The notes below the pieces were generated by a model that saw nothing but the letters and a program-made list of their open reading frames with translations, was not told the origin of the DNA and searched no databases. A DNA stretch of 64,000 nucleotides, from the NCBI GenBank assembly GCA_937128795.1, contig CAKZMQ010000007.1, positions 248,001 through 312,000 of the forward strand, in the 5' to 3' direction. Made by a program: the position numbers and the translations under genes. This document shows, piece after piece, positions 1 through 64,000 of the stretch (positions are counted from its first letter, which is position 1; every line of letters begins with the position of its first letter). The DNA is from an uncultured Solirubrobacterales bacterium. Lineage in GTDB: Bacteria > Actinomycetota > Thermoleophilia > Solirubrobacterales > JACPNS01.

Positions 1-96
1 CGACATGCCTTCGTCGGACGCCCGGCGTTCGAGACGGCCATACCGATCATCGTCAATCAGGACCTGAAGTCTTCGGTTCAATGTTGGCATGCTCAT
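1..96 (-). CDS. Partial ribbon-helix-helix/antitoxin-like protein (MSMPTLNRRLQVLIDDDRYGRLERRASDEGMS...), continues off the window
   Basis: Minus-strand reading from ATG at 96 (alternative ATG at 90); short basic N-terminus resembling RHH/CopG antitoxins; only ~30 residues visible. Confidence 0.4.
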   Translation of the reverse strand, partial: MSMPTLNRRLQVLIDDDRYGRLERRASDEGMS

Positions 97-115
97 ATAT
101 TAGCATGCTCATATA
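87..115. repeat. Two 13-bp direct repeats GCATGCTCATATA (87-99 and 103-115) at the start region of the partial RHH-like gene
   Basis: Identical 13-mers with 16-bp period, AT-rich, each containing the palindrome GCATGC. Confidence 0.75.
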
Positions 116-118
116 GTC

Positions 119-1633
119 TCAGCAGCGTCGAAGCACCGGCAGCAGTGCCTGCAGCTTCGTCTCAGTCTCGGCAAGCTCGTCCGACGGATCGGAATCACCG
201 ACGATTCCCGCGCCTACGAACAGGCGCGCCTGGTTTCCGTTGATAAGCGCGCTCCGCAGCGCGACGTGGAACTCGCCATCTTCGTGCAGGTCCATCCACC
301 CGACGCCGCCGGTGTACCAACCGCGATCAAAGCCTTCGAGGGTCTTGATCGTCTTCGATACTTCTGGCCAGGGTTCACCGCCGACTGCTGGCGTGGGATG
401 CAGGAGCCCGGCCAGCTCGATCACCGGGCGCGGTTCTGTGAGCTGAGCGCGAATCGGCGTGGCGAGGTGCTGGATGTTCTTTACCTTCACCAGCTCGGGT
501 CTTTCGCCGGCCGCGATCCAGGCCGAAATCCGGCCGAGTGTCCTTTCGATTCGTCGGACGACGATCGCGTGTTCGAGGTTGTCCTTGTCGCTGGCCAGAA
601 GTTGCTCGCCCAGGTGTCGGTCGGTCGCGTTGTCCTCCCCGCGTCGCATCGATCCGGCAAGCGCCATTGTGGAGGCGCGACGGCCTTCGCGGCGAATCAG
701 CAGCTCTGGTGATGCCCCGACGAAGGCGCGGTCGTCCTTGCCGACGGCGAAGGTGGTGCACTCGGGGAATCGTTCGCGGAGGCCGCGAACGGCGCTGACG
801 ACGTCAATTGGTTGCTCGCGCCGGAGCGTGACCTCTCGGGCCAAGACGATCTTTTCGACCGCGCCAGAATTGATCAGTTCGGTTGCTCGGAGGACGGCGT
901 TCTCATAGTGCTCTGGCGCCGCCGAGGAGGCGGTCGTCGCGTTGTCGGCAGAGGGCAACGGTTGCGCGTGGTGTTCCGCGAGATCGGCCTTAAGTTTGAG
1001 CCGTTCGACCAGTCTCTCGGTGGATTCGAGAAGCGCATTCGTCTGATCGTCCGGCTGAACGTAGATTGCAACCGTCAGCCGCGCCGCTGGCTGGTCTCCA
1101 CCTGAGCGAGAGATCGCAGCGCGCGGCAGCACGAACTGTGCCGCGCGGGTCTCATGCCAGGCGTCCCCCCATGGTTCGTCGTCGTTGAAGGCGAATCCAC
1201 CGCACCAGATCACGCCGCTGCCGGGCGGGGCGTCCCGGTCATCGAATAGATCGTCGACCTCGGCAGCCTCCAGCATCTCACCACAGTTGCGGGCGAGGTC
1301 GGCAAAGCGCCCTTCACCGCTTGCTTCGACGACCGCCGCGGCACCGAGCGTGGCGATCGACAGGTCGTTTCTGGCGGGCTGGATGAATGTCGTCCAGGGT
1401 TCGTCGTCCTCGCGCGCGGTCGAGATGTGCTCTAGGGGATCGATACCAGCACGCAGTGGCACCGTGATCGCTGCGACCACTCCCCTGCCGCGGTCGCGCG
1501 CCTTGGTCAGCGCCGCGTCGATGTTCTTGGCCAGGCGCGCGTAGGCCTCGGAGCCGAATCCCAGCTCTGCGGGTTCGGCAGGAGAGGACGCGTCCGAGCC
1601 GCTGAACCGGCGCGTTCGTCTCCAGCGAATCAT
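119..1633 (-). CDS. menF: Isochorismate synthase (chorismate-utilising enzyme)
   Basis: Motifs VEKIVLAREVTL, FVGASPELLIRREG, TMALAGSMRRG, VGWMDLHEDGEFHVALRSALI; probable start MIRWRR rather than the longer ORF start. Confidence 0.85.
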   Translation of the reverse strand: MIRWRRTRRFSGSDASSPAEPAELGFGSEAYARLAKNIDAALTKARDRGRGVVAAITVPLRAGIDPLEHISTAREDDEPWTTFIQPARNDLSIATLGAAAVVEASGEGRFADLARNCGEMLEAAEVDDLFDDRDAPPGSGVIWCGGFAFNDDEPWGDAWHETRAAQFVLPRAAISRSGGDQPAARLTVAIYVQPDDQTNALLESTERLVERLKLKADLAEHHAQPLPSADNATTASSAAPEHYENAVLRATELINSGAVEKIVLAREVTLRREQPIDVVSAVRGLRERFPECTTFAVGKDDRAFVGASPELLIRREGRRASTMALAGSMRRGEDNATDRHLGEQLLASDKDNLEHAIVVRRIERTLGRISAWIAAGERPELVKVKNIQHLATPIRAQLTEPRPVIELAGLLHPTPAVGGEPWPEVSKTIKTLEGFDRGWYTGGVGWMDLHEDGEFHVALRSALINGNQARLFVGAGIVGDSDPSDELAETETKLQALLPVLRRC

Positions 1634-1652
1634 CTGTGAGCCGTCCGGCGAC

Positions 1653-2210
1653 CTAGGTTTCGCTGCGCCCGCGCTGCACGGCGATTTCACCGGTGCGGAC
1701 CATCTCGATCAGACCGAACGGCTTGAGCAGTTCTTCGAAGGCCTCGATCTTTTCCTCGCTGCCGGTCAGTTCAACAGTGACCGAACGTCGGGCGACGTCG
1801 ACGATGCGACCACCGAATATCTCGGCGAGTTGCGACACCTCTTGGCGGGTGTGCGCGTCGGCGTCGACCTTCAGCAAGGCGAGCTCGCGGGCGACTGTGT
1901 CCTCCGGTTCGAGATCCCTGATCTTCAGGACGTGGATCAGCTTGTGCAGCTGTTTGGTGACCTGATCGATCGGGTGCTCGGCACCATCAATCGTCATCGT
2001 GATGCGCGAGATGTTCTCGTCGTCGGTTGGGCCGACGGCGAGCGTGTTGATGTTGTAGCCGCGGCGGGCGAAGAGGCCGCTGATGCGCGCGAGCACGCCG
2101 GGTTCGTTCTCAACGAGAATCGAGAGGACGTGCTTGCGTCCCATCTTGCGCGTTCCTGTCGCCTGGAGATCTTCGAGGCGAAACACTTCTTTGGTTCCTG
2201 GATCACCCAT
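1653..2210 (-). CDS. ilvN: Acetolactate synthase small subunit
   Basis: ACT domain HVLSILVENEPGVLARISGLFARRGYNINTLAVG. Confidence 0.95.
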   Translation of the reverse strand: MGDPGTKEVFRLEDLQATGTRKMGRKHVLSILVENEPGVLARISGLFARRGYNINTLAVGPTDDENISRITMTIDGAEHPIDQVTKQLHKLIHVLKIRDLEPEDTVARELALLKVDADAHTRQEVSQLAEIFGGRIVDVARRSVTVELTGSEEKIEAFEELLKPFGLIEMVRTGEIAVQRGRSET

Positions 2211-2213
2211 CGC

Positions 2214-3890
2214 TCAGCCCACCATGTCCCTTGCGGCCTGTCCGGCCGGAATCATCGGATACGTGTTCTCTTCCTTGGTCACGCGCACGTCGACCAGAAC
2301 CGGCCCTTCGTGCTCGATCGCCTCCTTGAACGACCCGACCAACTTGGTCTTGTCGGTGACCTGCATGCCCTTCATGCCGTAGGCGTCGGCCAGCTTCACC
2401 CAGTCGGGATGATTGCCGGTGTCGACGTGGCTGTAGCGGCCATCCCAGAACAGCTCCTGCCATTGGCGGACCATCCCCAGGAAGCCGTTGTTCATCAGGA
2501 AGATCTTGACCGGAATGTCGTTGTCGGCGAGTGTGGCCAGTTCCTGGATGTTCATCTGCAATGAGCCGTCGCCGGAGATGCAAACCACCAGCTCGTCCGG
2601 GCAGCCGACCTGCGCGCCCATCGCCGCAGGAAGACCGAAGCCCATCGTGCCTGCGCCGCCGGAATTGATCCAGCGGCGGGGCTCGGGGAAGTCGTAGTAC
2701 TGCGCAGTCCACATCTGGTGCTGTCCTACGTCGCTGCAGACGATCGCCTGACCTTCGGTGGCCTCAAGCATTGCCTGGACCATGTACTGCGGCTTGATCT
2801 CGGTGTCGGTGGAGTCCTCGAAGGTGAGCGGATACTTCTCGCGCCAGTGTGCGATGCGATCCCACCAGTCGTTCATGCGTGACGTGTCTGCCTTCAGGCT
2901 TTTGTACTCCCCGACCAACTTCGGCAGGATCTCGTTGGCGTCACCGACGATCGGAATGTGGGCCGGAACGTTTTTGCTGATTTCAGCCGGATCGACGTCA
3001 ATGTGGATGAATTTGGCGTTCGGCGCAAACTCACTCAGTTTGCCGGTGATGCGATCGTCGAAGCGTGCACCGATTGCGACGATCAGGTCGGCCTCATCCA
3101 TCGCGTAGTTGGCAGCGCGGGTGCCGTGCATGCCGAGCATCCCGAGCCACTGATCGTGCGGAGCCGGGAAGGCGCCCAAACCGTTGAGCGTGCAGGTGAC
3201 GGGAAACTTGTCGCTGGTCGCGAGCTCGCGCAGCGGCTCTGAGGCATTGCCGTTGACAACGCCGCCGCCGACGTAGAGGATCGGGCGCTTGGCGTTGGCC
3301 ATCGCCTTTGCGGCGAGCCGGATCTGCTTGGCGTTTCCGGTCCTGGTCGGCTGGTAACCGGGCATGCTGACGCTGTCGATCGGTTCGTATTCGATGTCGG
3401 CTCGCGACAGGTCCTGTGGGATGTCTACAAGAACCGGGCCCGGTCGACCGGTGCGGGCCACGTGGAATGCCTCGTGGATCGCGGTAGGGATGTCACGCGG
3501 GTCGCGGATCATGATCGAGTGCTTGACGATCGGCATTGTGATGCCGGTGATGTCGGCCTCCTGGAAGCCGTCGGTGCCGAGCAGGTCGGTGCGGACCTGA
3601 CCGGTGATGAAGACAGTCGGGACCGAATCCATCATCGCGTCGGCGATCGGCGTGACGAGGTTGGTGGCGCCGGGCCCGCTGGTGGCGAGCGCCACTCCGA
3701 CCTTGCCGGTGGCCTTGGCGTATCCCTCCGCCGCGTGGCCGCCTCCTGCCTCGTGTCGTACAAGAATGTGCTTTATGCCGGCGTCGTAGATCGCGTCGTA
3801 GGTCGGCAGGTTCGCCCCTCCGGGATAACCGAACATGACGTCGACGCCCTCGTGCTTGAGCGCTGCCATCAGTGCTTCAACTGCTCGCAT
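2214..3890 (-). CDS. ilvB: Acetolactate synthase large subunit
   Basis: TPP-enzyme motifs GYPGGANLPTYDAI, RHEAGGGHAAEGYAKATGKVGVALATSGPGATNLVT, GDGSLQMNIQELATLADNDIPVKIFLMNN. Confidence 0.97.
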   Translation of the reverse strand: MRAVEALMAALKHEGVDVMFGYPGGANLPTYDAIYDAGIKHILVRHEAGGGHAAEGYAKATGKVGVALATSGPGATNLVTPIADAMMDSVPTVFITGQVRTDLLGTDGFQEADITGITMPIVKHSIMIRDPRDIPTAIHEAFHVARTGRPGPVLVDIPQDLSRADIEYEPIDSVSMPGYQPTRTGNAKQIRLAAKAMANAKRPILYVGGGVVNGNASEPLRELATSDKFPVTCTLNGLGAFPAPHDQWLGMLGMHGTRAANYAMDEADLIVAIGARFDDRITGKLSEFAPNAKFIHIDVDPAEISKNVPAHIPIVGDANEILPKLVGEYKSLKADTSRMNDWWDRIAHWREKYPLTFEDSTDTEIKPQYMVQAMLEATEGQAIVCSDVGQHQMWTAQYYDFPEPRRWINSGGAGTMGFGLPAAMGAQVGCPDELVVCISGDGSLQMNIQELATLADNDIPVKIFLMNNGFLGMVRQWQELFWDGRYSHVDTGNHPDWVKLADAYGMKGMQVTDKTKLVGSFKEAIEHEGPVLVDVRVTKEENTYPMIPAGQAARDMVG

Positions 3891-4184
3891 CTTCCGTCCC
3901 TCCTTTCAATCTCCGTCCACGGGATTTCCGTGGTCCGCGAGACATCGATGCGGTGGCCAATCCTTCGCCCCTGTGTGCTGAGCGGGTGGATCTGGCGTGG
4001 ATCTCACGCCTGGCCTTGAATACCGGCCCCACGCACGTGGTGTTCGCGCGCACAGCCGGGTTGAACTGGTTTCTGGAATTCGATTGAGCGCCACAGTCCA
4101 AGAGAGATGGACGTCGCGCTCGTCCCTACAGAGTAACGCCATCGACCAGTCGCGTCACCCCCTGGGGTCCATGCAACCAATTTC

Positions 4185-4285
4185 CCGCAATTTGCGACCA
4201 AGGCCTCGCACCTGGTGTGAGGCCTTGGTCGCAATTTGCATGCAACCTGTGGCACCTGGTGCCACAGGTTGGTCGGAAATTGCGG
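4185..4285 (+). repeat. Dispersed ~100-bp double-palindrome element, copy 1 (palindrome A 4194-4232, palindrome B 4243-4271)
   Basis: A: GCGACCAAGGCCTCGCACC-T-GGTGTGAGGCCTTGGTCGC (18/19 arm match); B: CAACCTGTGGCACC-T-GGTGCCACAGGTTG (perfect); aligns with the reverse complement of 24459-24562. Confidence 0.85.
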
Positions 4286-4295
4286 GGTTTTGGCG

Positions 4296-4598
4296 TTAGT
4301 CGGCGGGTTGGTCGGGATCGGCGAAGGTGTAGCCCTTGGGTGGGAGAAGCTCCTCGGGGTAGTCGAGGTCTTCTCCGCAGCGGGGGCAGACTTGAACGGC
4401 GATGCCGACTTCGGCGTTGCAATTGGGGCATTCGCGGCGCGGATCGAGTCGCGTGGAACGGCTTGCCCAAGCGGCGATCAGCCCGATCACTGGCAGAATC
4501 GCGCCGACGATGAACCAGACCGCGAACGAGGAGCCTTTGTATTTGCCGACTGCGCCGGTGAGCAGACCGAAGATCAGTGGGACCACTGCGTATTCCAT
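4296..4598 (-). CDS. Small membrane protein with C-terminal zinc ribbon (CPNC...CPRC)
   Basis: Two hydrophobic helices followed by CPNCNAEVGIAVQVCPRCGEDL. Confidence 0.7.
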   Translation of the reverse strand: MEYAVVPLIFGLLTGAVGKYKGSSFAVWFIVGAILPVIGLIAAWASRSTRLDPRRECPNCNAEVGIAVQVCPRCGEDLDYPEELLPPKGYTFADPDQPAD

Positions 4599-4623
4599 GC
4601 GATCGTGAGGCTAGCTGCGGGAC

Positions 4624-5477
4624 GTGGCAAACTCTCGCGCCATGACGATCCCAACGCCTTCGCAGATTCATCAGCCACCGATCGCGCTCGACGAGGCGAC
4701 CGCACTTTCCGGCAGCGACGGCAATTTCGAGATCGAGTTGAGCGATCGCTGGCAACTCTGGGGGCCGAGCGGTGGATACCTCGGCGCGATCGCCCTACGG
4801 GCTGCCGGCGAGCTGTCTGAGCTGTCGCGACCAGTGAGTTTTTACTGCCACTTCCTCAAGTCACCGAAGTTTGCGCCGGTGCAGGTAAGTGCGTCGTTTG
4901 AGCGCGCTGGCAGGCGATCCGAGTCGATCGCCGTACGGATCGAACAGGCCGGCGAGACCGTGTTGACCGCGCTTGTGCGTACGTCTGACGACACAACCGG
5001 CTATTCGCACGACCTGACTTCACTGCCGACGGACAAGTTGCCGGACGAGGTCGAACCGTTCCAGTTCAGCGGTCCGGGCAGCGAATACTTCACCTTCTGG
5101 GATCACGTCGAGCGTCGTCCAGTGCTGAAGATTTCGAGCTCGACGTCGCGCGACCCGATCTGTCGCGAGTGGTTTCGCTTCCGCCCCACGGCGAAATTCG
5201 ACGACCCGTTCGTTGACGCGGCGCGTCCACTGATGATGCTCGACACATTCGGCTACCTGGCCGCGCGGCAGAAGTACCCCGACAACAATCTATTTGCCCC
5301 GAATCTCGACACTTCGGCGTGGTTTCACGACATCGACGCGCAGTCGGATTGGCTGCTGATTGAGCACACGAACCTAGTCGCACGCGACGGCGTGATGTTC
5401 GTCGATGGGCGAATTTGGTCGGAAAGCGGGAAGCTTGTGGCGAGCGGCAGCGCTCAGCTGTTGCAGCTCGAACGCAG

Positions 5478-5481
<4 letters not shown>
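4624..5481 (+). CDS. Acyl-CoA thioesterase family protein (TesB/4HBT-like)
   Basis: WQLWGPSGGYLGAIALRAAG...RPVSFYCHFLKSPKFAPVQVSASFERAGRRSESIAVRIEQ; start may be MTIPTPSQ. Confidence 0.7.
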
Positions 5482-6920
<1,439 letters not shown>

Positions 6921-6922
6921 CG

Positions 6923-8386
6923 CTAGCTCCCCCACGTCCACGGACCGTCGGCGAAATCCGTCTCGCGTTCGAACACGTGTGCTGCGTCGAGCAGCTTGTT
7001 CTCGGCGAAGTGCGGTGCGGCGATCTGTAGGCCCACCGGCAAGGCGCCTTCGGTGCCCGGCTCCGCGACCGCTGATCCATCTGATGTGGCCAATCCGGCC
7101 GGTAGCGAGATCGCAGGAACGCCGGCCAGCGAGATCGGCACTGTGAAGTAGTCCGACAGATACATCTGCAGCGGATCGTCGGTCTTTTCGCCGAGTCCGA
7201 AGGCAACCGACGGCGAGGTCGGCGTGATGATGAAGTCGCAGGTTTCGTAAGCGGCTTTGAAGTCTTCGACGATCTTCGTGCGGACTTTCTGGGCCTGGCC
7301 GTAGTAGGCGTCGTAGTAACCGGAGGAGAGCGCGTAGGTGCCGAGCATTATGCGGCGCTTGACCTCCGGGCCGAAGCCTTCGCCGCGTGTGGTCTCGTAC
7401 ATCTCGGTGAGGCCGCCGGATACGTCGGCGCGCTGGCCGAAACGAACACCGTCCATCCGAGCGAGGTTGGCGCTGGCCTCGGCTGGCGCGATGATGTAGT
7501 AGGCCGACAACGCGTAGTCGGCGTGCGGTAGCGGCAATTCGACGATCTCGCCACCGGCGGCCTCGATGCGCTTGCAAGAGGCGTCGAACACCGCTTTGAC
7601 GACGGTTTGGACGCCGCCCCAGTCGAGCGGAGCAGGAATGCCGAACTTGAGACCGTTGAGGTTCTCTGCGGATGGTGCCACGACGTCTTCCGGCAAACCG
7701 ATCGACGTGGAGTCGCTCGCGTCCTTGCCGTGAATGTGCTTGAGCATCAGCGCGGCGTCGGCGACGTCCCGGGTGATCGGTCCCGCCTGATCGAGAGACG
7801 ACGCGAAAGCGATCATGCCGAAGCGCGAGACCGCGCCGTAGGTCGGCTTCAGCCCAACCAGGCCGCACAATGCTGCCGGTTGGCGTATCGAGCCGCCGGT
7901 GTCGGTGCCGGTGGCCCACGGCGCGGTTCCGGCGGCGACGGCCGCGGCCGATCCTCCGCTGGAACCGCCGGGCACTCGGGTCGGATCCCATGGATTGCGG
8001 ACGGCACCGAATGCTGAGTTCTCGTTGGACGAACCCATCGCGAACTCGTCCATGTTTGTCTTGCCGATGAAGCTGGCGCCGGCGGCACGAAGCTTTGCCA
8101 CGACCGTTGAGTCGTATGGCGGCACGTAACCGTTGAGGATCTTCGAAGCCGCGCGGGTTTCGACTCCTTCCATGCAGAAGAGGTCTTTGATAGCGATCGG
8201 GACGCCCGCCAACTCGCCGCCAGCAGGCGCAATCGTGCTGTCGCTGTCGACTGATAGGTACGAGTTGAACTCGTCGGCGGACGCGCGCCGACGATAAAAA
8301 TCGTAGAGTTCGCTGGCCGATACATCGCCCGCCTGTATGGCGGAAACCGCCTGCGCGGCGCTGAGTTTGAGCAGGTCTTGCGACAC
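6923..8386 (-). CDS. gatA: Asp-tRNA(Asn)/Glu-tRNA(Gln) amidotransferase subunit A
   Basis: Amidase signature GSSNENSAFGAVRNPWDPTRVPGGSSGGSAAAVAAG. Confidence 0.97.
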   Translation of the reverse strand: MSQDLLKLSAAQAVSAIQAGDVSASELYDFYRRRASADEFNSYLSVDSDSTIAPAGGELAGVPIAIKDLFCMEGVETRAASKILNGYVPPYDSTVVAKLRAAGASFIGKTNMDEFAMGSSNENSAFGAVRNPWDPTRVPGGSSGGSAAAVAAGTAPWATGTDTGGSIRQPAALCGLVGLKPTYGAVSRFGMIAFASSLDQAGPITRDVADAALMLKHIHGKDASDSTSIGLPEDVVAPSAENLNGLKFGIPAPLDWGGVQTVVKAVFDASCKRIEAAGGEIVELPLPHADYALSAYYIIAPAEASANLARMDGVRFGQRADVSGGLTEMYETTRGEGFGPEVKRRIMLGTYALSSGYYDAYYGQAQKVRTKIVEDFKAAYETCDFIITPTSPSVAFGLGEKTDDPLQMYLSDYFTVPISLAGVPAISLPAGLATSDGSAVAEPGTEGALPVGLQIAAPHFAENKLLDAAHVFERETDFADGPWTWGS

Positions 8387-8388
8387 GG

Positions 8389-8673
8389 TCAGCTCCCGGC
8401 CGCGGGTACCGCGAAACCGCCGTCGGCGACTTCCGGTGCGTTGGCGAGCGCTTGATCCTTGGTCAGCCCGGGCTTCACCTCATCTGGCCGTAACTCGTTG
8501 ACGAGGTCGACCACGCGTGCTGTCGGCTGAACATCTTCCAATGAAAGCTCGTCCATATGTTCGACGTAGCCGAGCACGCTGGAGAGATCGCGCGTCATTT
8601 GCGCCTGTTCATCCTCCGTCAAACGAAGCCGCGCAAGCCGCGCGACATATGCCACATCCTCACCGGAAATCAC
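8389..8673 (-). CDS. gatC: Asp-tRNA(Asn)/Glu-tRNA(Gln) amidotransferase subunit C
   Basis: ISGEDVAYVARLARLRLTEDEQAQM...; likely GTG start at 8673. Confidence 0.92.
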   Translation of the reverse strand: MISGEDVAYVARLARLRLTEDEQAQMTRDLSSVLGYVEHMDELSLEDVQPTARVVDLVNELRPDEVKPGLTKDQALANAPEVADGGFAVPAAGS

Positions 8674-8722
8674 GGCGCAGAGTGTACGGCCCCCAACCCA
8701 AACACCGATCAAAACCAATGCA

Positions 8723-8764
8723 ACAACTTTGTAAAACAAGGTTCCCCAAAAGAGGAACCTTGTT
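8723..8764. repeat. Second dispersed repeat family, copy 1 (8723-8747), overlapping hairpin AACAAGGTTCC/GGAACCTTGTT (8735-8745/8754-8764)
   Basis: 25-mer ACAACTTTGTAAAACAAGGTTCCCC matches 41586-41610 at 24/25; perfect 11-bp stem directly downstream of the stop of the 8768-9271 gene, so may also act as terminator. Confidence 0.75.
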
Positions 8765-8767
8765 CGG

Positions 8768-9271
8768 CTAGTCGAGTTTTAGGTGGTCTGGCGTGGGTGG
8801 TTGGTCGAAGCCGGCGGGGACGGATTCGTCGCGGATTGCCCAGCAGGCGGCGGCAAAGAGGGTCAGTGATCCGATCAGTGCGATGTAGAACCAGCCGGTT
8901 GCGTCGGCGAAGTCGCGTGGGGAATCGATTGCGCGATAGGCCATGCAAATCGCGGTGACAAAGCTGCATACGGTCAGCGGCGTCGCGAGAATCATCGACC
9001 AGTCTGCAGTCCGGCTCAGCAGTGCCGCCAGAAACATGCAGACCGCGAGCAACACCGAGAGATAGACGAACCAACGCGTGAAGTGCAGGTCCCAGACGTT
9101 CAGGTTGATCGCGCCGCCGTCACCGCCGCCAATCACATTGGCGTTCGGTGCGAGCCGGCGCAGCTCGTCGATCGCAGGCAGCGTGAACCACGGAGAGAAG
9201 GTCGCGAGCAGCAATACCAACGCGCCAATCAGCGCAAGGAACTCCGATGGCCTGACTTTGTCACCAAACAT
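8768..9271 (-). CDS. Hypothetical multi-pass membrane protein
   Basis: Several hydrophobic segments. Confidence 0.7.
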   Translation of the reverse strand: MFGDKVRPSEFLALIGALVLLLATFSPWFTLPAIDELRRLAPNANVIGGGDGGAINLNVWDLHFTRWFVYLSVLLAVCMFLAALLSRTADWSMILATPLTVCSFVTAICMAYRAIDSPRDFADATGWFYIALIGSLTLFAAACWAIRDESVPAGFDQPPTPDHLKLD

Positions 9272-9280
9272 GCGCGAAGA

Positions 9281-10168
9281 CTACGCGTCAGCTCGAGACT
9301 CGGCCGCTTTAACAGTGTTGTCGAGCAGGCAGGCGATCGTCATCGGACCGACTCCTCCCGGAACCGGCGTGACTGCTCCGGCAACTCCGTGCACATTGTC
9401 AAAATCGACGTCCCCGACCAGGCCGTTCTGGCCACGCGTGGTGCCGACGTCGATCACGATCGCGCCCGGTTTGACCATGTCGCCGGAGATCAATTTCGGC
9501 GAACCAACGCACGCGACGAGCACGTCGGCCCGGCGCGTCACCTCAGCCAGGTCGCGCGTGCGCGAGTGGCATGTCGTGACCGTGGCGTTCTGCGCGAGCA
9601 GCAGCGACGCAACTGGCTTCCCGACCAGATTCGAACGGCCGACGACGACGGCCTCGGCACCGGTTAGTTGCGCGCCGACCTTTTCGAGCAGAATCATCAC
9701 TCCGCTCGGGGTACACGGGACCAACGCGTCACGACCTTGCATCACGCGGCCCGCGTTCGCAGTCGTCAACCCGTCAACGTCCTTCGCTGGCGAAATCAGC
9801 TCAGTCATCGAGTCATCGTCCAAACCAGCCGGCAGCGGAAGCTGAAGCAGGATTCCGTCTACGTCGTCGCGGTGATTCAACTCGTCGATCAGGCGTACCA
9901 GGAGCTCTGGCTTCGTATCCGCGGGAAGGCGTTCATCCTCGCTGGCGATGCCAACTTCGGCGCAGGCCTTGTGCTTGTTGTTGACATACACATGAGAGGC
10001 CGGATCGTCACCGACGAGGATCGTCACGAGGCGCGGTGCCCGCCCGCGCGCCGACTCGAAATGCACGACGCGCTCTGCGACCTGTTTGCGTACTGCGGCC
10101 GCGATCGCTTTGCCGTCGATCACTTCAGTGGTGATCGCTGTGTTCGGGGTGTCGGTTTCGGTCATCAA
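9281..10168 (-). CDS. folD: Bifunctional methylenetetrahydrofolate dehydrogenase/cyclohydrolase
   Basis: DGILLQLPLPAGLD, VDGLTTANAGRVMQG, GRSNLVGKPVASLLLAQNATVTTCHSRT, PVPGGVGPMTIACLLDNT. Confidence 0.96.
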   Translation of the reverse strand: MMTETDTPNTAITTEVIDGKAIAAAVRKQVAERVVHFESARGRAPRLVTILVGDDPASHVYVNNKHKACAEVGIASEDERLPADTKPELLVRLIDELNHRDDVDGILLQLPLPAGLDDDSMTELISPAKDVDGLTTANAGRVMQGRDALVPCTPSGVMILLEKVGAQLTGAEAVVVGRSNLVGKPVASLLLAQNATVTTCHSRTRDLAEVTRRADVLVACVGSPKLISGDMVKPGAIVIDVGTTRGQNGLVGDVDFDNVHGVAGAVTPVPGGVGPMTIACLLDNTVKAAESRADA

Positions 10169-10202
10169 GCTTGCAGGCGGCCAGTGATTCGCGACAGGAT
10201 TC

Positions 10203-10763
10203 TCATCGTCCCTCGCGCAGGTCCTGCATCAGCTCGTCGAGACTAGGCATAACCCCGGTCGCGACCAACACCATCACGATGATGCCGGTCACGGTGCCCG
10301 CGATGCCCAGCCCGAGAGCCCGCGTGCCGATCCGTTTCTCTCCGCGTTGGATTGCGGAGATGCCCATCACGATCGCCACAGGACCGAGGATGATGTTGAA
10401 GACGAACAGCGACGCAACGCCGATCCACATACCGATTCGAGCTTGGCGATAGGCCGGTGTTGGTGGTTCCACCTTCTGCGCTGCGGCGTCCTTGTTGAAC
10501 GGCGCGCCTCGCGGCCGCACGTGCTGCTCACCGGTTGAGCCGCCTTCTTGAAGGCCGGACGCGGGCGGCGGCTGCGCGCCGGGCTGAAACTCCGGCGAGT
10601 GTGAAGGCGGACGCGTCCAGCGCGGCACTTCCGGCAAGTCCGGCGGCGGTTCGTGGCGTGGCGGCGCGTCGTTCTCGGTCGGGAACGGCAGCGGATCGGC
10701 CGGGTCGGCTCGATACGGCTCACCAACCGGCTGCGGGCCCTTGAATTCTTTGTCACCCATCAT
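10203..10763 (-). CDS. DUF4190-like membrane protein with Pro-rich N-terminus
   Basis: ARIGMWIGVASLFVFNIILGPVAIVMGISAIQRGEKRIGTRALGLGIAGTVTGI. Confidence 0.7.
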   Translation of the reverse strand: MMGDKEFKGPQPVGEPYRADPADPLPFPTENDAPPRHEPPPDLPEVPRWTRPPSHSPEFQPGAQPPPASGLQEGGSTGEQHVRPRGAPFNKDAAAQKVEPPTPAYRQARIGMWIGVASLFVFNIILGPVAIVMGISAIQRGEKRIGTRALGLGIAGTVTGIIVMVLVATGVMPSLDELMQDLREGR

Positions 10764-12985
10764 GCTCCCGCCCCTACCCGTTTTGTGATCGGCGCGTAGT
10801 CAGCAATGAATTTTCGCTCGGATCCATCCTCAGAGAATCGCACGACGATCATGTTGCCGGGTTCAACTCCGATCACGATGCCTTCGCCGAAGTTCGCATG
10901 CTCGACGTCGTCGCCGGCCTTGAATCGCGCCATCGGCAGCGAAGCGCCCGAACCGGCGGAGGCCTTGAAACCGCCGGCGGCGGCACCCCCGGCCGACTTC
11001 GACCCGCGGCTGTACGAGCCGCCGTTGCTTGTTTCGACCGCGACATCGGCGTGCTCGGCGGGGATCTCATCGATGAAACGGGAGGGTTCGTTCCAGCCGG
11101 TCTCTCCGAACAGCATCCGCCGGGCGGCGTGGGTCAGATACAGATTCTGTCGTGCTCGCGTGATGCCGACGTAACAAAGGCGGCGTTCCTCCTCGATGTC
11201 ACCCGAATCGACCGCGCGTGAGTGCGGGAAGATGCCCTCCTCGACGCCAATCATGAACACGACCGGAAACTCAAGACCCTTCGCGTTGTGCAGCGTCATC
11301 AGCGTGATCTGTCCCTCGTCGTCCTTGATCGCGTCCTGATCCGAGAACAGCGCGACCTGTTGGAGGAACGCCTCCAGCCCGGCGTCGTCGTCGCCTACGG
11401 CGTTGAGGTCGTATTCGCGAGCCAGTCCGACCAACTCTGCGAGGTTCTCCAGCCGTCCCTCGGACTCGATCGTCGACTCCGCCCTCAGCGCGTCGGCGTA
11501 TCCACTCTCGTTGATCACGGCCTCGAGGATGTCTCCGACGTGTTTCTCCGTGGCGGCTTTGTCTTGAAGTGCCGCGAATATCTCGGAAAATCTCGCGAGC
11601 GACTTCAACGCCGCACCACCGAGCCCGGGCACCTCTTCGGCACGACCAACCAACTCAAGTACGGGTTCGCCGGTCGTGTTCGCATGGGCCAACAGGCGAT
11701 CGACGGTCGTCTTGCCGATGCCGCGACGGGGCACGTTGATGATCCTTTGTAGAGATACCTGGTCGTTCGGGTTGGCGAGCATCGTCAGATAGGCGATCGC
11801 GTCCTTGACCTCGGCGCGCTCATAGAAGCGCGTGCCGCCGATCACCTGGTACGGCATCCGGTAACGGACCAGCGTGTCTTCGAGCACCCGCGACTGCGCG
11901 TTCGTTCGATAAAAAACCGCGATGTCGGTGTTGGCGATCCCGTTCTCGGTCAGACGCTGAATCTCCCCCGCAACGAATCGCGCCTCCTCATGCTCATCGG
12001 TGAGCTGCCGAATCTTGATCTGATCGCCAAGCGGGCCGTCGGTCCATAGTTTCTTGCCTTTGCGTCCACTGTTTCGGGAAACGACTGCGTGGGCGGCGTC
12101 GAGGATGCGACCAGTTGAGCGGTAGTTCTGCTCGAGCTTGATGACCGCCGCATCCGGGAAGTCTTTTTCGAAGTCCATGATGTTGCGCACGTCGGCACCG
12201 CGGAATCCATAGATCGACTGATCGTCGTCCCCGACGACGACAAGATTGCGGTGCTTGTGGGCGAGAAGTTCGACCCATTTGTACTGGGCCGCGTTGGTGT
12301 CCTGGTACTCGTCGACGAGGATGTGCTGAAAGACGCCCTGGTAGCGCTCGAGCACCTCGGGAAAGGTCTCCCATAGCTCGACGCTTCTGAGCAGTAGGTC
12401 GTCGAAGTCCATCGCGTTCATTTCGCGCAGACGGCGCTCGTAGGTCTCGTACGCGGCAGCGGCCACCTCATCGACGACGCCGTCGACGTGCTGGGCAAAC
12501 ACGGTCGCATTCATCAATTGATTCTTTGCGCGAGAGATGATCGACTGAATCAAGCGGGGCGGATAACGCTTGGTGTCAACCTCGCGCGCCTCCAGGCACT
12601 GACGCACGAGTCGCTGCGAATCGGCCGAGTCGTAGATCGTGTAACCACTCGTGTATCCGAACCGTTCTGCCTCGGCGCGCAGAATCCGCGCGCAGGCAGA
12701 GTGAAACGTCGTCAACCACATCGCTCGCGCTCGCGGCCCGACCAACTTCTCGGCTCGCTCGCGCATCTCTTTGGCGGCCTTGTTCGTGAAGGTGATCGCC
12801 AGGATCTGCTCCGGTCTGGCATCGCCGCTTTGCACGAGGTGGGCGATGCGGTGCGTGAGTACCCGCGTCTTGCCCGAACCGGCTCCGGCGAGGATCAGCA
12901 GCGGGCCACCGCTGTGCAGCACAGCGGCCTTTTGTGGCTCGTTGAGTCCAGCTGTCAGATCAGTATCGGCAAAGAGTTGAGCCAC
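10760..12985 (-). CDS. pcrA: UvrD/PcrA-family DNA helicase
   Basis: Walker A LAGAGSGKTRVLTHRIAHL, LVDEYQDTN, VVGDDDQSIYGFRGAD, TLHNAKGLEFPVVFMIGVEEG. Confidence 0.95.
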   Translation of the reverse strand: MAQLFADTDLTAGLNEPQKAAVLHSGGPLLILAGAGSGKTRVLTHRIAHLVQSGDARPEQILAITFTNKAAKEMRERAEKLVGPRARAMWLTTFHSACARILRAEAERFGYTSGYTIYDSADSQRLVRQCLEAREVDTKRYPPRLIQSIISRAKNQLMNATVFAQHVDGVVDEVAAAAYETYERRLREMNAMDFDDLLLRSVELWETFPEVLERYQGVFQHILVDEYQDTNAAQYKWVELLAHKHRNLVVVGDDDQSIYGFRGADVRNIMDFEKDFPDAAVIKLEQNYRSTGRILDAAHAVVSRNSGRKGKKLWTDGPLGDQIKIRQLTDEHEEARFVAGEIQRLTENGIANTDIAVFYRTNAQSRVLEDTLVRYRMPYQVIGGTRFYERAEVKDAIAYLTMLANPNDQVSLQRIINVPRRGIGKTTVDRLLAHANTTGEPVLELVGRAEEVPGLGGAALKSLARFSEIFAALQDKAATEKHVGDILEAVINESGYADALRAESTIESEGRLENLAELVGLAREYDLNAVGDDDAGLEAFLQQVALFSDQDAIKDDEGQITLMTLHNAKGLEFPVVFMIGVEEGIFPHSRAVDSGDIEEERRLCYVGITRARQNLYLTHAARRMLFGETGWNEPSRFIDEIPAEHADVAVETSNGGSYSRGSKSAGGAAAGGFKASAGSGASLPMARFKAGDDVEHANFGEGIVIGVEPGNMIVVRFSEDGSERKFIADYAPITKRVGAGA

Positions 12986-13083
12986 TCATCGAGCATAGCC
13001 CTGCCTTCGGAGCCGCGATTCGCGATGAATTTCGTTCATTTCGCGCACGACCATCACATCATTTCGTGTAGAGTTCGCTCCGG

Positions 13084-14034
13084 ATGAGCGACCTCGCCAA
13101 ACCATTGCACGGCACCGAACCGGACACGGTCGATGAATGGGCTGCCGCGATCGACGAGTCGTGGGACTCATTCGATTGGGAGCCGCACGAGAAGTCCGCA
13201 AGCGTTGACGGTCGAAAGATCAACTACGTCGAACTCGGCGACCCGACGAAGCCCGTGCTGCTGTTCATCCACGGAATCATGGGCACGTGGCGCAATTGGA
13301 TATTCAACCTCCTGCCTTTCTGCGATCGCTACCGCGTGATTGCACTCGACCTCCCGGGATTCGGCGACTCGGAGATGCCGGCAGACAAGTTGACGATGGA
13401 GAACTACGCCAAAGCGGTCAAGGGCTTCTGCGACAACCTCGGTATTCAGCAAGTGACGCTGATCGGCAACTCGATGGGTGGATTGATCGGCGCGCTGGTC
13501 GCGAAATCAACACCGGAATTGCTGCACAAGCTCGTTCTGGTAGATGCCGCGGGGTTCTCGACCGCCAATCGCTACCTGCGCCGGATTACCCGCTACCGCC
13601 GGTTCTTGAACGCCTTCTTCGCCTTCGGCTACCTGATTCGCAAAGTCATCGCTGCCAACAAATATCTCGCCGCCGCCTTCACCAAGATCGTGCTGTGGCG
13701 CCCGATGAACATAAGCTCGGAGCTGATTCTGGTGTTGTTGTCCGGAATCGGAAAACCCGGCTTCGTTGATGCCGCGCGCTCGATCGCCTTTACACGAATC
13801 GATCGCGCCCCCGGTGAGATCACGACCGAGACGATGATCATCTGGGGTCGCAATGACAGCCTGATTCCGAAGCGCGATGCGTTTCGCTACGCAAAGATGT
13901 TGCCTGATGCCCGCCTGGAGCTGATGGAAGACACCGGACACATTCCGATGTTCGAGACGCCCGATGACTTCAACGCGTTGATCGAAGACTTCGCCGCCGG
14001 CGAGATCGCCGCGACTGCGTCGTCAGCGGCCTGA
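13084..14034 (+). CDS. Alpha/beta hydrolase
   Basis: LLFIHGIMGTWRNW, GNSMGG nucleophile elbow, terminal GHIPMFE. Confidence 0.85.
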   Translation: MSDLAKPLHGTEPDTVDEWAAAIDESWDSFDWEPHEKSASVDGRKINYVELGDPTKPVLLFIHGIMGTWRNWIFNLLPFCDRYRVIALDLPGFGDSEMPADKLTMENYAKAVKGFCDNLGIQQVTLIGNSMGGLIGALVAKSTPELLHKLVLVDAAGFSTANRYLRRITRYRRFLNAFFAFGYLIRKVIAANKYLAAAFTKIVLWRPMNISSELILVLLSGIGKPGFVDAARSIAFTRIDRAPGEITTETMIIWGRNDSLIPKRDAFRYAKMLPDARLELMEDTGHIPMFETPDDFNALIEDFAAGEIAATASSAA

Positions 14035-14053
14035 GACGCCGTCGGCGAAGCCG

Positions 14054-14782
14054 TCAGCCGCCGGTAGGGTCGTGACCTTTGCGTCGTTTCAGCGGTCGCA
14101 CGTTGCCGCGCTGATCAGGCGGTTCTTCGCCGCGTAGATCAGCGAGCTCGCCTTCGAGCTCACGTAGCTTCGCCGAAAGACCGGCCAACGCGTCGGCGAC
14201 CGGGTCGGGCAGATGGATCCAGTCCGTGTCGGGACCCTCTTCAAGTTGCTCGCCGTTGACGCGCACGGGATGGCCGGGATTTCCGACCACCGTCGTGTTC
14301 GGTGGGACGTCGTGGATCACGACAGAATTTGCGCCAATCTTCGCCCCATGACCAATGCGAATCGGGCCGAGCAGCTTCGCGCCCGATCCGACAGTCACGT
14401 TGTCTTCGACCGTCGGGTGGCGTTTACCCGGTTCGAGGCCCGTACCGCCCAGAGTCACGCCCTGGTAGAGCGTGACGTTGTCGCCGATCTCCGCCGTCTC
14501 GCCGATCACCACCCCGGCGCCGTGGTCGATGAAAAAGTTCTCGCCGACGCGTGCTCGTGGATGGATCTCGACGCCGGTGACGATGCGGGCGAAATACGCG
14601 ATTACGCGCGGCAGTAGCGGAATGCCCGCCGCGTCGATGCGGTGTGCGACGCGATGGAACAGAATTGCGTGAACGCCGTTGTACGTAGCGAACACCTCGA
14701 TGCGACCAAGACCGCGCGAAGCTGGGTCGCGAGCCTGCGCTGCGGCGATGTCCTGGCGGATTTCCTGCAGAAAGCTGGTCAT
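14054..14782 (-). CDS. cysE: Serine O-acetyltransferase with extended C-terminus ending ...KGHDPTGG
   Basis: Hexapeptide-repeat LbH fold GVEIHPRARVGENFFIDHGAGVVIGETAEIGDNVTLYQGVTLGGTG. Confidence 0.92.
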   Translation of the reverse strand: MTSFLQEIRQDIAAAQARDPASRGLGRIEVFATYNGVHAILFHRVAHRIDAAGIPLLPRVIAYFARIVTGVEIHPRARVGENFFIDHGAGVVIGETAEIGDNVTLYQGVTLGGTGLEPGKRHPTVEDNVTVGSGAKLLGPIRIGHGAKIGANSVVIHDVPPNTTVVGNPGHPVRVNGEQLEEGPDTDWIHLPDPVADALAGLSAKLRELEGELADLRGEEPPDQRGNVRPLKRRKGHDPTGG

Positions 14783-14827
14783 GACGATTACTCCGGCGCG
14801 CTCGACTGCGCACAGAAGGGTTCTCGA

Positions 14828-15529
14828 CTACACGGTATCGGCGGCTGAGCCAGCCGTGCAGATGCAATCGTCGCTGCAGGCGATCGGTCGTTCGCTCCAG
14901 GCGCTTGACGAGGCTTCGTATTCGCGTAACAACGTCGAATCGAATCGGCCGGACGATTTCAGGATCTGTATTGCTGCGGCCGCCTGATGCGCGGCGATGA
15001 CTCCCGCGTGCGTTGGATCGGCCAACGTCGTAGTCCCCCCGTTTTCCGGCGGACCGTCTGGGTCTGACTCCTCGACGAATTCTCGGAGACAGCTTTTGGT
15101 GACCACCGGCTTCCACCAACCGCCGTCTGCAGTCACTGCCCCACTGACCAACCGCACGTCGCCGCGTAGGCAAGCATCGTTGACCAGCAATCGTGCTGCA
15201 TCGTTGTCGGTGCAGTCGATCACGACACCGGCGTCCTTGACGATCAAATCGGCGTTGTTTTCATCAAGAAACGCTGGAAACGGCTCGGCATGTACCTCGG
15301 CGTCGATCATGCCGAGTTTCACTGCAAGACCATCGGCCTTGCCGCCGCCGAGGTCCGGGCGAAAGGTCAGCGGCCCAGAACGGAGGTCCGGTTCCTCGAC
15401 GAAAGCGCCATCGATCAGGCCGATGCGACCAATTCCTGCCGCCGCGAGGTAGGCGGCGACAACGGTTCCGCGCGCGCCCAGGCCGATAACCAAAGCGTGT
15501 TTTTGGCGAAGATCCACCGAGCCGTTCAC
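14828..15529 (-). CDS. E1/ThiF/MoeB-like adenylyltransferase family protein
   Basis: [35 protein letters not shown]...[20 protein letters not shown]; likely GTG start at 15529 giving a GTGA overlap with the cysK stop; C-terminal CSDDCIC. Confidence 0.8.
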
Positions 15530-16452
15530 GGAGTGAAGAACGGTGTCGACACGTAGCGCTCGCCGGTATCGGGAATCACGGTGACGATCAGTTTGCCTTT
15601 TGACTCCGGGCGCGCTGCGACGTCGAGTGCGGCGCGAACCGCTGCACCACCGGAGATTCCGCAACTTATTCCCTCCAGTCGGGAGACGTCTCTCGCGGTC
15701 TCGACCGCGTCCTCGTCTTCGACCGCTGTGATCTCGTCGAGCACTGCGCGATTGAGCACCGGCGGAACGAAGCCGGCGCCGATTCCCTGGATTCGATGGA
15801 TGCCGACCTTGCCGCCCGACAGCACCGGAGAAGCAGCCGGTTCGACGGCAACGACCTTCACGCCGGCCTTGCGCTCTTTCAGTCGTTCGCCGACGCCGGT
15901 GATCGTTCCGCCGGTGCCAACGCCCGCCACGAACACGTCGACTTTGCCGTCCGTGTCCGTCCAGATCTCCTCCGCGGTGGTGCGACGGTGAACGTCCGGG
16001 TTGGCCGGATTGGAGAACTGGTCCGGCAGGAAGTACCCCGAGCCGCGGCCCAGCTTTCGCGCCGCGTCGACTGCTTCACCCATTCCACCCATCGACTCGA
16101 CGATCTCGACCTTCGCGCCGTAGAGCTTGAGCAGCCCTTGCCTTTCCCGGCTCATCCCCTCCGGCAGGGTCAAGATCAAGTCGTAACCCTTCGCCGCGGC
16201 GACGAATGCGAGTGCGATGCCGGTGTTGCCGCTCGTGGCTTCGACGATCGTCGTCTTTCCGGGTTCGATTTCGCCTGATTTCTCGGCGGCCTCGATCATC
16301 GAAACGCCGATCCGATCCTTGACGCTGCCGGCCGGATTGAAGGCTTCAAGCTTCGCCACGACGGTGCCTGGGAGTCCATCGGAAAGTCGCTTGAGTTCGA
16401 CGAGCGGCGTACCGCCCATCAGATCGATGATGTCGCGCGTGATCCCGGCCAT
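15526..16452 (-). CDS. cysK: Cysteine synthase A / O-acetylserine sulfhydrylase
   Basis: [63 protein letters not shown]. Confidence 0.95.
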
Positions 16453-16868
16453 CAGATGTAATACATCGCGCCGCCGGACTCGGCTGTCTCGGCGGCGGCA
16501 AGCGTTGCGAGGTCGCGGTCGGCGAGCTGATCTCGCAGCGCGCCGACGATTTCTCCCCAGGGCGGGATCGCCAGTTGATCCTCGCTGATCTGGCCGTCGA
16601 GGGTTTGCACGACTTCAAGTGCGTTGATGTTCGCCGCCGGCCTGGCGAGCAGATATCCGCCCTTCACGCCGCGCCGACTGGTGACGATGTTCGCGCGCCT
16701 CAGCGAACCAAATAGCTGCTCGAGGAATTGAGCCGGAAGGTCGCGGCGACGGGCAAGCTCGCTGACCGGAATCGGATCGCCACCTTCGTGATGCGCGAGT
16801 TCAACCAGCGCCGACAGCGCATACACGGATTTTGACGTAATCGAGATCATCTGAGCCCTTGTGATCAA
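16452..16868 (-). CDS. Rrf2-family transcriptional regulator (no Fe-S cysteines; C-terminus MYYI)
   Basis: [73 protein letters not shown] overlap with cysK. Confidence 0.88.
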
Positions 16869-16990
16869 GCTTACATATGCGAGCGGGGAATCCGGATCAG
16901 AGTTCCGGGTATCTGCGTCGGGCTACTTCTTCTTTCGCACGATTTCGATACTGACCGGTTTCGATGCTCTACTTGTCCTGCGGCGTCAAA

Positions 16991-17020
16991 GCAAAAGACT
17001 CCCCGCGTACGCGAGAAGCC
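16991..17020 (-). terminator. Probable rho-independent terminator downstream of the HDOD-LuxR gene
   Basis: Minus strand GGCTTCTCGCG-TA-CGCGGGGAGTC followed by TTTTGCTTTG. Confidence 0.5.
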
Positions 17021-17055
17021 TTCAGGTAAAACGGAGATCGATCTTGACGCCTGGG

Positions 17056-18204
17056 CTAAAGCCAGCCGTTCTCGGCCGCGTTCAGCACGGCCTGCGCGCG
17101 GTCCTTCACGCCCAGTTTGCCGTAAATGTTGTGCAGATGGGTCCGCACGGTGCTGGTCGAGAGGTGAAGGTTCTTCGCGATCTCTTCATAGACGTTGCCC
17201 TCTGCAAGCTGACGCAGTACGTCACTCTCGCGCGGTGACAGCGGACTTGGCGAGGTCGGACGCTTGCGATCGCCGTTGCCCGACATCGGCACTTCATAGA
17301 GGATCGATCGCAACTGGCGAACGGTGAGGCGAACGTTGCGTGATGCTTTGAGCAGTTCGTCCGGAGAGACGTCGCCGCCCTCGGCGTAGTGCGCGAGCAT
17401 GTCTGCAAGCCGGATAATCGCGGCTTCGCCGCCCTCGTCGTCGCCGTGGTGCCGCTCAATCGCGGCGGCCATGCTGTTGGGCAAACCCCACCGACGAGCA
17501 AGAACTCCGCCGACCAAAGCGTGGTCAACGCCGAGCTCGCGACGCTCGCGAAGCAGACGCTCCTGCGGCGTGCGTGCAGAGCCATGCACCTGCTGCGGGT
17601 ATCCGTCGTATGCGTACGTAAGAACGAGCTTGCCGATGTCGTGGAGCAGCGCGGTCACCAGCAACGCGTCGACGTCGCCGTCCCAGTTGATCTCACGTGC
17701 AATCCGCTCGGCGGCCTGTTGGGTGGCGATCGCGTGCAGACGGAAGCGATCGGGCGTTGAATCCCACTGCGCGGTGCGCTCGAAGAAATCGAACGTTTTC
17801 GTACGCGTAACGATTGCTTCGACGCCTCCGGGCGTGAGCACCTCGACTGCCTCGCGAGCGGTTACGACTTTGCGACGGCCTCCGGAAGCCTTGTTTGCAT
17901 AACGGATCACGGTGATTACGAGCGCGACGTCTCGTTCGATCGCCTCTACGAGATCGGTCGTGGCTTTCTCATTTCCGTTTGTCACTAGATGGAGAACGCG
18001 GTCACGCGACTCCGCGAGGGCCGGAAAGCGCTCGAGTGCCTCAAATGCGGCGGTCAGGCGATGGCCGTGGCCCTGCTGACGCTGTCCTTGGGCTCCGATA
18101 CGCGGCGGCGCCTCGTTGGAAGTTGCCTTGCTACGGGGTTCACTCGCCGGGTCGCTCTCGGTGAGTGCGCTTGCCGCAGCTTGCTGCTTTGCATTGCGTG
18201 CCAT
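17056..18204 (-). CDS. HDOD domain protein with C-terminal LuxR-type HTH
   Basis: Intact HD motifs LLHDIGKLV and IERHHGDDE; C-term SPLSPRESDVLRQLAEGNVYEEIAKNLHLSTSTVRTHLHNIYGKLGVKDRAQAVLNA. Confidence 0.85.
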   Translation of the reverse strand: MARNAKQQAAASALTESDPASEPRSKATSNEAPPRIGAQGQRQQGHGHRLTAAFEALERFPALAESRDRVLHLVTNGNEKATTDLVEAIERDVALVITVIRYANKASGGRRKVVTAREAVEVLTPGGVEAIVTRTKTFDFFERTAQWDSTPDRFRLHAIATQQAAERIAREINWDGDVDALLVTALLHDIGKLVLTYAYDGYPQQVHGSARTPQERLLRERRELGVDHALVGGVLARRWGLPNSMAAAIERHHGDDEGGEAAIIRLADMLAHYAEGGDVSPDELLKASRNVRLTVRQLRSILYEVPMSGNGDRKRPTSPSPLSPRESDVLRQLAEGNVYEEIAKNLHLSTSTVRTHLHNIYGKLGVKDRAQAVLNAAENGWL

Positions 18205-18280
18205 TGTCTGATTTCTCCAGCTTTCGACTTCCGTGCCTTAAGCGTTGGTAAAGGTTTGGCTCAACTGCGAGCCTGACCAA

Positions 18281-18307
18281 ATATCGGCAGCATCGTCGAT
18301 TTGTTTA
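18281..18307 (-). promoter_or_regulatory. Candidate sigma-28 (FliA/WhiG-type) promoter TAAA-N15-GCCGATAT
   Basis: Minus strand CTAAACAAATCGACGATGCTGCCGATAT; consensus TAAA-N15-GCCGATAA; 77 nt upstream of the HDOD-LuxR start. Confidence 0.65.
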
Positions 18308-18447
18308 GTGGAGTTGCCGACCTAAGGTCTCGGCCCCATGCCTGTCTGAGCATCCCAAATACGGGTGGCCCGGTGGTCTAGCCCCGATGTCCAGCGGGAT
18401 TGCGCTCGTGAATCGTCGCCGCCGCCTTGGCCATTGCCCTGTGGCAA

Positions 18448-19722
18448 TCAGGATGTAGAAAGCGCGGAATCGATCCTTGCGAGCGATTCTTCGCGGCCAA
18501 GCAGCTCCAGCGACTCGAAGATTCCGGGCGAGATCGTCGTTCCGCTGATCGCTACCCGAATCGGCTGAAAGACTTTGTTCGGTTTGGCGTCGAGCCTGGT
18601 CACGACCTCGCGAAGCGCCGCTTCGATTGACGGTGTGTCGAATGGTTCGGTGGTCGCGAGCGCTTCGCGAGCCGCTTGGAGTCTGCTGCGCCCTTCTTCG
18701 TCAAGGAATTTCTCCCGAGCCTTCGGATCATCGGCTGGACCGTCGAAGAAGAAACCCGCGAGTGGCCAGAAGTCGGCGAGTGTCTGGATCTTTTCGCGAC
18801 AGAGTTCGACGGCGTCGGCCAGGCCGTCTCGACCGGTGAATTTCTCGAGTCGTTCGGTCAGGTCCGCCGGTGCCAGTTCGCGTAGGTATGTGCCGTTCAT
18901 CCAGCGGAGCTTCTGTTCGTCAAAAACGGCAGAACTCTTTGATACGCGATCCAGCGAGAAAAGCTCTTTGAGTTCTTCGGTGGAGAACAACGTTTGCTTG
19001 TCGTCGTAACCCCAGCCGAGCAGCGCGAGGTAGTTGCGGACTGCCTCCGGGACGTAGCCGGCCTCCCTGAGCTCCTGGACCGACGCCGCGCCATGTCGCT
19101 TCGAAAGCTTCTTCCCGTCCGGGCCGTGCAGCAGCGGCAGGTGTGCGTAGACCGGCGGCTCGTGGCCGAGTGCGTTGAGAATCATCACTTGGCGCGGAGT
19201 GTTCGAAAGGTGGTCTTCCCCGCGGACCACGTGGGTGACGCCGCTGTCGAGGTCATCGACAGCCACCGCGAGGTTGTAGAGCGGCGAGCCGTCGGAGCGC
19301 GCGATCGTGAAGTCATCGATGTTCTCGTGTTGGAAGGTGACGTCGCCGCGGATCACGTCGTGCACCGTCGTGCTGCCTTCATCGGGAACCTTCAGCCGAG
19401 TCGAGCCTTCGAACTCGTAGGCGTGCTCGCTTTCGAGCAATTGCGCGAGCACCTCGCGGTGGCGGCCGTCCGCCGCCGCCTGCGAGATCGGGCCTTCGTC
19501 CCAGTCGATATCGAGCCACTCCAGCGCGTCGAGGATCTGCTCAACGTTCTCCTTGGTCGAACGCGCGCGGTCGGTGTCCTCGATTCGGAGGATCATCTTT
19601 CCGCCGCTTCCGCGCGCAACGAGCCAGTTGTAGAGCGCGGTTCTCGCGCCGCCGATGTGGAGTTGTCCGGTCGGCGACGGAGCAAAGCGATCGACAAGTG
19701 AGCTGTTTGCGGGAGCGGACAT
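18448..19722 (-). CDS. gltX: Glutamyl-tRNA synthetase
   Basis: VDRFAPSPTGQLHIGGARTALYNWL, KLSKRHGAASVQELREAGY; start MSAPANSS. Confidence 0.95.
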   Translation of the reverse strand: MSAPANSSLVDRFAPSPTGQLHIGGARTALYNWLVARGSGGKMILRIEDTDRARSTKENVEQILDALEWLDIDWDEGPISQAAADGRHREVLAQLLESEHAYEFEGSTRLKVPDEGSTTVHDVIRGDVTFQHENIDDFTIARSDGSPLYNLAVAVDDLDSGVTHVVRGEDHLSNTPRQVMILNALGHEPPVYAHLPLLHGPDGKKLSKRHGAASVQELREAGYVPEAVRNYLALLGWGYDDKQTLFSTEELKELFSLDRVSKSSAVFDEQKLRWMNGTYLRELAPADLTERLEKFTGRDGLADAVELCREKIQTLADFWPLAGFFFDGPADDPKAREKFLDEEGRSRLQAAREALATTEPFDTPSIEAALREVVTRLDAKPNKVFQPIRVAISGTTISPGIFESLELLGREESLARIDSALSTS

Positions 19723-19784
19723 TGGCGGCAATCCTACGCAATCACGTATTCGCAGGCCGTTGTGGTGATCTAACCTTCTCGCCG

Positions 19785-20645
19785 ATGTTGATCGGTGCAC
19801 ACGTATCCACTTCGGGCGGCCTGCCCAAAGCAGTCGAGCGCGGCATCGAGACCGGTTCTACGGCGATCCAGATCTTCAACCAGAGCCCTCGGATGTGGCG
19901 TCCGACCAAATACACCGACGACGACTTCGCAGCGTTTCGTGCGGCCATGGCGGACTCGCCGATCGAATCCGTCGTGATCCACGCGATCTATCTGATCAAT
20001 CCGGGCACGTTCGACGACGAACTGCACGAGAAGTCGCTGACGGCGTTGAGTCACGCGTTGCGCGTGGGCGACGGAATCGGCGCGACTGGCGTGGTCCTGC
20101 ATCCCGGCCCGGTGATGAAGGGTCAGGAGTATGGGCCGACGGTTGCCAACATCGCGAAGACGTGCGAGCAAGCCCTGGCCGAGACTGATGAATGCAAGCT
20201 TCTGCTCGAGAACGCCGCCGGGGCAAATGCTGTCGGTGCGAAGTTTGAGCATCTTGCCGAACTGATCGAACTACTGGGCGGCGATGAACGCGTCGGGATC
20301 TGCATCGACTCTTGTCATTCACACGCGGCTGGTTACGACGTTCGCTCGACCGAGGCCGTGACCGAGACGGTCGATGAGCTGGACAAGATTGTTGGTCTCG
20401 ATCGACTGCACGCGATCCACCTGAACGACTCACGAGACGAGTTCGGTTCGCACCGCGACCGGCACGAGAACCTCGGCGACGGCTTCATCGGGAAGGACGG
20501 TATCGCGGCATTTCTTTCAGAACCGCGATTCGAAGACCTTCCAGTCTTGCTGGAGATCCCGGGCAAAGAAAAGGACGGCCCCGGCGCCGCGGACGTGAAG
20601 GTCGCCTGGAAGCTGCGCGAGCAGGGTAAAAAAGCGCGAGCCTGA
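19785..20645 (+). CDS. nfo: Deoxyribonuclease IV (endonuclease IV)
   Basis: MLIGAHVSTSGGLPKAVERG, IQIFNQSPRMW, ICIDSCHSHAAGYD, HLNDSRDEFGSHRDRHENLGDGFIG. Confidence 0.95.
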   Translation: MLIGAHVSTSGGLPKAVERGIETGSTAIQIFNQSPRMWRPTKYTDDDFAAFRAAMADSPIESVVIHAIYLINPGTFDDELHEKSLTALSHALRVGDGIGATGVVLHPGPVMKGQEYGPTVANIAKTCEQALAETDECKLLLENAAGANAVGAKFEHLAELIELLGGDERVGICIDSCHSHAAGYDVRSTEAVTETVDELDKIVGLDRLHAIHLNDSRDEFGSHRDRHENLGDGFIGKDGIAAFLSEPRFEDLPVLLEIPGKEKDGPGAADVKVAWKLREQGKKARA

Positions 20646-20662
20646 TTGGAGTCGGCCGTTTT

Positions 20663-20697
20663 GGTCCAGGACTCCCCCGCCGGGGGACTCTTGGACC
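20663..20697. repeat. Inverted repeat GGTCCAGGACTCCCCC-GCC-GGGGGACTCTTGGACC
   Basis: 14/16 arm match, in the nfo/dnaE convergent intergenic region. Confidence 0.75.
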
Positions 20698-20733
20698 ATT
20701 TTGCCCCTTCGGAATCACCCCCACCGACGAGCC

Positions 20734-20796
20734 TTGCAAGGTCCGAGGTTGCAAGCGACATTGTGCGTTTCCCGCTTGCAACCTCGGACCTTGCAA
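20734..20796. repeat. Perfect 24-bp inverted repeat TTGCAAGGTCCGAGGTTGCAAGCG / CGCTTGCAACCTCGGACCTTGCAA, 15-nt loop
   Basis: 20734-20757 and 20773-20796 are exact reverse complements. Confidence 0.9.
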
Positions 20797-20879
20797 ACGG
20801 GGGTGCCCCCACCAACCGGACGATCCCTTTTTCGGTGCCAACACGCGAGTCAGCCAGCCCAAGGAGCCATCAACCAGCC

Positions 20880-23800
20880 CTAGGAGCTAACCGCGACCCC
20901 TGAAATGTCCTCCAACTCGGCAACAAGCGCAGTACTCCGAGAAACGCCGTAAACGTCACCGCATTCGAGCGCCACTTCGTCTTCGCCGGTCCGAACGACA
21001 ATCTCCAACGGCAGCGGGCCTTTGTGCAGACCAACCACACCGTGGATCTCGCGGACGAACGCTTCAACTGATGGGTGCTCCGCAGTATCTGCGTCGATCA
21101 CCACACGGATCGGTTCGCCGCCGAAAGGGCTGCCGGCGGCCGCGGCCAGTTCCTCCTCCGTTGGCTCGAAGGGTTCGACCTCTTGGGCGACGAGCTTGGT
21201 CTCGCCTCCGCCCTTGTGGTCGATTCGGCCACGCACGGTGACGACCTTGTCGTTTGCAAGGTGCTCCTTGACGGCGTCAAGAGTTTTTGCGAAGACGATG
21301 ATTTCGACCTGCGCCGTCAGGTCGTCGAGCTTGGCGAACATCATTTGGCTGCCGTTCTTGGTGCGGATCGTCTTCGACTCGACGATCATGCCACCGGCCG
21401 TCGCCCACTCGCCGTCTGATTTGCCAAGCAGATCGGAGACCGTGCAATCGACCTTCGCCCTCAGCGCGCCGGCGACTGCCTTCAACGGGTGGTTTGACAA
21501 AAACAGACCGAGCGTTTCTTTCTCGGCGGCAAGCATCTCCGGCTGCTCCCACTCGTCCACGGGAATCGGCGGTCGCGCGATCTTGTGCTCGGTGGCAGCC
21601 GCGACATCACCCATGTCAAAGATCGACCCCTGACCCATGCGCGCATCGTTCTGTTGCTTCACGCCAGCGGCCTGTGCGGCCTCCAGGACTTCGAGCATCC
21701 CCTTGCGGGTGGCGCCGGTGGACTCGAACGCACCGCACTTGATCAGGGACTCGATCGACTTCTTGTTGACCGAGCGATTGTCGACGCGTTCACAGAAATC
21801 CCAAATCGAATCGAATGGTCCAGCCTGCTCGCGCGCGTCGATGATTGCGTCCACGGCAGACCCGCCGACCCCCTTCACAGCCTCGAGGCCGAAGCGAATA
21901 TTGCCCTCGACGACGTTGAAGCGATGGCCGGACTCGTTGACGTCCGGTGGCAGCACCTTGATGCCCATTGCCTCGCACTGCGCTACGAAAAATGGAACCT
22001 TGTCCTTCGTGCTCATGACCGAACTGATCAACGCTGCCATGTATTCGGCCGGATAGTTTGCCTTCAGCCAAGCAGTGCGGTATGCGATCAATCCGTAACA
22101 AGCAGCGTGTGACTTGTTGAAGGAGTAGTCGGCGGCATCCTCATTCATCTTCCAGAGCGCGTCGATCACGCTCTGCTGGGTGCCGGAGGCCAGGCAACCT
22201 TCGACAAACTCTTGCTTGAGGCCCGCCATTTTTTCGCGGTCCTTCTTGCCGATCGCTTTGCGTAGGTCGTCGGCACGCGGCCCGGAAAATCCACCGATCT
22301 CCTTGGCGACCTGCATGTTCTGCTCCTGATAGAGCACGACGCCGTAGGACGTCTCTGTGATCGCACGCAGACGCTCGTCGATGTACTTGATGTTGTCGGG
22401 GTTGCGCTTTCCGCGGGCATACGCCGGGATGTGACTCATGGCACCCGGGCGATAGAGCGCGACGAGCGCGATCAGATCCTCGAACTCGGTTGGACGGACC
22501 TTTTTGAGCGCTTCGCGCATGCCCTCGGACTCGAACTGGAAAACGCCGATCGAATCGCCGCGGGCGAGCATTTCGAAGGTCTTTTCGTCGTCGAGCGGCA
22601 AATTGACCATGTCCGGCCGCTCGCGACCGGATCGCTCGATCACGTCGAGCGCCTCCTCGATCACGTCGAGGTTGCGCAGACCAAGGAAATCCATCTTCAA
22701 CAGTCCGAGCGCCTCGACCGGGCCCATCGCATACTGGGTGATGACCTTGTAGACCTTCTCGGTTTCCGTTGCCGAACGATCCTCGGCGAGCTGCAACGGA
22801 ACGATGTCGGAAAGCGGCTGATCGGCGATCACCACGGCGGCGGCGTGGATCGAGCTGTTGCGCACGGTGTTTTCGAGCCCCTTGGCGAGGTCGACGACCT
22901 GCCTGCTGACGTCGTCGTTCTCGTAGACCTCCATGAGCGGCTGTCCGGGCTTGAGGCAGTCGTCGAAGCTTGGGCTTCTGCCCTGTTCGGGTTCGGGGAT
23001 CAATTTGGCGAGGCGGTCGCCAGTCGCGTAGTCGTGGCCGAGCACGCGCGCGGCGTCGCGCACGGCGGCGCGCGGGAACATTCGACCGAAGGTGATGATT
23101 CGCGCGACGGATTCCTTGCCGTATTTGTCGGAGACGTAGCGGATCACCTGTTCGCGGCCGTGGACCGAGAAGTCGATGTCGATGTCCGGCATGCTCACCC
23201 GCTCGGCGTTGAGGAAGCGCTCGAACAGGAGGTTGTAGGCGAGCGGGTCGACGTCGGTGATGCTGAGCACGTACGAGACGATCGAGCCGGCGGCGCTGCC
23301 ACGGCCAGGACCGACCGCGATGCCGTTGTCCTTGGCGTACTTGACGAAATCCCAGACGATCAGGAAGTAGCTATTGAAGCCCATGTTGTCGATCACCGAG
23401 AGCTCCATCTCGAGGCGTTCGCGGGCCGCCGCAGGCACCGGATCGCCATAGCGCGCGATCAGTCCGGCCTCGGCGATTGCGCGTAGGTACTCGCCGTCGC
23501 TCTCACCGCTAGGCGTCTTGAACTTCGGGATCAGGCGTTTGCCGAGCTCGATTTCCACGTTCACGCGGTCGGCGATTTCGATCGTCGATTCGACCGCTCC
23601 CGGCCATGCGGCGAAATCGCTGTTCATCTCGTCGTTGCTCTTGAGGTAGAACTCGTTGGTGTCGAAGGTCATCTTCGGCTCGGCGAGTGTGCTCTTGGTC
23701 TGAACGCAGAGCAGCGCGGCGTGCGCGTGGTAGTCCTCGCGGCCGAGGTAGTGGACGTCGGCGGTGCCGACGAGCGGGCGGTTGAATTCCTTGGCCAACT

Positions 23801-24392
23801 GCGCGATCTGCGGGTTCGCGCGGTTCTGATCGTCGATCTTGTTTTCCTGAACCTCGAAGTAGACGTCCTCCGGGCCAAAGACCTGAATGAGTTGGTCGGC
23901 ATGCTCACGCGCTTCGGCGACGTTGTTGTCGTTGATCCTGCGGACGAAACGCGATGCCAGGCAGCCGGTCATCGCAATGATGCCCTCGTTGTACTTGTCG
24001 AGCAGCTCCATGTCGACGTTGGCCTTGCCGCGGTGGTAGCCGTCGAGGAAGCCGGCGCTGCAGAGCTTCACGAGGTTGCGGAATCCGACGTCGTTCTCGG
24101 CCAGCAGAGTCAGATGGTTGCGCTCGCGCTTGGCGGTGTCCTTCTTGCGGTGGTCGTCGACGTAGTAGACCTCGCAGCCGAAGACGGGCTTGACGTTTTC
24201 CTTCCTGCAGGCCTCGTAGAGCTCGATCGACCCGTTCATCACGCCGTGGTCGGTCAGACCGAGCGCGGGCTGGTCGAAGGACGCCGCGCGTTTGGCGAGG
24301 TCCTTGATGTGCGCAGCACCGTCGAGCAGCGAATACTCGGAATGCACGTGCAGGTGCGCGACCGGCGCGGAAGTTGTCCCATTCGAACTCAC
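20880..24392 (-). CDS. dnaE: DNA polymerase III subunit alpha
   Basis: HLHVHSEYSLLDGAAHIKDL, GPGRGSAAGSIVSYVLSITDVDPL, MPDIDIDFSVHGREQVIRYV; likely GTG start at 24392, upstream ORF extension covers a repeat element. Confidence 0.95.
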   Translation of the reverse strand: MSSNGTTSAPVAHLHVHSEYSLLDGAAHIKDLAKRAASFDQPALGLTDHGVMNGSIELYEACRKENVKPVFGCEVYYVDDHRKKDTAKRERNHLTLLAENDVGFRNLVKLCSAGFLDGYHRGKANVDMELLDKYNEGIIAMTGCLASRFVRRINDNNVAEAREHADQLIQVFGPEDVYFEVQENKIDDQNRANPQIAQLAKEFNRPLVGTADVHYLGREDYHAHAALLCVQTKSTLAEPKMTFDTNEFYLKSNDEMNSDFAAWPGAVESTIEIADRVNVEIELGKRLIPKFKTPSGESDGEYLRAIAEAGLIARYGDPVPAAARERLEMELSVIDNMGFNSYFLIVWDFVKYAKDNGIAVGPGRGSAAGSIVSYVLSITDVDPLAYNLLFERFLNAERVSMPDIDIDFSVHGREQVIRYVSDKYGKESVARIITFGRMFPRAAVRDAARVLGHDYATGDRLAKLIPEPEQGRSPSFDDCLKPGQPLMEVYENDDVSRQVVDLAKGLENTVRNSSIHAAAVVIADQPLSDIVPLQLAEDRSATETEKVYKVITQYAMGPVEALGLLKMDFLGLRNLDVIEEALDVIERSGRERPDMVNLPLDDEKTFEMLARGDSIGVFQFESEGMREALKKVRPTEFEDLIALVALYRPGAMSHIPAYARGKRNPDNIKYIDERLRAITETSYGVVLYQEQNMQVAKEIGGFSGPRADDLRKAIGKKDREKMAGLKQEFVEGCLASGTQQSVIDALWKMNEDAADYSFNKSHAACYGLIAYRTAWLKANYPAEYMAALISSVMSTKDKVPFFVAQCEAMGIKVLPPDVNESGHRFNVVEGNIRFGLEAVKGVGGSAVDAIIDAREQAGPFDSIWDFCERVDNRSVNKKSIESLIKCGAFESTGATRKGMLEVLEAAQAAGVKQQNDARMGQGSIFDMGDVAAATEHKIARPPIPVDEWEQPEMLAAEKETLGLFLSNHPLKAVAGALRAKVDCTVSDLLGKSDGEWATAGGMIVESKTIRTKNGSQMMFAKLDDLTAQVEIIVFAKTLDAVKEHLANDKVVTVRGRIDHKGGGETKLVAQEVEPFEPTEEELAAAAGSPFGGEPIRVVIDADTAEHPSVEAFVREIHGVVGLHKGPLPLEIVVRTGEDEVALECGDVYGVSRSTALVAELEDISGVAVSS

Positions 24393-24458
24393 GCGACTGA
24401 TGGTAAGTCGCCGACAGGCGTCCATATTCCTCGCAGAACGCCAACGATTGGCCTTATC

Positions 24459-24562
24459 TCGCAAATTGCGACCAACCTGTGGCACCTGGTGCCACAGGTT
24501 GTATGGAATTTGCGTGGGAGGGCTCACACCTGGTGTGAGGCCTTGGTCGGAGTTTGCGTGGT
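24459..24562 (-). repeat. Dispersed ~100-bp double-palindrome element, copy 2 (palindrome B 24473-24501, palindrome A 24519-24543)
   Basis: CAACCTGTGGCACCTGGTGCCACAGGTTG identical to 4243-4271; A core AGGGCTCACACC-T-GGTGTGAGGCCT; whole segment aligns to copy 1 in reverse orientation. Confidence 0.85.
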
Positions 24563-24574
24563 TTGCGGGTGTGG

Positions 24575-24757
24575 TTAGGTGCGCGGGGCGTTGGTGCGGG
24601 CGAGGATGGCTCCGCCGACTACCGCTGCAACCGCTACTACGCCGACCACGGCGAAGAAGTTCCTGCGGCCGCACGTCGGCGTGATCGCCCGCTTGACCTT
24701 GCGCGTTCCAACGGCCCAGGTGACGCGGCCCAATGTTTCATAGAAAAAGCTGGCCAT
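24575..24757 (-). CDS. Small single-pass membrane protein (60 aa), hypothetical
   Basis: MASFFYETLGRVTWAVGTRKVKRAITPTCGRRNFFAVVGVVAVAAVVGGAILARTNAPRT. Confidence 0.5.
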   Translation of the reverse strand: MASFFYETLGRVTWAVGTRKVKRAITPTCGRRNFFAVVGVVAVAAVVGGAILARTNAPRT

Positions 24758-24775
24758 GTCTGGGACCTTAACGGA

Positions 24776-24803
24776 AAAGGCCCGCCGATGAGGCGGGCCT
24801 TTC
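24776..24803 (-). terminator. Rho-independent terminator downstream of the NlpC/P60-like gene
   Basis: AAGGCCCGCC-GATGA-GGCGGGCCTT with T-rich flank on the minus strand. Confidence 0.8.
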
Positions 24804-24831
24804 CAAATCCATTTCAGAACGCTAGAGCGCC

Positions 24832-25467
24832 CTAGAAACCCTCAGGATGACGAGCTCGGAAGCCGCGGCTGGAGCGCTTTTCCTTGCGCCAGCGTGGGCC
24901 TTTCTCGCCGCGACCTGAGGTGTCCAGGCGCAGGCCAGCGATCATCACGTAGGCGTGACCGCGATTGGCGTAAACCGTGATCCAGTCACCTTTGCCGCGG
25001 TCGCCCCAGCGCATGTATCCCGACGAGTTGAGCGTCGTGTCCTGCAAGCCGGCGTTGCCGAGCGCGTAGCTGATAGTGCCAGAGCAGTCGTAGCCGCGAT
25101 CGATCCTCTTGAAGGTCTTGTGACCGCCGCCGTAGATGTAGCGCTTCTTCGTGATCTTGTTGGCGGCCCAGACGGCACGCTGAACCTCGAGCGGCGCGCC
25201 TACCGGCGCAATGGCCGTACGGCCGTCGGAAGACAGTTTGGCGCGCAGACCGGGCGTGGTCTCCGGAGTCGGCGCGAACGTCGCACCACCCTGGTTGGTG
25301 GTTGCGCTTTTGCCCTTCGCGGCGTAGGCAGAACCAGCCGATACGGCGGCAACCACGAGTGCGATGGATACTGCGAGGACGACAAAAACGAGGCGGTCAA
25401 GGGTGATCCCTGATGCGTACTTATGTTTTTGTCTGAGTCCGTGTAGGTGTTCGAGAGCGAGCGGCAT
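24832..25467 (-). CDS. NlpC/P60-like secreted cell-wall hydrolase
   Basis: N-terminal hydrophobic signal/anchor; KKRYIYGGGHKTFKRIDRGYDCSGTISYALGNAGL. Confidence 0.75.
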   Translation of the reverse strand: MPLALEHLHGLRQKHKYASGITLDRLVFVVLAVSIALVVAAVSAGSAYAAKGKSATTNQGGATFAPTPETTPGLRAKLSSDGRTAIAPVGAPLEVQRAVWAANKITKKRYIYGGGHKTFKRIDRGYDCSGTISYALGNAGLQDTTLNSSGYMRWGDRGKGDWITVYANRGHAYVMIAGLRLDTSGRGEKGPRWRKEKRSSRGFRARHPEGF

Positions 25468-25470
25468 TCA

Positions 25471-25610
25471 GCCTCCTTCGTGTGCCTACCGGGTTAGCTG
25501 ACGGGCTGGCGCGAAAGGAGCTTGCGCCTCCGCATCGACCGAGGTCTCTGCGAATTAGCCCCAAGGAACAGTGTTTGTTCAAAAACGTGGTTCCCCGGCC
25601 TCCGTCGTTG
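25471..25610 (-). promoter_or_regulatory. Probable c-di-AMP (ydaO/yuaA) riboswitch in the leader of the NlpC/P60-like gene
   Basis: Minus strand contains CCGGGGAACCACG...TTCCTTGGGGCTAATTC...CCCGTCAGCTAACCCGGTAGGCACACGAAGGAGG; resembles conserved GGGGGACCCA.../TTGGGGTGAATC.../CCGTCAGCTAACCTCGTAAGC... Confidence 0.75.
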
Positions 25611-25699
25611 TCCGAGTGACTGGACGGAGTTAGGCTTGCTGTTTGTCGTCTAGAAGACGGGGATAATACACAATCCAATCGACGGATTACGGTCAACCT

Positions 25700-25729
25700 G
25701 AAGATTCGAGCGTGATTTACCGAATCTTC
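25700..25729. repeat. Inverted repeat GAAGATTCG...CGAATCTTC (9 bp, 12-nt loop; extends to CAACC/GGTTG with one bulge)
   Basis: Between the argG stop and the riboswitch-controlled gene; T-run GGTTGTTTTT on the plus side. Confidence 0.6.
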
Positions 25730-25747
25730 GGTTGTTTTTCGCCTTCT

Positions 25748-27025
25748 CTAGCGGTTTTTCCTGCTTCTGACCTGGTACGCCATCCGGCTCTGAAGGCTCC
25801 ACAACTCGATGAAGCCCGGGCTTGCGGTTTGGCTGAACAGCCCACCGGACTCGGAAAAGCCCGCCAGATCTTGGTCGTATACGGCGTTCGGTGACTGGCG
25901 ACGGATAACCGTGGCGTTGCCCTTGTACAACTTAAGTGCGATCGTTCCGGTCACCTGCTCGTTGACGCTCTCCATGTAGCTGTCGAGATCGCCGCGCAGC
26001 GGTTCCCACCAGAGGCCCGCATAAGCAAGGAAGGCCCACTGGCTGTCGAGCTGCGGTTTGAAGAGGTTCTGATGAGAGGTGCAGACGAGTTTCTCAAGTT
26101 CTTTGTGTGCCGTAAGAACGATTGTCGCCGCCGGCACTTCGTAGATGTCGCGCACCTTCAATCCGACGATGCGGTCCTCGATGTGGTCGACGATTCCGAC
26201 GCCGTGCTTGCAGCCGATCTCGGTGAGGCGTTCGAGCAATTCAACCAGGCCGAGCGTCTCGCCGTCGATCGAAACCGGCTTGCCAGCGTCAAAGCCGATA
26301 ACAATTTCCTCAGGGTCGTCGGGCGCCAATTCCGGACGCGTCACCAGCTGAAAGACGTCGGGATCAGGCGCTGCCGCGAGATCCTCGATCGATCGGCCTT
26401 CGGACGAGCGCCCCCACATGTTGTCGTCGATCGAGTACGGCGCGGCCTCCGTACCGCCAGCGACCGGGATGCCGTGCTGGCGGCAGTACTCGATCTCTTC
26501 CTCGCGACCCATCTGCCAGTTGCGGACCGGTGCAATGACCTTCAATTCAGGGGCCAGCGTGGCGACGGTGGCCTCGATGCGGACCTGGTCGTTGCCCTTG
26601 CCGGTGCATCCGTGAGCGATCGTGTCGCACTCGTACTTGCGCGCGTAGTCCACGGCCAGCTTGGCGATCAGCGGGCGACCAAGCGCCGTGAACAGCGGGT
26701 ATCCGCCTCCGTACAGGGCGTTGGCCTTGATCGCCGGCAACACATATTCCTGAGCGAACTCCTCGCGGGCGTCGACGACGTCGCACGCCTGGGCGCCGAG
26801 GTCCATCGCCTTGCCCTCGATCACCGCGAAGTCTTCTTTCGGCTGACCAAGGTTGACGCACAGCGCGTAGACCTCCGCGCCGTATTGCTCCTGGATCCAA
26901 TGCAGCATCACGGAGGTGTCTAGACCGCCGGAATAAAGCAGGAGTACGCGGTGCACGTCCTCCTTCTTGGCCTCATACGAGGTGGTGACGAAATCTGCGG
27001 GTGAGGGTGTGTTCGATGCTTCCAT
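25748..27025 (-). CDS. argG: Argininosuccinate synthase
   Basis: VLLLYSGGLDTSVMLHWIQEQYGAEVYALCVNLGQ. Confidence 0.96.
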   Translation of the reverse strand: MEASNTPSPADFVTTSYEAKKEDVHRVLLLYSGGLDTSVMLHWIQEQYGAEVYALCVNLGQPKEDFAVIEGKAMDLGAQACDVVDAREEFAQEYVLPAIKANALYGGGYPLFTALGRPLIAKLAVDYARKYECDTIAHGCTGKGNDQVRIEATVATLAPELKVIAPVRNWQMGREEEIEYCRQHGIPVAGGTEAAPYSIDDNMWGRSSEGRSIEDLAAAPDPDVFQLVTRPELAPDDPEEIVIGFDAGKPVSIDGETLGLVELLERLTEIGCKHGVGIVDHIEDRIVGLKVRDIYEVPAATIVLTAHKELEKLVCTSHQNLFKPQLDSQWAFLAYAGLWWEPLRGDLDSYMESVNEQVTGTIALKLYKGNATVIRRQSPNAVYDQDLAGFSESGGLFSQTASPGFIELWSLQSRMAYQVRSRKNR

Positions 27026-27050
27026 GATCAGGCGGGCAGGCTAGTCGCTT

Positions 27051-28232
27051 TCAGGATTCAAGTTCACGTGCGAGTGCAAGACACAGCTCGTCGACGTGGT
27101 CGGTGGTTGCGATGAGTGGAGGTAGAAACCTGAGCGTATGCGGGCCTGTCGCATTGACGAGGACGCGATGTTTGTCGAGCAGCGCGTTGACGATTGCTCT
27201 GGCGTCGTAGTCCTCGTCGAGCTCGAGGCCGATCATCAGACCGCGGCCACGAAGCTGACCGAACGATTCGAGACGTGACATCAAGTAGTCGCCTACCTCG
27301 CGCGCGTCGGCAAGCGTTTCTGGTTTCGAGATTTCGCCGAGGGCGGCCAGCGCCGCAGCCGTCGCGACGGGATTGCCGCCGAAAGTCGATCCGTGGAAGC
27401 CCGGCTGCAGCGCTCCCGCGAACTGTTCGGCAATCAGCGTTGCGCCGATCGGCAGCCCACCGCCGAGAGCCTTCGCCAAGGTGACGACGTCCGGTACGAC
27501 AGGAGTCTGCTGGTAGGCGAACAGCGAGCCGGTGCGACCGAGCCCGCACTGCACCTCATCGAAGATCAACAATGCGCCCACTTCGTTGCACGCCTCGCGG
27601 GCGGCGACCAGCACGTCGTCGGGAACGGCAAACACTCCGCCCTCCCCCTGCACCGGTTCGATCATCACTGCGCATGTGTCGCCGGTGACCAGTGCGCTCA
27701 ACTGCGCCGCGTCGTCGTGAGGGGCGGTTTTGAAGCCGTGGACGAGCGGCGCGAACGGGGCTTGCTTGTCCTCTTGTGGCGTCGCCGACAGCGCGCCCAT
27801 CGTGCGACCGTGAAAGGCGCGCTCGAGGACCACGATCTCGCGGGAGCGACTGCCCCGTCCGAACGCGTGCGCGCGCGCCAGCTTGATCGCCGCCTCATTG
27901 GCCTCTGCGCCGGAGTTGCAGAAGAACACGCTGTCGGCGAACGACTGGCGAGTCAATTCACGAGCGAGCCGCTCGGCCGGCTGCGTCCAGTAGAGATTGG
28001 AGGTGTGGATCAGTCCGCGTGACTGGCGTTCGATCGCCGAGACGATCGACGGGTGACAGTGGCCAAGGCTGTTGACGCCGAGTCCGCTGAGCATGTCGAG
28101 ATAGGCGTCTCCGTCGGCATCGAAAAGGTGCACGCCCTCGCCGCGAACGAACTCGATCGGGAATCGTGCGTAGTTGTGCAGCTGGGCGGAATTGTCGCCG
28201 TAGATGTCCGGCAGATCAGTGATCGCGTTCAG
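27051..28232 (-). CDS. argD: Acetylornithine aminotransferase; probable non-ATG (CTG) start at 28232
   Basis: SGLGVNSLGHCHPSIVSAIERQ, LIFDEVQCGLGRTG, TLAKALGGGLPIGA; conserved N-terminal segment HNYARFPIEFVRGEGVHLFDADG lies upstream of the ORF-track start. Confidence 0.88.
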   Translation of the reverse strand: MNAITDLPDIYGDNSAQLHNYARFPIEFVRGEGVHLFDADGDAYLDMLSGLGVNSLGHCHPSIVSAIERQSRGLIHTSNLYWTQPAERLARELTRQSFADSVFFCNSGAEANEAAIKLARAHAFGRGSRSREIVVLERAFHGRTMGALSATPQEDKQAPFAPLVHGFKTAPHDDAAQLSALVTGDTCAVMIEPVQGEGGVFAVPDDVLVAAREACNEVGALLIFDEVQCGLGRTGSLFAYQQTPVVPDVVTLAKALGGGLPIGATLIAEQFAGALQPGFHGSTFGGNPVATAAALAALGEISKPETLADAREVGDYLMSRLESFGQLRGRGLMIGLELDEDYDARAIVNALLDKHRVLVNATGPHTLRFLPPLIATTDHVDELCLALARELES

Positions 28233-29077
28233 CGCTCCGGTGTTATCTGCGTGCCGAAGCCCTCATCGGTGAACAGCTCAAGCAGGAGTCCGTGCGGAAC
28301 GCGCCCATCAACGATGCTCGCCGAACTACCGCCGCCGCGAATCGCGCTGACACACGCTGCCAGTTTTGGCTTCATCCCGCCGTCAACAGATGCCAGGGCC
28401 TTCTCGACTTCATCGGTCGTCGTCTGGCTGATCAAACTGTCTGGGTCGTTGGCGTCTCGTAACCAGCCGACGACATCGGTCAAGAAGATCGTCTTGGCCG
28501 CACCCAGCGCATGCGCGACCGCGCCGGCGGCCTCGTCTGCATTGATGTTGTAGGACTGGCCCGTCCGGTCGGAGCCGACGGAGGCGATCACCGAGATGTA
28601 GTCGTCGCGGATATGGTCGAGCAGACCGGTGTTGACGTGGTCAACCTTGCCGACAAAGCCGATGTCGCGCTCGTCGGGCATTGATTTGCTGACGCGGAAC
28701 AGCCCGCCGTCGTCGCCGGAAATTCCGACTGCGAGTTGGCCGTACCGGTTTATGCGCGCAACGATGTCCTTGTTGACCTTTCCGATCAACACCATCTTCG
28801 CGACGTCAACCGTGTCCTGGTCGGTCACGCGGAGGCCATCGACGAATTCGACCTCAAGACCCAGCTTGCCCATGTGCTCGCTGATCTCCTTGCCACCTCC
28901 GTGCACGATCACCGGGTTCATGCCGATGTACTTGAGCAGGACGACGTCGCGCGCAAACTCTTCGCGCAGCTGTTCGTCGACCATTGCGGCGCCGCCGTAT
29001 TTGATGACGATCGTCTCGCCGTGAAACTCCCGGATGTACGGGAGCGCCTCCAGCAGTGTTGCGACATCTCGGCTCAT
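28229..29077 (-). CDS. argB: Acetylglutamate kinase
   Basis: ETIVIKYGGAAM, VIVHGGGKEIS, NINADEAAGAVAHALGA. Confidence 0.95.
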   Translation of the reverse strand: MSRDVATLLEALPYIREFHGETIVIKYGGAAMVDEQLREEFARDVVLLKYIGMNPVIVHGGGKEISEHMGKLGLEVEFVDGLRVTDQDTVDVAKMVLIGKVNKDIVARINRYGQLAVGISGDDGGLFRVSKSMPDERDIGFVGKVDHVNTGLLDHIRDDYISVIASVGSDRTGQSYNINADEAAGAVAHALGAAKTIFLTDVVGWLRDANDPDSLISQTTTDEVEKALASVDGGMKPKLAACVSAIRGGGSSASIVDGRVPHGLLLELFTDEGFGTQITPER

Positions 29078-29087
29078 GACTGGCTCC

Positions 29088-30383
29088 TCAGGTTGTGTAT
29101 TCGGCGTTGAGGGTCACGTAGTCGTGCCCGAGGTCACTGAAATAGACAATGGAACTGGCGCCTTCGCCCGGAATCTTCACGTCGTACTCGACCTCGCGGC
29201 CGCTTACAGCTTCATTCAGCGCGTCGACGTCGAAGCGGTTTGCGATGCCATTGCTTGCCACCTCCACGCCTTCGATCGTGATGTCGATCTGCTCGGGGCC
29301 ACCAGTGGCAAGGGCCATCCCGACCGATTGCATAATCCTGCCCCAATTCGGATCGCCGCCGTTGAGAGCCGTCTTGACGAGCGGCGAATCGGCGATCGCG
29401 CGAGCGGTTCTTTCGCAGGTGGCGGAGTCGCCACCGGTGACGGTTACGCGGCCGATGCGATCGGCGCCTTCGCCGTCGCGCACCAGCGAGATCGCCAAGC
29501 CCGTAAGCAGCGCGTCAAGTGCCGAAGCAAACGTTTCTGCGTCTTCGGAGTTCGAAGCCACTTCCACCCCGCTGGCACCATTGGCAATCAGGAATACGGA
29601 GTCGTTGGTCGAAAGTTGGGCGTCCACGGTCACTCGGTCGAACGAGCCCGCGACCGCACCGCCGAGCAGGTCGTCGGCGAGCTCAGCAGTGATTGCCGCG
29701 TCGGTCTCGATAAATGCGAGCAGCGTCGCGTGCGGCTGCGGCTTGCCACCGTGCAGCGGAGCGATCATGCCCGCGCCTTTGGCCTGTGCCGAAAGCGTCA
29801 CTTCGCCACTTGGCAATTCAACCTTCAGCGTTGCCATCTTCGGCCAGAGGTCTGTGGTCATGATTGCCTGCGCGAAGCCAAGCGCGTTGTCCGGCTTGAG
29901 CTCGCGAACGACGGTGGACGCGCCCTTGGCTATCGCGCGCGAGTCGAGCTGAACGCCGATTACGCCGGTCGAAGCGACGGCGACGCGGTTCTCGGGAGCA
30001 CCGCAAGCCATCGCCGCGGCGCCCTGCATGTAGAAGGCGTTGTCGCGACCGAATGGACCGGTCGCCGCGTTCGCGTTGCCGCTGTTGACGACGACCGCGC
30101 GAATTGCCGCCAGGTCGACCCGAGTGCGACAGACCTGGACCGGCGCAGCCGGCGCACTGGAAACCGTGAAGCGTGCTGCCGAGGTCGTCGCCTCGACGTC
30201 GCTGACGATGATGCCGAAGTCCGTGTTGCCGCTCGGTTTGATTCCCGCGGCAACACCTCCGGCTCGAAAGCCCTTGGGCAGCGTGCGAGGATCGACGACC
30301 TTCGAATGATCGGGCAGCTCGACCCAGCGACTGTCGAACAGCGAGGGAATCTCCACGGCCGCCTGTTCGGCTTCAACTGACAT
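29088..30383 (-). CDS. argJ: Glutamate N-acetyltransferase / amino-acid acetyltransferase
   Basis: VASTGVIGVQLD, TVDAQLSTNDSVFLIANGASG, DPNWGRIMQSVG. Confidence 0.95.
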   Translation of the reverse strand: MSVEAEQAAVEIPSLFDSRWVELPDHSKVVDPRTLPKGFRAGGVAAGIKPSGNTDFGIIVSDVEATTSAARFTVSSAPAAPVQVCRTRVDLAAIRAVVVNSGNANAATGPFGRDNAFYMQGAAAMACGAPENRVAVASTGVIGVQLDSRAIAKGASTVVRELKPDNALGFAQAIMTTDLWPKMATLKVELPSGEVTLSAQAKGAGMIAPLHGGKPQPHATLLAFIETDAAITAELADDLLGGAVAGSFDRVTVDAQLSTNDSVFLIANGASGVEVASNSEDAETFASALDALLTGLAISLVRDGEGADRIGRVTVTGGDSATCERTARAIADSPLVKTALNGGDPNWGRIMQSVGMALATGGPEQIDITIEGVEVASNGIANRFDVDALNEAVSGREVEYDVKIPGEGASSIVYFSDLGHDYVTLNAEYTT

Positions 30384-31401
30384 CGCGTGCGCCTTTCCCG
30401 TGCAGCAAACCGGCGGTCTCGTCGATGCCTAGCATCACGTTGAGATTCTGAATCGCCTGGCCGGCGGCGCCCTTCCAGAGATTGTCAATCACGCAGTAGA
30501 CGATCACGCGTCCGGTGTCCTGTTCGACTGCCGGGTGGATCGCCGCCATGTTGGTGTCGCGGACGTCACGCACGCCCGGGGCATCCTCGCGAATGCGAAT
30601 GAACGGCTCTTCGGCATAGAACTCGTTGAAGCGATCGAGCAGCGACCGCTGGTCGATCGGCTCGTCCGGCTGCAGATAGCAAGTCGCGAGTATCCCCTGG
30701 TCGAGCGGGACCAGGTGGGTGGCGAAGGAAACGCGCTCGATCGGTAGTTCCATCTCGAGTTCTGCGCGGTGCCGGTGGCGGCCGATGCTGTAGGGCGAGA
30801 CGTTCTCCACTACGGAGACGAAATGGGTCTTGTCGGTGGCGCCGCGACCGGCGCCAGAAACGCCCGCCTTGACGTCGACGATCACGTCGTCGGTCAGATC
30901 CGCCAGCGGGTAGAGCGCGAGCAGAGCTGCGGTCGAGTTGCAGCCCGGATTGGCGACGAGGTCAGCGGTGCGCAGCTCCTCGCGATGCGTTTCGGTCAAT
31001 CCGAAAACCGCGCGTTCAATTAGTTCCGCGCGCTCGTGCGGTTGGTAGTACTCCTCATAGGCCGCCCGCGAAAGACGAAAGTCCGCAGACAGGTCGACGA
31101 CTTTCAGTCCGCGTTCGATCAGCGCGGCCACGGTCGGAGCCGCGGCCATGTGCGGGTAAGCGACGATCGCGGCGTCGTTGGCCTCTGCAATCGCATCGAG
31201 ATCCGGTTCAGCGAGTGTCAGCGGGACGTCATAGCGCGGGTGGACGTCGCAGAGCCGCGCGCCGGCGTCACTGCGCGCGGTGATCGTGGTCAGTTCCAGG
31301 TGCGGGTGCCGCCAGACGATGTCCGCCGTAAGCGCACCGGCGTAGCCGGCAGCGCCGAGCACCGCGATGCGATGTTCGCCCGCATCAGCCACGAAGCGCA
31401 C
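30373..31401 (-). CDS. argC: N-acetyl-gamma-glutamyl-phosphate reductase
   Basis: IAVLGAAGYAGALTADIVWRHP, LVANPGCNSTAALLALYPL, GVSGAGRGATDKTHFVSV. Confidence 0.95.
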   Translation of the reverse strand: MRFVADAGEHRIAVLGAAGYAGALTADIVWRHPHLELTTITARSDAGARLCDVHPRYDVPLTLAEPDLDAIAEANDAAIVAYPHMAAAPTVAALIERGLKVVDLSADFRLSRAAYEEYYQPHERAELIERAVFGLTETHREELRTADLVANPGCNSTAALLALYPLADLTDDVIVDVKAGVSGAGRGATDKTHFVSVVENVSPYSIGRHRHRAELEMELPIERVSFATHLVPLDQGILATCYLQPDEPIDQRSLLDRFNEFYAEEPFIRIREDAPGVRDVRDTNMAAIHPAVEQDTGRVIVYCVIDNLWKGAAGQAIQNLNVMLGIDETAGLLHGKGARDVS

Positions 31402-33778
31402 CGCCGATTTCTTCGAGCTTCTTCGTGATCGAAGCGCGAGCCTTCTCGGTGTCCTTGTCGGTCAACGTGCGATCAGGTGCGGAGTAGGTCAGGCGAATCG
31501 CAAGTGACTTCTTTCCCTCGCCCACTTGCTCGCCCTCGAATACGTCAAAGACCGTGGCCTCCTTCAGCATTCTGCCGCCCGAAGCGTGAACTACGTCAAC
31601 GACGTCGGCAGCCGGGACGTTGCTGTCAACGACGACCGCGATGTCCTCGCGGGCAGGCGGAAAGGTTGATATCGCTTCGTAAGTGACTGCCGACGGCAAT
31701 TCTTCAGCGACCAGTCCAAGGTTCAGCTCTACCGCAACGGCCGATGGGACGTCGTGCTGCTTTGCGACCGTTGGATGGAGCTCTCCGAGGTAGCCAATCG
31801 AATCGTCACCGATCAAAAGCTCTGCAGAGCGACCGGGGATCAAGTACGGTCGCGCCGCAGCGTCTACCGGTGCAAAACCGATCGACACACCCGAGCTTGA
31901 CGCGAGCGCTTCGACGACGCCTTTGAGCGCGTAGAAATCGCCGCCCTCTGGCTGGCTGCGCCACGTCTTGGCGGTCGTGTCACCACTGATCAGGAGTGCG
32001 AGGGCGGTGTGCTCGCGAGGGTCATCAACGGTGCCCCCATAAACCGCGCCGATTTCGAACAACTTGACCGCCTCCGCGCCACGCGCAAAATTGTGCTTCG
32101 CTGCTTCGAGCAGACCGGGCAGCACCAGCGGTCGCATGACCGACTGGTCCTCGCTGAGCGGGTTCGCGATCTTCAGGCGTTCGATCGCGAGTTTGCCGTC
32201 CGGTGCGAGCGCGTCGATCGCAGCGTCGTTGATGAAGCTCCAGGTGATCGCCTCGTGGAATCCGTTGGCCGCCAGCAGATCTTCGTAGGCGCGCTTGAGC
32301 TGCTGCGCGCCACTCAGTCGACCGATCGCAGTCGGCGCTGCCGGCAGCGTTGCCGGGAATTTGTCAACTCCATCGACGCGCGCGACCTCCTCGATCAAAT
32401 CGGCTTCGCGCGTGACGTCGGCGGCGCGATAGTGCGGTGGTGTCGCGTCGAGTTCGTCACCATCGATCGCAACCGCAAAGTCGAGACGCTCGAGTATCTC
32501 CGCGCAGCGCTCAATCGGAATGTCAGTGCCGAGCAGCCCGGTCACGCGGTTTGCGCGCAATCTGATCGGCTGGGGACTCGCAGTGTCGCTGGCGACGTCG
32601 ATCGTTTCACTGACCAGTTCGGCGCCGGTCAGCTCAACCATAAACGCGCTGGCGATCTCCTGAACTTCAAGCGGGAGTTGGACAGAGAGACCCTTCTCGA
32701 AACGGCCGCTGGCCTCGCTGCGCAGCGCCAACAACTGGCTCGTGCGATGGATATTCGGACCATTCCAGTTGGCGATCTCGAGCAGTACGTTCGTGGTCGA
32801 ATCGGAAACCTCGCTGACCGCGCCGCCCATGATTCCGGCGATCGCCGTCGGTCCCTCGGCGTCGCAGACCAAAACCGTCTGCTCGTCGACCTCGCGCTCG
32901 ATGCCGTCAAGCGTCGTGACCTTTTCGCCGGCAACGGCGTTGCGTACGATGATCTTCTCTCCGCGGATCTTGTCCATGTCGAAGGCGTGCATCGGCTGGC
33001 CGGTCAACAGCATCACGTAGTTGGTGATGTCGACGACATTGTTGATCGGGCGCTGGCCCGCGGCGGACAGCCGTTGTTTGAGCCAGAGTGGCGACGGTCC
33101 GACCGTGACGCCTCGAAAGATCCGCGCAGTGAAGCGCGGGCAAAGTGCGTGGTTTTCTACCTCGATCGTGTAGCTCTCGGATCCCTTTGGTTTTGGGCCA
33201 GTTTGCAGCTCTGCAAGCGGTTTCCCGGTGATCGCGTGCACCTCACGCGCGATTCCGTGCACGCCGAGGCAGTCGGGGCGATTCGGCGTGATCTCCAGTT
33301 CAAGCACGTCCTGACCAGGCGGAAACACCTCGGCCAGCGCGGTCCCGGCACGCAGCGACTCGTCGAGCACCATGATCCCGTCGTGGTCCTCACTGATCTC
33401 GAGTTCGCGCTCGGAAAGGATCATTCCGTTGCTCTCGACGCCGCGTAGCTTCGCCTTCTTGATCTTCATTCCGCCGGGCAACTCACCACCGGGCAGGACC
33501 ACAGGCACGGTCAGGCCTGCAGTCACATTCGGTGCACCGCAGACGATCGTCTTCGCCTCGCCGTCACCTACATCGACTGTGGTGACGCTGAGCTTGTCGG
33601 CGTCCGGGTGTTTTTCGCAGGTAAGCACCTTGCCAACCACGAAGAATTCATCGCTGGACGCGCCGTGCCGACCGATTCGTTCGACCTCGGTACCGGTCAT
33701 CGCCAGGCGTTCGGCGAGCTGTGCGATTTCGAGACCGGAATCGCAGTATTCGTTCAGCCATTGCATTGGCACGCGCAT
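31385..33778 (-). CDS. pheT: Phenylalanyl-tRNA synthetase beta subunit
   Basis: MRVPMQWLNEYCDSGLEIAQLAERL, tRNA-bind, B3/B4, B5 and FDX-ACB regions; TGATG overlap with pheS. Confidence 0.95.
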   Translation of the reverse strand: MRVPMQWLNEYCDSGLEIAQLAERLAMTGTEVERIGRHGASSDEFFVVGKVLTCEKHPDADKLSVTTVDVGDGEAKTIVCGAPNVTAGLTVPVVLPGGELPGGMKIKKAKLRGVESNGMILSERELEISEDHDGIMVLDESLRAGTALAEVFPPGQDVLELEITPNRPDCLGVHGIAREVHAITGKPLAELQTGPKPKGSESYTIEVENHALCPRFTARIFRGVTVGPSPLWLKQRLSAAGQRPINNVVDITNYVMLLTGQPMHAFDMDKIRGEKIIVRNAVAGEKVTTLDGIEREVDEQTVLVCDAEGPTAIAGIMGGAVSEVSDSTTNVLLEIANWNGPNIHRTSQLLALRSEASGRFEKGLSVQLPLEVQEIASAFMVELTGAELVSETIDVASDTASPQPIRLRANRVTGLLGTDIPIERCAEILERLDFAVAIDGDELDATPPHYRAADVTREADLIEEVARVDGVDKFPATLPAAPTAIGRLSGAQQLKRAYEDLLAANGFHEAITWSFINDAAIDALAPDGKLAIERLKIANPLSEDQSVMRPLVLPGLLEAAKHNFARGAEAVKLFEIGAVYGGTVDDPREHTALALLISGDTTAKTWRSQPEGGDFYALKGVVEALASSSGVSIGFAPVDAAARPYLIPGRSAELLIGDDSIGYLGELHPTVAKQHDVPSAVAVELNLGLVAEELPSAVTYEAISTFPPAREDIAVVVDSNVPAADVVDVVHASGGRMLKEATVFDVFEGEQVGEGKKSLAIRLTYSAPDRTLTDKDTEKARASITKKLEEIGGALRG

Positions 33779-34869
33779 CAGACTCTGCCTCCCGACGAAA
33801 TACCGAACGACTCGAACTGCCCGAGCATCCGCAGATCGTTCTCGTAGAACAGCCTCAAGTCTGGAATGCCGTGTTTGAGGAAAGCGATGCGTTCGACGCC
33901 CATCCCAAAGGCAAATCCCTGAACAGTCTCGGGGTCGTAACCGCTCTCGCGCACATAGGAGAAGACATTCGGATCGACCATGCCCGCACCGAGGATTTCG
34001 ATCCAGCCGGTGCCCTTGCAGAGGTTGCAACGCGCGCCGTCCTTCAAGAACCCCTTGCCACCGCACTTGAAACAGGAGACGTCGACTTCCACCGACGGCT
34101 CGGTGAACGGGAAGAAGTGCGGGCGCAGCCTTACTTCTCTTTGGTCACCAAAGATCGCCTTCGAAAACTCGAGCAGCGTGCCTCGAAGATCTGTGAGCGT
34201 GATGCCCTCGTCAACGGCCAACCCCTCGATTTGATGGAACATCGGCGTGTGTGTGGCGTCCGAGTCGCGGCGATAGACCTTTCCGGGGACGATCACGAAG
34301 ACCGGTGGCGGCTGCTGCTCCATCACGCGGATCTGAACCGGTGAGGTGTGCGTGCGCAGAAGCACATCGTCCTGGAAGTAGAAAGTGTCGGTCCATTCGC
34401 GCGCAGGGTGGTTGGGCGAGTGGTTGAGCGCGTCAAAGTTGTAGTGAACCTTCTCGACCTCCGGCCCCTCGGCCACTTGGTATCCCATCCCGATGAAGAC
34501 GTCCTCGATCTCACGGCGCGTTCGCGATATCGGATGGAGTGATCCACCGCCGATTGCTGGCGAACCGGGCAAAGAAATGTCCAGCCGGTCCTGCTCAAGC
34601 AGTTGATTGAGCTCGGCCGTTTCCAGCGACTCCTGGCGCGCGGCGAGAAGTTGCTCAAGTTTTCCGCGGGTTTGGTTGCCGGCCTTTCCGACTGGACCCT
34701 TCTCTTCGGCAGGAAGCGTCGCGATCGATTTGAGGATGTCGTTGAGCTCGGCCTTGCGGCCGAGGTATCGCACGCGCGCATCCTCGAGTTCGGCGAGCGT
34801 TTCCGCAGCGCCGATCGCCGAGGCGGCGTTGGCCTCGATTGCCTGAATTTTTTCAACTGTTTCTGACAA
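33778..34869 (-). CDS. pheS: Phenylalanyl-tRNA synthetase alpha subunit
   Basis: HPISRTRREIEDVFIGMGYQVAEGPEVE, SYVRESGYDPETVQGFAFGMGVERIAFLKHGI. Confidence 0.96.
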   Translation of the reverse strand: MSETVEKIQAIEANAASAIGAAETLAELEDARVRYLGRKAELNDILKSIATLPAEEKGPVGKAGNQTRGKLEQLLAARQESLETAELNQLLEQDRLDISLPGSPAIGGGSLHPISRTRREIEDVFIGMGYQVAEGPEVEKVHYNFDALNHSPNHPAREWTDTFYFQDDVLLRTHTSPVQIRVMEQQPPPVFVIVPGKVYRRDSDATHTPMFHQIEGLAVDEGITLTDLRGTLLEFSKAIFGDQREVRLRPHFFPFTEPSVEVDVSCFKCGGKGFLKDGARCNLCKGTGWIEILGAGMVDPNVFSYVRESGYDPETVQGFAFGMGVERIAFLKHGIPDLRLFYENDLRMLGQFESFGISSGGRV

Positions 34870-34883
34870 CGCTGTTCTTCGCC

Positions 34884-35630
34884 CTATTTAGTTGTTTCTT
34901 GGTTGATTCCCTTTGACAGCTCGTAAAGCGCAATCGTGGCTGCCATCGCGACGTTCAACGATTCCGGACCGCCGGAGCGCATCGGGATACGCGCAACGAC
35001 GTCAGCCGCTTCAATCAACTCGCTACCCAGACCATCGCGTTCGCTGCCGATAGCGAGCACGATCGGCGCTGCCAGTTCGAGCTGGCCGATGTCGTTCGAT
35101 CCCGATGCATCCAACGCAACGATCGTTCCGCGTAGATCAGCGAGTTGCGAGTCGGACTGCGGCGGGTGAGTGAAAGTCGTCCCCATCGCTGCCCGCAGAG
35201 CCTTTGGCGAGTACGGATCGGCTGACTCGTTTGCGAAGCAGACCGGCGAGTCCGTGAACGCGGCGGCCGAACGGATGATCGTTCCGACGTTTCCCGGATC
35301 ACTCACGCCCGGTGCAAAGAGCGTCAATGCGCCGCCGCCAACCGGCGCCTGTGCCAGATGCGCGAATACGCCCACCACGCGAGCGCCAGATCCGAGCGCG
35401 CAGGCACCCGCGAGCAGGTCGTAGTCAACAATCAATGCGCGTTCGTGACCGGCGAATTCGGGGGGCGCATCGGGCGCACAGAAAATCGTCTCCGGCTGCC
35501 GTCCGGCCGACAATGCCGCAGCGACCAGATCTTCACCCTCCGCGGCAAACTTGCCGGTGCGCAGCCGAAAGCGCTTCTGCTGAAGCTTTTTCAGATCCTT
35601 GAGATGTGGATTGTCCTTGGAGGTGATCAT
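34884..35630 (-). CDS. TrmH/SpoU-family RNA methyltransferase
   Basis: DPGNVGTIIRSAAAF, LAIGSERDGLGSELI, SLNVAMAATIALYEL; start MITSKDNPHLKDL. Confidence 0.88.
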   Translation of the reverse strand: MITSKDNPHLKDLKKLQQKRFRLRTGKFAAEGEDLVAAALSAGRQPETIFCAPDAPPEFAGHERALIVDYDLLAGACALGSGARVVGVFAHLAQAPVGGGALTLFAPGVSDPGNVGTIIRSAAAFTDSPVCFANESADPYSPKALRAAMGTTFTHPPQSDSQLADLRGTIVALDASGSNDIGQLELAAPIVLAIGSERDGLGSELIEAADVVARIPMRSGGPESLNVAMAATIALYELSKGINQETTK

Positions 35631-35682
35631 CTGATTTCTTGTTCGCGGTTCGGATTTGGGCAGAAAGTGCGGTTTCGGGCAT

Positions 35683-35711
35683 AAAAAAAGGCGCCCGGTC
35701 AAGAGGCGCCC
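35683..35711 (-). terminator. Rho-independent terminator downstream of rplT
   Basis: Minus strand GGGCGCC-TCTTGACC-GGGCGCC-TTTTTTT. Confidence 0.8.
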
Positions 35712-35745
35712 GTTGGGTTCGGTCGATTGAGCAGCGGTCAGCAGC

Positions 35746-36102
35746 TCAAGCAACCGCCTCGCGGGCGGCCTCGGTAAAGCGTCGGAATGCCTCGCTGTCG
35801 TGGACGGCGATATCGGCGAGCATCTTGCGGTCAACGTCGATCTCGGCGACCTTCAAGCCATGCATCAACTGCGAGTAGCTCATTCCCTCTTGGCGAGCGG
35901 CTGCGTTGATTCGAGTGATCCACAAGCGGCGAAAATCGCGCTTCTTGTTGCGACGGTCGCGGTAGGCGTAGCTGTCTGATTTGAGCAGCTGCTCCTTGGC
36001 GCGGCGGTAGCTGGAGTTCTTCTCACCACGGTAACCCTTGGCGCGCGCGATCACTGCCTTGCGGCGACGACGTGATGCGACTGCGTTTGTTGAACGGGTC
36101 AT
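35746..36102 (-). CDS. rplT: 50S ribosomal protein L20
   Basis: [58 protein letters not shown]. Confidence 0.98.
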
Positions 36103-36125
36103 TGGTCAGATTCTCCGGTGAAGTC

Positions 36126-36320
36126 CTATTTGCCGAGCAGTTTCTTGATGCGCGGTGCGGTGTCCTTGTGCATCGTGATCGGACGCGAAAAGTCGCGCTT
36201 GCGCTTGGCCGATTTGTGCTCGAGGTTGTGCGAAGACATGCCGTGGCGACCGCGAACCTTGCCGGTCCCGCTGGTGGTGAAGCGCTTCTTTGCGCCGCTG
36301 TGTGTCTTCTGCTTGGGCAT
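36126..36320 (-). CDS. rpmI: 50S ribosomal protein L35
   Basis: MPKQKTHSGAKKRFTTSGTGKVRGRHGMSSHNLEHKSAKRKRDF. Confidence 0.97.
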   Translation of the reverse strand: MPKQKTHSGAKKRFTTSGTGKVRGRHGMSSHNLEHKSAKRKRDFSRPITMHKDTAPRIKKLLGK

Positions 36321-38740
36321 ATCTGCGGGTGATTAAAGCACAACGTCGGCCGAACGCCAAACTCGACCGAAGGTCCGCTTACCGATTACAACCGATGTTG
36401 CACGGTCGCATCGTTGTCGATGACCCCCACATGGGTGAATCCCCCACTTTGGCGATAGTGCACGCCTCCACTCGCGATCCAAAGGTCGAAATCGGGCCAT
36501 CGAGCGGTGGCTGGCGGCTCGCGACGTCCGATCTCAAAATGGGGATCGCGATCATCACGCGATCGAGCCAGATCCTCGAGGTCAACGCTCCGTTGGCAAG
36601 CATGCTCGAAGTCGATGCCGACCTCTTGACGAGCCGCGTCCGGCAGGCCGACGGCGACACCACACTTGTGCGGCTTCAACAGGATTTCAGCGCAGTGGCG
36701 ACCGCTGGGCCCGGTCAGTACGAAATCTTGATTCACCGCAGCAGCGGCGAGGCATTCCCCGCCGAGGTGCGCGTAATGGCGCTGGAGAACGACGATCCGA
36801 CGCAACCCGACGCGCTCCTATGCTCGATCACCGACCGCTCGATCGAAGAGGCCGAAGTCGAGCGATTGACTCGCAACGAACTGCGCGCAACTCAGGCGCT
36901 GAATTCGTTCCCCGAATCAATTGCGATCCTCGACGCCGACGGCGTGATCCTTGCGAACAACAAGGCTTGGGATCGTTTCGCGCTTGAAAACGGCGGTGAG
37001 ATCTCGGCGGTCGGACCGGGGACCAACTACTTGGATGTCTGCGGGCGAGCCGGTGCGAGTTGCGAGGACGCACGCATCGCGGGGCGCGGAATCCGCGACG
37101 TGATCAGCGGAAAATCGCACGAGTTCAGATTTGAATACGAGTGCCATTCATCCAGCGAAAAACGCTGGTTCGAACTGAGTGTCTCGCGTTTTCGTGAACT
37201 CGGCGAGAGCCGCGTGGTCGTCTGCCACGAAAACATCACGCAACGACGCGTCGCAACCGACCAGCTCGCGCTGCAGGCCCAACTGCTTGCTGAAGTTCAC
37301 GCGGCCGTCGTCGCCTGTGACTTGGGCGGAAAGATCATCTACTGGAGTCGCGGGGCGACTGAACTGCTCGGTCACGATCCCGACTCGGTACTCGGTCGCG
37401 AGCTCAGCGAGATGCTCGACGGATTTCCGGAGACGGAATGTGAAGACGACTGCGCGTGGGAGCCGCAAAGTCGAGAGGCGCAGATCCCGTTGGTTCGAGC
37501 TGATGGTGTCGAATTCACTGCACAGTTGAGCGAAAACCCGTTCAAGGACCCTCGGGGCGCGGTCGCCGGAACTATCACGATCGTCACCGACGTTTCCGAG
37601 CGGGCAGCGCGCGAACAGCAGCTGGCCAGCTCATACGAATACATGCTCACAGTCAGCCAAAGCATCGGCGACGGCCTGTTCACGCTCGATCACGAGGGCT
37701 GCGTTATCAACATGAACCCCTCGGCCGAACGGCTGCTCGGCTGGAGTGAGATCGAGTTGATGGGCAAACCGATACTCGACGCGATCGGCTACGAACTCAA
37801 CCTCTCCGATCGAAACGGAGTTTGGGCCACTCGAGTCGAGGATGACTACTTCCAGACTCGCGACGGACGTCAGATTCCGGTCGCTCACACGACTTCGCCG
37901 TTCGAGACGGACGGCGGAATCTCCGGCGCAGTCGTCACGTTCACGGACATAACCACGCAGAAGCTCGAACATAAGCGTTTGGAGCTGGAGATCGAGGATG
38001 CGATCTGGGTGGAGCGCATCAATCGTGCGTTCGAACTCGACCAGTTCGACCTGCACGTCCAACCGATTTTCGACGTTTCGACCGGTCAGCACACGCAGAA
38101 CGAACTGCTGCTTCGAATGCACGACAAAGACGGCCTGCTCGTCCCACCAAGAGACTTTCTGCCGGCCGCAGAACGCCAGGGCTTGATCCAGGAGATCGAT
38201 CGCTGGGTGGTCCGGCGCGCCGCAAACCTGGCGGGCGAAGGACATCCCGTGGAATTCAACCTCTCAGCGGGTTCGCTTTGCGACCCCGAACTCGCTGACT
38301 TCATCATTGACGAGATGGAGGCTGCCGGAGCCGACCCCACCAAGGTGGTTGTGGAGATCACGGAGACCGCGATCGTTGAGAACGATGAATCTGCGGAAGA
38401 CATCCTGAGAAAGCTCCGCGTGAACGGCTTTCGGATCGCGCTCGATGATTTTGGTACCGGCTACGGGTCGTTCACCTACCTCAAGAACCTGCCGGTTGAT
38501 TACTTGAAGATCGACATCGAGTTCATCCGAGACCTCCCGACCAACGAGAGCAGCAGAAGCGTCGTGGAGGCATGCGTTCGGCTTGCCAAAAGCTTCGGCC
38601 TGACAACCGTCGCGGAGGGCGTCGAGGATTTGGACACCGTTGCGTTGCTCGGTCAGATGGGCGTCGATCAGATGCAGGGCTTCGCGCTTGGCGAGCCGGA
38701 ACCGTTTTTCATCGAGAAGCAGAGCTACGAGAACGGCTGA
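36290..38740 (+). CDS. Multi-PAS and EAL-domain cyclic-di-GMP phosphodiesterase-like protein (no GGDEF)
   Basis: Repeated PAS-like segments; EAL motifs NELLLRM, FNLSAGSL, VVVEITETAIVEN, IALDDFGTGYGSFTYLKNLPVDYLKID, TVAEGVED; true start probably 36392 or 36431. Confidence 0.88.
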   Translation: MRRCVSSAWAYLRVIKAQRRPNAKLDRRSAYRLQPMLHGRIVVDDPHMGESPTLAIVHASTRDPKVEIGPSSGGWRLATSDLKMGIAIITRSSQILEVNAPLASMLEVDADLLTSRVRQADGDTTLVRLQQDFSAVATAGPGQYEILIHRSSGEAFPAEVRVMALENDDPTQPDALLCSITDRSIEEAEVERLTRNELRATQALNSFPESIAILDADGVILANNKAWDRFALENGGEISAVGPGTNYLDVCGRAGASCEDARIAGRGIRDVISGKSHEFRFEYECHSSSEKRWFELSVSRFRELGESRVVVCHENITQRRVATDQLALQAQLLAEVHAAVVACDLGGKIIYWSRGATELLGHDPDSVLGRELSEMLDGFPETECEDDCAWEPQSREAQIPLVRADGVEFTAQLSENPFKDPRGAVAGTITIVTDVSERAAREQQLASSYEYMLTVSQSIGDGLFTLDHEGCVINMNPSAERLLGWSEIELMGKPILDAIGYELNLSDRNGVWATRVEDDYFQTRDGRQIPVAHTTSPFETDGGISGAVVTFTDITTQKLEHKRLELEIEDAIWVERINRAFELDQFDLHVQPIFDVSTGQHTQNELLLRMHDKDGLLVPPRDFLPAAERQGLIQEIDRWVVRRAANLAGEGHPVEFNLSAGSLCDPELADFIIDEMEAAGADPTKVVVEITETAIVENDESAEDILRKLRVNGFRIALDDFGTGYGSFTYLKNLPVDYLKIDIEFIRDLPTNESSRSVVEACVRLAKSFGLTTVAEGVEDLDTVALLGQMGVDQMQGFALGEPEPFFIEKQSYENG

Positions 38741-38758
38741 ACGGCCGTCGGGGCCTAA

Positions 38759-39523
38759 TCAGCCTTCGGAGCTGTTTTCTTTGGAGGTCTGCTCCGCTGG
38801 CTCCTGAGCAGCCGGAGTTTGACCGCCGTTTGCCTCGGCGGCTTCCGCAGCTTCGGCTGCCCGCATCGCAGCAACGCGTTCCTCGTGCGCCTTGGCCTCT
38901 GCGGCCTTGCGCTCGCGCTTGGCCTTCTTGGAGGCCTCTTCCTGCTTGGCGACCTCGTCGGCGTGGGATTTGACAGCCTCTTTGGTCGGACCGAGCACCA
39001 TCGTCATGTTGCGGCCCTCCTGCAGTGGGTGCTGCTCGATCTGACCAAGATCCTTGACCTCTTCGGCCATTTTCATCAGCAGTTCACGGCCGCGTTCTGG
39101 ATGTTCGCGCTCACGACCGCGGAACATGATCGTCACCTTGACCTTGTCTGCGTGTTTGAGAAATCGCACGACGTGGCCTTTTTTGGTGTCGTAGTCGTGT
39201 GTGGCGATTTTTGGACGAAGCTTTATCTCGCGGATCGTGATCTGCGTCTGGTGCTTCTTGGCCGACTTGGCCTTCTGCGCCTGCTCGTACTTGTACTTGG
39301 AGTAGTCGAGGACGCGGCATACCGGCGGACGGGAGTCGGGTGCGACTTCGACGAGGTCGAGGTCTCGCTCCTGCGCGTACTTCAAGGCTTCCTCCGTCGG
39401 AAGCACACCGATCTGCGAGCCATCGTCTCCGATCAAGCGCACTTCCTTGACGCGGATGCGCTCGTTGATGCGCGTGTTGTCCCGCTCCGGGGGACGACGG
39501 TCAAACCTGCGAGGAAGTGCCAC
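38759..39523 (-). CDS. infC: Translation initiation factor IF-3 with Ala/Glu-rich C-terminal extension
   Basis: [71 protein letters not shown]. Confidence 0.96.
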
Positions 39524-39633
39524 TAGCTAGCGCCTACTGCCGAGGCGGACGCAATGCGTGCCGAGACCACGGTCTGGGTCGGATTTGTTGGCGCTGTGAA
39601 AAACAAGTGGACCAAGGATAACCGAGATCGTAA

Positions 39634-41556
39634 TCAGCGTTCGCGGTGAGCAACTTCTTCGCGAAGTTTTTCGATCGTTTCGCCGATGTCGGCGCGCTCG
39701 CCGTCGCCTTCATCGTGACGTTTCCGCGGCGCGACGGAGTCGGTCTGAATCTCTTCGTCGCCGACCACCCACATGTACGGTGCCTTGGCGAGTTCGGCCT
39801 CGCGAATCTTCTTGCCGACAGATTCGGTGCGCTCGTCGACGTGCGCGCGCATGCCGGCGTCGAGCAGTCTGCCGGCGAGCTCGTTGGCGTAGTCATTGTG
39901 CTTGTCAGAAACCGGGATGATCTGCACCTGGATCGGCGCGAGCCAGAGCGGGAAGTCGCCGCCGTAGTGCTCGATCAGGATGCCGATGAAGCGCTCGAAG
40001 CTGCCGAACAGCGCGCGGTGGATCATCACCGGCCGCTGCTCCTCGTTGTTTGCACCGGTGTACGTCAGATCGAATCGCTCGGGCATCGAATAGTCGAGTT
40101 GCACAGTGCCGAGTTGCCAGCTACGGCCGAGTGAATCCTTCATGTGAAGGTCGATCTTCGGGCCGTAGAAGGCACCATCGCCGGGATTGACCTCGTACTC
40201 GAGCCCTTCCTCCTGGAGCGCATTCTCAAGCGCGGCCTCCGCGCGATCCCACATCTCGTCGGTGCCAACACGCTGTTCCGGTCGAGTTGAAAGTTCAAGT
40301 CGCGGTTCGAAACCGAAGATCTCGTAGATGAAGAAGCCGAACCTGAGGCACTCGATCACCTCCTGCTGCACCTGCTCCTCCGTACAGAAGATGTGCGCGT
40401 CGTCCTGCGTGATATGGCGGACGCGCATCAGGCCGTGGAGCGTGCCCGATGGTTCGTGTCGGTGGACCAGTCCGTCCTCGGAATAGCGGATCGGCAGGTC
40501 GCGGTAGCTGCGGCGCTCGTTCTTGTATATCTGGAGGTGTGCAGGGCAGTTCATCGGCTTGATGCCCATCGGCCTGTCCTCGACGTCGGTGAAATACATG
40601 TTGTCGCGGTACTTGTCCCAGTGGCCGCTGATCTTCCACAGTTCGACGTCGAGCAGGATCGGTGTCTTCACGCGGTGGTATCCGCGTCGCGCGTTCTCCT
40701 TCGACCAGAGTTCCTGCAGTGAACTCCAGATCTTCATGCCGTTTGGGTGCCAGAACGGAGATCCGGGAGAAAGTTCGTTGAAGTGGAAGAGGTCGAGCTG
40801 CTTGCCGAGGCGACGGTGATCGCGCTTCTTGGCCTCCTCGATCATCGCGAGGTGCTCCTTGAGGTCATCCTTGCTCAGGAACGCCGTGCCATAGATACGT
40901 GTGAGCATCGTGCGGTTGGCGTCACCGCGCCAGTAGGCACCGGCGATGCTTGTGAGTTTGAAGGCCTTGATCTTGCTCGTGTCGGTCGCGTGAGGCCCAC
41001 GGCAGAGATCGGTGAACGGTCCGTTCGTGTAGAGGCTGACGGTTTCGGCGCCTTCGTTCTTGATCAGATCTTCGATCAGCTCGACCTTGTAGTCCTGACC
41101 CTCTCGCGTGAACTTGTCCATCGCGTCGCCGGTCGAGATGTCTTCGCGCGTGAAGACCTCCTTGGCCTTGATGTGCTCACGCATCTTCGCCTCGATGCGC
41201 TCGAAGTCGGCGTCGCTGACCTCGGCGCCCTCGGGAAACTCGAAGTCGTAGTAGAAACCGTTCTCGATCGGCGGTCCGATGCTGATCTTCACGCCCGGGT
41301 AGAGCTCCATCACCGCGGCGGCGAGCACGTGAGCGGTGTCGTGGCGGACGAGCTCGAGCGCCTCGGGCGATTTGCCCGTAATGATGCTGATCTGAGCCCC
41401 GTCCGGCAGCTCGCGACCAAGGTCGCGAAGCTCGCCGTTGACCTCTATCGCGAGCGCTGCGCGGGCCAGACCCTCGCCGATTGCAAGCGCGGCGTCTCCC
41501 CCGGTCGCGCCCTCAGCGAGTTCAAGCACCGTCCCATCTGGAAGCATGACGTTCAT
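39634..41556 (-). CDS. thrS: Threonyl-tRNA synthetase
   Basis: TGS, HD...H editing-like motif RHDTAHVLAAAVMELYPG, MGIKPMNCPAHLQIYKNERRSYRDLPIRYSE; start MNVMLPDGT. Confidence 0.96.
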   Translation of the reverse strand: MNVMLPDGTVLELAEGATGGDAALAIGEGLARAALAIEVNGELRDLGRELPDGAQISIITGKSPEALELVRHDTAHVLAAAVMELYPGVKISIGPPIENGFYYDFEFPEGAEVSDADFERIEAKMREHIKAKEVFTREDISTGDAMDKFTREGQDYKVELIEDLIKNEGAETVSLYTNGPFTDLCRGPHATDTSKIKAFKLTSIAGAYWRGDANRTMLTRIYGTAFLSKDDLKEHLAMIEEAKKRDHRRLGKQLDLFHFNELSPGSPFWHPNGMKIWSSLQELWSKENARRGYHRVKTPILLDVELWKISGHWDKYRDNMYFTDVEDRPMGIKPMNCPAHLQIYKNERRSYRDLPIRYSEDGLVHRHEPSGTLHGLMRVRHITQDDAHIFCTEEQVQQEVIECLRFGFFIYEIFGFEPRLELSTRPEQRVGTDEMWDRAEAALENALQEEGLEYEVNPGDGAFYGPKIDLHMKDSLGRSWQLGTVQLDYSMPERFDLTYTGANNEEQRPVMIHRALFGSFERFIGILIEHYGGDFPLWLAPIQVQIIPVSDKHNDYANELAGRLLDAGMRAHVDERTESVGKKIREAELAKAPYMWVVGDEEIQTDSVAPRKRHDEGDGERADIGETIEKLREEVAHRER

Positions 41557-41585
41557 CGGTCGCGATCCTAGACCACCAATCCCCC

Positions 41586-41640
41586 ACAACTTTGTAAAAC
41601 CAGGTTCCCCTTTTGCAAACCTTGTTTTCTGGTTGGGGTG
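41586..41640. repeat. Second dispersed repeat family, copy 2 (core 41586-41610)
   Basis: ACAACTTTGTAAAACCAGGTTCCCC vs 8723-8747, 24/25 identical, same strand; overlapping weak hairpins AACCAG/CTGGTT and AGGTT/AACCT. Confidence 0.7.
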
Positions 41641-41785
41641 GGGAGACGATCGTTCGATTTGAGGATGCATCGGTCCTCTGCTCACTTTATGATCGCCTGA
41701 GTTGTCGGAATCAGGTACTGAGGCTGATCCGGCAGGTTCGCCCTCCACCCCAGTCCGAACGAATCATTGAGAAAGGCTCTCGCCA

Positions 41786-42508
41786 ATGTCATATGAACCC
41801 GCAGGAACGGTCGTCGTGCCGCCTGACAAGGCCGTATTCACGGTCGACTACGAAGAAAAGCGCAGTCGACTGACCACGTTTTTCCGTCTCATCACCGTGA
41901 TTCCTCACGTGATCTGGCTGATGCTCTACGGAATCGTCGCGAGTTTTGCGGTGATCTTCGCGTGGTTTGCAATCGTCTTCACTGCCAAGTTCCCGGCCGG
42001 GCTCTACAGCTTCGTCGAGGGCTACTTGCGGTATTACGCACGCGTCGTCGCCTACGCATATCTGGCCACCGACAAGTTTCCGCCGTTCACCGGCAGCCGC
42101 GACGAGCCATATGCCGCCAATTTGGACATCGGTCCTGCGCTTGAGAAGTACAGCCGCTGGAAGACATTCTTCCGTGGGATCCTGATCATCCCGTTCTACA
42201 TCGTGGCCTACGTGTTCCAGATCATCTACCAGTTGGTCGCGATCATCTGCTGGTTCGCGATCGTGATCATGGGCAAGCAGCCGAAGGGCCTGCAGGACGC
42301 GCTGCTGTTCGGTCTTAGCTACCCGGTGCGTTTGATGACGTACTACTGCCTATTGACCGAGGCGTGGCCGACCGAGTTCACCGACGACGCGGTGCAGGAC
42401 GATCTCGCGTCACTGGGTGCGGCTCCCGCCGCCGCCGCAGCTCCGTCAATGCCAGAACCACCTGCTCCTCCGCCACCTCCCACGCCGCCTGCGCCTCCGG
42501 CGCAGTAG
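41786..42508 (+). CDS. DUF4389-like membrane protein with Pro/Ala-rich C-terminal tail
   Basis: RLTTFFRLITVIPHVIWLMLYGIVASFAVIFAWFAIVFTAKFPAGLYSFVEGYLRYYARVVAYAYLATDKFPPF. Confidence 0.8.
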   Translation: MSYEPAGTVVVPPDKAVFTVDYEEKRSRLTTFFRLITVIPHVIWLMLYGIVASFAVIFAWFAIVFTAKFPAGLYSFVEGYLRYYARVVAYAYLATDKFPPFTGSRDEPYAANLDIGPALEKYSRWKTFFRGILIIPFYIVAYVFQIIYQLVAIICWFAIVIMGKQPKGLQDALLFGLSYPVRLMTYYCLLTEAWPTEFTDDAVQDDLASLGAAPAAAAAPSMPEPPAPPPPPTPPAPPAQ

Positions 42509-42534
42509 TTGGCTGAATCGCATCGCATGAAATT

Positions 42535-42565
42535 GAGGGTCGGCCAAGTGGTCGGCCCTCTTTTT
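42535..42565 (+). terminator. Rho-independent terminator downstream of the DUF4389-like gene
   Basis: GAGGGTCGGCC-AAGT-GGTCGGCCCTC-TTTTT. Confidence 0.85.
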
Positions 42566-42608
42566 CTGTCGCGGGTTCGTTTCGGCGAGGTCTGGCCGCG
42601 CTTGACTA

Positions 42609-43004
42609 CTAGTAGTTCCCGCAGTAGCGAGTGACCGCGCCGTCGTCGATCTGCACGTTGATGCGGTCGGTGCGAAAATCGAGCGTCACCACCTGCTGCT
42701 CACCGTCGACCACGACAGTCCTGACCGTTTGGTCGATCGACTCGGCGAAATCCTCCGCATCAGAGAGCAATTTGCCTTCGATGTCTGAGAGCTCAAAGCC
42801 TTCGGGTGTGCCCTGCTCGCAGAGATACTCGACCTCAGACGTTGCGCCTGAGTCGCCGTGAGTCTCGCCGCTGCCGGTGCGCTCCGCGTCGGCGACGAGG
42901 ATCACGACCATCGCGATTACGGCGATCACCGCGAAGAAAATTGCTGGCCAATGGGCGCGTGAGGCGTGCGGACCATGGTTGTGGGGTTTGCGGTGGTGCA
43001 TCAT
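42609..43004 (-). CDS. Hypothetical single-pass membrane protein
   Basis: HWPAIFFAVIAVIAMVVILVADAE plus extracytoplasmic domain. Confidence 0.6.
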   Translation of the reverse strand: MMHHRKPHNHGPHASRAHWPAIFFAVIAVIAMVVILVADAERTGSGETHGDSGATSEVEYLCEQGTPEGFELSDIEGKLLSDAEDFAESIDQTVRTVVVDGEQQVVTLDFRTDRINVQIDDGAVTRYCGNY

Positions 43005-43027
43005 TCGCCCAGACTAACGGCGGCTGA

Positions 43028-43525
43028 CTACGTCGTGCGGCGCGAGAGGTGGTAGAGCGCAATTCCCGCGGCAACCGAGACATTCAGGGATTCCTTCCGG
43101 CCGTATTGAGGTATCTCCAGTGTCGCGTCGCAACTTGACACCACAGCTTTGGGGAGGCCATCGGTTTCGCTGCCCAGAACCAGCGCAAACTCGGCGATCG
43201 GCAACTCGTAGTCGAATAGGTTGATCGCCTCGATTGATTGCTCGAGTGCGACTATTGCGGTGGCGCTTGGCAGGCGCTGAATGGCCTGCTGCGTAGTCGG
43301 TGCATGCGAGATACTCAGGGAGTTCTGAGCGCCGAGTGCCGTTTTCGCTATCGACTTGCTGTTGGCGGAAATGACGACCGGCGATCGATCGTCTTCCTCG
43401 CCCAGGTCGGGATATGGCGTTATCCCCACGCACACGAGTTCGCCGCCGCCCACCGCATCGAGCGTCCGCATGATCGACCCTACGTTGTAGGTGCTGCGAA
43501 TGTTGTCCAGGATCACAACCGGCAT
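43028..43525 (-). CDS. TrmH/SpoU-family RNA methyltransferase (short form)
   Basis: ILDNIRSTYNVGSIMRTLDAVG, LVLGSETDGLPKAVVSSCDATLEIPQYGRKESLNVSVAAGIALYHL. Confidence 0.9.
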   Translation of the reverse strand: MPVVILDNIRSTYNVGSIMRTLDAVGGGELVCVGITPYPDLGEEDDRSPVVISANSKSIAKTALGAQNSLSISHAPTTQQAIQRLPSATAIVALEQSIEAINLFDYELPIAEFALVLGSETDGLPKAVVSSCDATLEIPQYGRKESLNVSVAAGIALYHLSRRTT

Positions 43526-43576
43526 GCCGCGATCCTAAGCGGCGAACGTCGTCGCGGCTTGGCAACGATGGAAACT

Positions 43577-43624
43577 GCCGCGTGCCCTGTCCGCGAGGCG
43601 TGCCGCATGGACAGGGCATGCGGC
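43577..43624. repeat. 16-bp inverted repeat GCCGCGTGCCCTGTCC / GGACAGGGCATGCGGC, 16-nt loop
   Basis: 15/16 arm match (43577-43592, 43609-43624). Confidence 0.8.
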
Positions 43625-43660
43625 GGTACGCCGCTTGCGAATCAGGTTTCGATCAGCGAT

Positions 43661-44806
43661 TCAGAGACCGAGCGTCGCGCCGATGATCTCGCGCTGAATT
43701 TCGCTGGTGCCGGCGAAGATCGTGCCGACGAGACCGGCGCGGACGTGCTTCTCCATGTCGTACTCCAGCGCATATCCGTAGCCGCCCATCATCTGCATGC
43801 CCTCGAGTGAGATCTGTTTGGCGACCTCGGTGCTCTTGAGCTTGGCCATCGATGCTTCTTTGGCGAATACGCGGTTCGGGTCTTCGTCGATCGCCTGCGC
43901 GATGTCGTAGATCAGCAGACGCAGACATTCGAGCTCGGTCGCCATGTCGGCAATGCGGTGCTTGAGCGCCTGGAAGGTGCCGATCGGCTTGCCGAACTGC
44001 TCGCGCTCCTTGACGTAACTCAGCGTGTCGTCGAACGCGCGCTGTGCGATGCCGAGGTACATACCCGAGAGGATGATCCGCTCGCTGTTGAGGCCTGTCA
44101 TCAACTGCATCCAGCCCTTGCCCTCTTCGCCGAGCAGCGATGTGTCGGGAACGAAGCAGTCGGTGAAGAACACGTCGTTCACCTCGTGCGGGCCGGCGAG
44201 CGTCGGAATCGGGTGGATTTCCATACCTTCGGTGCCAGCCGGCACTCCGAGCATCGTGATGCCCTCGTGCTTGGGGCCATCGTTGTCGGTACGGACAATC
44301 GTCAGGATGTTCGACGCGATCGGCGCGTTTGAACACCAGGTCTTCTGCCCGTTGATCACGTATCCGCCATCGACCTTGTCGGCCTTGCAAGTCAACGAGC
44401 CGACGTCCGATCCTGCGCCGGGTTCACTCATCACGATCGCCTCTACGTTGCCCTCGCAGATTCCGCCGAGGATGTTCTGTTTCTGCTCCTCGGTCCCGTG
44501 ACGCTCATATGCGCCCTGGACAATCGCGGTCGTGCCGAAACCCGCCGCCGGGATCATTCCTTTGGCGATGCCCTCCAGGAAGATCGTCTGGTCGACGACC
44601 GTCCCACCGGCTCCACCGTATTCCTCGGGCACGGACACGCCCGTCCAGCCGAGCTCGCCGAGCTTGCGCATGATGTCCATGTTGGTGGGCTCGGTGCCCT
44701 CGGCGGTCAGCTTGTGCCGCTGCTCCATCGTGCCGCACTCGCGCTCGGCGAACTCGCTGATCGCCTCGCGAAAAGCGTTCTGTTCTGACGTGAATTTGAC
44801 CGGCAT
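43661..44806 (-). CDS. Acyl-CoA dehydrogenase
   Basis: AIVMSEPGAGSDVGSLTCKA, INGQKTWCSNAPIASNILTIVRTD, MQMMGGYGYALEYDMEKHVR. Confidence 0.93.
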   Translation of the reverse strand: MPVKFTSEQNAFREAISEFAERECGTMEQRHKLTAEGTEPTNMDIMRKLGELGWTGVSVPEEYGGAGGTVVDQTIFLEGIAKGMIPAAGFGTTAIVQGAYERHGTEEQKQNILGGICEGNVEAIVMSEPGAGSDVGSLTCKADKVDGGYVINGQKTWCSNAPIASNILTIVRTDNDGPKHEGITMLGVPAGTEGMEIHPIPTLAGPHEVNDVFFTDCFVPDTSLLGEEGKGWMQLMTGLNSERIILSGMYLGIAQRAFDDTLSYVKEREQFGKPIGTFQALKHRIADMATELECLRLLIYDIAQAIDEDPNRVFAKEASMAKLKSTEVAKQISLEGMQMMGGYGYALEYDMEKHVRAGLVGTIFAGTSEIQREIIGATLGL

Positions 44807-46032
44807 CAGGCAGCCACCGGAGCTTCGGACTTGACCGCAGGCTTGTACACGGTCACGACGGCCGCGCCGCCGAGTCCGATGTTGTGCTGCAGTCCGACCT
44901 TTGCGCCCTCGACCTGGCGCTTGTCCGCGTCACCGCGAATCTGCCAAGTCAGCTCGGAGGCCTGCGCGAGACCGGTGGCGCCGAGCGGGTGACCCTTGCT
45001 GATCAGCCCGCCGGAGGGATTGACGACCCACTTGCCCCCATAGGTCGTGTCTTCGGATTCGACCAGATCGTGGCCATGGCCGACCTCGGCCATACCGAGC
45101 GCCTCGTAGGTGATCAATTCGTTTGCGGAGAAGCAGTCGTGCAGCTCGATCACGTCGACGTCATCGATCGTCAGGTCTGCCTCTTCGAGCGCCTGTTCTG
45201 CGGCGGTCTTCGACATGTCGAACCCGACGAGGTTGATCGAGGACGCACCCTCGAAGGTGCTCTCCATGTCGGTGACCATCGCCTGCCCGGCGATTTCCAC
45301 CGCCTGGTCCCAAAGGTTGTGCTTGTCGACGAACTCCTCGCTGGCGATCACCACTGCGCCGGAGCCGTCGGAGGTCGGCGAGCACTGCAGCTTGGTCAGC
45401 GGCGTGTGGATCTCCTTGGCTTCCTTGATCTCGTCGAGCGTGTACTCGTCCTGAAACTGTGCGTAGGGGTTGTTGACCGAGTGCTTGTGGTTTTTCCAGC
45501 CGATCCAGGCGTAGTGCTCAGGCTTGGAGCCGTACTTCTCCATGTGCTCGCGACCGGCGTTTCCGAACATCTGCGGTGCCGGCGGCGACTCTTCCCATCC
45601 GCCTCGACCCTCGATCATCGTCATCACGTGCTTGTCCATCGGATTCGTGCGATCGAGAAACTTCGCGCCGAGCGAACCCTTTTCCATCTTCTCGAATCCG
45701 ACGGCGATTGCACAGTCGACGAGGCCGCCCTTGACCGCTTGGCGCGCCATGTACAGCGCACTCGACCCGGTCGAGCAGTTGTTGTTGACGTTTACGACCG
45801 GGATTCCGGTGAGGCCCAGCCCATAGATTGCGCGCTGGCCGGCGGTGCTGTCGCCGTAGCAATAGCCGACATAGGCCTGCTCTACCTCTTTGTAGTCGAT
45901 ACCCGCGTCCTCGAGCGCCTTGGTGCCGGCCTCGAGCACCATGTCCGGGTAGTCCCATTCCTTGGAACCCGGCTTCTCGAACTTGGTCATGCCGACGCCG
46001 ATCACGAACGTCCGGTTTGCTGCGTGTGCCAT
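44806..46032 (-). CDS. Thiolase-family protein (SCP-x/lipid-transfer-type acetyl-CoA acetyltransferase)
   Basis: [71 protein letters not shown]. Confidence 0.9.
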
Positions 46033-46058
46033 CTCAAATCTCCTGGGAAAAGTGTTTC

Positions 46059-46080
46059 GCTTGTTGAGCGTTCAGCAAGC
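46059..46080. promoter_or_regulatory. Imperfect palindrome GCTTGTTGAGCGTTCAGCAAGC, candidate TetR operator
   Basis: 8/9 arm match in the divergent thiolase/TetR intergenic region. Confidence 0.6.
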
Positions 46081-46104
46081 GGGATAGTACCTTGTCATCG
46101 AACG

Positions 46105-46737
46105 ATGTCTATCAAGACCCCCGAAGATTCTCGTAACCTGCGCCAGATCCAAGCCGACGACGCGCGTCGTCGGCTGATCGAAGCGGCCTCCGCCCTCTTT
46201 GCCGAACGCGGCTACGCGGACAGCTCGGTTGCCGCGATCGGCGATGCGGCTGGCGCGTCGCGGGGGCTGGTGAACCACCATTTCGGTTCAAAGGAGAATC
46301 TGCTCTGGGCCGTCATCGAAGCCCACATATTCGAGTGGGAACATGATGTCGTCGCTCCGGCGATCGCCGACAAGCGAGGTCTAGGGGCGCTGAAGGCGAT
46401 GATTTTCGCGCATCTGGAGCTGACGCAGACCAAGCCGGAGCGGATGTTTCTGCTGTATCGCCTGATGGGTGAAGCGCTCGATCCGCGCAATGACCTTCAC
46501 GACGAATTCGCCGAACTGCACAAGCGCTGGCGCGAACTCGGACTGCATTGGTGGAATGAGGGCATCGAGGACGGACAGATCGATCCTGGAATCGATCAGG
46601 ATGCGAATGCGTCGATGATCATCGGATCGGTTCGGGGCATGACGTTCGACTGGTTGATCGCGCCGGACAGTTTTGATCTTGAAGCCGCGTACCAGCAGTT
46701 CTGGGACATGCTCGAGCGGTTTCTCGCGCCTCGCTGA
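46105..46737 (+). CDS. TetR-family transcriptional regulator
   Basis: RRRLIEAASALFAERGYADSSVAAIGDAAGASRGLVNHHFGSKENLLWAVIE; the 617-aa ORF upstream portion is antisense artefact. Confidence 0.92.
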   Translation: MSIKTPEDSRNLRQIQADDARRRLIEAASALFAERGYADSSVAAIGDAAGASRGLVNHHFGSKENLLWAVIEAHIFEWEHDVVAPAIADKRGLGALKAMIFAHLELTQTKPERMFLLYRLMGEALDPRNDLHDEFAELHKRWRELGLHWWNEGIEDGQIDPGIDQDANASMIIGSVRGMTFDWLIAPDSFDLEAAYQQFWDMLERFLAPR

Positions 46738-46776
46738 GTCCTCACGGACTCGGCGGCGACTTGCACAGAAGTACGA

Positions 46777-47103
46777 CTACCAGTCCGGGAGTTCGTGCGG
46801 AAGCGGTGCGCCCTGCGAGCCGCCGGACTTGCCGTCGGAACTTGCCATCGCAAACTGTTGATCCGATCCGGCCGCTTTGCGCTGCTGCAGCGGTGAGGGG
46901 GCGCGGCCAGCCGCATACCCGTGCGGCACGGAAGCGGTGGTGCCAGTCACGTACAGCGGCGTCAGCGACGAGACGCGCTCGACGTGCTTGACCTTGATCG
47001 GTTTGGGCGGCTTCGACGCTTCCTGCTTGAAGCTGGGCTTCGGCCCGAAGACCAGGAATGTCATGACCACGACCACAAGGATCGCGAGGGTGTTGGTGTC
47101 CAT
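46777..47103 (-). CDS. Small membrane protein (MDTNTLAILVVVVMTFLVFGPKPS...), hypothetical
   Basis: Single N-terminal hydrophobic helix; upstream SD-like AAGGAA. Confidence 0.45.
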   Translation of the reverse strand: MDTNTLAILVVVVMTFLVFGPKPSFKQEASKPPKPIKVKHVERVSSLTPLYVTGTTASVPHGYAAGRAPSPLQQRKAAGSDQQFAMASSDGKSGGSQGAPLPHELPDW

Positions 47104-47294
47104 TTCGGTTCCTTCCGAGATTTTCGGCTTGGCCGTAGAGCACGCGTCGCGCAGCGACCACGGCCCGGTCGCCAGGTGGCAAAGATCTGCTTTGCCGTTC
47201 GAGTTGAGATCGGGTAGATGCAGAGCCGAGTGCCGAGCACCCCGATAGCTCCAAGATATGAGCCACACAAGGGTTTGGCAAGTGTGAAAAGTGG

Positions 47295-47759
47295 GTGAGC
47301 GACAATGCGCTGATGAGCGGCGCGGTCACGACGATCTTCTACGACGCTGGATGCGGGTTTTGTAGACGCGTATTGCGCGTCGTTCTGAGAGTGGATCATT
47401 TCGCCGGGCGCATGCTCAAAGCTCAGGCGATTCAGGATCCACGGTCTGCGGATGCTCTGGCCGAGCTGTCGCCGGACGAACAACTGGAGTCATGGCATCT
47501 CTGCCTGCCCAACGGGTCGGTCGTTTCTGGCGGTGCGGCGATTCCGGCGCTGCTGCGCGTTTGGGGTTGGCCCGAGTGGATGCCGGCGCTGTTCGAGCGA
47601 TTCCCGGACGCAACCGACGCGAGCTATCGCTGGGTGGCGCACCATCGGGCGCGGCTCGGGCGATTGACAAGTTGGGTTCCCGACCTGCCGGAGACTGGCG
47701 CGGCCGGGACCGTAGGACAAGAAAACAACACCGCCGAACGAGAAAACCCGCCGCGCTGA
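47295..47759 (+). CDS. DUF393/DCC-family thiol-disulfide oxidoreductase-like protein
   Basis: TTIFYDAGCGFCRRVLRVVLRVD. Confidence 0.8.
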   Translation: MSDNALMSGAVTTIFYDAGCGFCRRVLRVVLRVDHFAGRMLKAQAIQDPRSADALAELSPDEQLESWHLCLPNGSVVSGGAAIPALLRVWGWPEWMPALFERFPDATDASYRWVAHHRARLGRLTSWVPDLPETGAAGTVGQENNTAERENPPR

Positions 47760-47778
47760 CGCGCGACGGGCCAAGGAG

Positions 47779-47851
47779 TGGGCGTTACTGGGCTCGAACC
47801 AGTGACCCCCAGCTTGTCGAGCTGGTGCTCTCCCAACTGAGCTAAACGCCC
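47779..47851 (-). tRNA. tRNA-Val(GAC)
   Basis: Cloverleaf GGGCGTTTAGCTCAGTTGGGAGAGCACCAGCTCGACAAGCTGGGGGTCACTGGTTCGAGCCCAGTAACGCCCA; anticodon GAC. Confidence 0.95.
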
Positions 47852-47918
47852 CTGCGAGGGGTCAGGTTAGCGAAACGGACGCATTCTCAGAATCGTTGGA
47901 AGCGCCATGTTGAGGTCG

Positions 47919-48884
47919 TCAGACCGCCGACCTCGTGGCCTTGAGCCGATGGATCATCTGCTCAAACACGTCTTTGCTCGTGTGCTGAGGCTCCCACGTG
48001 GGAAGCGCCTGCTTGATTCGATCGTTCGATGCCAGGAACGGATACTTGAAGAAGTCCACGAACGAAGGTGGAATTTCGACGTTCGGCATTTTCAGGCGCC
48101 ACATGCCGCTCGTCAGACCGGTGAAGGATTCCTCGCGCACCCCTCGGACCTCAAGACCCGCGAGCGCCGCACATTGGTGCCAAGTGATTTCTCCGTCTGG
48201 CGTCAGGTTGAAGACCCCGGGCTGCTGCGTTTCGAGCAGCTGCGCGATGCCCTCGACCGCATCGTCCACGTGGATGAACTGTGTCGGCTGATCACCGGTG
48301 CCGAAGTCGGGGAAAAACGCCTGGCTCTCCCACATACGAACGAGGTGGTTGTCCGCGCCAGGACCGAAGACTGTGCACGGTCTGATGATCGTCATCGTCC
48401 GCTGGCGATGAAGCGTCGCCCAGAGCTGCGCGATGCGGTCGGCCTCCGCCGCGTGGCGGGCGTAGACGTAGCGCGCGTGGCCGTGGACGGGCTGAGACTC
48501 GCTGATCGGCACCGGATTGTTCGGCCAGGGGCCATACGCCATCGTCGCCGAAGTCACAGCTACGCGCCCGATTCCGGATGCCGCCGCTGCCGCGAGCACG
48601 TTGAACGTTCCGTTGACGTTGGTGTCGTACATGTCGGGTTCGTCGTGCGTCGGGTCGACCACGAAAGCCATGTGCAAAAGCACGTCAGGGCGCTCTTCAA
48701 CGATCGTCGCGGTCAGCGCATCGGCTTCACGCACGTCGAGTTGACGATATGAGCTGCCTTGCGGCTGGAACTCCGGCGGACGCAGATCCGCATTTACGAC
48801 GGCGTCGGCCTTCTTGCCGGCAGCGAGCCGCTCAACTACACGCGATCCGACATATCCAGATCCGCCGGTGACCAAATACCGCAA
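47919..48884 (-). CDS. NAD(P)-dependent epimerase/dehydratase (extended SDR)
   Basis: YLVTGGSGYVGSRVVERL, YVYARHAAEADRI. Confidence 0.88.
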   Translation of the reverse strand: MRYLVTGGSGYVGSRVVERLAAGKKADAVVNADLRPPEFQPQGSSYRQLDVREADALTATIVEERPDVLLHMAFVVDPTHDEPDMYDTNVNGTFNVLAAAAASGIGRVAVTSATMAYGPWPNNPVPISESQPVHGHARYVYARHAAEADRIAQLWATLHRQRTMTIIRPCTVFGPGADNHLVRMWESQAFFPDFGTGDQPTQFIHVDDAVEGIAQLLETQQPGVFNLTPDGEITWHQCAALAGLEVRGVREESFTGLTSGMWRLKMPNVEIPPSFVDFFKYPFLASNDRIKQALPTWEPQHTSKDVFEQMIHRLKATRSAV

Positions 48885-49008
48885 CTCACGCCTTTCGCCG
48901 AGGTTTTTACTAAAGACTGGGTCATAAAGGATTCCGTGATCCCGTCGATAAAAGAAAACATAGAACTAACGGATCAACCACGCGATTGCGGTTGGTGGAA
49001 CGTTCTAG

Positions 49009-49038
49009 AAAAGGGCCCCTTCGGGGGCCCTTTTTTTT
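49009..49038. terminator. Strong rho-independent terminator, possibly bidirectional, downstream of tRNA-Cys
   Basis: AAAAGGGCCCC-TTCG-GGGGCCC-TTTTTTTT. Confidence 0.85.
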
Positions 49039-49060
49039 CAACCTCTGACCTTGCAGGTAG

Positions 49061-49131
49061 AGGCGACGACCGGAATCGAACCGGTGTAAACGGCTTTGCA
49101 GGCCGCTGCGTAACCATTCCGCCACGTCGCC
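49061..49131 (-). tRNA. tRNA-Cys(GCA)
   Basis: GGCGACGTGGCGGAATGGTTACGCAGCGGCCTGCAAAGCCGTTTACACCGGTTCGATTCCGGTCGTCGCCT; anticodon GCA. Confidence 0.95.
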
Positions 49132-49260
49132 AAGTCGGGGTGAATTCCATCTTCCCCCGCGGGCAGCAAGGTTAGTGGACGCGAAATCTGCGACTTGGTC
49201 GCCCGCCCGAATGCAGGCCACACCCCCCGTCGTTCGCGCGGCTACAATCCTCGGTACCTC

Positions 49261-49334
49261 GCGGATGTAGCTCAGTTGGCTAGAGCGTCTGCTTGCCATG
49301 CAGAAGGTCGAGGGTTCGAGTCCCTTCATCCGCT
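49261..49334 (+). tRNA. tRNA-Gly(GCC)
   Basis: GCGGATGTAGCTCAGTTGGCTAGAGCGTCTGCTTGCCATGCAGAAGGTCGAGGGTTCGAGTCCCTTCATCCGCT; anticodon GCC. Confidence 0.95.
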
Positions 49335-49377
49335 TCACGCCGTGCCGGGCCCGAAACGCCCGGCCAAACAGCACAGT

Positions 49378-49782
49378 TCAGAGCGCGGCCGCGTCGAGAG
49401 CCTGATTGACCAATGCGTCGGCGTCTTTGTTCTCAGCTCGTGGAACCGAACGAATTCTCCACGTTTCAAATTCACCGAAGGCGGCGACCGCCTGGGCGTA
49501 CAGCGGCTTCATGTCCGGGTGCTTGACCTTGTAGTCGCCATTCACCTGCTTCTGTACGAGTTCCGAGTCGTTCACGACCTCCACCTCGCTGGCGCCCAAC
49601 TCTTTTGCGCGTTCTAGGCCGAGAATCAACGCTTTGTACTCGGCGACGTTGTTGGTCGCCACGCCGATCGCTTCCTTGGCGTCGGCGATGACCTCGCCCT
49701 CGGGAGTGCTCAGCACAGCAGCGATCGCCGCTGGGCCGGGATTCCCGCGCGCACCTCCGTCGACGTGGACGATCAGTTTCAT
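49378..49782 (-). CDS. RNase H-like protein (RNase HI family, reverse-transcriptase-like)
   Basis: IVHVDGGARGNPGPAAIAAVL, TNNVAEYKALILGL, VVNDSELVQKQVNGDYKVK, ENKDADALVNQAL. Confidence 0.9.
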   Translation of the reverse strand: MKLIVHVDGGARGNPGPAAIAAVLSTPEGEVIADAKEAIGVATNNVAEYKALILGLERAKELGASEVEVVNDSELVQKQVNGDYKVKHPDMKPLYAQAVAAFGEFETWRIRSVPRAENKDADALVNQALDAAAL

Positions 49783-50576
49783 TGCGGCTGATCGTCGCCG
49801 ACCGGCAGGTCGGAAGATTTCTGAGGCGATTGCGTCGACGCCTGGGCATTTTCCGCGTCGATCAGGAACAGGCGGCCGAAACCGTCGGCGGCGGCATTCC
49901 AATCGGAGATTCGCCCGACGAGTTCGGCGACATCGTTGCCACGACCGGATTGCTCGACGGGCTCCGTCGCATCGCCGAGCGTTACGCGGTACGAGTACCA
50001 GGCGATGTCCCAGCCGACGATCACCTCCACCGTGCCGTCATCGTTGTTCAGCGCAGCGACCTGCGGATCACCGAGTGACCGCGTCAGTCCAGCGATCGTC
50101 CGCGGGAACTGCGAGAGGTTGAAAAGTTCGATTCCCTGGTCGAGGCGTGCCTCTGGCTCGGTCGGTTCGGCGCGCACGTCGCGCGTCGGTGGCGGCGGGA
50201 TTTCTGCTGCGTCGCGGTCGCGACGCCTTGACGGCCGTTCACGACGATGGCCAGGACGATCTGAACCTCCGGCGAACTCCTCCGACTCATCCGCCTCTAC
50301 GCCACCAAAGAAGTTGCTGACTCGTCGGAACAAGCCGGCCCGTTCACCGCGCATCGGGCGTAGCTGAACGATTTCCTCACCTTCGCGTTCGCGCGCCCAG
50401 CGCACACGCTCGGCGCGCGGGATGCATAGCTCGCAGACCGCCCGTCGCGTCGAATCCGGCGTGACGTACCAGTTGACTGATTCGCCCTGCAGCAGCCGTC
50501 GTCCGCAGATCGAGCAGGTTTCCGGGTCAACCTTCGGTCGGAGTTCTTTTACATCCATGCGCTGAAAAATAGCCAC
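49779..50576 (-). CDS. Hypothetical protein with N-terminal treble-clef/zinc-ribbon (CSICGRRLL...CELC)
   Basis: Four-Cys N-terminus, disordered Arg-rich linker, C-terminal domain; ATGA overlap with the RNase H gene. Confidence 0.7.
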   Translation of the reverse strand: MAIFQRMDVKELRPKVDPETCSICGRRLLQGESVNWYVTPDSTRRAVCELCIPRAERVRWAREREGEEIVQLRPMRGERAGLFRRVSNFFGGVEADESEEFAGGSDRPGHRRERPSRRRDRDAAEIPPPPTRDVRAEPTEPEARLDQGIELFNLSQFPRTIAGLTRSLGDPQVAALNNDDGTVEVIVGWDIAWYSYRVTLGDATEPVEQSGRGNDVAELVGRISDWNAAADGFGRLFLIDAENAQASTQSPQKSSDLPVGDDQPQ

Positions 50577-50635
50577 CCCGCACAGGAGCGCGATCGCAGG
50601 TGGCTACCGACGGGCAACGGCCCGCCGGAACGATC

Positions 50636-51511
50636 CTAAAAGTCCTCGTCCTCCTGGAGGCGAGACTTCAGACGCAGCACGGCCTTGGTGTGCAGCTGGG
50701 ATACGCGGGATTCGGTCACGCCAAGAACTTCGCCGATCTCGCGAAGAGTGAGGTTTTCGTAGTAGTACAACGCGACGACGAGCTTCTCACGCTCGGGGAG
50801 TCGGCTGATCGCTTCAGCGATCTGTTCCTTGACGTTGACTGCGTCAAAGGACTTCTCGGGATCGGCCGCGTTCGGGTCCTCGATCGTGTCGAGCAAAGAA
50901 ACCTGGCCTCCCGACGAGTCGGACACCGACCAGAGCTCGTCGAGCGCGATCACTGCCGACGATGAAATCTGCTGAATGTGGTCCTGAAGCTCGTCGGTCG
51001 TGACCTCTAGTTCGTCTGCCAGTTCCTGATCGGTCGGCGCTCGGTGAAGTTTGTGTTCGAGCTTCGCGTTGGCCCGTTCGAATTCGCGGGCGCGCATGCG
51101 CACGGAACGCGGTACCCAGTCCATCGACCGCAGTTCGTCGATGATCGAACCCTTGATGCGACTCATCGCGTACGTTTCGAACTTGATTTCGCGCGACGGT
51201 TCGAATCGCTCGATCGCGCTGATCAGGCCGGTCAATCCATACGAGATCAGGTCGGCGTCGTCCACATAGCTGGGCAGACCGGCACCCATCTTTCCGGCGA
51301 CGTACTTGACCAACGGCGAGTACGCGAGGACCAGTCGCTCCCGGGCATGCCGATCCCCGTCGGCCTTGTACTTCTTCCAGAGATCGCGCAGCTCGACGTC
51401 GCCGAACTCAGCGCCGATTCGGCGGCTGCGGCTCCTGGCCCGGGCGGTTGCCTCGGGCTGGACCTCGGCCTCGGCCTCGGTCGGTGTCTCGCTTTTTGCC
51501 TCGCTGCTCAT
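50636..51511 (-). CDS. whiG: Sigma-28-type RNA polymerase sigma factor (FliA/WhiG family)
   Basis: VKYVAGKMGAGLPSYVDDADLISYGLTGLISAIERFEPSREIKFETYAMSRIKGSIIDELRSMDWVPRSVR; region 4 LTLREIGEVLGVTESRVSQLHTKAVLRL. Confidence 0.9.
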   Translation of the reverse strand: MSSEAKSETPTEAEAEVQPEATARARSRSRRIGAEFGDVELRDLWKKYKADGDRHARERLVLAYSPLVKYVAGKMGAGLPSYVDDADLISYGLTGLISAIERFEPSREIKFETYAMSRIKGSIIDELRSMDWVPRSVRMRAREFERANAKLEHKLHRAPTDQELADELEVTTDELQDHIQQISSSAVIALDELWSVSDSSGGQVSLLDTIEDPNAADPEKSFDAVNVKEQIAEAISRLPEREKLVVALYYYENLTLREIGEVLGVTESRVSQLHTKAVLRLKSRLQEDEDF

Positions 51512-52485
51512 GCTCTTGGGTGCGCCTTCCCGTACTGCACACGTAGTCGGGCAGACTCTACCCGAGTGTAAATCTGTGTGGCTGATATTGACCGGTGACC
51601 CAAAAGTTCCTGCACGGAACGCAGATCGGCGCCGCCGTTGAGCAGGTGAGTCGCGAAACTGTGACGCAGACTGTGGGGGGAGACGCCGGCAGCAACCCCC
51701 GCCTGCGTGAGACAGGTTTGTAGGCGCCGCCGGACGTCGCTGGGCTGGAGCTGCCGCCCAGACTTAGTGAGGAACAGGCTCGCGTTTGATTGGCCGTTGC
51801 CGCTGCCTTGCAGCATCGGCCTGCCCCGGTCCAGGTATTTGCGCAACGACCGCACCGCGTGCTCACCTACGGGCACGAATCGCGTACGTCCACCCTTTCC
51901 TTCCACGCGGACCTGTTCCTCATCGATATCTACGGAGTTGGTGTCGAGCTGGATCAATTCGCTGGCGCGGAGTCCACACGCATACGTCAACTCGAACATC
52001 GCACGATCGCGCATCTGCAGTGGCGTCGAGGACGGGATGCCATCGAGCAAACGCAGTACTTCGCTTTTGTTCAGAACTCTTGGAAGGTCGCGTGACTGCT
52101 TCGGCGATGTGATCAGTTCCGCGATGTTTTGGCTCACCTCACCGCGCTCGACCAAAGTTGAATAGAAGGTCCGAACGCTGGCGAGCTTGCGGGCGAGACT
52201 CGATGCGGCCAGCCCGTCAGCACTGAGTTGCTGCACGAACCGGCGCAGGGTCCTGAGGTCGAGCGCAGTCGACTGGAGGTCGCGCTCGCACGACCAGCAC
52301 GCCAGCTGTGAGATATCCGCCACGTACGCCCGACGTGTGGCATCGGCCAGTCCGCGACGACGCAGCGCAAGCTCGAAGCGATCGAGGTCAAACTGCCATG
52401 CCGAGCCACAATGAGTAGGCGGTAGTTCACCTCGCTCATGCATCGGGACTACGGACGTTGACGCAGCGGCGCCGTCGACGATCAT
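51508..52485 (-). CDS. xerC: Tyrosine recombinase XerC/XerD-like
   Basis: MFELTYACGLRASELIQL, HSLRHSFATHLLNGGADLRSVQELLGHRSISATQIYT. Confidence 0.9.
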   Translation of the reverse strand: MIVDGAAASTSVVPMHERGELPPTHCGSAWQFDLDRFELALRRRGLADATRRAYVADISQLACWSCERDLQSTALDLRTLRRFVQQLSADGLAASSLARKLASVRTFYSTLVERGEVSQNIAELITSPKQSRDLPRVLNKSEVLRLLDGIPSSTPLQMRDRAMFELTYACGLRASELIQLDTNSVDIDEEQVRVEGKGGRTRFVPVGEHAVRSLRKYLDRGRPMLQGSGNGQSNASLFLTKSGRQLQPSDVRRRLQTCLTQAGVAAGVSPHSLRHSFATHLLNGGADLRSVQELLGHRSISATQIYTRVESARLRVQYGKAHPRA

Positions 52486-53513
52486 CCGATGAATACCGGA
52501 GTGCCGACCGGCACTCGGTCGTAGAGGTCGATGACCTGTTCCGGAATCATGCGAATGCAGCCGTGTGACGCGTTGCTGCCGATCGAACCGACGTCGGCTG
52601 TTCCGTGGATCCCGACTCCGTCGTAGATCCCCAGCCAGCGCGCCTTCAGCGGATTGTCGGGACCCGGCGGGATTACCTTGCCGGCCAAATCACCAGCCCA
52701 ATCACTGTTGGGAACGTTCCACGCAGGGTTGACGGCCTTGTTGGCGATCGAGTAAAGGCCCGCCGGAGTGTCCAAACCGACCTTGCCGACGGCGATCCCA
52801 TACTTCTTAGAGAGTTTCAGGTTCTTGTAGAGGCGCAGCTTGTAGCCCTTGCGGTCGACGACGATGATCGTGCTGTACTTGTCGGCAAGCTGGTCCTTCG
52901 TGACCTTTGCCTTGGTGGTCTTGACTGGCAGCTTGATTCGTCGCGAGACCGTCGGATCTTGCAAGCGCTTGTTGATCTGCTGCGTCAAACGGGCTTGACG
53001 CACCGCCAGTCCGGGTTTTTCGTCGACCTCGCCGATTCCCGTGGCGCTGTATTTGATCGCGGCATCGACCGGCGCCCGATCGTAGGACCGTCCTACGCTG
53101 CGAACGAATCGCCGCACGGCCCGGTCGGAGTAGGTGATTTCGATCGGGACTGTTATGTCGCGACGCTGGCCGACAGCACTGCGCACCGCATTGGCCACGA
53201 AGAACCCCGAATTGCTCTCGTCGAGCGCTTCGGCGACCATGCCATCGATGTCGATGTGCACCTTCGATTTCGACGGCTTGAGCGTGCGGGTTTTGCCCTC
53301 GTAGCTCACCACAATCGGCCGCTGGACCGTTTCCTGCAACTCATCCTCGAGTCGCGTCTTTGCGGCTGCAGAAGAAAGTCCGGAGACGTCGATTCCGCCG
53401 ATCGTCACGCCCTTTGCGACCTTGTCATTCTGCGTCTGGTCGAACGCGAATGCGCCAAGCAAAAACAGCAGGAGCACTCCTGCTGCGTACGTGATCCAAC
53501 GATTGCGTTTCAT
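52482..53513 (-). CDS. L,D-transpeptidase (YkuD) with N-terminal TM and PG-binding-type domain
   Basis: GVGIHGTADVGSIGSNASHGCIRMIPEQVIDLYDRVPVGTPV; start MKRNRWITYAAG. Confidence 0.92.
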   Translation of the reverse strand: MKRNRWITYAAGVLLLFLLGAFAFDQTQNDKVAKGVTIGGIDVSGLSSAAAKTRLEDELQETVQRPIVVSYEGKTRTLKPSKSKVHIDIDGMVAEALDESNSGFFVANAVRSAVGQRRDITVPIEITYSDRAVRRFVRSVGRSYDRAPVDAAIKYSATGIGEVDEKPGLAVRQARLTQQINKRLQDPTVSRRIKLPVKTTKAKVTKDQLADKYSTIIVVDRKGYKLRLYKNLKLSKKYGIAVGKVGLDTPAGLYSIANKAVNPAWNVPNSDWAGDLAGKVIPPGPDNPLKARWLGIYDGVGIHGTADVGSIGSNASHGCIRMIPEQVIDLYDRVPVGTPVFIG

Positions 53514-53647
53514 CTGTTCATAGTTTCGACGTTGAGGGCAGCGACATGGGTCGCATGAAACTGACATTGCGCATCTGCCCGGCGTCGCTCTTGTCGGTAT
53601 TACGGGCGATTCCGTTCATTGGTTAACTTAGAGACAATCTGCACAGG

Positions 53648-54433
53648 TTGATCCGGCACGCCGATTATCCCGAAGAACCCGGCGTGTACGCCGCCCCGCC
53701 AACTACATTCTCCAGCGTGCGATCCAAGGAAGATGTACGTAACGATGTCTGGCGCTCGATGGACCATCAGGGCGTCTCGCGGTTTCCCGGGGCGGAAGGC
53801 CGTATTCCCAACTTTGCCGGCGCGAAGATGGCCGCCGAACGCCTCACCCGCCACCACTACTGGCAGGACGCCGAGGTTCTGAAGGTCAATCCCGATTCGC
53901 CGCAGACACATGTGCGTCGTCTGGCGCTGGAGTCCGGCAAGTCATTGGTGATGGCCGTTCCACGCCTGCGCGAGGAACATCCGTTTCGGCTGCTCAATCC
54001 AAAGAAGATGACCAAGGACGAGATTCGCGAGGCAGCGACGATCAAGGGCGCCCTCAAGCACGGTGAGGTTCTCGATCTCGAACAGGTTCCAAAACTCGAC
54101 CTGGTGCTCACCGGCGCGGTCGCGGTGAATCTGAAGGGCGCGAGGATCGGCAAGGGAAGTGGCTTCTCGGACCTCGAATACGCATTGCTGCACGAGACCG
54201 GCAAGGTCGACGACGAAGTGCCGGTCTGCACCACCGTTCATCCGATTCAGATATTGCGCGAGAACCTGCTTGTCACCGCGCACGACATCCCTGTCGACCT
54301 GCTTGCCACCCCGCGAGCCGTGATCGAGGTCGAGGGCGAATACCCGCGCAACAACGGGATCCTCTGGGACCACCTCCAGCCGCCCCAGATTCACGAAATC
54401 CCGGTGCTTGAGCGCTGGGGTTATGCGGCCTAA
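53648..54433 (+). CDS. 5-formyltetrahydrofolate cyclo-ligase-family protein
   Basis: RIGKGSGFSDLEYALLHETGKVDDEVPVCTTVHPIQI; start may be GTG at VRSKEDVRNDVW. Confidence 0.75.
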   Translation: MIRHADYPEEPGVYAAPPTTFSSVRSKEDVRNDVWRSMDHQGVSRFPGAEGRIPNFAGAKMAAERLTRHHYWQDAEVLKVNPDSPQTHVRRLALESGKSLVMAVPRLREEHPFRLLNPKKMTKDEIREAATIKGALKHGEVLDLEQVPKLDLVLTGAVAVNLKGARIGKGSGFSDLEYALLHETGKVDDEVPVCTTVHPIQILRENLLVTAHDIPVDLLATPRAVIEVEGEYPRNNGILWDHLQPPQIHEIPVLERWGYAA

Positions 54434-54439
54434 TCCGTC

Positions 54440-56125
54440 CTAGTTTGTAACGGCACCGATCGACGCGGACGATACGTGCCGCGAGTATTTGCCCAATACA
54501 CCGCGTGTGTACAGCGGGGGCGGTGACTGGTACTCGGCGACGCGCTTGGCTATCTCGTCGTCGCTGAGCTGAACGTTCAATTCGCGCTTGGCCACATCGA
54601 ACACGACGATGTCGCCCTCCTGAACCGCCGAGATCGGTCCGCCGAGCGCCGCCTCCGGAGCCACGTGACCGGCCATGAATCCATGAGTTGCACCGGAGAA
54701 CCGCCCATCCGTCAGCAACGCGACTTCTTCGCCGAGACCCTCGCCGACCAACGCAGCGGTGACCTGCAGCATCTCGCGCATTCCGGGGCCGCCGGCCGGA
54801 CCTTCGTTGCGGATGACGACGACGTCGCCAGGCTTGATTTCGTTCTTTTCGACCGCGGCAAAAGCGAGCTTTTCAGATTCAAACACCCGTGCCGGACCCT
54901 CGTGGAAAACACGTTCATGCCCGGCTAGTTTCACGACGCAGCCTTCCGGCGCGAGGTTGCCTTTGAGGATCGCGATGCCACCGGTGGCCTTGAGCGGAGC
55001 ATCCAGTGCGGTGACGACCTGCTGGCCTGCAGTCTCTTGAGCGTCACGCGCATAGTCGGCGGCGGTGTTGCCCTCGATGCGAATGCAGTTCTCGTTCAGT
55101 AGTCCCGCCTCGAGCAGTCGATTGGCCACGACCGGAACTCCACCGGCGTCCCAGAAATGCTTGGCGAGAAAACGACCGCCCGGCTTCAGGTCGCAGGTCA
55201 GAGGTGTCTTGCTGCTGATCTCGTCAAACTCCTCGATCTTCAGGTCGATCTCGGCCTCGTACGCGACTGCCAATAGATGCAGAACCGCGTTAGTCGAACC
55301 GCCGCTCATGCAGACCGACGCGATCGCATTCTGAATCGACTCCTTGGTAATGACGTCGCGCGCGAGAAGACCGCGTTTGAGCACGTCCACGACCAATCGC
55401 CCCGCGTCCTCGGCGACTTGTTTGCGCGCGCCGACTTCGGCGGGGACCATCGCGCTGCCGGCAGGTGAGATGCCGAGCACTTCGAAGGCCATTGCCATCG
55501 TGTTGGCCGTGAACTGCCCGCCGCACGCCCCGGCTCCCGGAGATGCGGCGTTCTCGATGTCGAGCAGCTGCTGATCGGTGATGTTGCCTACGGCGTGTGC
55601 GCCTACCGCTTCGAAGACGTCCTGGATCGAGATCTCCTCGTCGTTCAGCTGTCCCGGCAGGATCGAACCGCCGTAGAGCATCACGGACGGCAGGTTGAGA
55701 CGCGAAAGCGCCATCACTGTGCCGGGAATCGTCTTGTCACAACCGGAGATCGCGATCACCGCATCGAACGCATGGCCGCGGCTGACCAGCTCGATGCTGT
55801 CTGCGATCACCTCGCGACTGACCAACGAGGTGCGCATGCCCTCGTGACCCATGGTGATTCCGTCGCTGATTGCGACTGTGTTGAATTCCATCGGTGTCGC
55901 GCCCGCAGCCCGGATGCCGTCTTTGACGGCAGCGGATACGGCGCGCAGATGAAAGTTGCAGGGCATCGTTTCGGTCCACGTATTGGCGACGCCGACGATC
56001 GGTTTGGCCAGTGCTTCGTCGTCGAACCCGATTCCTTTGAGGTACGCGCGCGCCGCTGCACGCTCCGGGCCATCGAGAAGTTCACTACTGATCTTGCGTG
56101 TGTCAAATTCTGATTCAGGGGTCAT
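54440..56125 (-). CDS. ilvD: Dihydroxy-acid dehydratase
   Basis: [84 protein letters not shown]. Confidence 0.96.
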
Positions 56126-56195
56126 GGTGCGCGATCTTAGTGCTTGGCTGTCTTTCGTCTGAGTCGTCGTGGCGCGTTTCGCTGACCTGTGAGGA

Positions 56196-57302
56196 TCACT
56201 GTTCAATCACTCTGTAGCCGCCTCCTTGCTCACGTTTCACAACCCCGGCGAGTTCCAGTTCGCCGAGCGTCCGTACGATTTCGCGAACGCCACTACCGGG
56301 CAGGCCGTTGGCGATCTCGCGCGGTGACGAGTCGCCGGCTGCGACCAACGCGAACACGTCGGCCCTGAGGCCTTCAAGCGCGGGGATTGATGCGATTCCC
56401 TGCGGCGGCCGTCCGAATTCGATTGCGAGCGTGTCGAGTACGTCGGCAATATCGCGTATCACGACCGCTTCATCACGGCTGAGCATCGCGTTTGGGCCAG
56501 CGCTGAGTGGCGAGGTCACCGGACCGGGTATCGCGCCGACTGCTGATCCGATCTGCTCAGCAAAATCCATGGTGTGACGAGCGCCGGAACTCTCGGTGCC
56601 CTCGACGAACACACTCAGCGAGCTCAAGCCGGCGATCACGCGGTTTCTGGCGACGAAGGCCCATCGCTTCGCGCTGGTGCCGGGCGGGTTTTCCGAGACA
56701 ACGCAGCCAACGCCGGCGATCTGCTCGTGGAGTCGCCGGTGCGACGGTGGATATGCGACGTCCGGACCACCCGCGAGCACAGCGATCGTCCGCCCGCCGC
56801 CCTGCAGCGCTCCGCGATGCGCGGCCCCGTCGACTCCGAGCGCCATTCCACTGACGGCGACCAGGCCCAACGCGGAAGCCTCGTTGCCGAGCGAGTAGGC
56901 GACTTCCCTTCCGTAGGACGAGGCCCGCCTGGCGCCGACGATCGCGACCGCTTCGGAGTGCTCGAGCGATGCCAGCAGTGAGGCATTGCCGATTCCGTAG
57001 ACGACGGGCGGAGTGTCTTCGAGGAGCGAGAGTCGATTCGGGAACTCAGGTGAGTGGATGCAAACCGTCCAAACCGATCCGAATCGCTCGTCGGCGGACT
57101 CGAGCAGATCTTGCATCTGTCGCTCCATCCGTTGATCGACCTCTGGATGGAGCCGCGTGAGCTGCTCGTGCATTTCCCGCGTGTCCAGCCGCAGCAGGGC
57201 GGCGGCATCTACAGTTCGGCTGAAAGTGGCTTCCGCGTACCGAAGCGCCTCCGATCGCAGAACCGACGCCCGAAGGCAGGCATTGCACGCCGGTCCGATC
57301 AT
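56196..57302 (-). CDS. dprA: DNA-processing protein DprA/Smf
   Basis: [57 protein letters not shown]. Confidence 0.94.
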
Positions 57303-58804
57303 GCCACCGATGTCATGTCGATCGCGCGGAATGCGAGCGCCTCTGCCATGTCGGCCTCATCGATCGTCGCGCGATCGTCGAGATCTGCGATCGTCCGTGC
57401 GACGCGCAGGGCACGGTCGTAACCGCGAAGAGAAAGTGCGCCGTTTCGATAGGCCTCTCCCAGCTGCAGCCGAACCGCGTCCGGGGGGTCGAGAAACCGA
57501 CGCGTCTGTGCTCCGTCCATCTGCCCGTTGCAGTATGCGTCGATCGTCTCGTATCGTCGCGCCTGTCGCTCGCGAGCGAGCTCGACGCGGCCTCGAACAG
57601 TCGCCGAATCAGTCACCGGCCCGGACTCCACCTCTGCCGGCGTCGGGCGATCGACCCGGCAGTGCATGTCAAACCTGTCGAGCAATGGCCCCGAGAGACG
57701 CCGTTCGTAGCGCGCCACCTCTGTCGCAGAGCATCGGCACCGCCGGTCGCCCGCCCCGCACGGACATGGGTTGGTGGCGGCCACAAGCATGAAACGGGCC
57801 GGATAGACGAATGTTCTCTGCCCGCGAGTCACGGCGATCGTCCCCGCTTCGAGCGGTTGTCGGAGCGACTCAAGTGTTCGCGTCGAGAATTCAGCCAGTT
57901 CGTCCAGGAACAACACGCCATTTGTGGCCAGCGTGACTTCCCCCGGCATCGGGGTTCGTCCGCCCCCCGTCAATCCCGATGCGCTGATCGAATGGTGCGG
58001 CGCGCGAAATGGGCGTTGCCCGACCAGGCCGTCTGAGCGCAAAAGCCCCGTGATGCTTTGCACGCGAGTGACCTCCACCGCCTCCGCCTGTGAAAGCGCC
58101 GGGAGGATCGACGGCAAGCGCCTGGCGAGCATCGTCTTACCGCAACCGGGAGGACCCTTGAACAGCACGTGGTGTCCGCCTGCAGCGGCGATCTCAAGAG
58201 CTCGAAGACTGAACTCGTGACCGCGCAGATCTTGCAGGTCAGGGCCCGCGACTTGGTCGCGAACCGCGAGATCCGCCTCGGGAACAATCGGCCGCTCGCC
58301 GTTCGCGACTCGTAAAAGATCAGACAGCCGTGCGATCGGGACTACGTGATCGGCGCTGACGAGCGCCGCCTCCCCACCGTTCGCTGCCGGTACAACGAGT
58401 GGACCTCGCCCGTCGCAGACCGCACGCTCCGCGATCGCAAGTGTGCCGTGAATCGGTCGTACGCCACCGTCGAGCGAGAGTTCACCGACAAACGCGGCTT
58501 CACGCAGCCAGGACGCCTCGATTTGGCCACTTGCGGCCATCACAGCTGCGGCAATCGCGAGATCGAACGACGGCCCAGCCTTTTGCAGATCTGCCGGAGC
58601 GAGATTTGCCGTGATCCTGCGTTGCGGGAACTCGAACCCTTCGTTCAGCAACGCTGCGCGCACGCGCTCGCGGGATTCTCGTACGGCGGTGTCCGGGAGT
58701 CCGACGATCGAGAAGGCCGGTAGTCCGCTGCGAATGTCAACCTCGACGGTGACCGGGCGGGCGTCGATTCCCTCGATCGCATATGTCGTCGCTTTGGCCA
58801 GCAC
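57299..58804 (-). CDS. comM: YifB/ComM-family Mg-chelatase-like AAA+ ATPase
   Basis: VEVDIRSGLPAFSIVGLPDTAVRESRERVRAAL, FKGPPGCGKTMLARRLPSILP, FLDELAEFSTRTLESLRQPLEAG. Confidence 0.94.
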   Translation of the reverse strand: MLAKATTYAIEGIDARPVTVEVDIRSGLPAFSIVGLPDTAVRESRERVRAALLNEGFEFPQRRITANLAPADLQKAGPSFDLAIAAAVMAASGQIEASWLREAAFVGELSLDGGVRPIHGTLAIAERAVCDGRGPLVVPAANGGEAALVSADHVVPIARLSDLLRVANGERPIVPEADLAVRDQVAGPDLQDLRGHEFSLRALEIAAAGGHHVLFKGPPGCGKTMLARRLPSILPALSQAEAVEVTRVQSITGLLRSDGLVGQRPFRAPHHSISASGLTGGGRTPMPGEVTLATNGVLFLDELAEFSTRTLESLRQPLEAGTIAVTRGQRTFVYPARFMLVAATNPCPCGAGDRRCRCSATEVARYERRLSGPLLDRFDMHCRVDRPTPAEVESGPVTDSATVRGRVELARERQARRYETIDAYCNGQMDGAQTRRFLDPPDAVRLQLGEAYRNGALSLRGYDRALRVARTIADLDDRATIDEADMAEALAFRAIDMTSVA

Positions 58805-58980
58805 AATGAGCAGAATGCCGCCGGTCGCGTTACGCGACAAGACCGATTTCGAAGAATTCTGCGATCACGGTGCGACAAAAGTTTCACGACATCTACGCGC
58901 GCGGAAATCGTCGTGAAATCACTGCACAATCGTTCGAATTCGGTCTTGTTCTGCAACACGGTCATGGCCAAGATCGATCG

Positions 58981-59397
58981 ATGGACCCTGCAGTCAAGCG
59001 TGACCCACGGCACACGATCGGTGCAATTGGTGAAGCCGCAGTGCGCGAACACGTAGCCGCATTGAAATGGTTGCTGGTCGACTACAACGTCCGTTGGCGC
59101 GACGGCGAGTTGGATGTAATCGCGCTCGACCGACGAACTCTCGTCTTCATCGAGGTGAAGACGCTTCGCGCGCGGCACAGTACGGGAAGACCTGCGTTCT
59201 CTCCGTTTGAATCGATCGGCCTGCGCAAACAAGGCCAACTACGTCGGCTCGCTCGCCGATGGCTGTCAGAGGATCTGCGTAGGCAGCATCGCGACGCAGA
59301 GCTGCGCTTCGAATCGATCCGCTTCGACGCCTTCGCCGTGACGGTCGACCGTGACGACGTCGTCACTTCGATCGAGCACTTGGAGGATGCCTTTTGA
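58981..59397 (+). CDS. yraN: YraN/UPF0102 endonuclease-like protein
   Basis: GAIGEAAVREHVAALKWLLVDYNVRWRDGELDVIALDRRTLVFIEVKT. Confidence 0.88.
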   Translation: MDPAVKRDPRHTIGAIGEAAVREHVAALKWLLVDYNVRWRDGELDVIALDRRTLVFIEVKTLRARHSTGRPAFSPFESIGLRKQGQLRRLARRWLSEDLRRQHRDAELRFESIRFDAFAVTVDRDDVVTSIEHLEDAF

Positions 59398-59423
59398 ACC
59401 GCCTGAGTACTAACGCGCGGCGG

Positions 59424-60071
59424 TCAGGCGACGAGCTGGAACTGTTCGTACGCGGACGACGCGAACGAGCGACGGTGCAACGCCGTTGGCCCGTGTGCCT
59501 GGATCGCCTCTCGGTGCGCGGCAGTCGCATAGCCGACGTGCTGGTCGAAGCCGAACTGCGGATACTTGGCCGAGGCGCGCTGCATGAAGCGGTCGCGCGA
59601 GACCTTCGCAACAATCGACGCGGCGGCGATTGCAGCGCTCGTGGCGTCGCCCTTGACGACGGCCTCGCACGGCTCGTCGAGGCCGAACGGCATATACCCG
59701 TCGCTGAGCATCACGTCTCCTGTTCCCGCGACGCGGTCGAGCGCGGTACCAAGACAGTGAAGGTTGGTGCGATGGAGCCCGTACTCGTCGATATAGGAAG
59801 CCGATCGAACGACCACGGCGACCGCTGTCGCGACGCGCGTGATGTCGCCGAAGAGCGCCTCGCGTCGAGCCGCAGAGAGTTTCTTCGAGTCATTCATGGC
59901 TGAGAGCGAGATCAAATCTTCGCGGCTGATCGATTCGTAGTCAAACAGCACGCCCGCGGCGACGATTGGGCCGGCGAGGCACCCGCGACCAGCTTCATCG
60001 GTACCCGCAACGCGCTTTCCGCGAGCACGATCAAATTCGACTAGCGGTGATGTTCCTCCCGAACGAGCCAT
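59424..60071 (-). CDS. rnhB: Ribonuclease HII
   Basis: VAGTDEAGRGCLAGPIVAAGVLF, AAASIVAKVSRDRFM, GYATAAHREAIQAHG. Confidence 0.95.
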   Translation of the reverse strand: MARSGGTSPLVEFDRARGKRVAGTDEAGRGCLAGPIVAAGVLFDYESISREDLISLSAMNDSKKLSAARREALFGDITRVATAVAVVVRSASYIDEYGLHRTNLHCLGTALDRVAGTGDVMLSDGYMPFGLDEPCEAVVKGDATSAAIAAASIVAKVSRDRFMQRASAKYPQFGFDQHVGYATAAHREAIQAHGPTALHRRSFASSAYEQFQLVA

Positions 60072-60183
60072 TGGCGGTCAACCTACCGACGGGGTCGGAG
60101 GTGATCCGGAGCAACCGGTGCCTTCGAGCGAGCGCCGCGGGCATCCGAATCTGGGTGGATTCGCCGCGCAGAGCAGCCCCCCG

Positions 60184-60951
60184 CTAGAGACCGCCGATGC
60201 GATTTGGTGGCCAGTAGGTCGCGAACGCTTCGCCAATCATGTTCTCTTTCGGGATCGGCCCCCAAAACCGGCTGTCGTCGCTGTTGTTGCGATTGTCGCC
60301 AAGCATGAAGTACATACCTTCGGGGATCTTGATCTCCATCGAGAAAGTGCAGGTGATTGCGGTCGTGCGCGAATCGTCACAGCTGTCATCGGGATTGATG
60401 TACGGCTCGACCAACTCTTTACCGTTGATGTACGCGTGGCCCTTGATGATCTTCAGGCGGTCTCCCGGCAATCCGATCACGCGCTTGATGAACGCTTGCG
60501 ATTGCTTGCCCTCGGTGGCGACCGGACAGGGCATGTAGTCGCCGGAGAGATCGTCTGGAAGTTCCGAGATCGACGGCAGCGCGACGTACTTCGTTCCGGG
60601 AGCCGGTCCGAAAGATTCACCGTTCTGGATGCCGCATTGTTGCGCCTCGGCGCCCGGCGGCGGGTTGAACACCATCACGTCGCCGCGCTCTGGAGTTCCG
60701 AAACGTCCTTCGATGCGATTGGCGAGTACGCGCTGGCCGACGTCAAGCGTCGGCACCATCGAGGGGCTCGGGATTTTGTACGGCTTCACGAGCAAGTACT
60801 GGATCGTGAACGCGAAGGCGATCGCCACCACAACGATCATCGCGGTTTCGACCGCGGGGCTCATCTGTTTCTTTGGCGACTCTTCAGGCATTTGCGGGCC
60901 AGACTTCTTGCTGTTGGGCGCCTTGCGATCGGCAAACAACGGATGCGACAT
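60184..60951 (-). CDS. lepB: Signal peptidase I (paralogue 1)
   Basis: YKIPSPSMVPTLDVGQRVLANRIEGRFG, KRVIGLPGDRLKIIKGHAYINGK, MLGDNRNNSDDSRFWGPIP. Confidence 0.93.
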   Translation of the reverse strand: MSHPLFADRKAPNSKKSGPQMPEESPKKQMSPAVETAMIVVVAIAFAFTIQYLLVKPYKIPSPSMVPTLDVGQRVLANRIEGRFGTPERGDVMVFNPPPGAEAQQCGIQNGESFGPAPGTKYVALPSISELPDDLSGDYMPCPVATEGKQSQAFIKRVIGLPGDRLKIIKGHAYINGKELVEPYINPDDSCDDSRTTAITCTFSMEIKIPEGMYFMLGDNRNNSDDSRFWGPIPKENMIGEAFATYWPPNRIGGL

Positions 60952-60957
60952 CTAGAA

Positions 60958-61680
60958 CTAAAGCCCGCCGATGCGATTCGGTGGCCAGTAGGTCATGAAG
61001 GCATTGCCGATCAGGTTCTCTTTCGGCACGGGGCCCCAGATCCTGCTGTCGGCGCTGGCATTGCGATTGTCGCCCATCATGAAATAGCTGTCAGGAGCGA
61101 TCGTGATGTCCAACGAGTAGGTGCAGTCGCTACTGAAAGACCCCTCACGATCGCAGCTGTCCTGCTTGTTCACGTACGGCTCGTCGAGCTGTTTGCCATT
61201 GATGTAGACGTGCCCTCGAATCACCTTCAATTCTTCGCCCGGCAGGCCAACCACGCGTTTAATGAAGGCATCTGAGAACTTTCCGGGTGTGCCCCTCGGG
61301 CAGGGCATCTTCGCGGCGAGAAGGTCGTCTCCACCGGATTCGTAGATCAGCCCCGGTAGGTACTCCTGCCCGTCACTTACGCCACATTCGCTCGCTTCGG
61401 CGCCGGCCGGAGGGTTGAATACGACGACGTCTCCGCGTGACGGAGTGCCGAAACGCCCCTCGACGCGGTTGACCAGCACGCGCTGGCCGATCTCGAGCGT
61501 CGGAACCATCGATTCGCTCGGAATCTTGTACGGCTTGACGACGAATGCCTGGATACCGAGCGCAAGTCCGAGGGCAACGGCGACGATTGCCACGAGCTCG
61601 ATGAACGATTCGCTGTTCGACTTGCGCTTGCCGTCTTCGGGACCGTAACCGTCCGGTGCGCCGTCGAGCTGATCGTTCAT
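60958..61680 (-). CDS. lepB: Signal peptidase I (paralogue 2)
   Basis: YKIPSESMVPTLEIGQRVLVNRVEGRFG, KRVVGLPGEELKVIRGHVYINGK, MMGDNRNASADSRIWGPVP. Confidence 0.93.
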   Translation of the reverse strand: MNDQLDGAPDGYGPEDGKRKSNSESFIELVAIVAVALGLALGIQAFVVKPYKIPSESMVPTLEIGQRVLVNRVEGRFGTPSRGDVVVFNPPAGAEASECGVSDGQEYLPGLIYESGGDDLLAAKMPCPRGTPGKFSDAFIKRVVGLPGEELKVIRGHVYINGKQLDEPYVNKQDSCDREGSFSSDCTYSLDITIAPDSYFMMGDNRNASADSRIWGPVPKENLIGNAFMTYWPPNRIGGL

Positions 61681-61706
61681 CTCGGGCTGCCGACCGGCAG
61701 GGCGGG

Positions 61707-62450
61707 TCAGCTTGCCGGTTCTTCGGGCTTGGCTTCGGAATCGGATTCCGCGTCTGCAGTGGCCTCGGGTTCGGCCGAAGCCTCGTCGGTGGACTCGACC
61801 TCGGCCGAGGCGTCCTCAGCAGGTGCTTCCTCGGCAGCTGCTTCCTCAGCAGGTGCGTCCTCAGCGGGTGCTTCGTCGGCCGGCGCCTCGTCAGCAGGCG
61901 CTTCAGTCGACACTACCTCGGCGGTTTCCACATTCTCAGTTTCGTCAGTGCCATTTACTTCAGCGTCTGTCTCTTCCGCGCCGGTTTCTTCAACGCCGGA
62001 CTCTTCAACGATTTCCTCCGGTGCGACGACCTCGGCCTCTTCCTGAGCGCCCTCGGCGTCGAACGCCCCGACTGCTTCGGAATCGAGTGAAGCCTGTTCC
62101 TGCGGCGTCCAGGCGCGCTCGCGAACACGCGCGCGCTTGCCGACGCGGTCGCGCAGGTAGTAGAGCTTGGCGCGGCGCACTTCGCCGCGGGCGGCAACTT
62201 CGATCTTCTCGATCTTCGTCGAGTGGACCGGGAACGTACGCTCGACACCGACGCCGAACGACTGCTTCCTGACAGTGAAAGTCTCGCGCACGCCGCTTCC
62301 CTGACGCTTGAGCACCACACCCTCGAAGACCTGCGTACGGCGACGCGTGCCTTCGACGACCTGGAAGTGAACCCGGACGCGGTCGCCCGAGTCGAATGGC
62401 GGCACCTGCTGGAGCTGTGCCTTTTCAAGCTTGTCGATGATCGTGCTCAT
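61707..62450 (-). CDS. rplS: 50S ribosomal protein L19 with long acidic C-terminal extension
   Basis: L19 core through [18 protein letters not shown], then ~115-residue Ala/Glu/Asp/Pro-rich tail. Confidence 0.95.
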
Positions 62451-62532
62451 GGGAAACTTTCTGAAACTGCAGAGAAATTGGGCGAGACGTACTACTGGTC
62501 GTTCTTACTGGCCTGAAGGCCGAATGGCAAAC

Positions 62533-62559
62533 AAAAAAATGCACGAGCCGTGCTCGTGC
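62533..62559 (-). terminator. Rho-independent terminator/attenuator between trmD and rplS
   Basis: Minus strand GCACGAGC-ACG-GCTCGTGC-ATTTTTTT, perfect 8-bp stem. Confidence 0.8.
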
Positions 62560-62603
62560 CGCAGGCGCAGGCGAAAACTGGCCTGTGCGCGCTGCAATGG
62601 TAG

Positions 62604-63293
62604 CTAATCCGACTTTTCTCGCTGGTTGCGTCGCGATTCGCTCTGCGCCCGCCGCCACGACTCGATTTCGCCGTGATTGCCTGATACCAACACCTCCGGT
62701 ATGCCCCATCCGCGAAACTCCGCCGGCCTGGTGTAGTGGGGATACTCCGGTGCGCCGTCGAGCGCCTGGCTGAACGACTCCTCCAAGGCGCTGCGTTCGT
62801 CGCCGTGTGCTTCTGGCAGTTTCCGGGTGACGGCATCGATGACGACCATCGCGGCCAGTTCGCCGCCCGAAAGCACGTAGTCGCCGATCGAGATCACGTC
62901 GGTCGCAAAATGATCATGTACGCGCTGATCGAAACCCTCGTATCGACCGCAGAGCAAGGTCATAGCCGGCTCCGAAGCAAGCTCGGTGGCCAGCGAATCG
63001 GTCAGCGGCCGACCGGTCGGTGACAGCACGACGACGCGGCGCTCCTGCACAAGTTCGACCGGATCCTGCTCGTAGCGCGCGCGAAGCGCCGCCTCGACCA
63101 CATCGACACGGATCACCATTCCCGCGCCGCCGCCGTACGGGGTGTCGTCCACGCGGTTGTTGGCGATCGGCGTGGTGGCGCGCATGTCGACGGTCTCCAG
63201 TGAGAGACCGGTGTCGATCAGATTCTTGATGTGCCGCTGCTCGCGAAACCATTCGAACCACTCTGGAAACAGCGTGAAGACGTCGATCTGCAT
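62604..63293 (-). CDS. trmD: tRNA (guanine-N1)-methyltransferase
   Basis: MQIDVFTLFPEWF, LLCGRYEGFDQRV, SIGDYVLSGGELAAMVVIDAVTR, YTRPAEFRGWGIPEVLVSGNHGEIESWR. Confidence 0.97.
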   Translation of the reverse strand: MQIDVFTLFPEWFEWFREQRHIKNLIDTGLSLETVDMRATTPIANNRVDDTPYGGGAGMVIRVDVVEAALRARYEQDPVELVQERRVVVLSPTGRPLTDSLATELASEPAMTLLCGRYEGFDQRVHDHFATDVISIGDYVLSGGELAAMVVIDAVTRKLPEAHGDERSALEESFSQALDGAPEYPHYTRPAEFRGWGIPEVLVSGNHGEIESWRRAQSESRRNQREKSD

Positions 63294-63298
63294 GACCC

Positions 63299-63820
63299 TC
63301 AGCCTAGATCGAGAAACTCAACGTGGACTGTCACGCGCCCCGCGTCAGGATCTATCGACAGGATTGCGTCTTCCACCATCGGCACGAGCAACTCCTCGCC
63401 CTCGCCTTCGCCCGGCGATACCGCGAGCAGATCTACCGATGGTGCGTTCACAAGCCGATCGACGACTCCCAACTGGTCGCCACCCGCCGACACAACGACC
63501 AAACCAACGAGATCCTTCGCATACCACTCGCCCTCACCAAGCGGGGTGAGATTCTCACGGCGCGCAAAGACGGACATTCCCCGCATCCGTCCGATCTCTT
63601 CGCGGTCGGAAATCTCGGTCAACGCGATCAATGGCCGTTCGTCGGTTCCGCCGCGCGAGGCGAGCGAGTATGGGCTCCCGTCGACCACGAGCTCAAGACC
63701 CGCGACCAACGCAGGCGCGTCGATCGAACCCTCCAAATAGAAACCGCCGCGCACGCCATGGGGCTTGCCGATCCGGCCGATCTCGATCAGGTCAGCCTGG
63801 TCCGCGTCGGAACCGGCCAT
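63299..63820 (-). CDS. rimM: 16S rRNA processing protein RimM
   Basis: IEIGRIGKPHGVRGGFYLEG..., DLVGLVVV, PSVDLLAVSPGEGEGEELLVPMVEDAILSIDPDAGRVTV. Confidence 0.92.
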   Translation of the reverse strand: MAGSDADQADLIEIGRIGKPHGVRGGFYLEGSIDAPALVAGLELVVDGSPYSLASRGGTDERPLIALTEISDREEIGRMRGMSVFARRENLTPLGEGEWYAKDLVGLVVVSAGGDQLGVVDRLVNAPSVDLLAVSPGEGEGEELLVPMVEDAILSIDPDAGRVTVHVEFLDLG

Positions 63821-63834
63821 CGCGGTGCCCAGAT

Positions 63835-64000
63835 TCAGTCGACGAGGTCGACAACGACTTTGCGGCCGCGTGCCTCGGTGTGTGCGCGAACGATCTGTCG
63901 AAGTGCGTTGATCGTGCGACCGCCGCGTCCGATCACCTTGCCGGCTTCATCCTCGGCGACACGCAGTTCGAGGGTGACGGAACCATCCGACTCGTCGAAG
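63835..64000 (-). CDS. khpA: KH-domain RNA-binding protein, partial (start off window)
   Basis: Minus-strand reading ...GKVIGRGGRTINALRQIVRAHTEARGRKVVVDLVD*. Confidence 0.85.
   Translation of the reverse strand, partial: FDESDGSVTLELRVAEDEAGKVIGRGGRTINALRQIVRAHTEARGRKVVVDLVD

Follow-up and report, generated by a model that had tools for sequence, protein, structure and literature searches.

What are the two adjacent palindromes at positions 4185–4285 of the 64,000-nucleotide stretch of Solirubrobacterales DNA analysed here (the window), and how did they come to be repeated, in inverted orientation, elsewhere in it? The first-pass annotation had described a dispersed, non-coding element of ~100 bp resembling BIMEs or REPs. 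We conclude, with a probability of about 0.85, that the element is a mobile, REP-like palindrome whose transposase is a single-strand HUH/Y1 enzyme of the RAYT type. This reading draws on sequence comparisons that document family size, rigid geometry, compensatory changes in stems, adjacency to transposase genes in two species, co-occurrence with one transposase clade (of which one species retains only a remnant) and polymorphic insertion at orthologous sites.

Both palindromes lie where they had been reported, and the two window copies are mutually inverted, with 78% identity over 120 nt. Palindrome B is exact, as claimed; palindrome A has one mismatch and its pattern has two occurrences in the window and none in 100 shuffles. 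Folding as single-stranded DNA gave z-scores of −6.5 to −10.9. Two details of the initial description needed revision. Both palindromes had been said to share a 9-mer core, but bare GGCACCNGGTGCC, allowing two mismatches, is no more frequent than expected by chance (3 found, 3.8 expected), so that the signal lies in the long structure, which held up, and not in the 9-mer. Similarly, the repeat is real but its proposed length is not that of the unit, which is 55 bp long with 10-nt end boxes; each ~100-bp copy consists of two such units that overlap by 11 bp, forming a doublet with a box in common.

Copy 1 comprises unit A (4186–4240, no strand assigned; covariance model score 72.7 bits, E 1.2e-16), which consists of box CGCAATTTGC, palindrome GACCAAGGCCTCGCACC-T-GGTGTGAGGCCTTGGTC and box GCAATTTGCA, and unit B (4230–4284, minus strand; 81 bits, E 7.7e-19), which reads, GAC side first, CGCAATTTCCGACCAACCTGTGGCACC-A-GGTGCCACAGGTTGCATGCAAATTGCG. 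Their common box (4230–4240, no strand assigned) reflects a 44-bp offset and is faced by the CATG side of B. Copy 2 joins a B unit (24460–24514, plus strand; 77.7 bits), through a common box at 24504–24514 (again unstranded), to a decayed A unit with three upper-stem mismatches (24504–24558, minus strand; 59.3 bits). Copy 1 is 11 bp from the stop codon of a zinc-ribbon-like gene with sub-threshold Pfam matches (4296–4598, minus strand) for which we found no clear orthologue in sister species. Copy 2 is located 16 bp past the stop of a small gene (24575–24757, minus strand) and ~67 bp upstream of the likely start of dnaE (DNA polymerase III alpha; 20880–24392, minus strand), which we place at a GTG (24392); the start listed for the ORF, 24674, is too far upstream. 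Elsewhere in the window, a c-di-AMP (ydaO/yuaA) riboswitch (25468–25646, minus strand; 62 bits) sits directly upstream of the gene at 24832–25467, and minus-strand ORFs 60184–60951 and 60958–61680, within 60184–61680, are tandem paralogues, 73–78% identical over 169–207 nt.

In general form, the unit is an inverted repeat with a rigid length of 55 bp and a single central base: box CGCAAWTTSC, 35 nt with CACC-N-GGTG at the centre, and box GSAAWTTGCG. From one end to the other, it runs through a 10-nt box, a 3-nt mismatched collar, an upper stem of 13–14 bp up to CACC-N-GGTG, then a second collar and the box in inverted form; the resulting hairpin has an internal bulge that is asymmetric (GAC side versus CATG side). 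A box-gap-box search open to any gap of 22–52 nt returned only matches of exactly 55 bp, all confined to the window's genus. The 44-bp offset recurs in all three doublets of the window's own genome, and the B unit always turns its CATG-like side towards the common box.

A covariance model built from 26 units was used to search 101 genomes; here, G000 denotes the window's own genome (2.4 Mb, draft, 94% complete) and G001–G004 sister species of its genus. The search recovered 17 units at 14 loci in G000, 10 units in G001 and eight in G004, with none in G002 or G003 (the assemblies searched are drafts, 82–96% complete, where absence is not proof) and no full-length unit in any of the 98 relatives other than G001 and G004; the remaining genomes of the order yielded a single partial match locus. 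The family therefore extends well beyond the two window copies, which the first-pass annotation had allowed might be the only ones: palindrome B alone occurs 11 times in the genome, against 0 for a reversed control. Exact palindrome B had no match in GTDB contigs or IMG/VR beyond its own genome, so that the repeat is neither viral nor widespread. In GTDB, the 55-bp box frame gave 12 matches; the 10 from other genera we regard as chance, with 8–12 of 13 stem positions mismatched and the tip absent. As the earlier remark that no named family could be recognised would lead one to expect, the element has no Rfam match at the gathering threshold.

Changes in the upper stem are compensatory: both sides have changed in 11 of 13 pairs, and 94% of cells are paired. 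The observed covariation was matched in 0 of 500 shuffles and collapsed when partners were slid, in a set chosen partly by palindromic patterns; the box-only search left stems unconstrained. Between species, boxes are 85–87% identical and stem arms 41–51%, whereas the arms of the 11 B units within G000 are 99% identical. Constant boxes and tip alongside divergent arms with compensatory pairs indicate that boxes and tip are kept by sequence while arms need only pair, and arms so uniform in one genome yet divergent between species point to homogenisation by recent spread.

The first-pass annotation had recommended looking for a RAYT, and a Y1_Tnp search of the genus for candidate transposase genes found a RAYT-like gene beside one copy. 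This intact-looking IS200-like (Y1_Tnp) gene, outside the window at G000:C14:1103–1681 (minus strand), has a B unit ~50 bp upstream. Its product matches Y1_Tnp and REP_Tyr_transpos below the curated cut-offs (27.3 vs 80 bits for NCBIfam NF047646; 20.7 vs 23 bits for Pfam PF01797), which makes this a divergent branch, and it is on motifs, context and weak profile matches that we assign it, putatively, to the family. The HUH histidines H66 and H68 and the tyrosine Y127 are invariant in 21 aligned relatives, and N131 (of Y-xxx-N) is found in most. A profile was required to reach, weakly, ISDra2 TnpA (E 0.005) and the E. coli-type TnpA-REP 4ER8 (E 0.13), phmmer with a single transposase having found no match in the PDB; AlphaFold2 on the single sequence gave an unusable model (pLDDT 41).

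Among the genomes searched, the closest relatives of the C14 transposase are G001:C12 (57% identical), with a G001-type unit ~65 bp upstream, and G001:C39 (46%), with a palindrome just upstream that bears the same CTGGCACCNGGTGCCAG tip and inner boxes of its own; this latter subfamily is also present at G001:C17, G001:C43 and G004:C5. C14, C12 and C39 form one well-supported clade, and the CACCNGGTG tip is found beside that clade only, other Y1 genes being accompanied by different palindromes. G004, where units are diverse and partly decayed, retains the clade only as an internally deleted remnant without the catalytic region, while G002 and G003, which have no units, also lack the clade (as draft assemblies, in which absence is not proof). 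The transposase gene beside a copy and the matching elements beside its closest relatives thus support the original description of a dispersed, non-coding BIME/REP-like element, and we infer that the C14 transposase mobilises it. Against this reading, the repeat is on the upstream side only of C14, as it is of C12, so that the C14 gene is flanked by one element and not on both sides, and 17 copies is a low number for REPs.

Orthologous gaps differ in occupancy between species. The gap upstream of dnaE contains the element in G000 and lacks it in G002, in the same gene order, where a solo GTCCGCAAATTGCGGATTT box is present instead; the G002 assembly has only three exact boxes and, on our rough estimate, one could fall at this empty site by coincidence with a probability of ~1e-4. 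G000 also has the element after methylmalonyl-CoA mutase, where G001, which shares the convergent neighbour, lacks it, and after peroxiredoxin, where the flanks can be aligned with those of G002, which lacks it, while the gap after an alanine-racemase-like gene has a doublet in G000, nothing in G001 and a different transposase's repeat in G004. Flanks of empty sites are alignable only in part and such sites could be losses, so that by themselves they do not separate gain from loss. In five of five species (L222, L228, L229, L230, L226), the region 3′ of thrB carries either a RAYT-type repeat or a gene for a Y1 transposase—the element in G000 and G004, the second subfamily in G001 and Y1 transposase genes in G002 and G003—and is apparently an insertion hot spot or an ancestral common site.

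Units are intergenic or directly past stop codons, 5–16 bp beyond them at most loci, and several lie between convergent genes; one runs into the final codons and stop of a uppP-like ORF (L001, ~1488–1500, G000:C1), where the box provides the stop codon (CGCAAATAG) of this undecaprenyl-diphosphatase-like ORF. Outward of the boxes, positions 4–6 are T in 68–80% of ends, and some solo boxes have A/T tracts (e.g. G002:C5, G001:C133). Placement just past stop codons and between convergent genes, with such flanks, would suit a bidirectional transcription terminator or mRNA-stabilising hairpin maintained by the host and repeated through selection or gene conversion rather than transposition. We nonetheless consider that explanation improbable: the T tracts are only ~3 long, a terminator scan made no call at copy 1 and linkage to a transposase is left unexplained, while the homogeneity of arms within one genome, set against their divergence between species, together with variable occupancy of orthologous gaps, argues for dispersal and not site-by-site selection. 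A terminator role may instead be a secondary effect of the element.

Perfect two-fold symmetry, with fixed boxes and 9-bp core, might bring to mind an operator or nucleoid-type site recognised by a palindrome-binding protein and copied by chance duplications, but a protein that binds duplex DNA has no need of arms that change by compensatory pairs, and copies mostly lie 3′ of genes and not in promoters, making this very unlikely. Least probable of all is an integron attC-like or other recombinase site, for which the long imperfect hairpin and its asymmetric bulge would be apt, since the copies are single and dispersed with no cassette array and the adjoining gene encodes an HUH/Y1 transposase.

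If the element is, as we favour, a REP-like palindrome moved by a RAYT, its hairpin would form in single-stranded DNA during replication, and the RAYT would recognise the constant tip (CACC-N-GGTG) and end boxes, cutting and rejoining the element. Doublets that share a box, their offset of 44 bp and the solo box together suggest that a 44-nt unit (stem plus one box) is inserted next to a CGCAAWTTGCG box, which would create a box-stem-box arrangement, and a second insertion would then yield a box-sharing doublet. The copy beside the C14 gene may be the master, as its stem is also the majority type elsewhere in G000. Insertions would survive chiefly at positions directly behind stop codons, being tolerated there, and might serve as transcription terminators. 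A bolder version of this model, which we offer tentatively and think rather doubtful, is that the 44-nt hairpin unit is inserted at a specific 11-bp palindromic box that often forms the apex of a short terminator-like hairpin (AAA-N3-CGCAAWTTGCG-N3-TTT). A/T flanks are only mildly enriched at solo boxes (about 6 of 18), which keeps the idea of terminators as targets speculative. If true, insertion would lengthen short terminators and build box-sharing doublets. The REP would then be target-specific and seek out terminators, within a deep lineage of actinobacteria in which one 2.4-Mb genome holds many private RAYT/repeat pairs.

Across the five species we counted ~28 Y1_Tnp-type genes, most with palindromes within ~330 bp that differ from gene to gene and are often found on both sides; inverted palindromes occupy both flanks of G002:C117, G004:C3, G001:C145 and G000:C3. 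The window also holds repeats of three other transposases from its own genome (C17, C25 and C3). At 20733–20796, the inverted pair TTGCAAGGTCCGAGGTTGCAAGCG / CGCTTGCAACCTCGGACCTTGCAA is the repeat that flanks both sides of the Y1_Tnp-like gene G000:C25 (L116); 35 bp from it, at 20662–20698, palindrome TGGTCCAGGACTCCCCCGCCGGGGGACTCTTGGACCA resembles that upstream of the Y1_Tnp-like gene G000:C17 (L122); and 43576–43626 is a ~92% match to long palindromes on both flanks of the Y1_Tnp-like gene G000:C3 (L128). In addition, a leader, GGGGGGTAAACATT-N-CCCTTAA, is conserved just before 14 of 28 Y1_Tnp genes (e.g. L103, L104, L116, L128, L133) and, as scanned, has no occurrence in 352 kb of contig C7; it is possibly a promoter or autoregulatory site common to these transposases.

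REP/RAYT systems are well known as such, and it is the anatomy of this one that is unusual; the mechanism by which REPs spread and the basis of the pairing of one transposase with one repeat are still open questions. The genus provides a natural series in which boxes and tip stay the same, stems are swapped and transposases are 46–57% identical, and in which one carrier has only a deleted remnant, two species lack the clade and sites occur both empty and filled. This series separates the constant parts of the hairpin (boxes and tip) from arms needed only for pairing, and points to a possible target site. According to a survey of complete genomes (PMC6006769), Actinobacteridae have no class of these enzymes other than the IS type, and our literature search found no earlier report of RAYTs for Thermoleophilia, so that their known host range is probably widened.

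REP, BIME or REPIN repeats and their RAYT (TnpA-REP) make up REPtrons, in which short, imperfect intergenic palindromes are dispersed and often paired, each family is tied to one single-copy HUH/Y1 gene with an adjoining repeat, and several families may share a genome (PMC2817692, PMC3116915, PMC6006769). The element is likewise short, palindromic, dispersed and paired, an HUH/Y1 gene adjoins one copy and the genome has several families; by broad REP/RAYT standards, it is a multi-copy intergenic palindrome with an adjacent HUH/Y1 gene encoding HUH and a tyrosine with Y-xxx-N, with one repeat family per transposase lineage, although the transposase does not score above the curated family cut-off. 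Unlike REPtrons, it has few copies, transposases far under the REP_Tyr_transpos cut-off and, in place of a GT[AG]G foot, 10-nt inverted CGCAAWTTSC boxes at both ends plus a constant tip. It therefore falls outside the GTAG-tagged REP super-family (5′ GT[AG]G foot), its feet being GAC and CATG-like with CGCAAWTTSC boxes, and outside the CGTC-tagged super-family, which has a 5′ CGTC foot and no transposase, whereas the element has a transposase and no such foot. TIRtrons pair TIRYT-type Y1 genes, without GTAG repeats, with long, sometimes self-complementary flanking repeats that form moderately abundant families (PMC3733652); several other Y1 genes of the genus are similarly flanked on both sides by inverted palindromes, but the repeat of the C14 gene is one-sided and we found no GGGGWSAS consensus in the element. 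In double-foot REPs (TnpA-Y1 subclass 2.4; PMC6006769), each end of the hairpin has a tag, one being the reverse complement of the other, and a single hairpin here is built likewise, except that its tag is a 10-nt AT-centred box and not GT[AG]G. In the IS200/IS605 family (ISDra2, IS608), the HUH/Y1 enzyme acts on subterminal hairpins and inserts next to a recognition sequence. Such insertion is a plausible parallel for the element, but we found no transposase-carrying unit with the element's ends, and the conserved Y-xxx-N is the TnpA-REP pattern. The system is thus best read as REP/RAYT (REPtron/TIRtron-like), occurring in Thermoleophilia and marked by a new tag.
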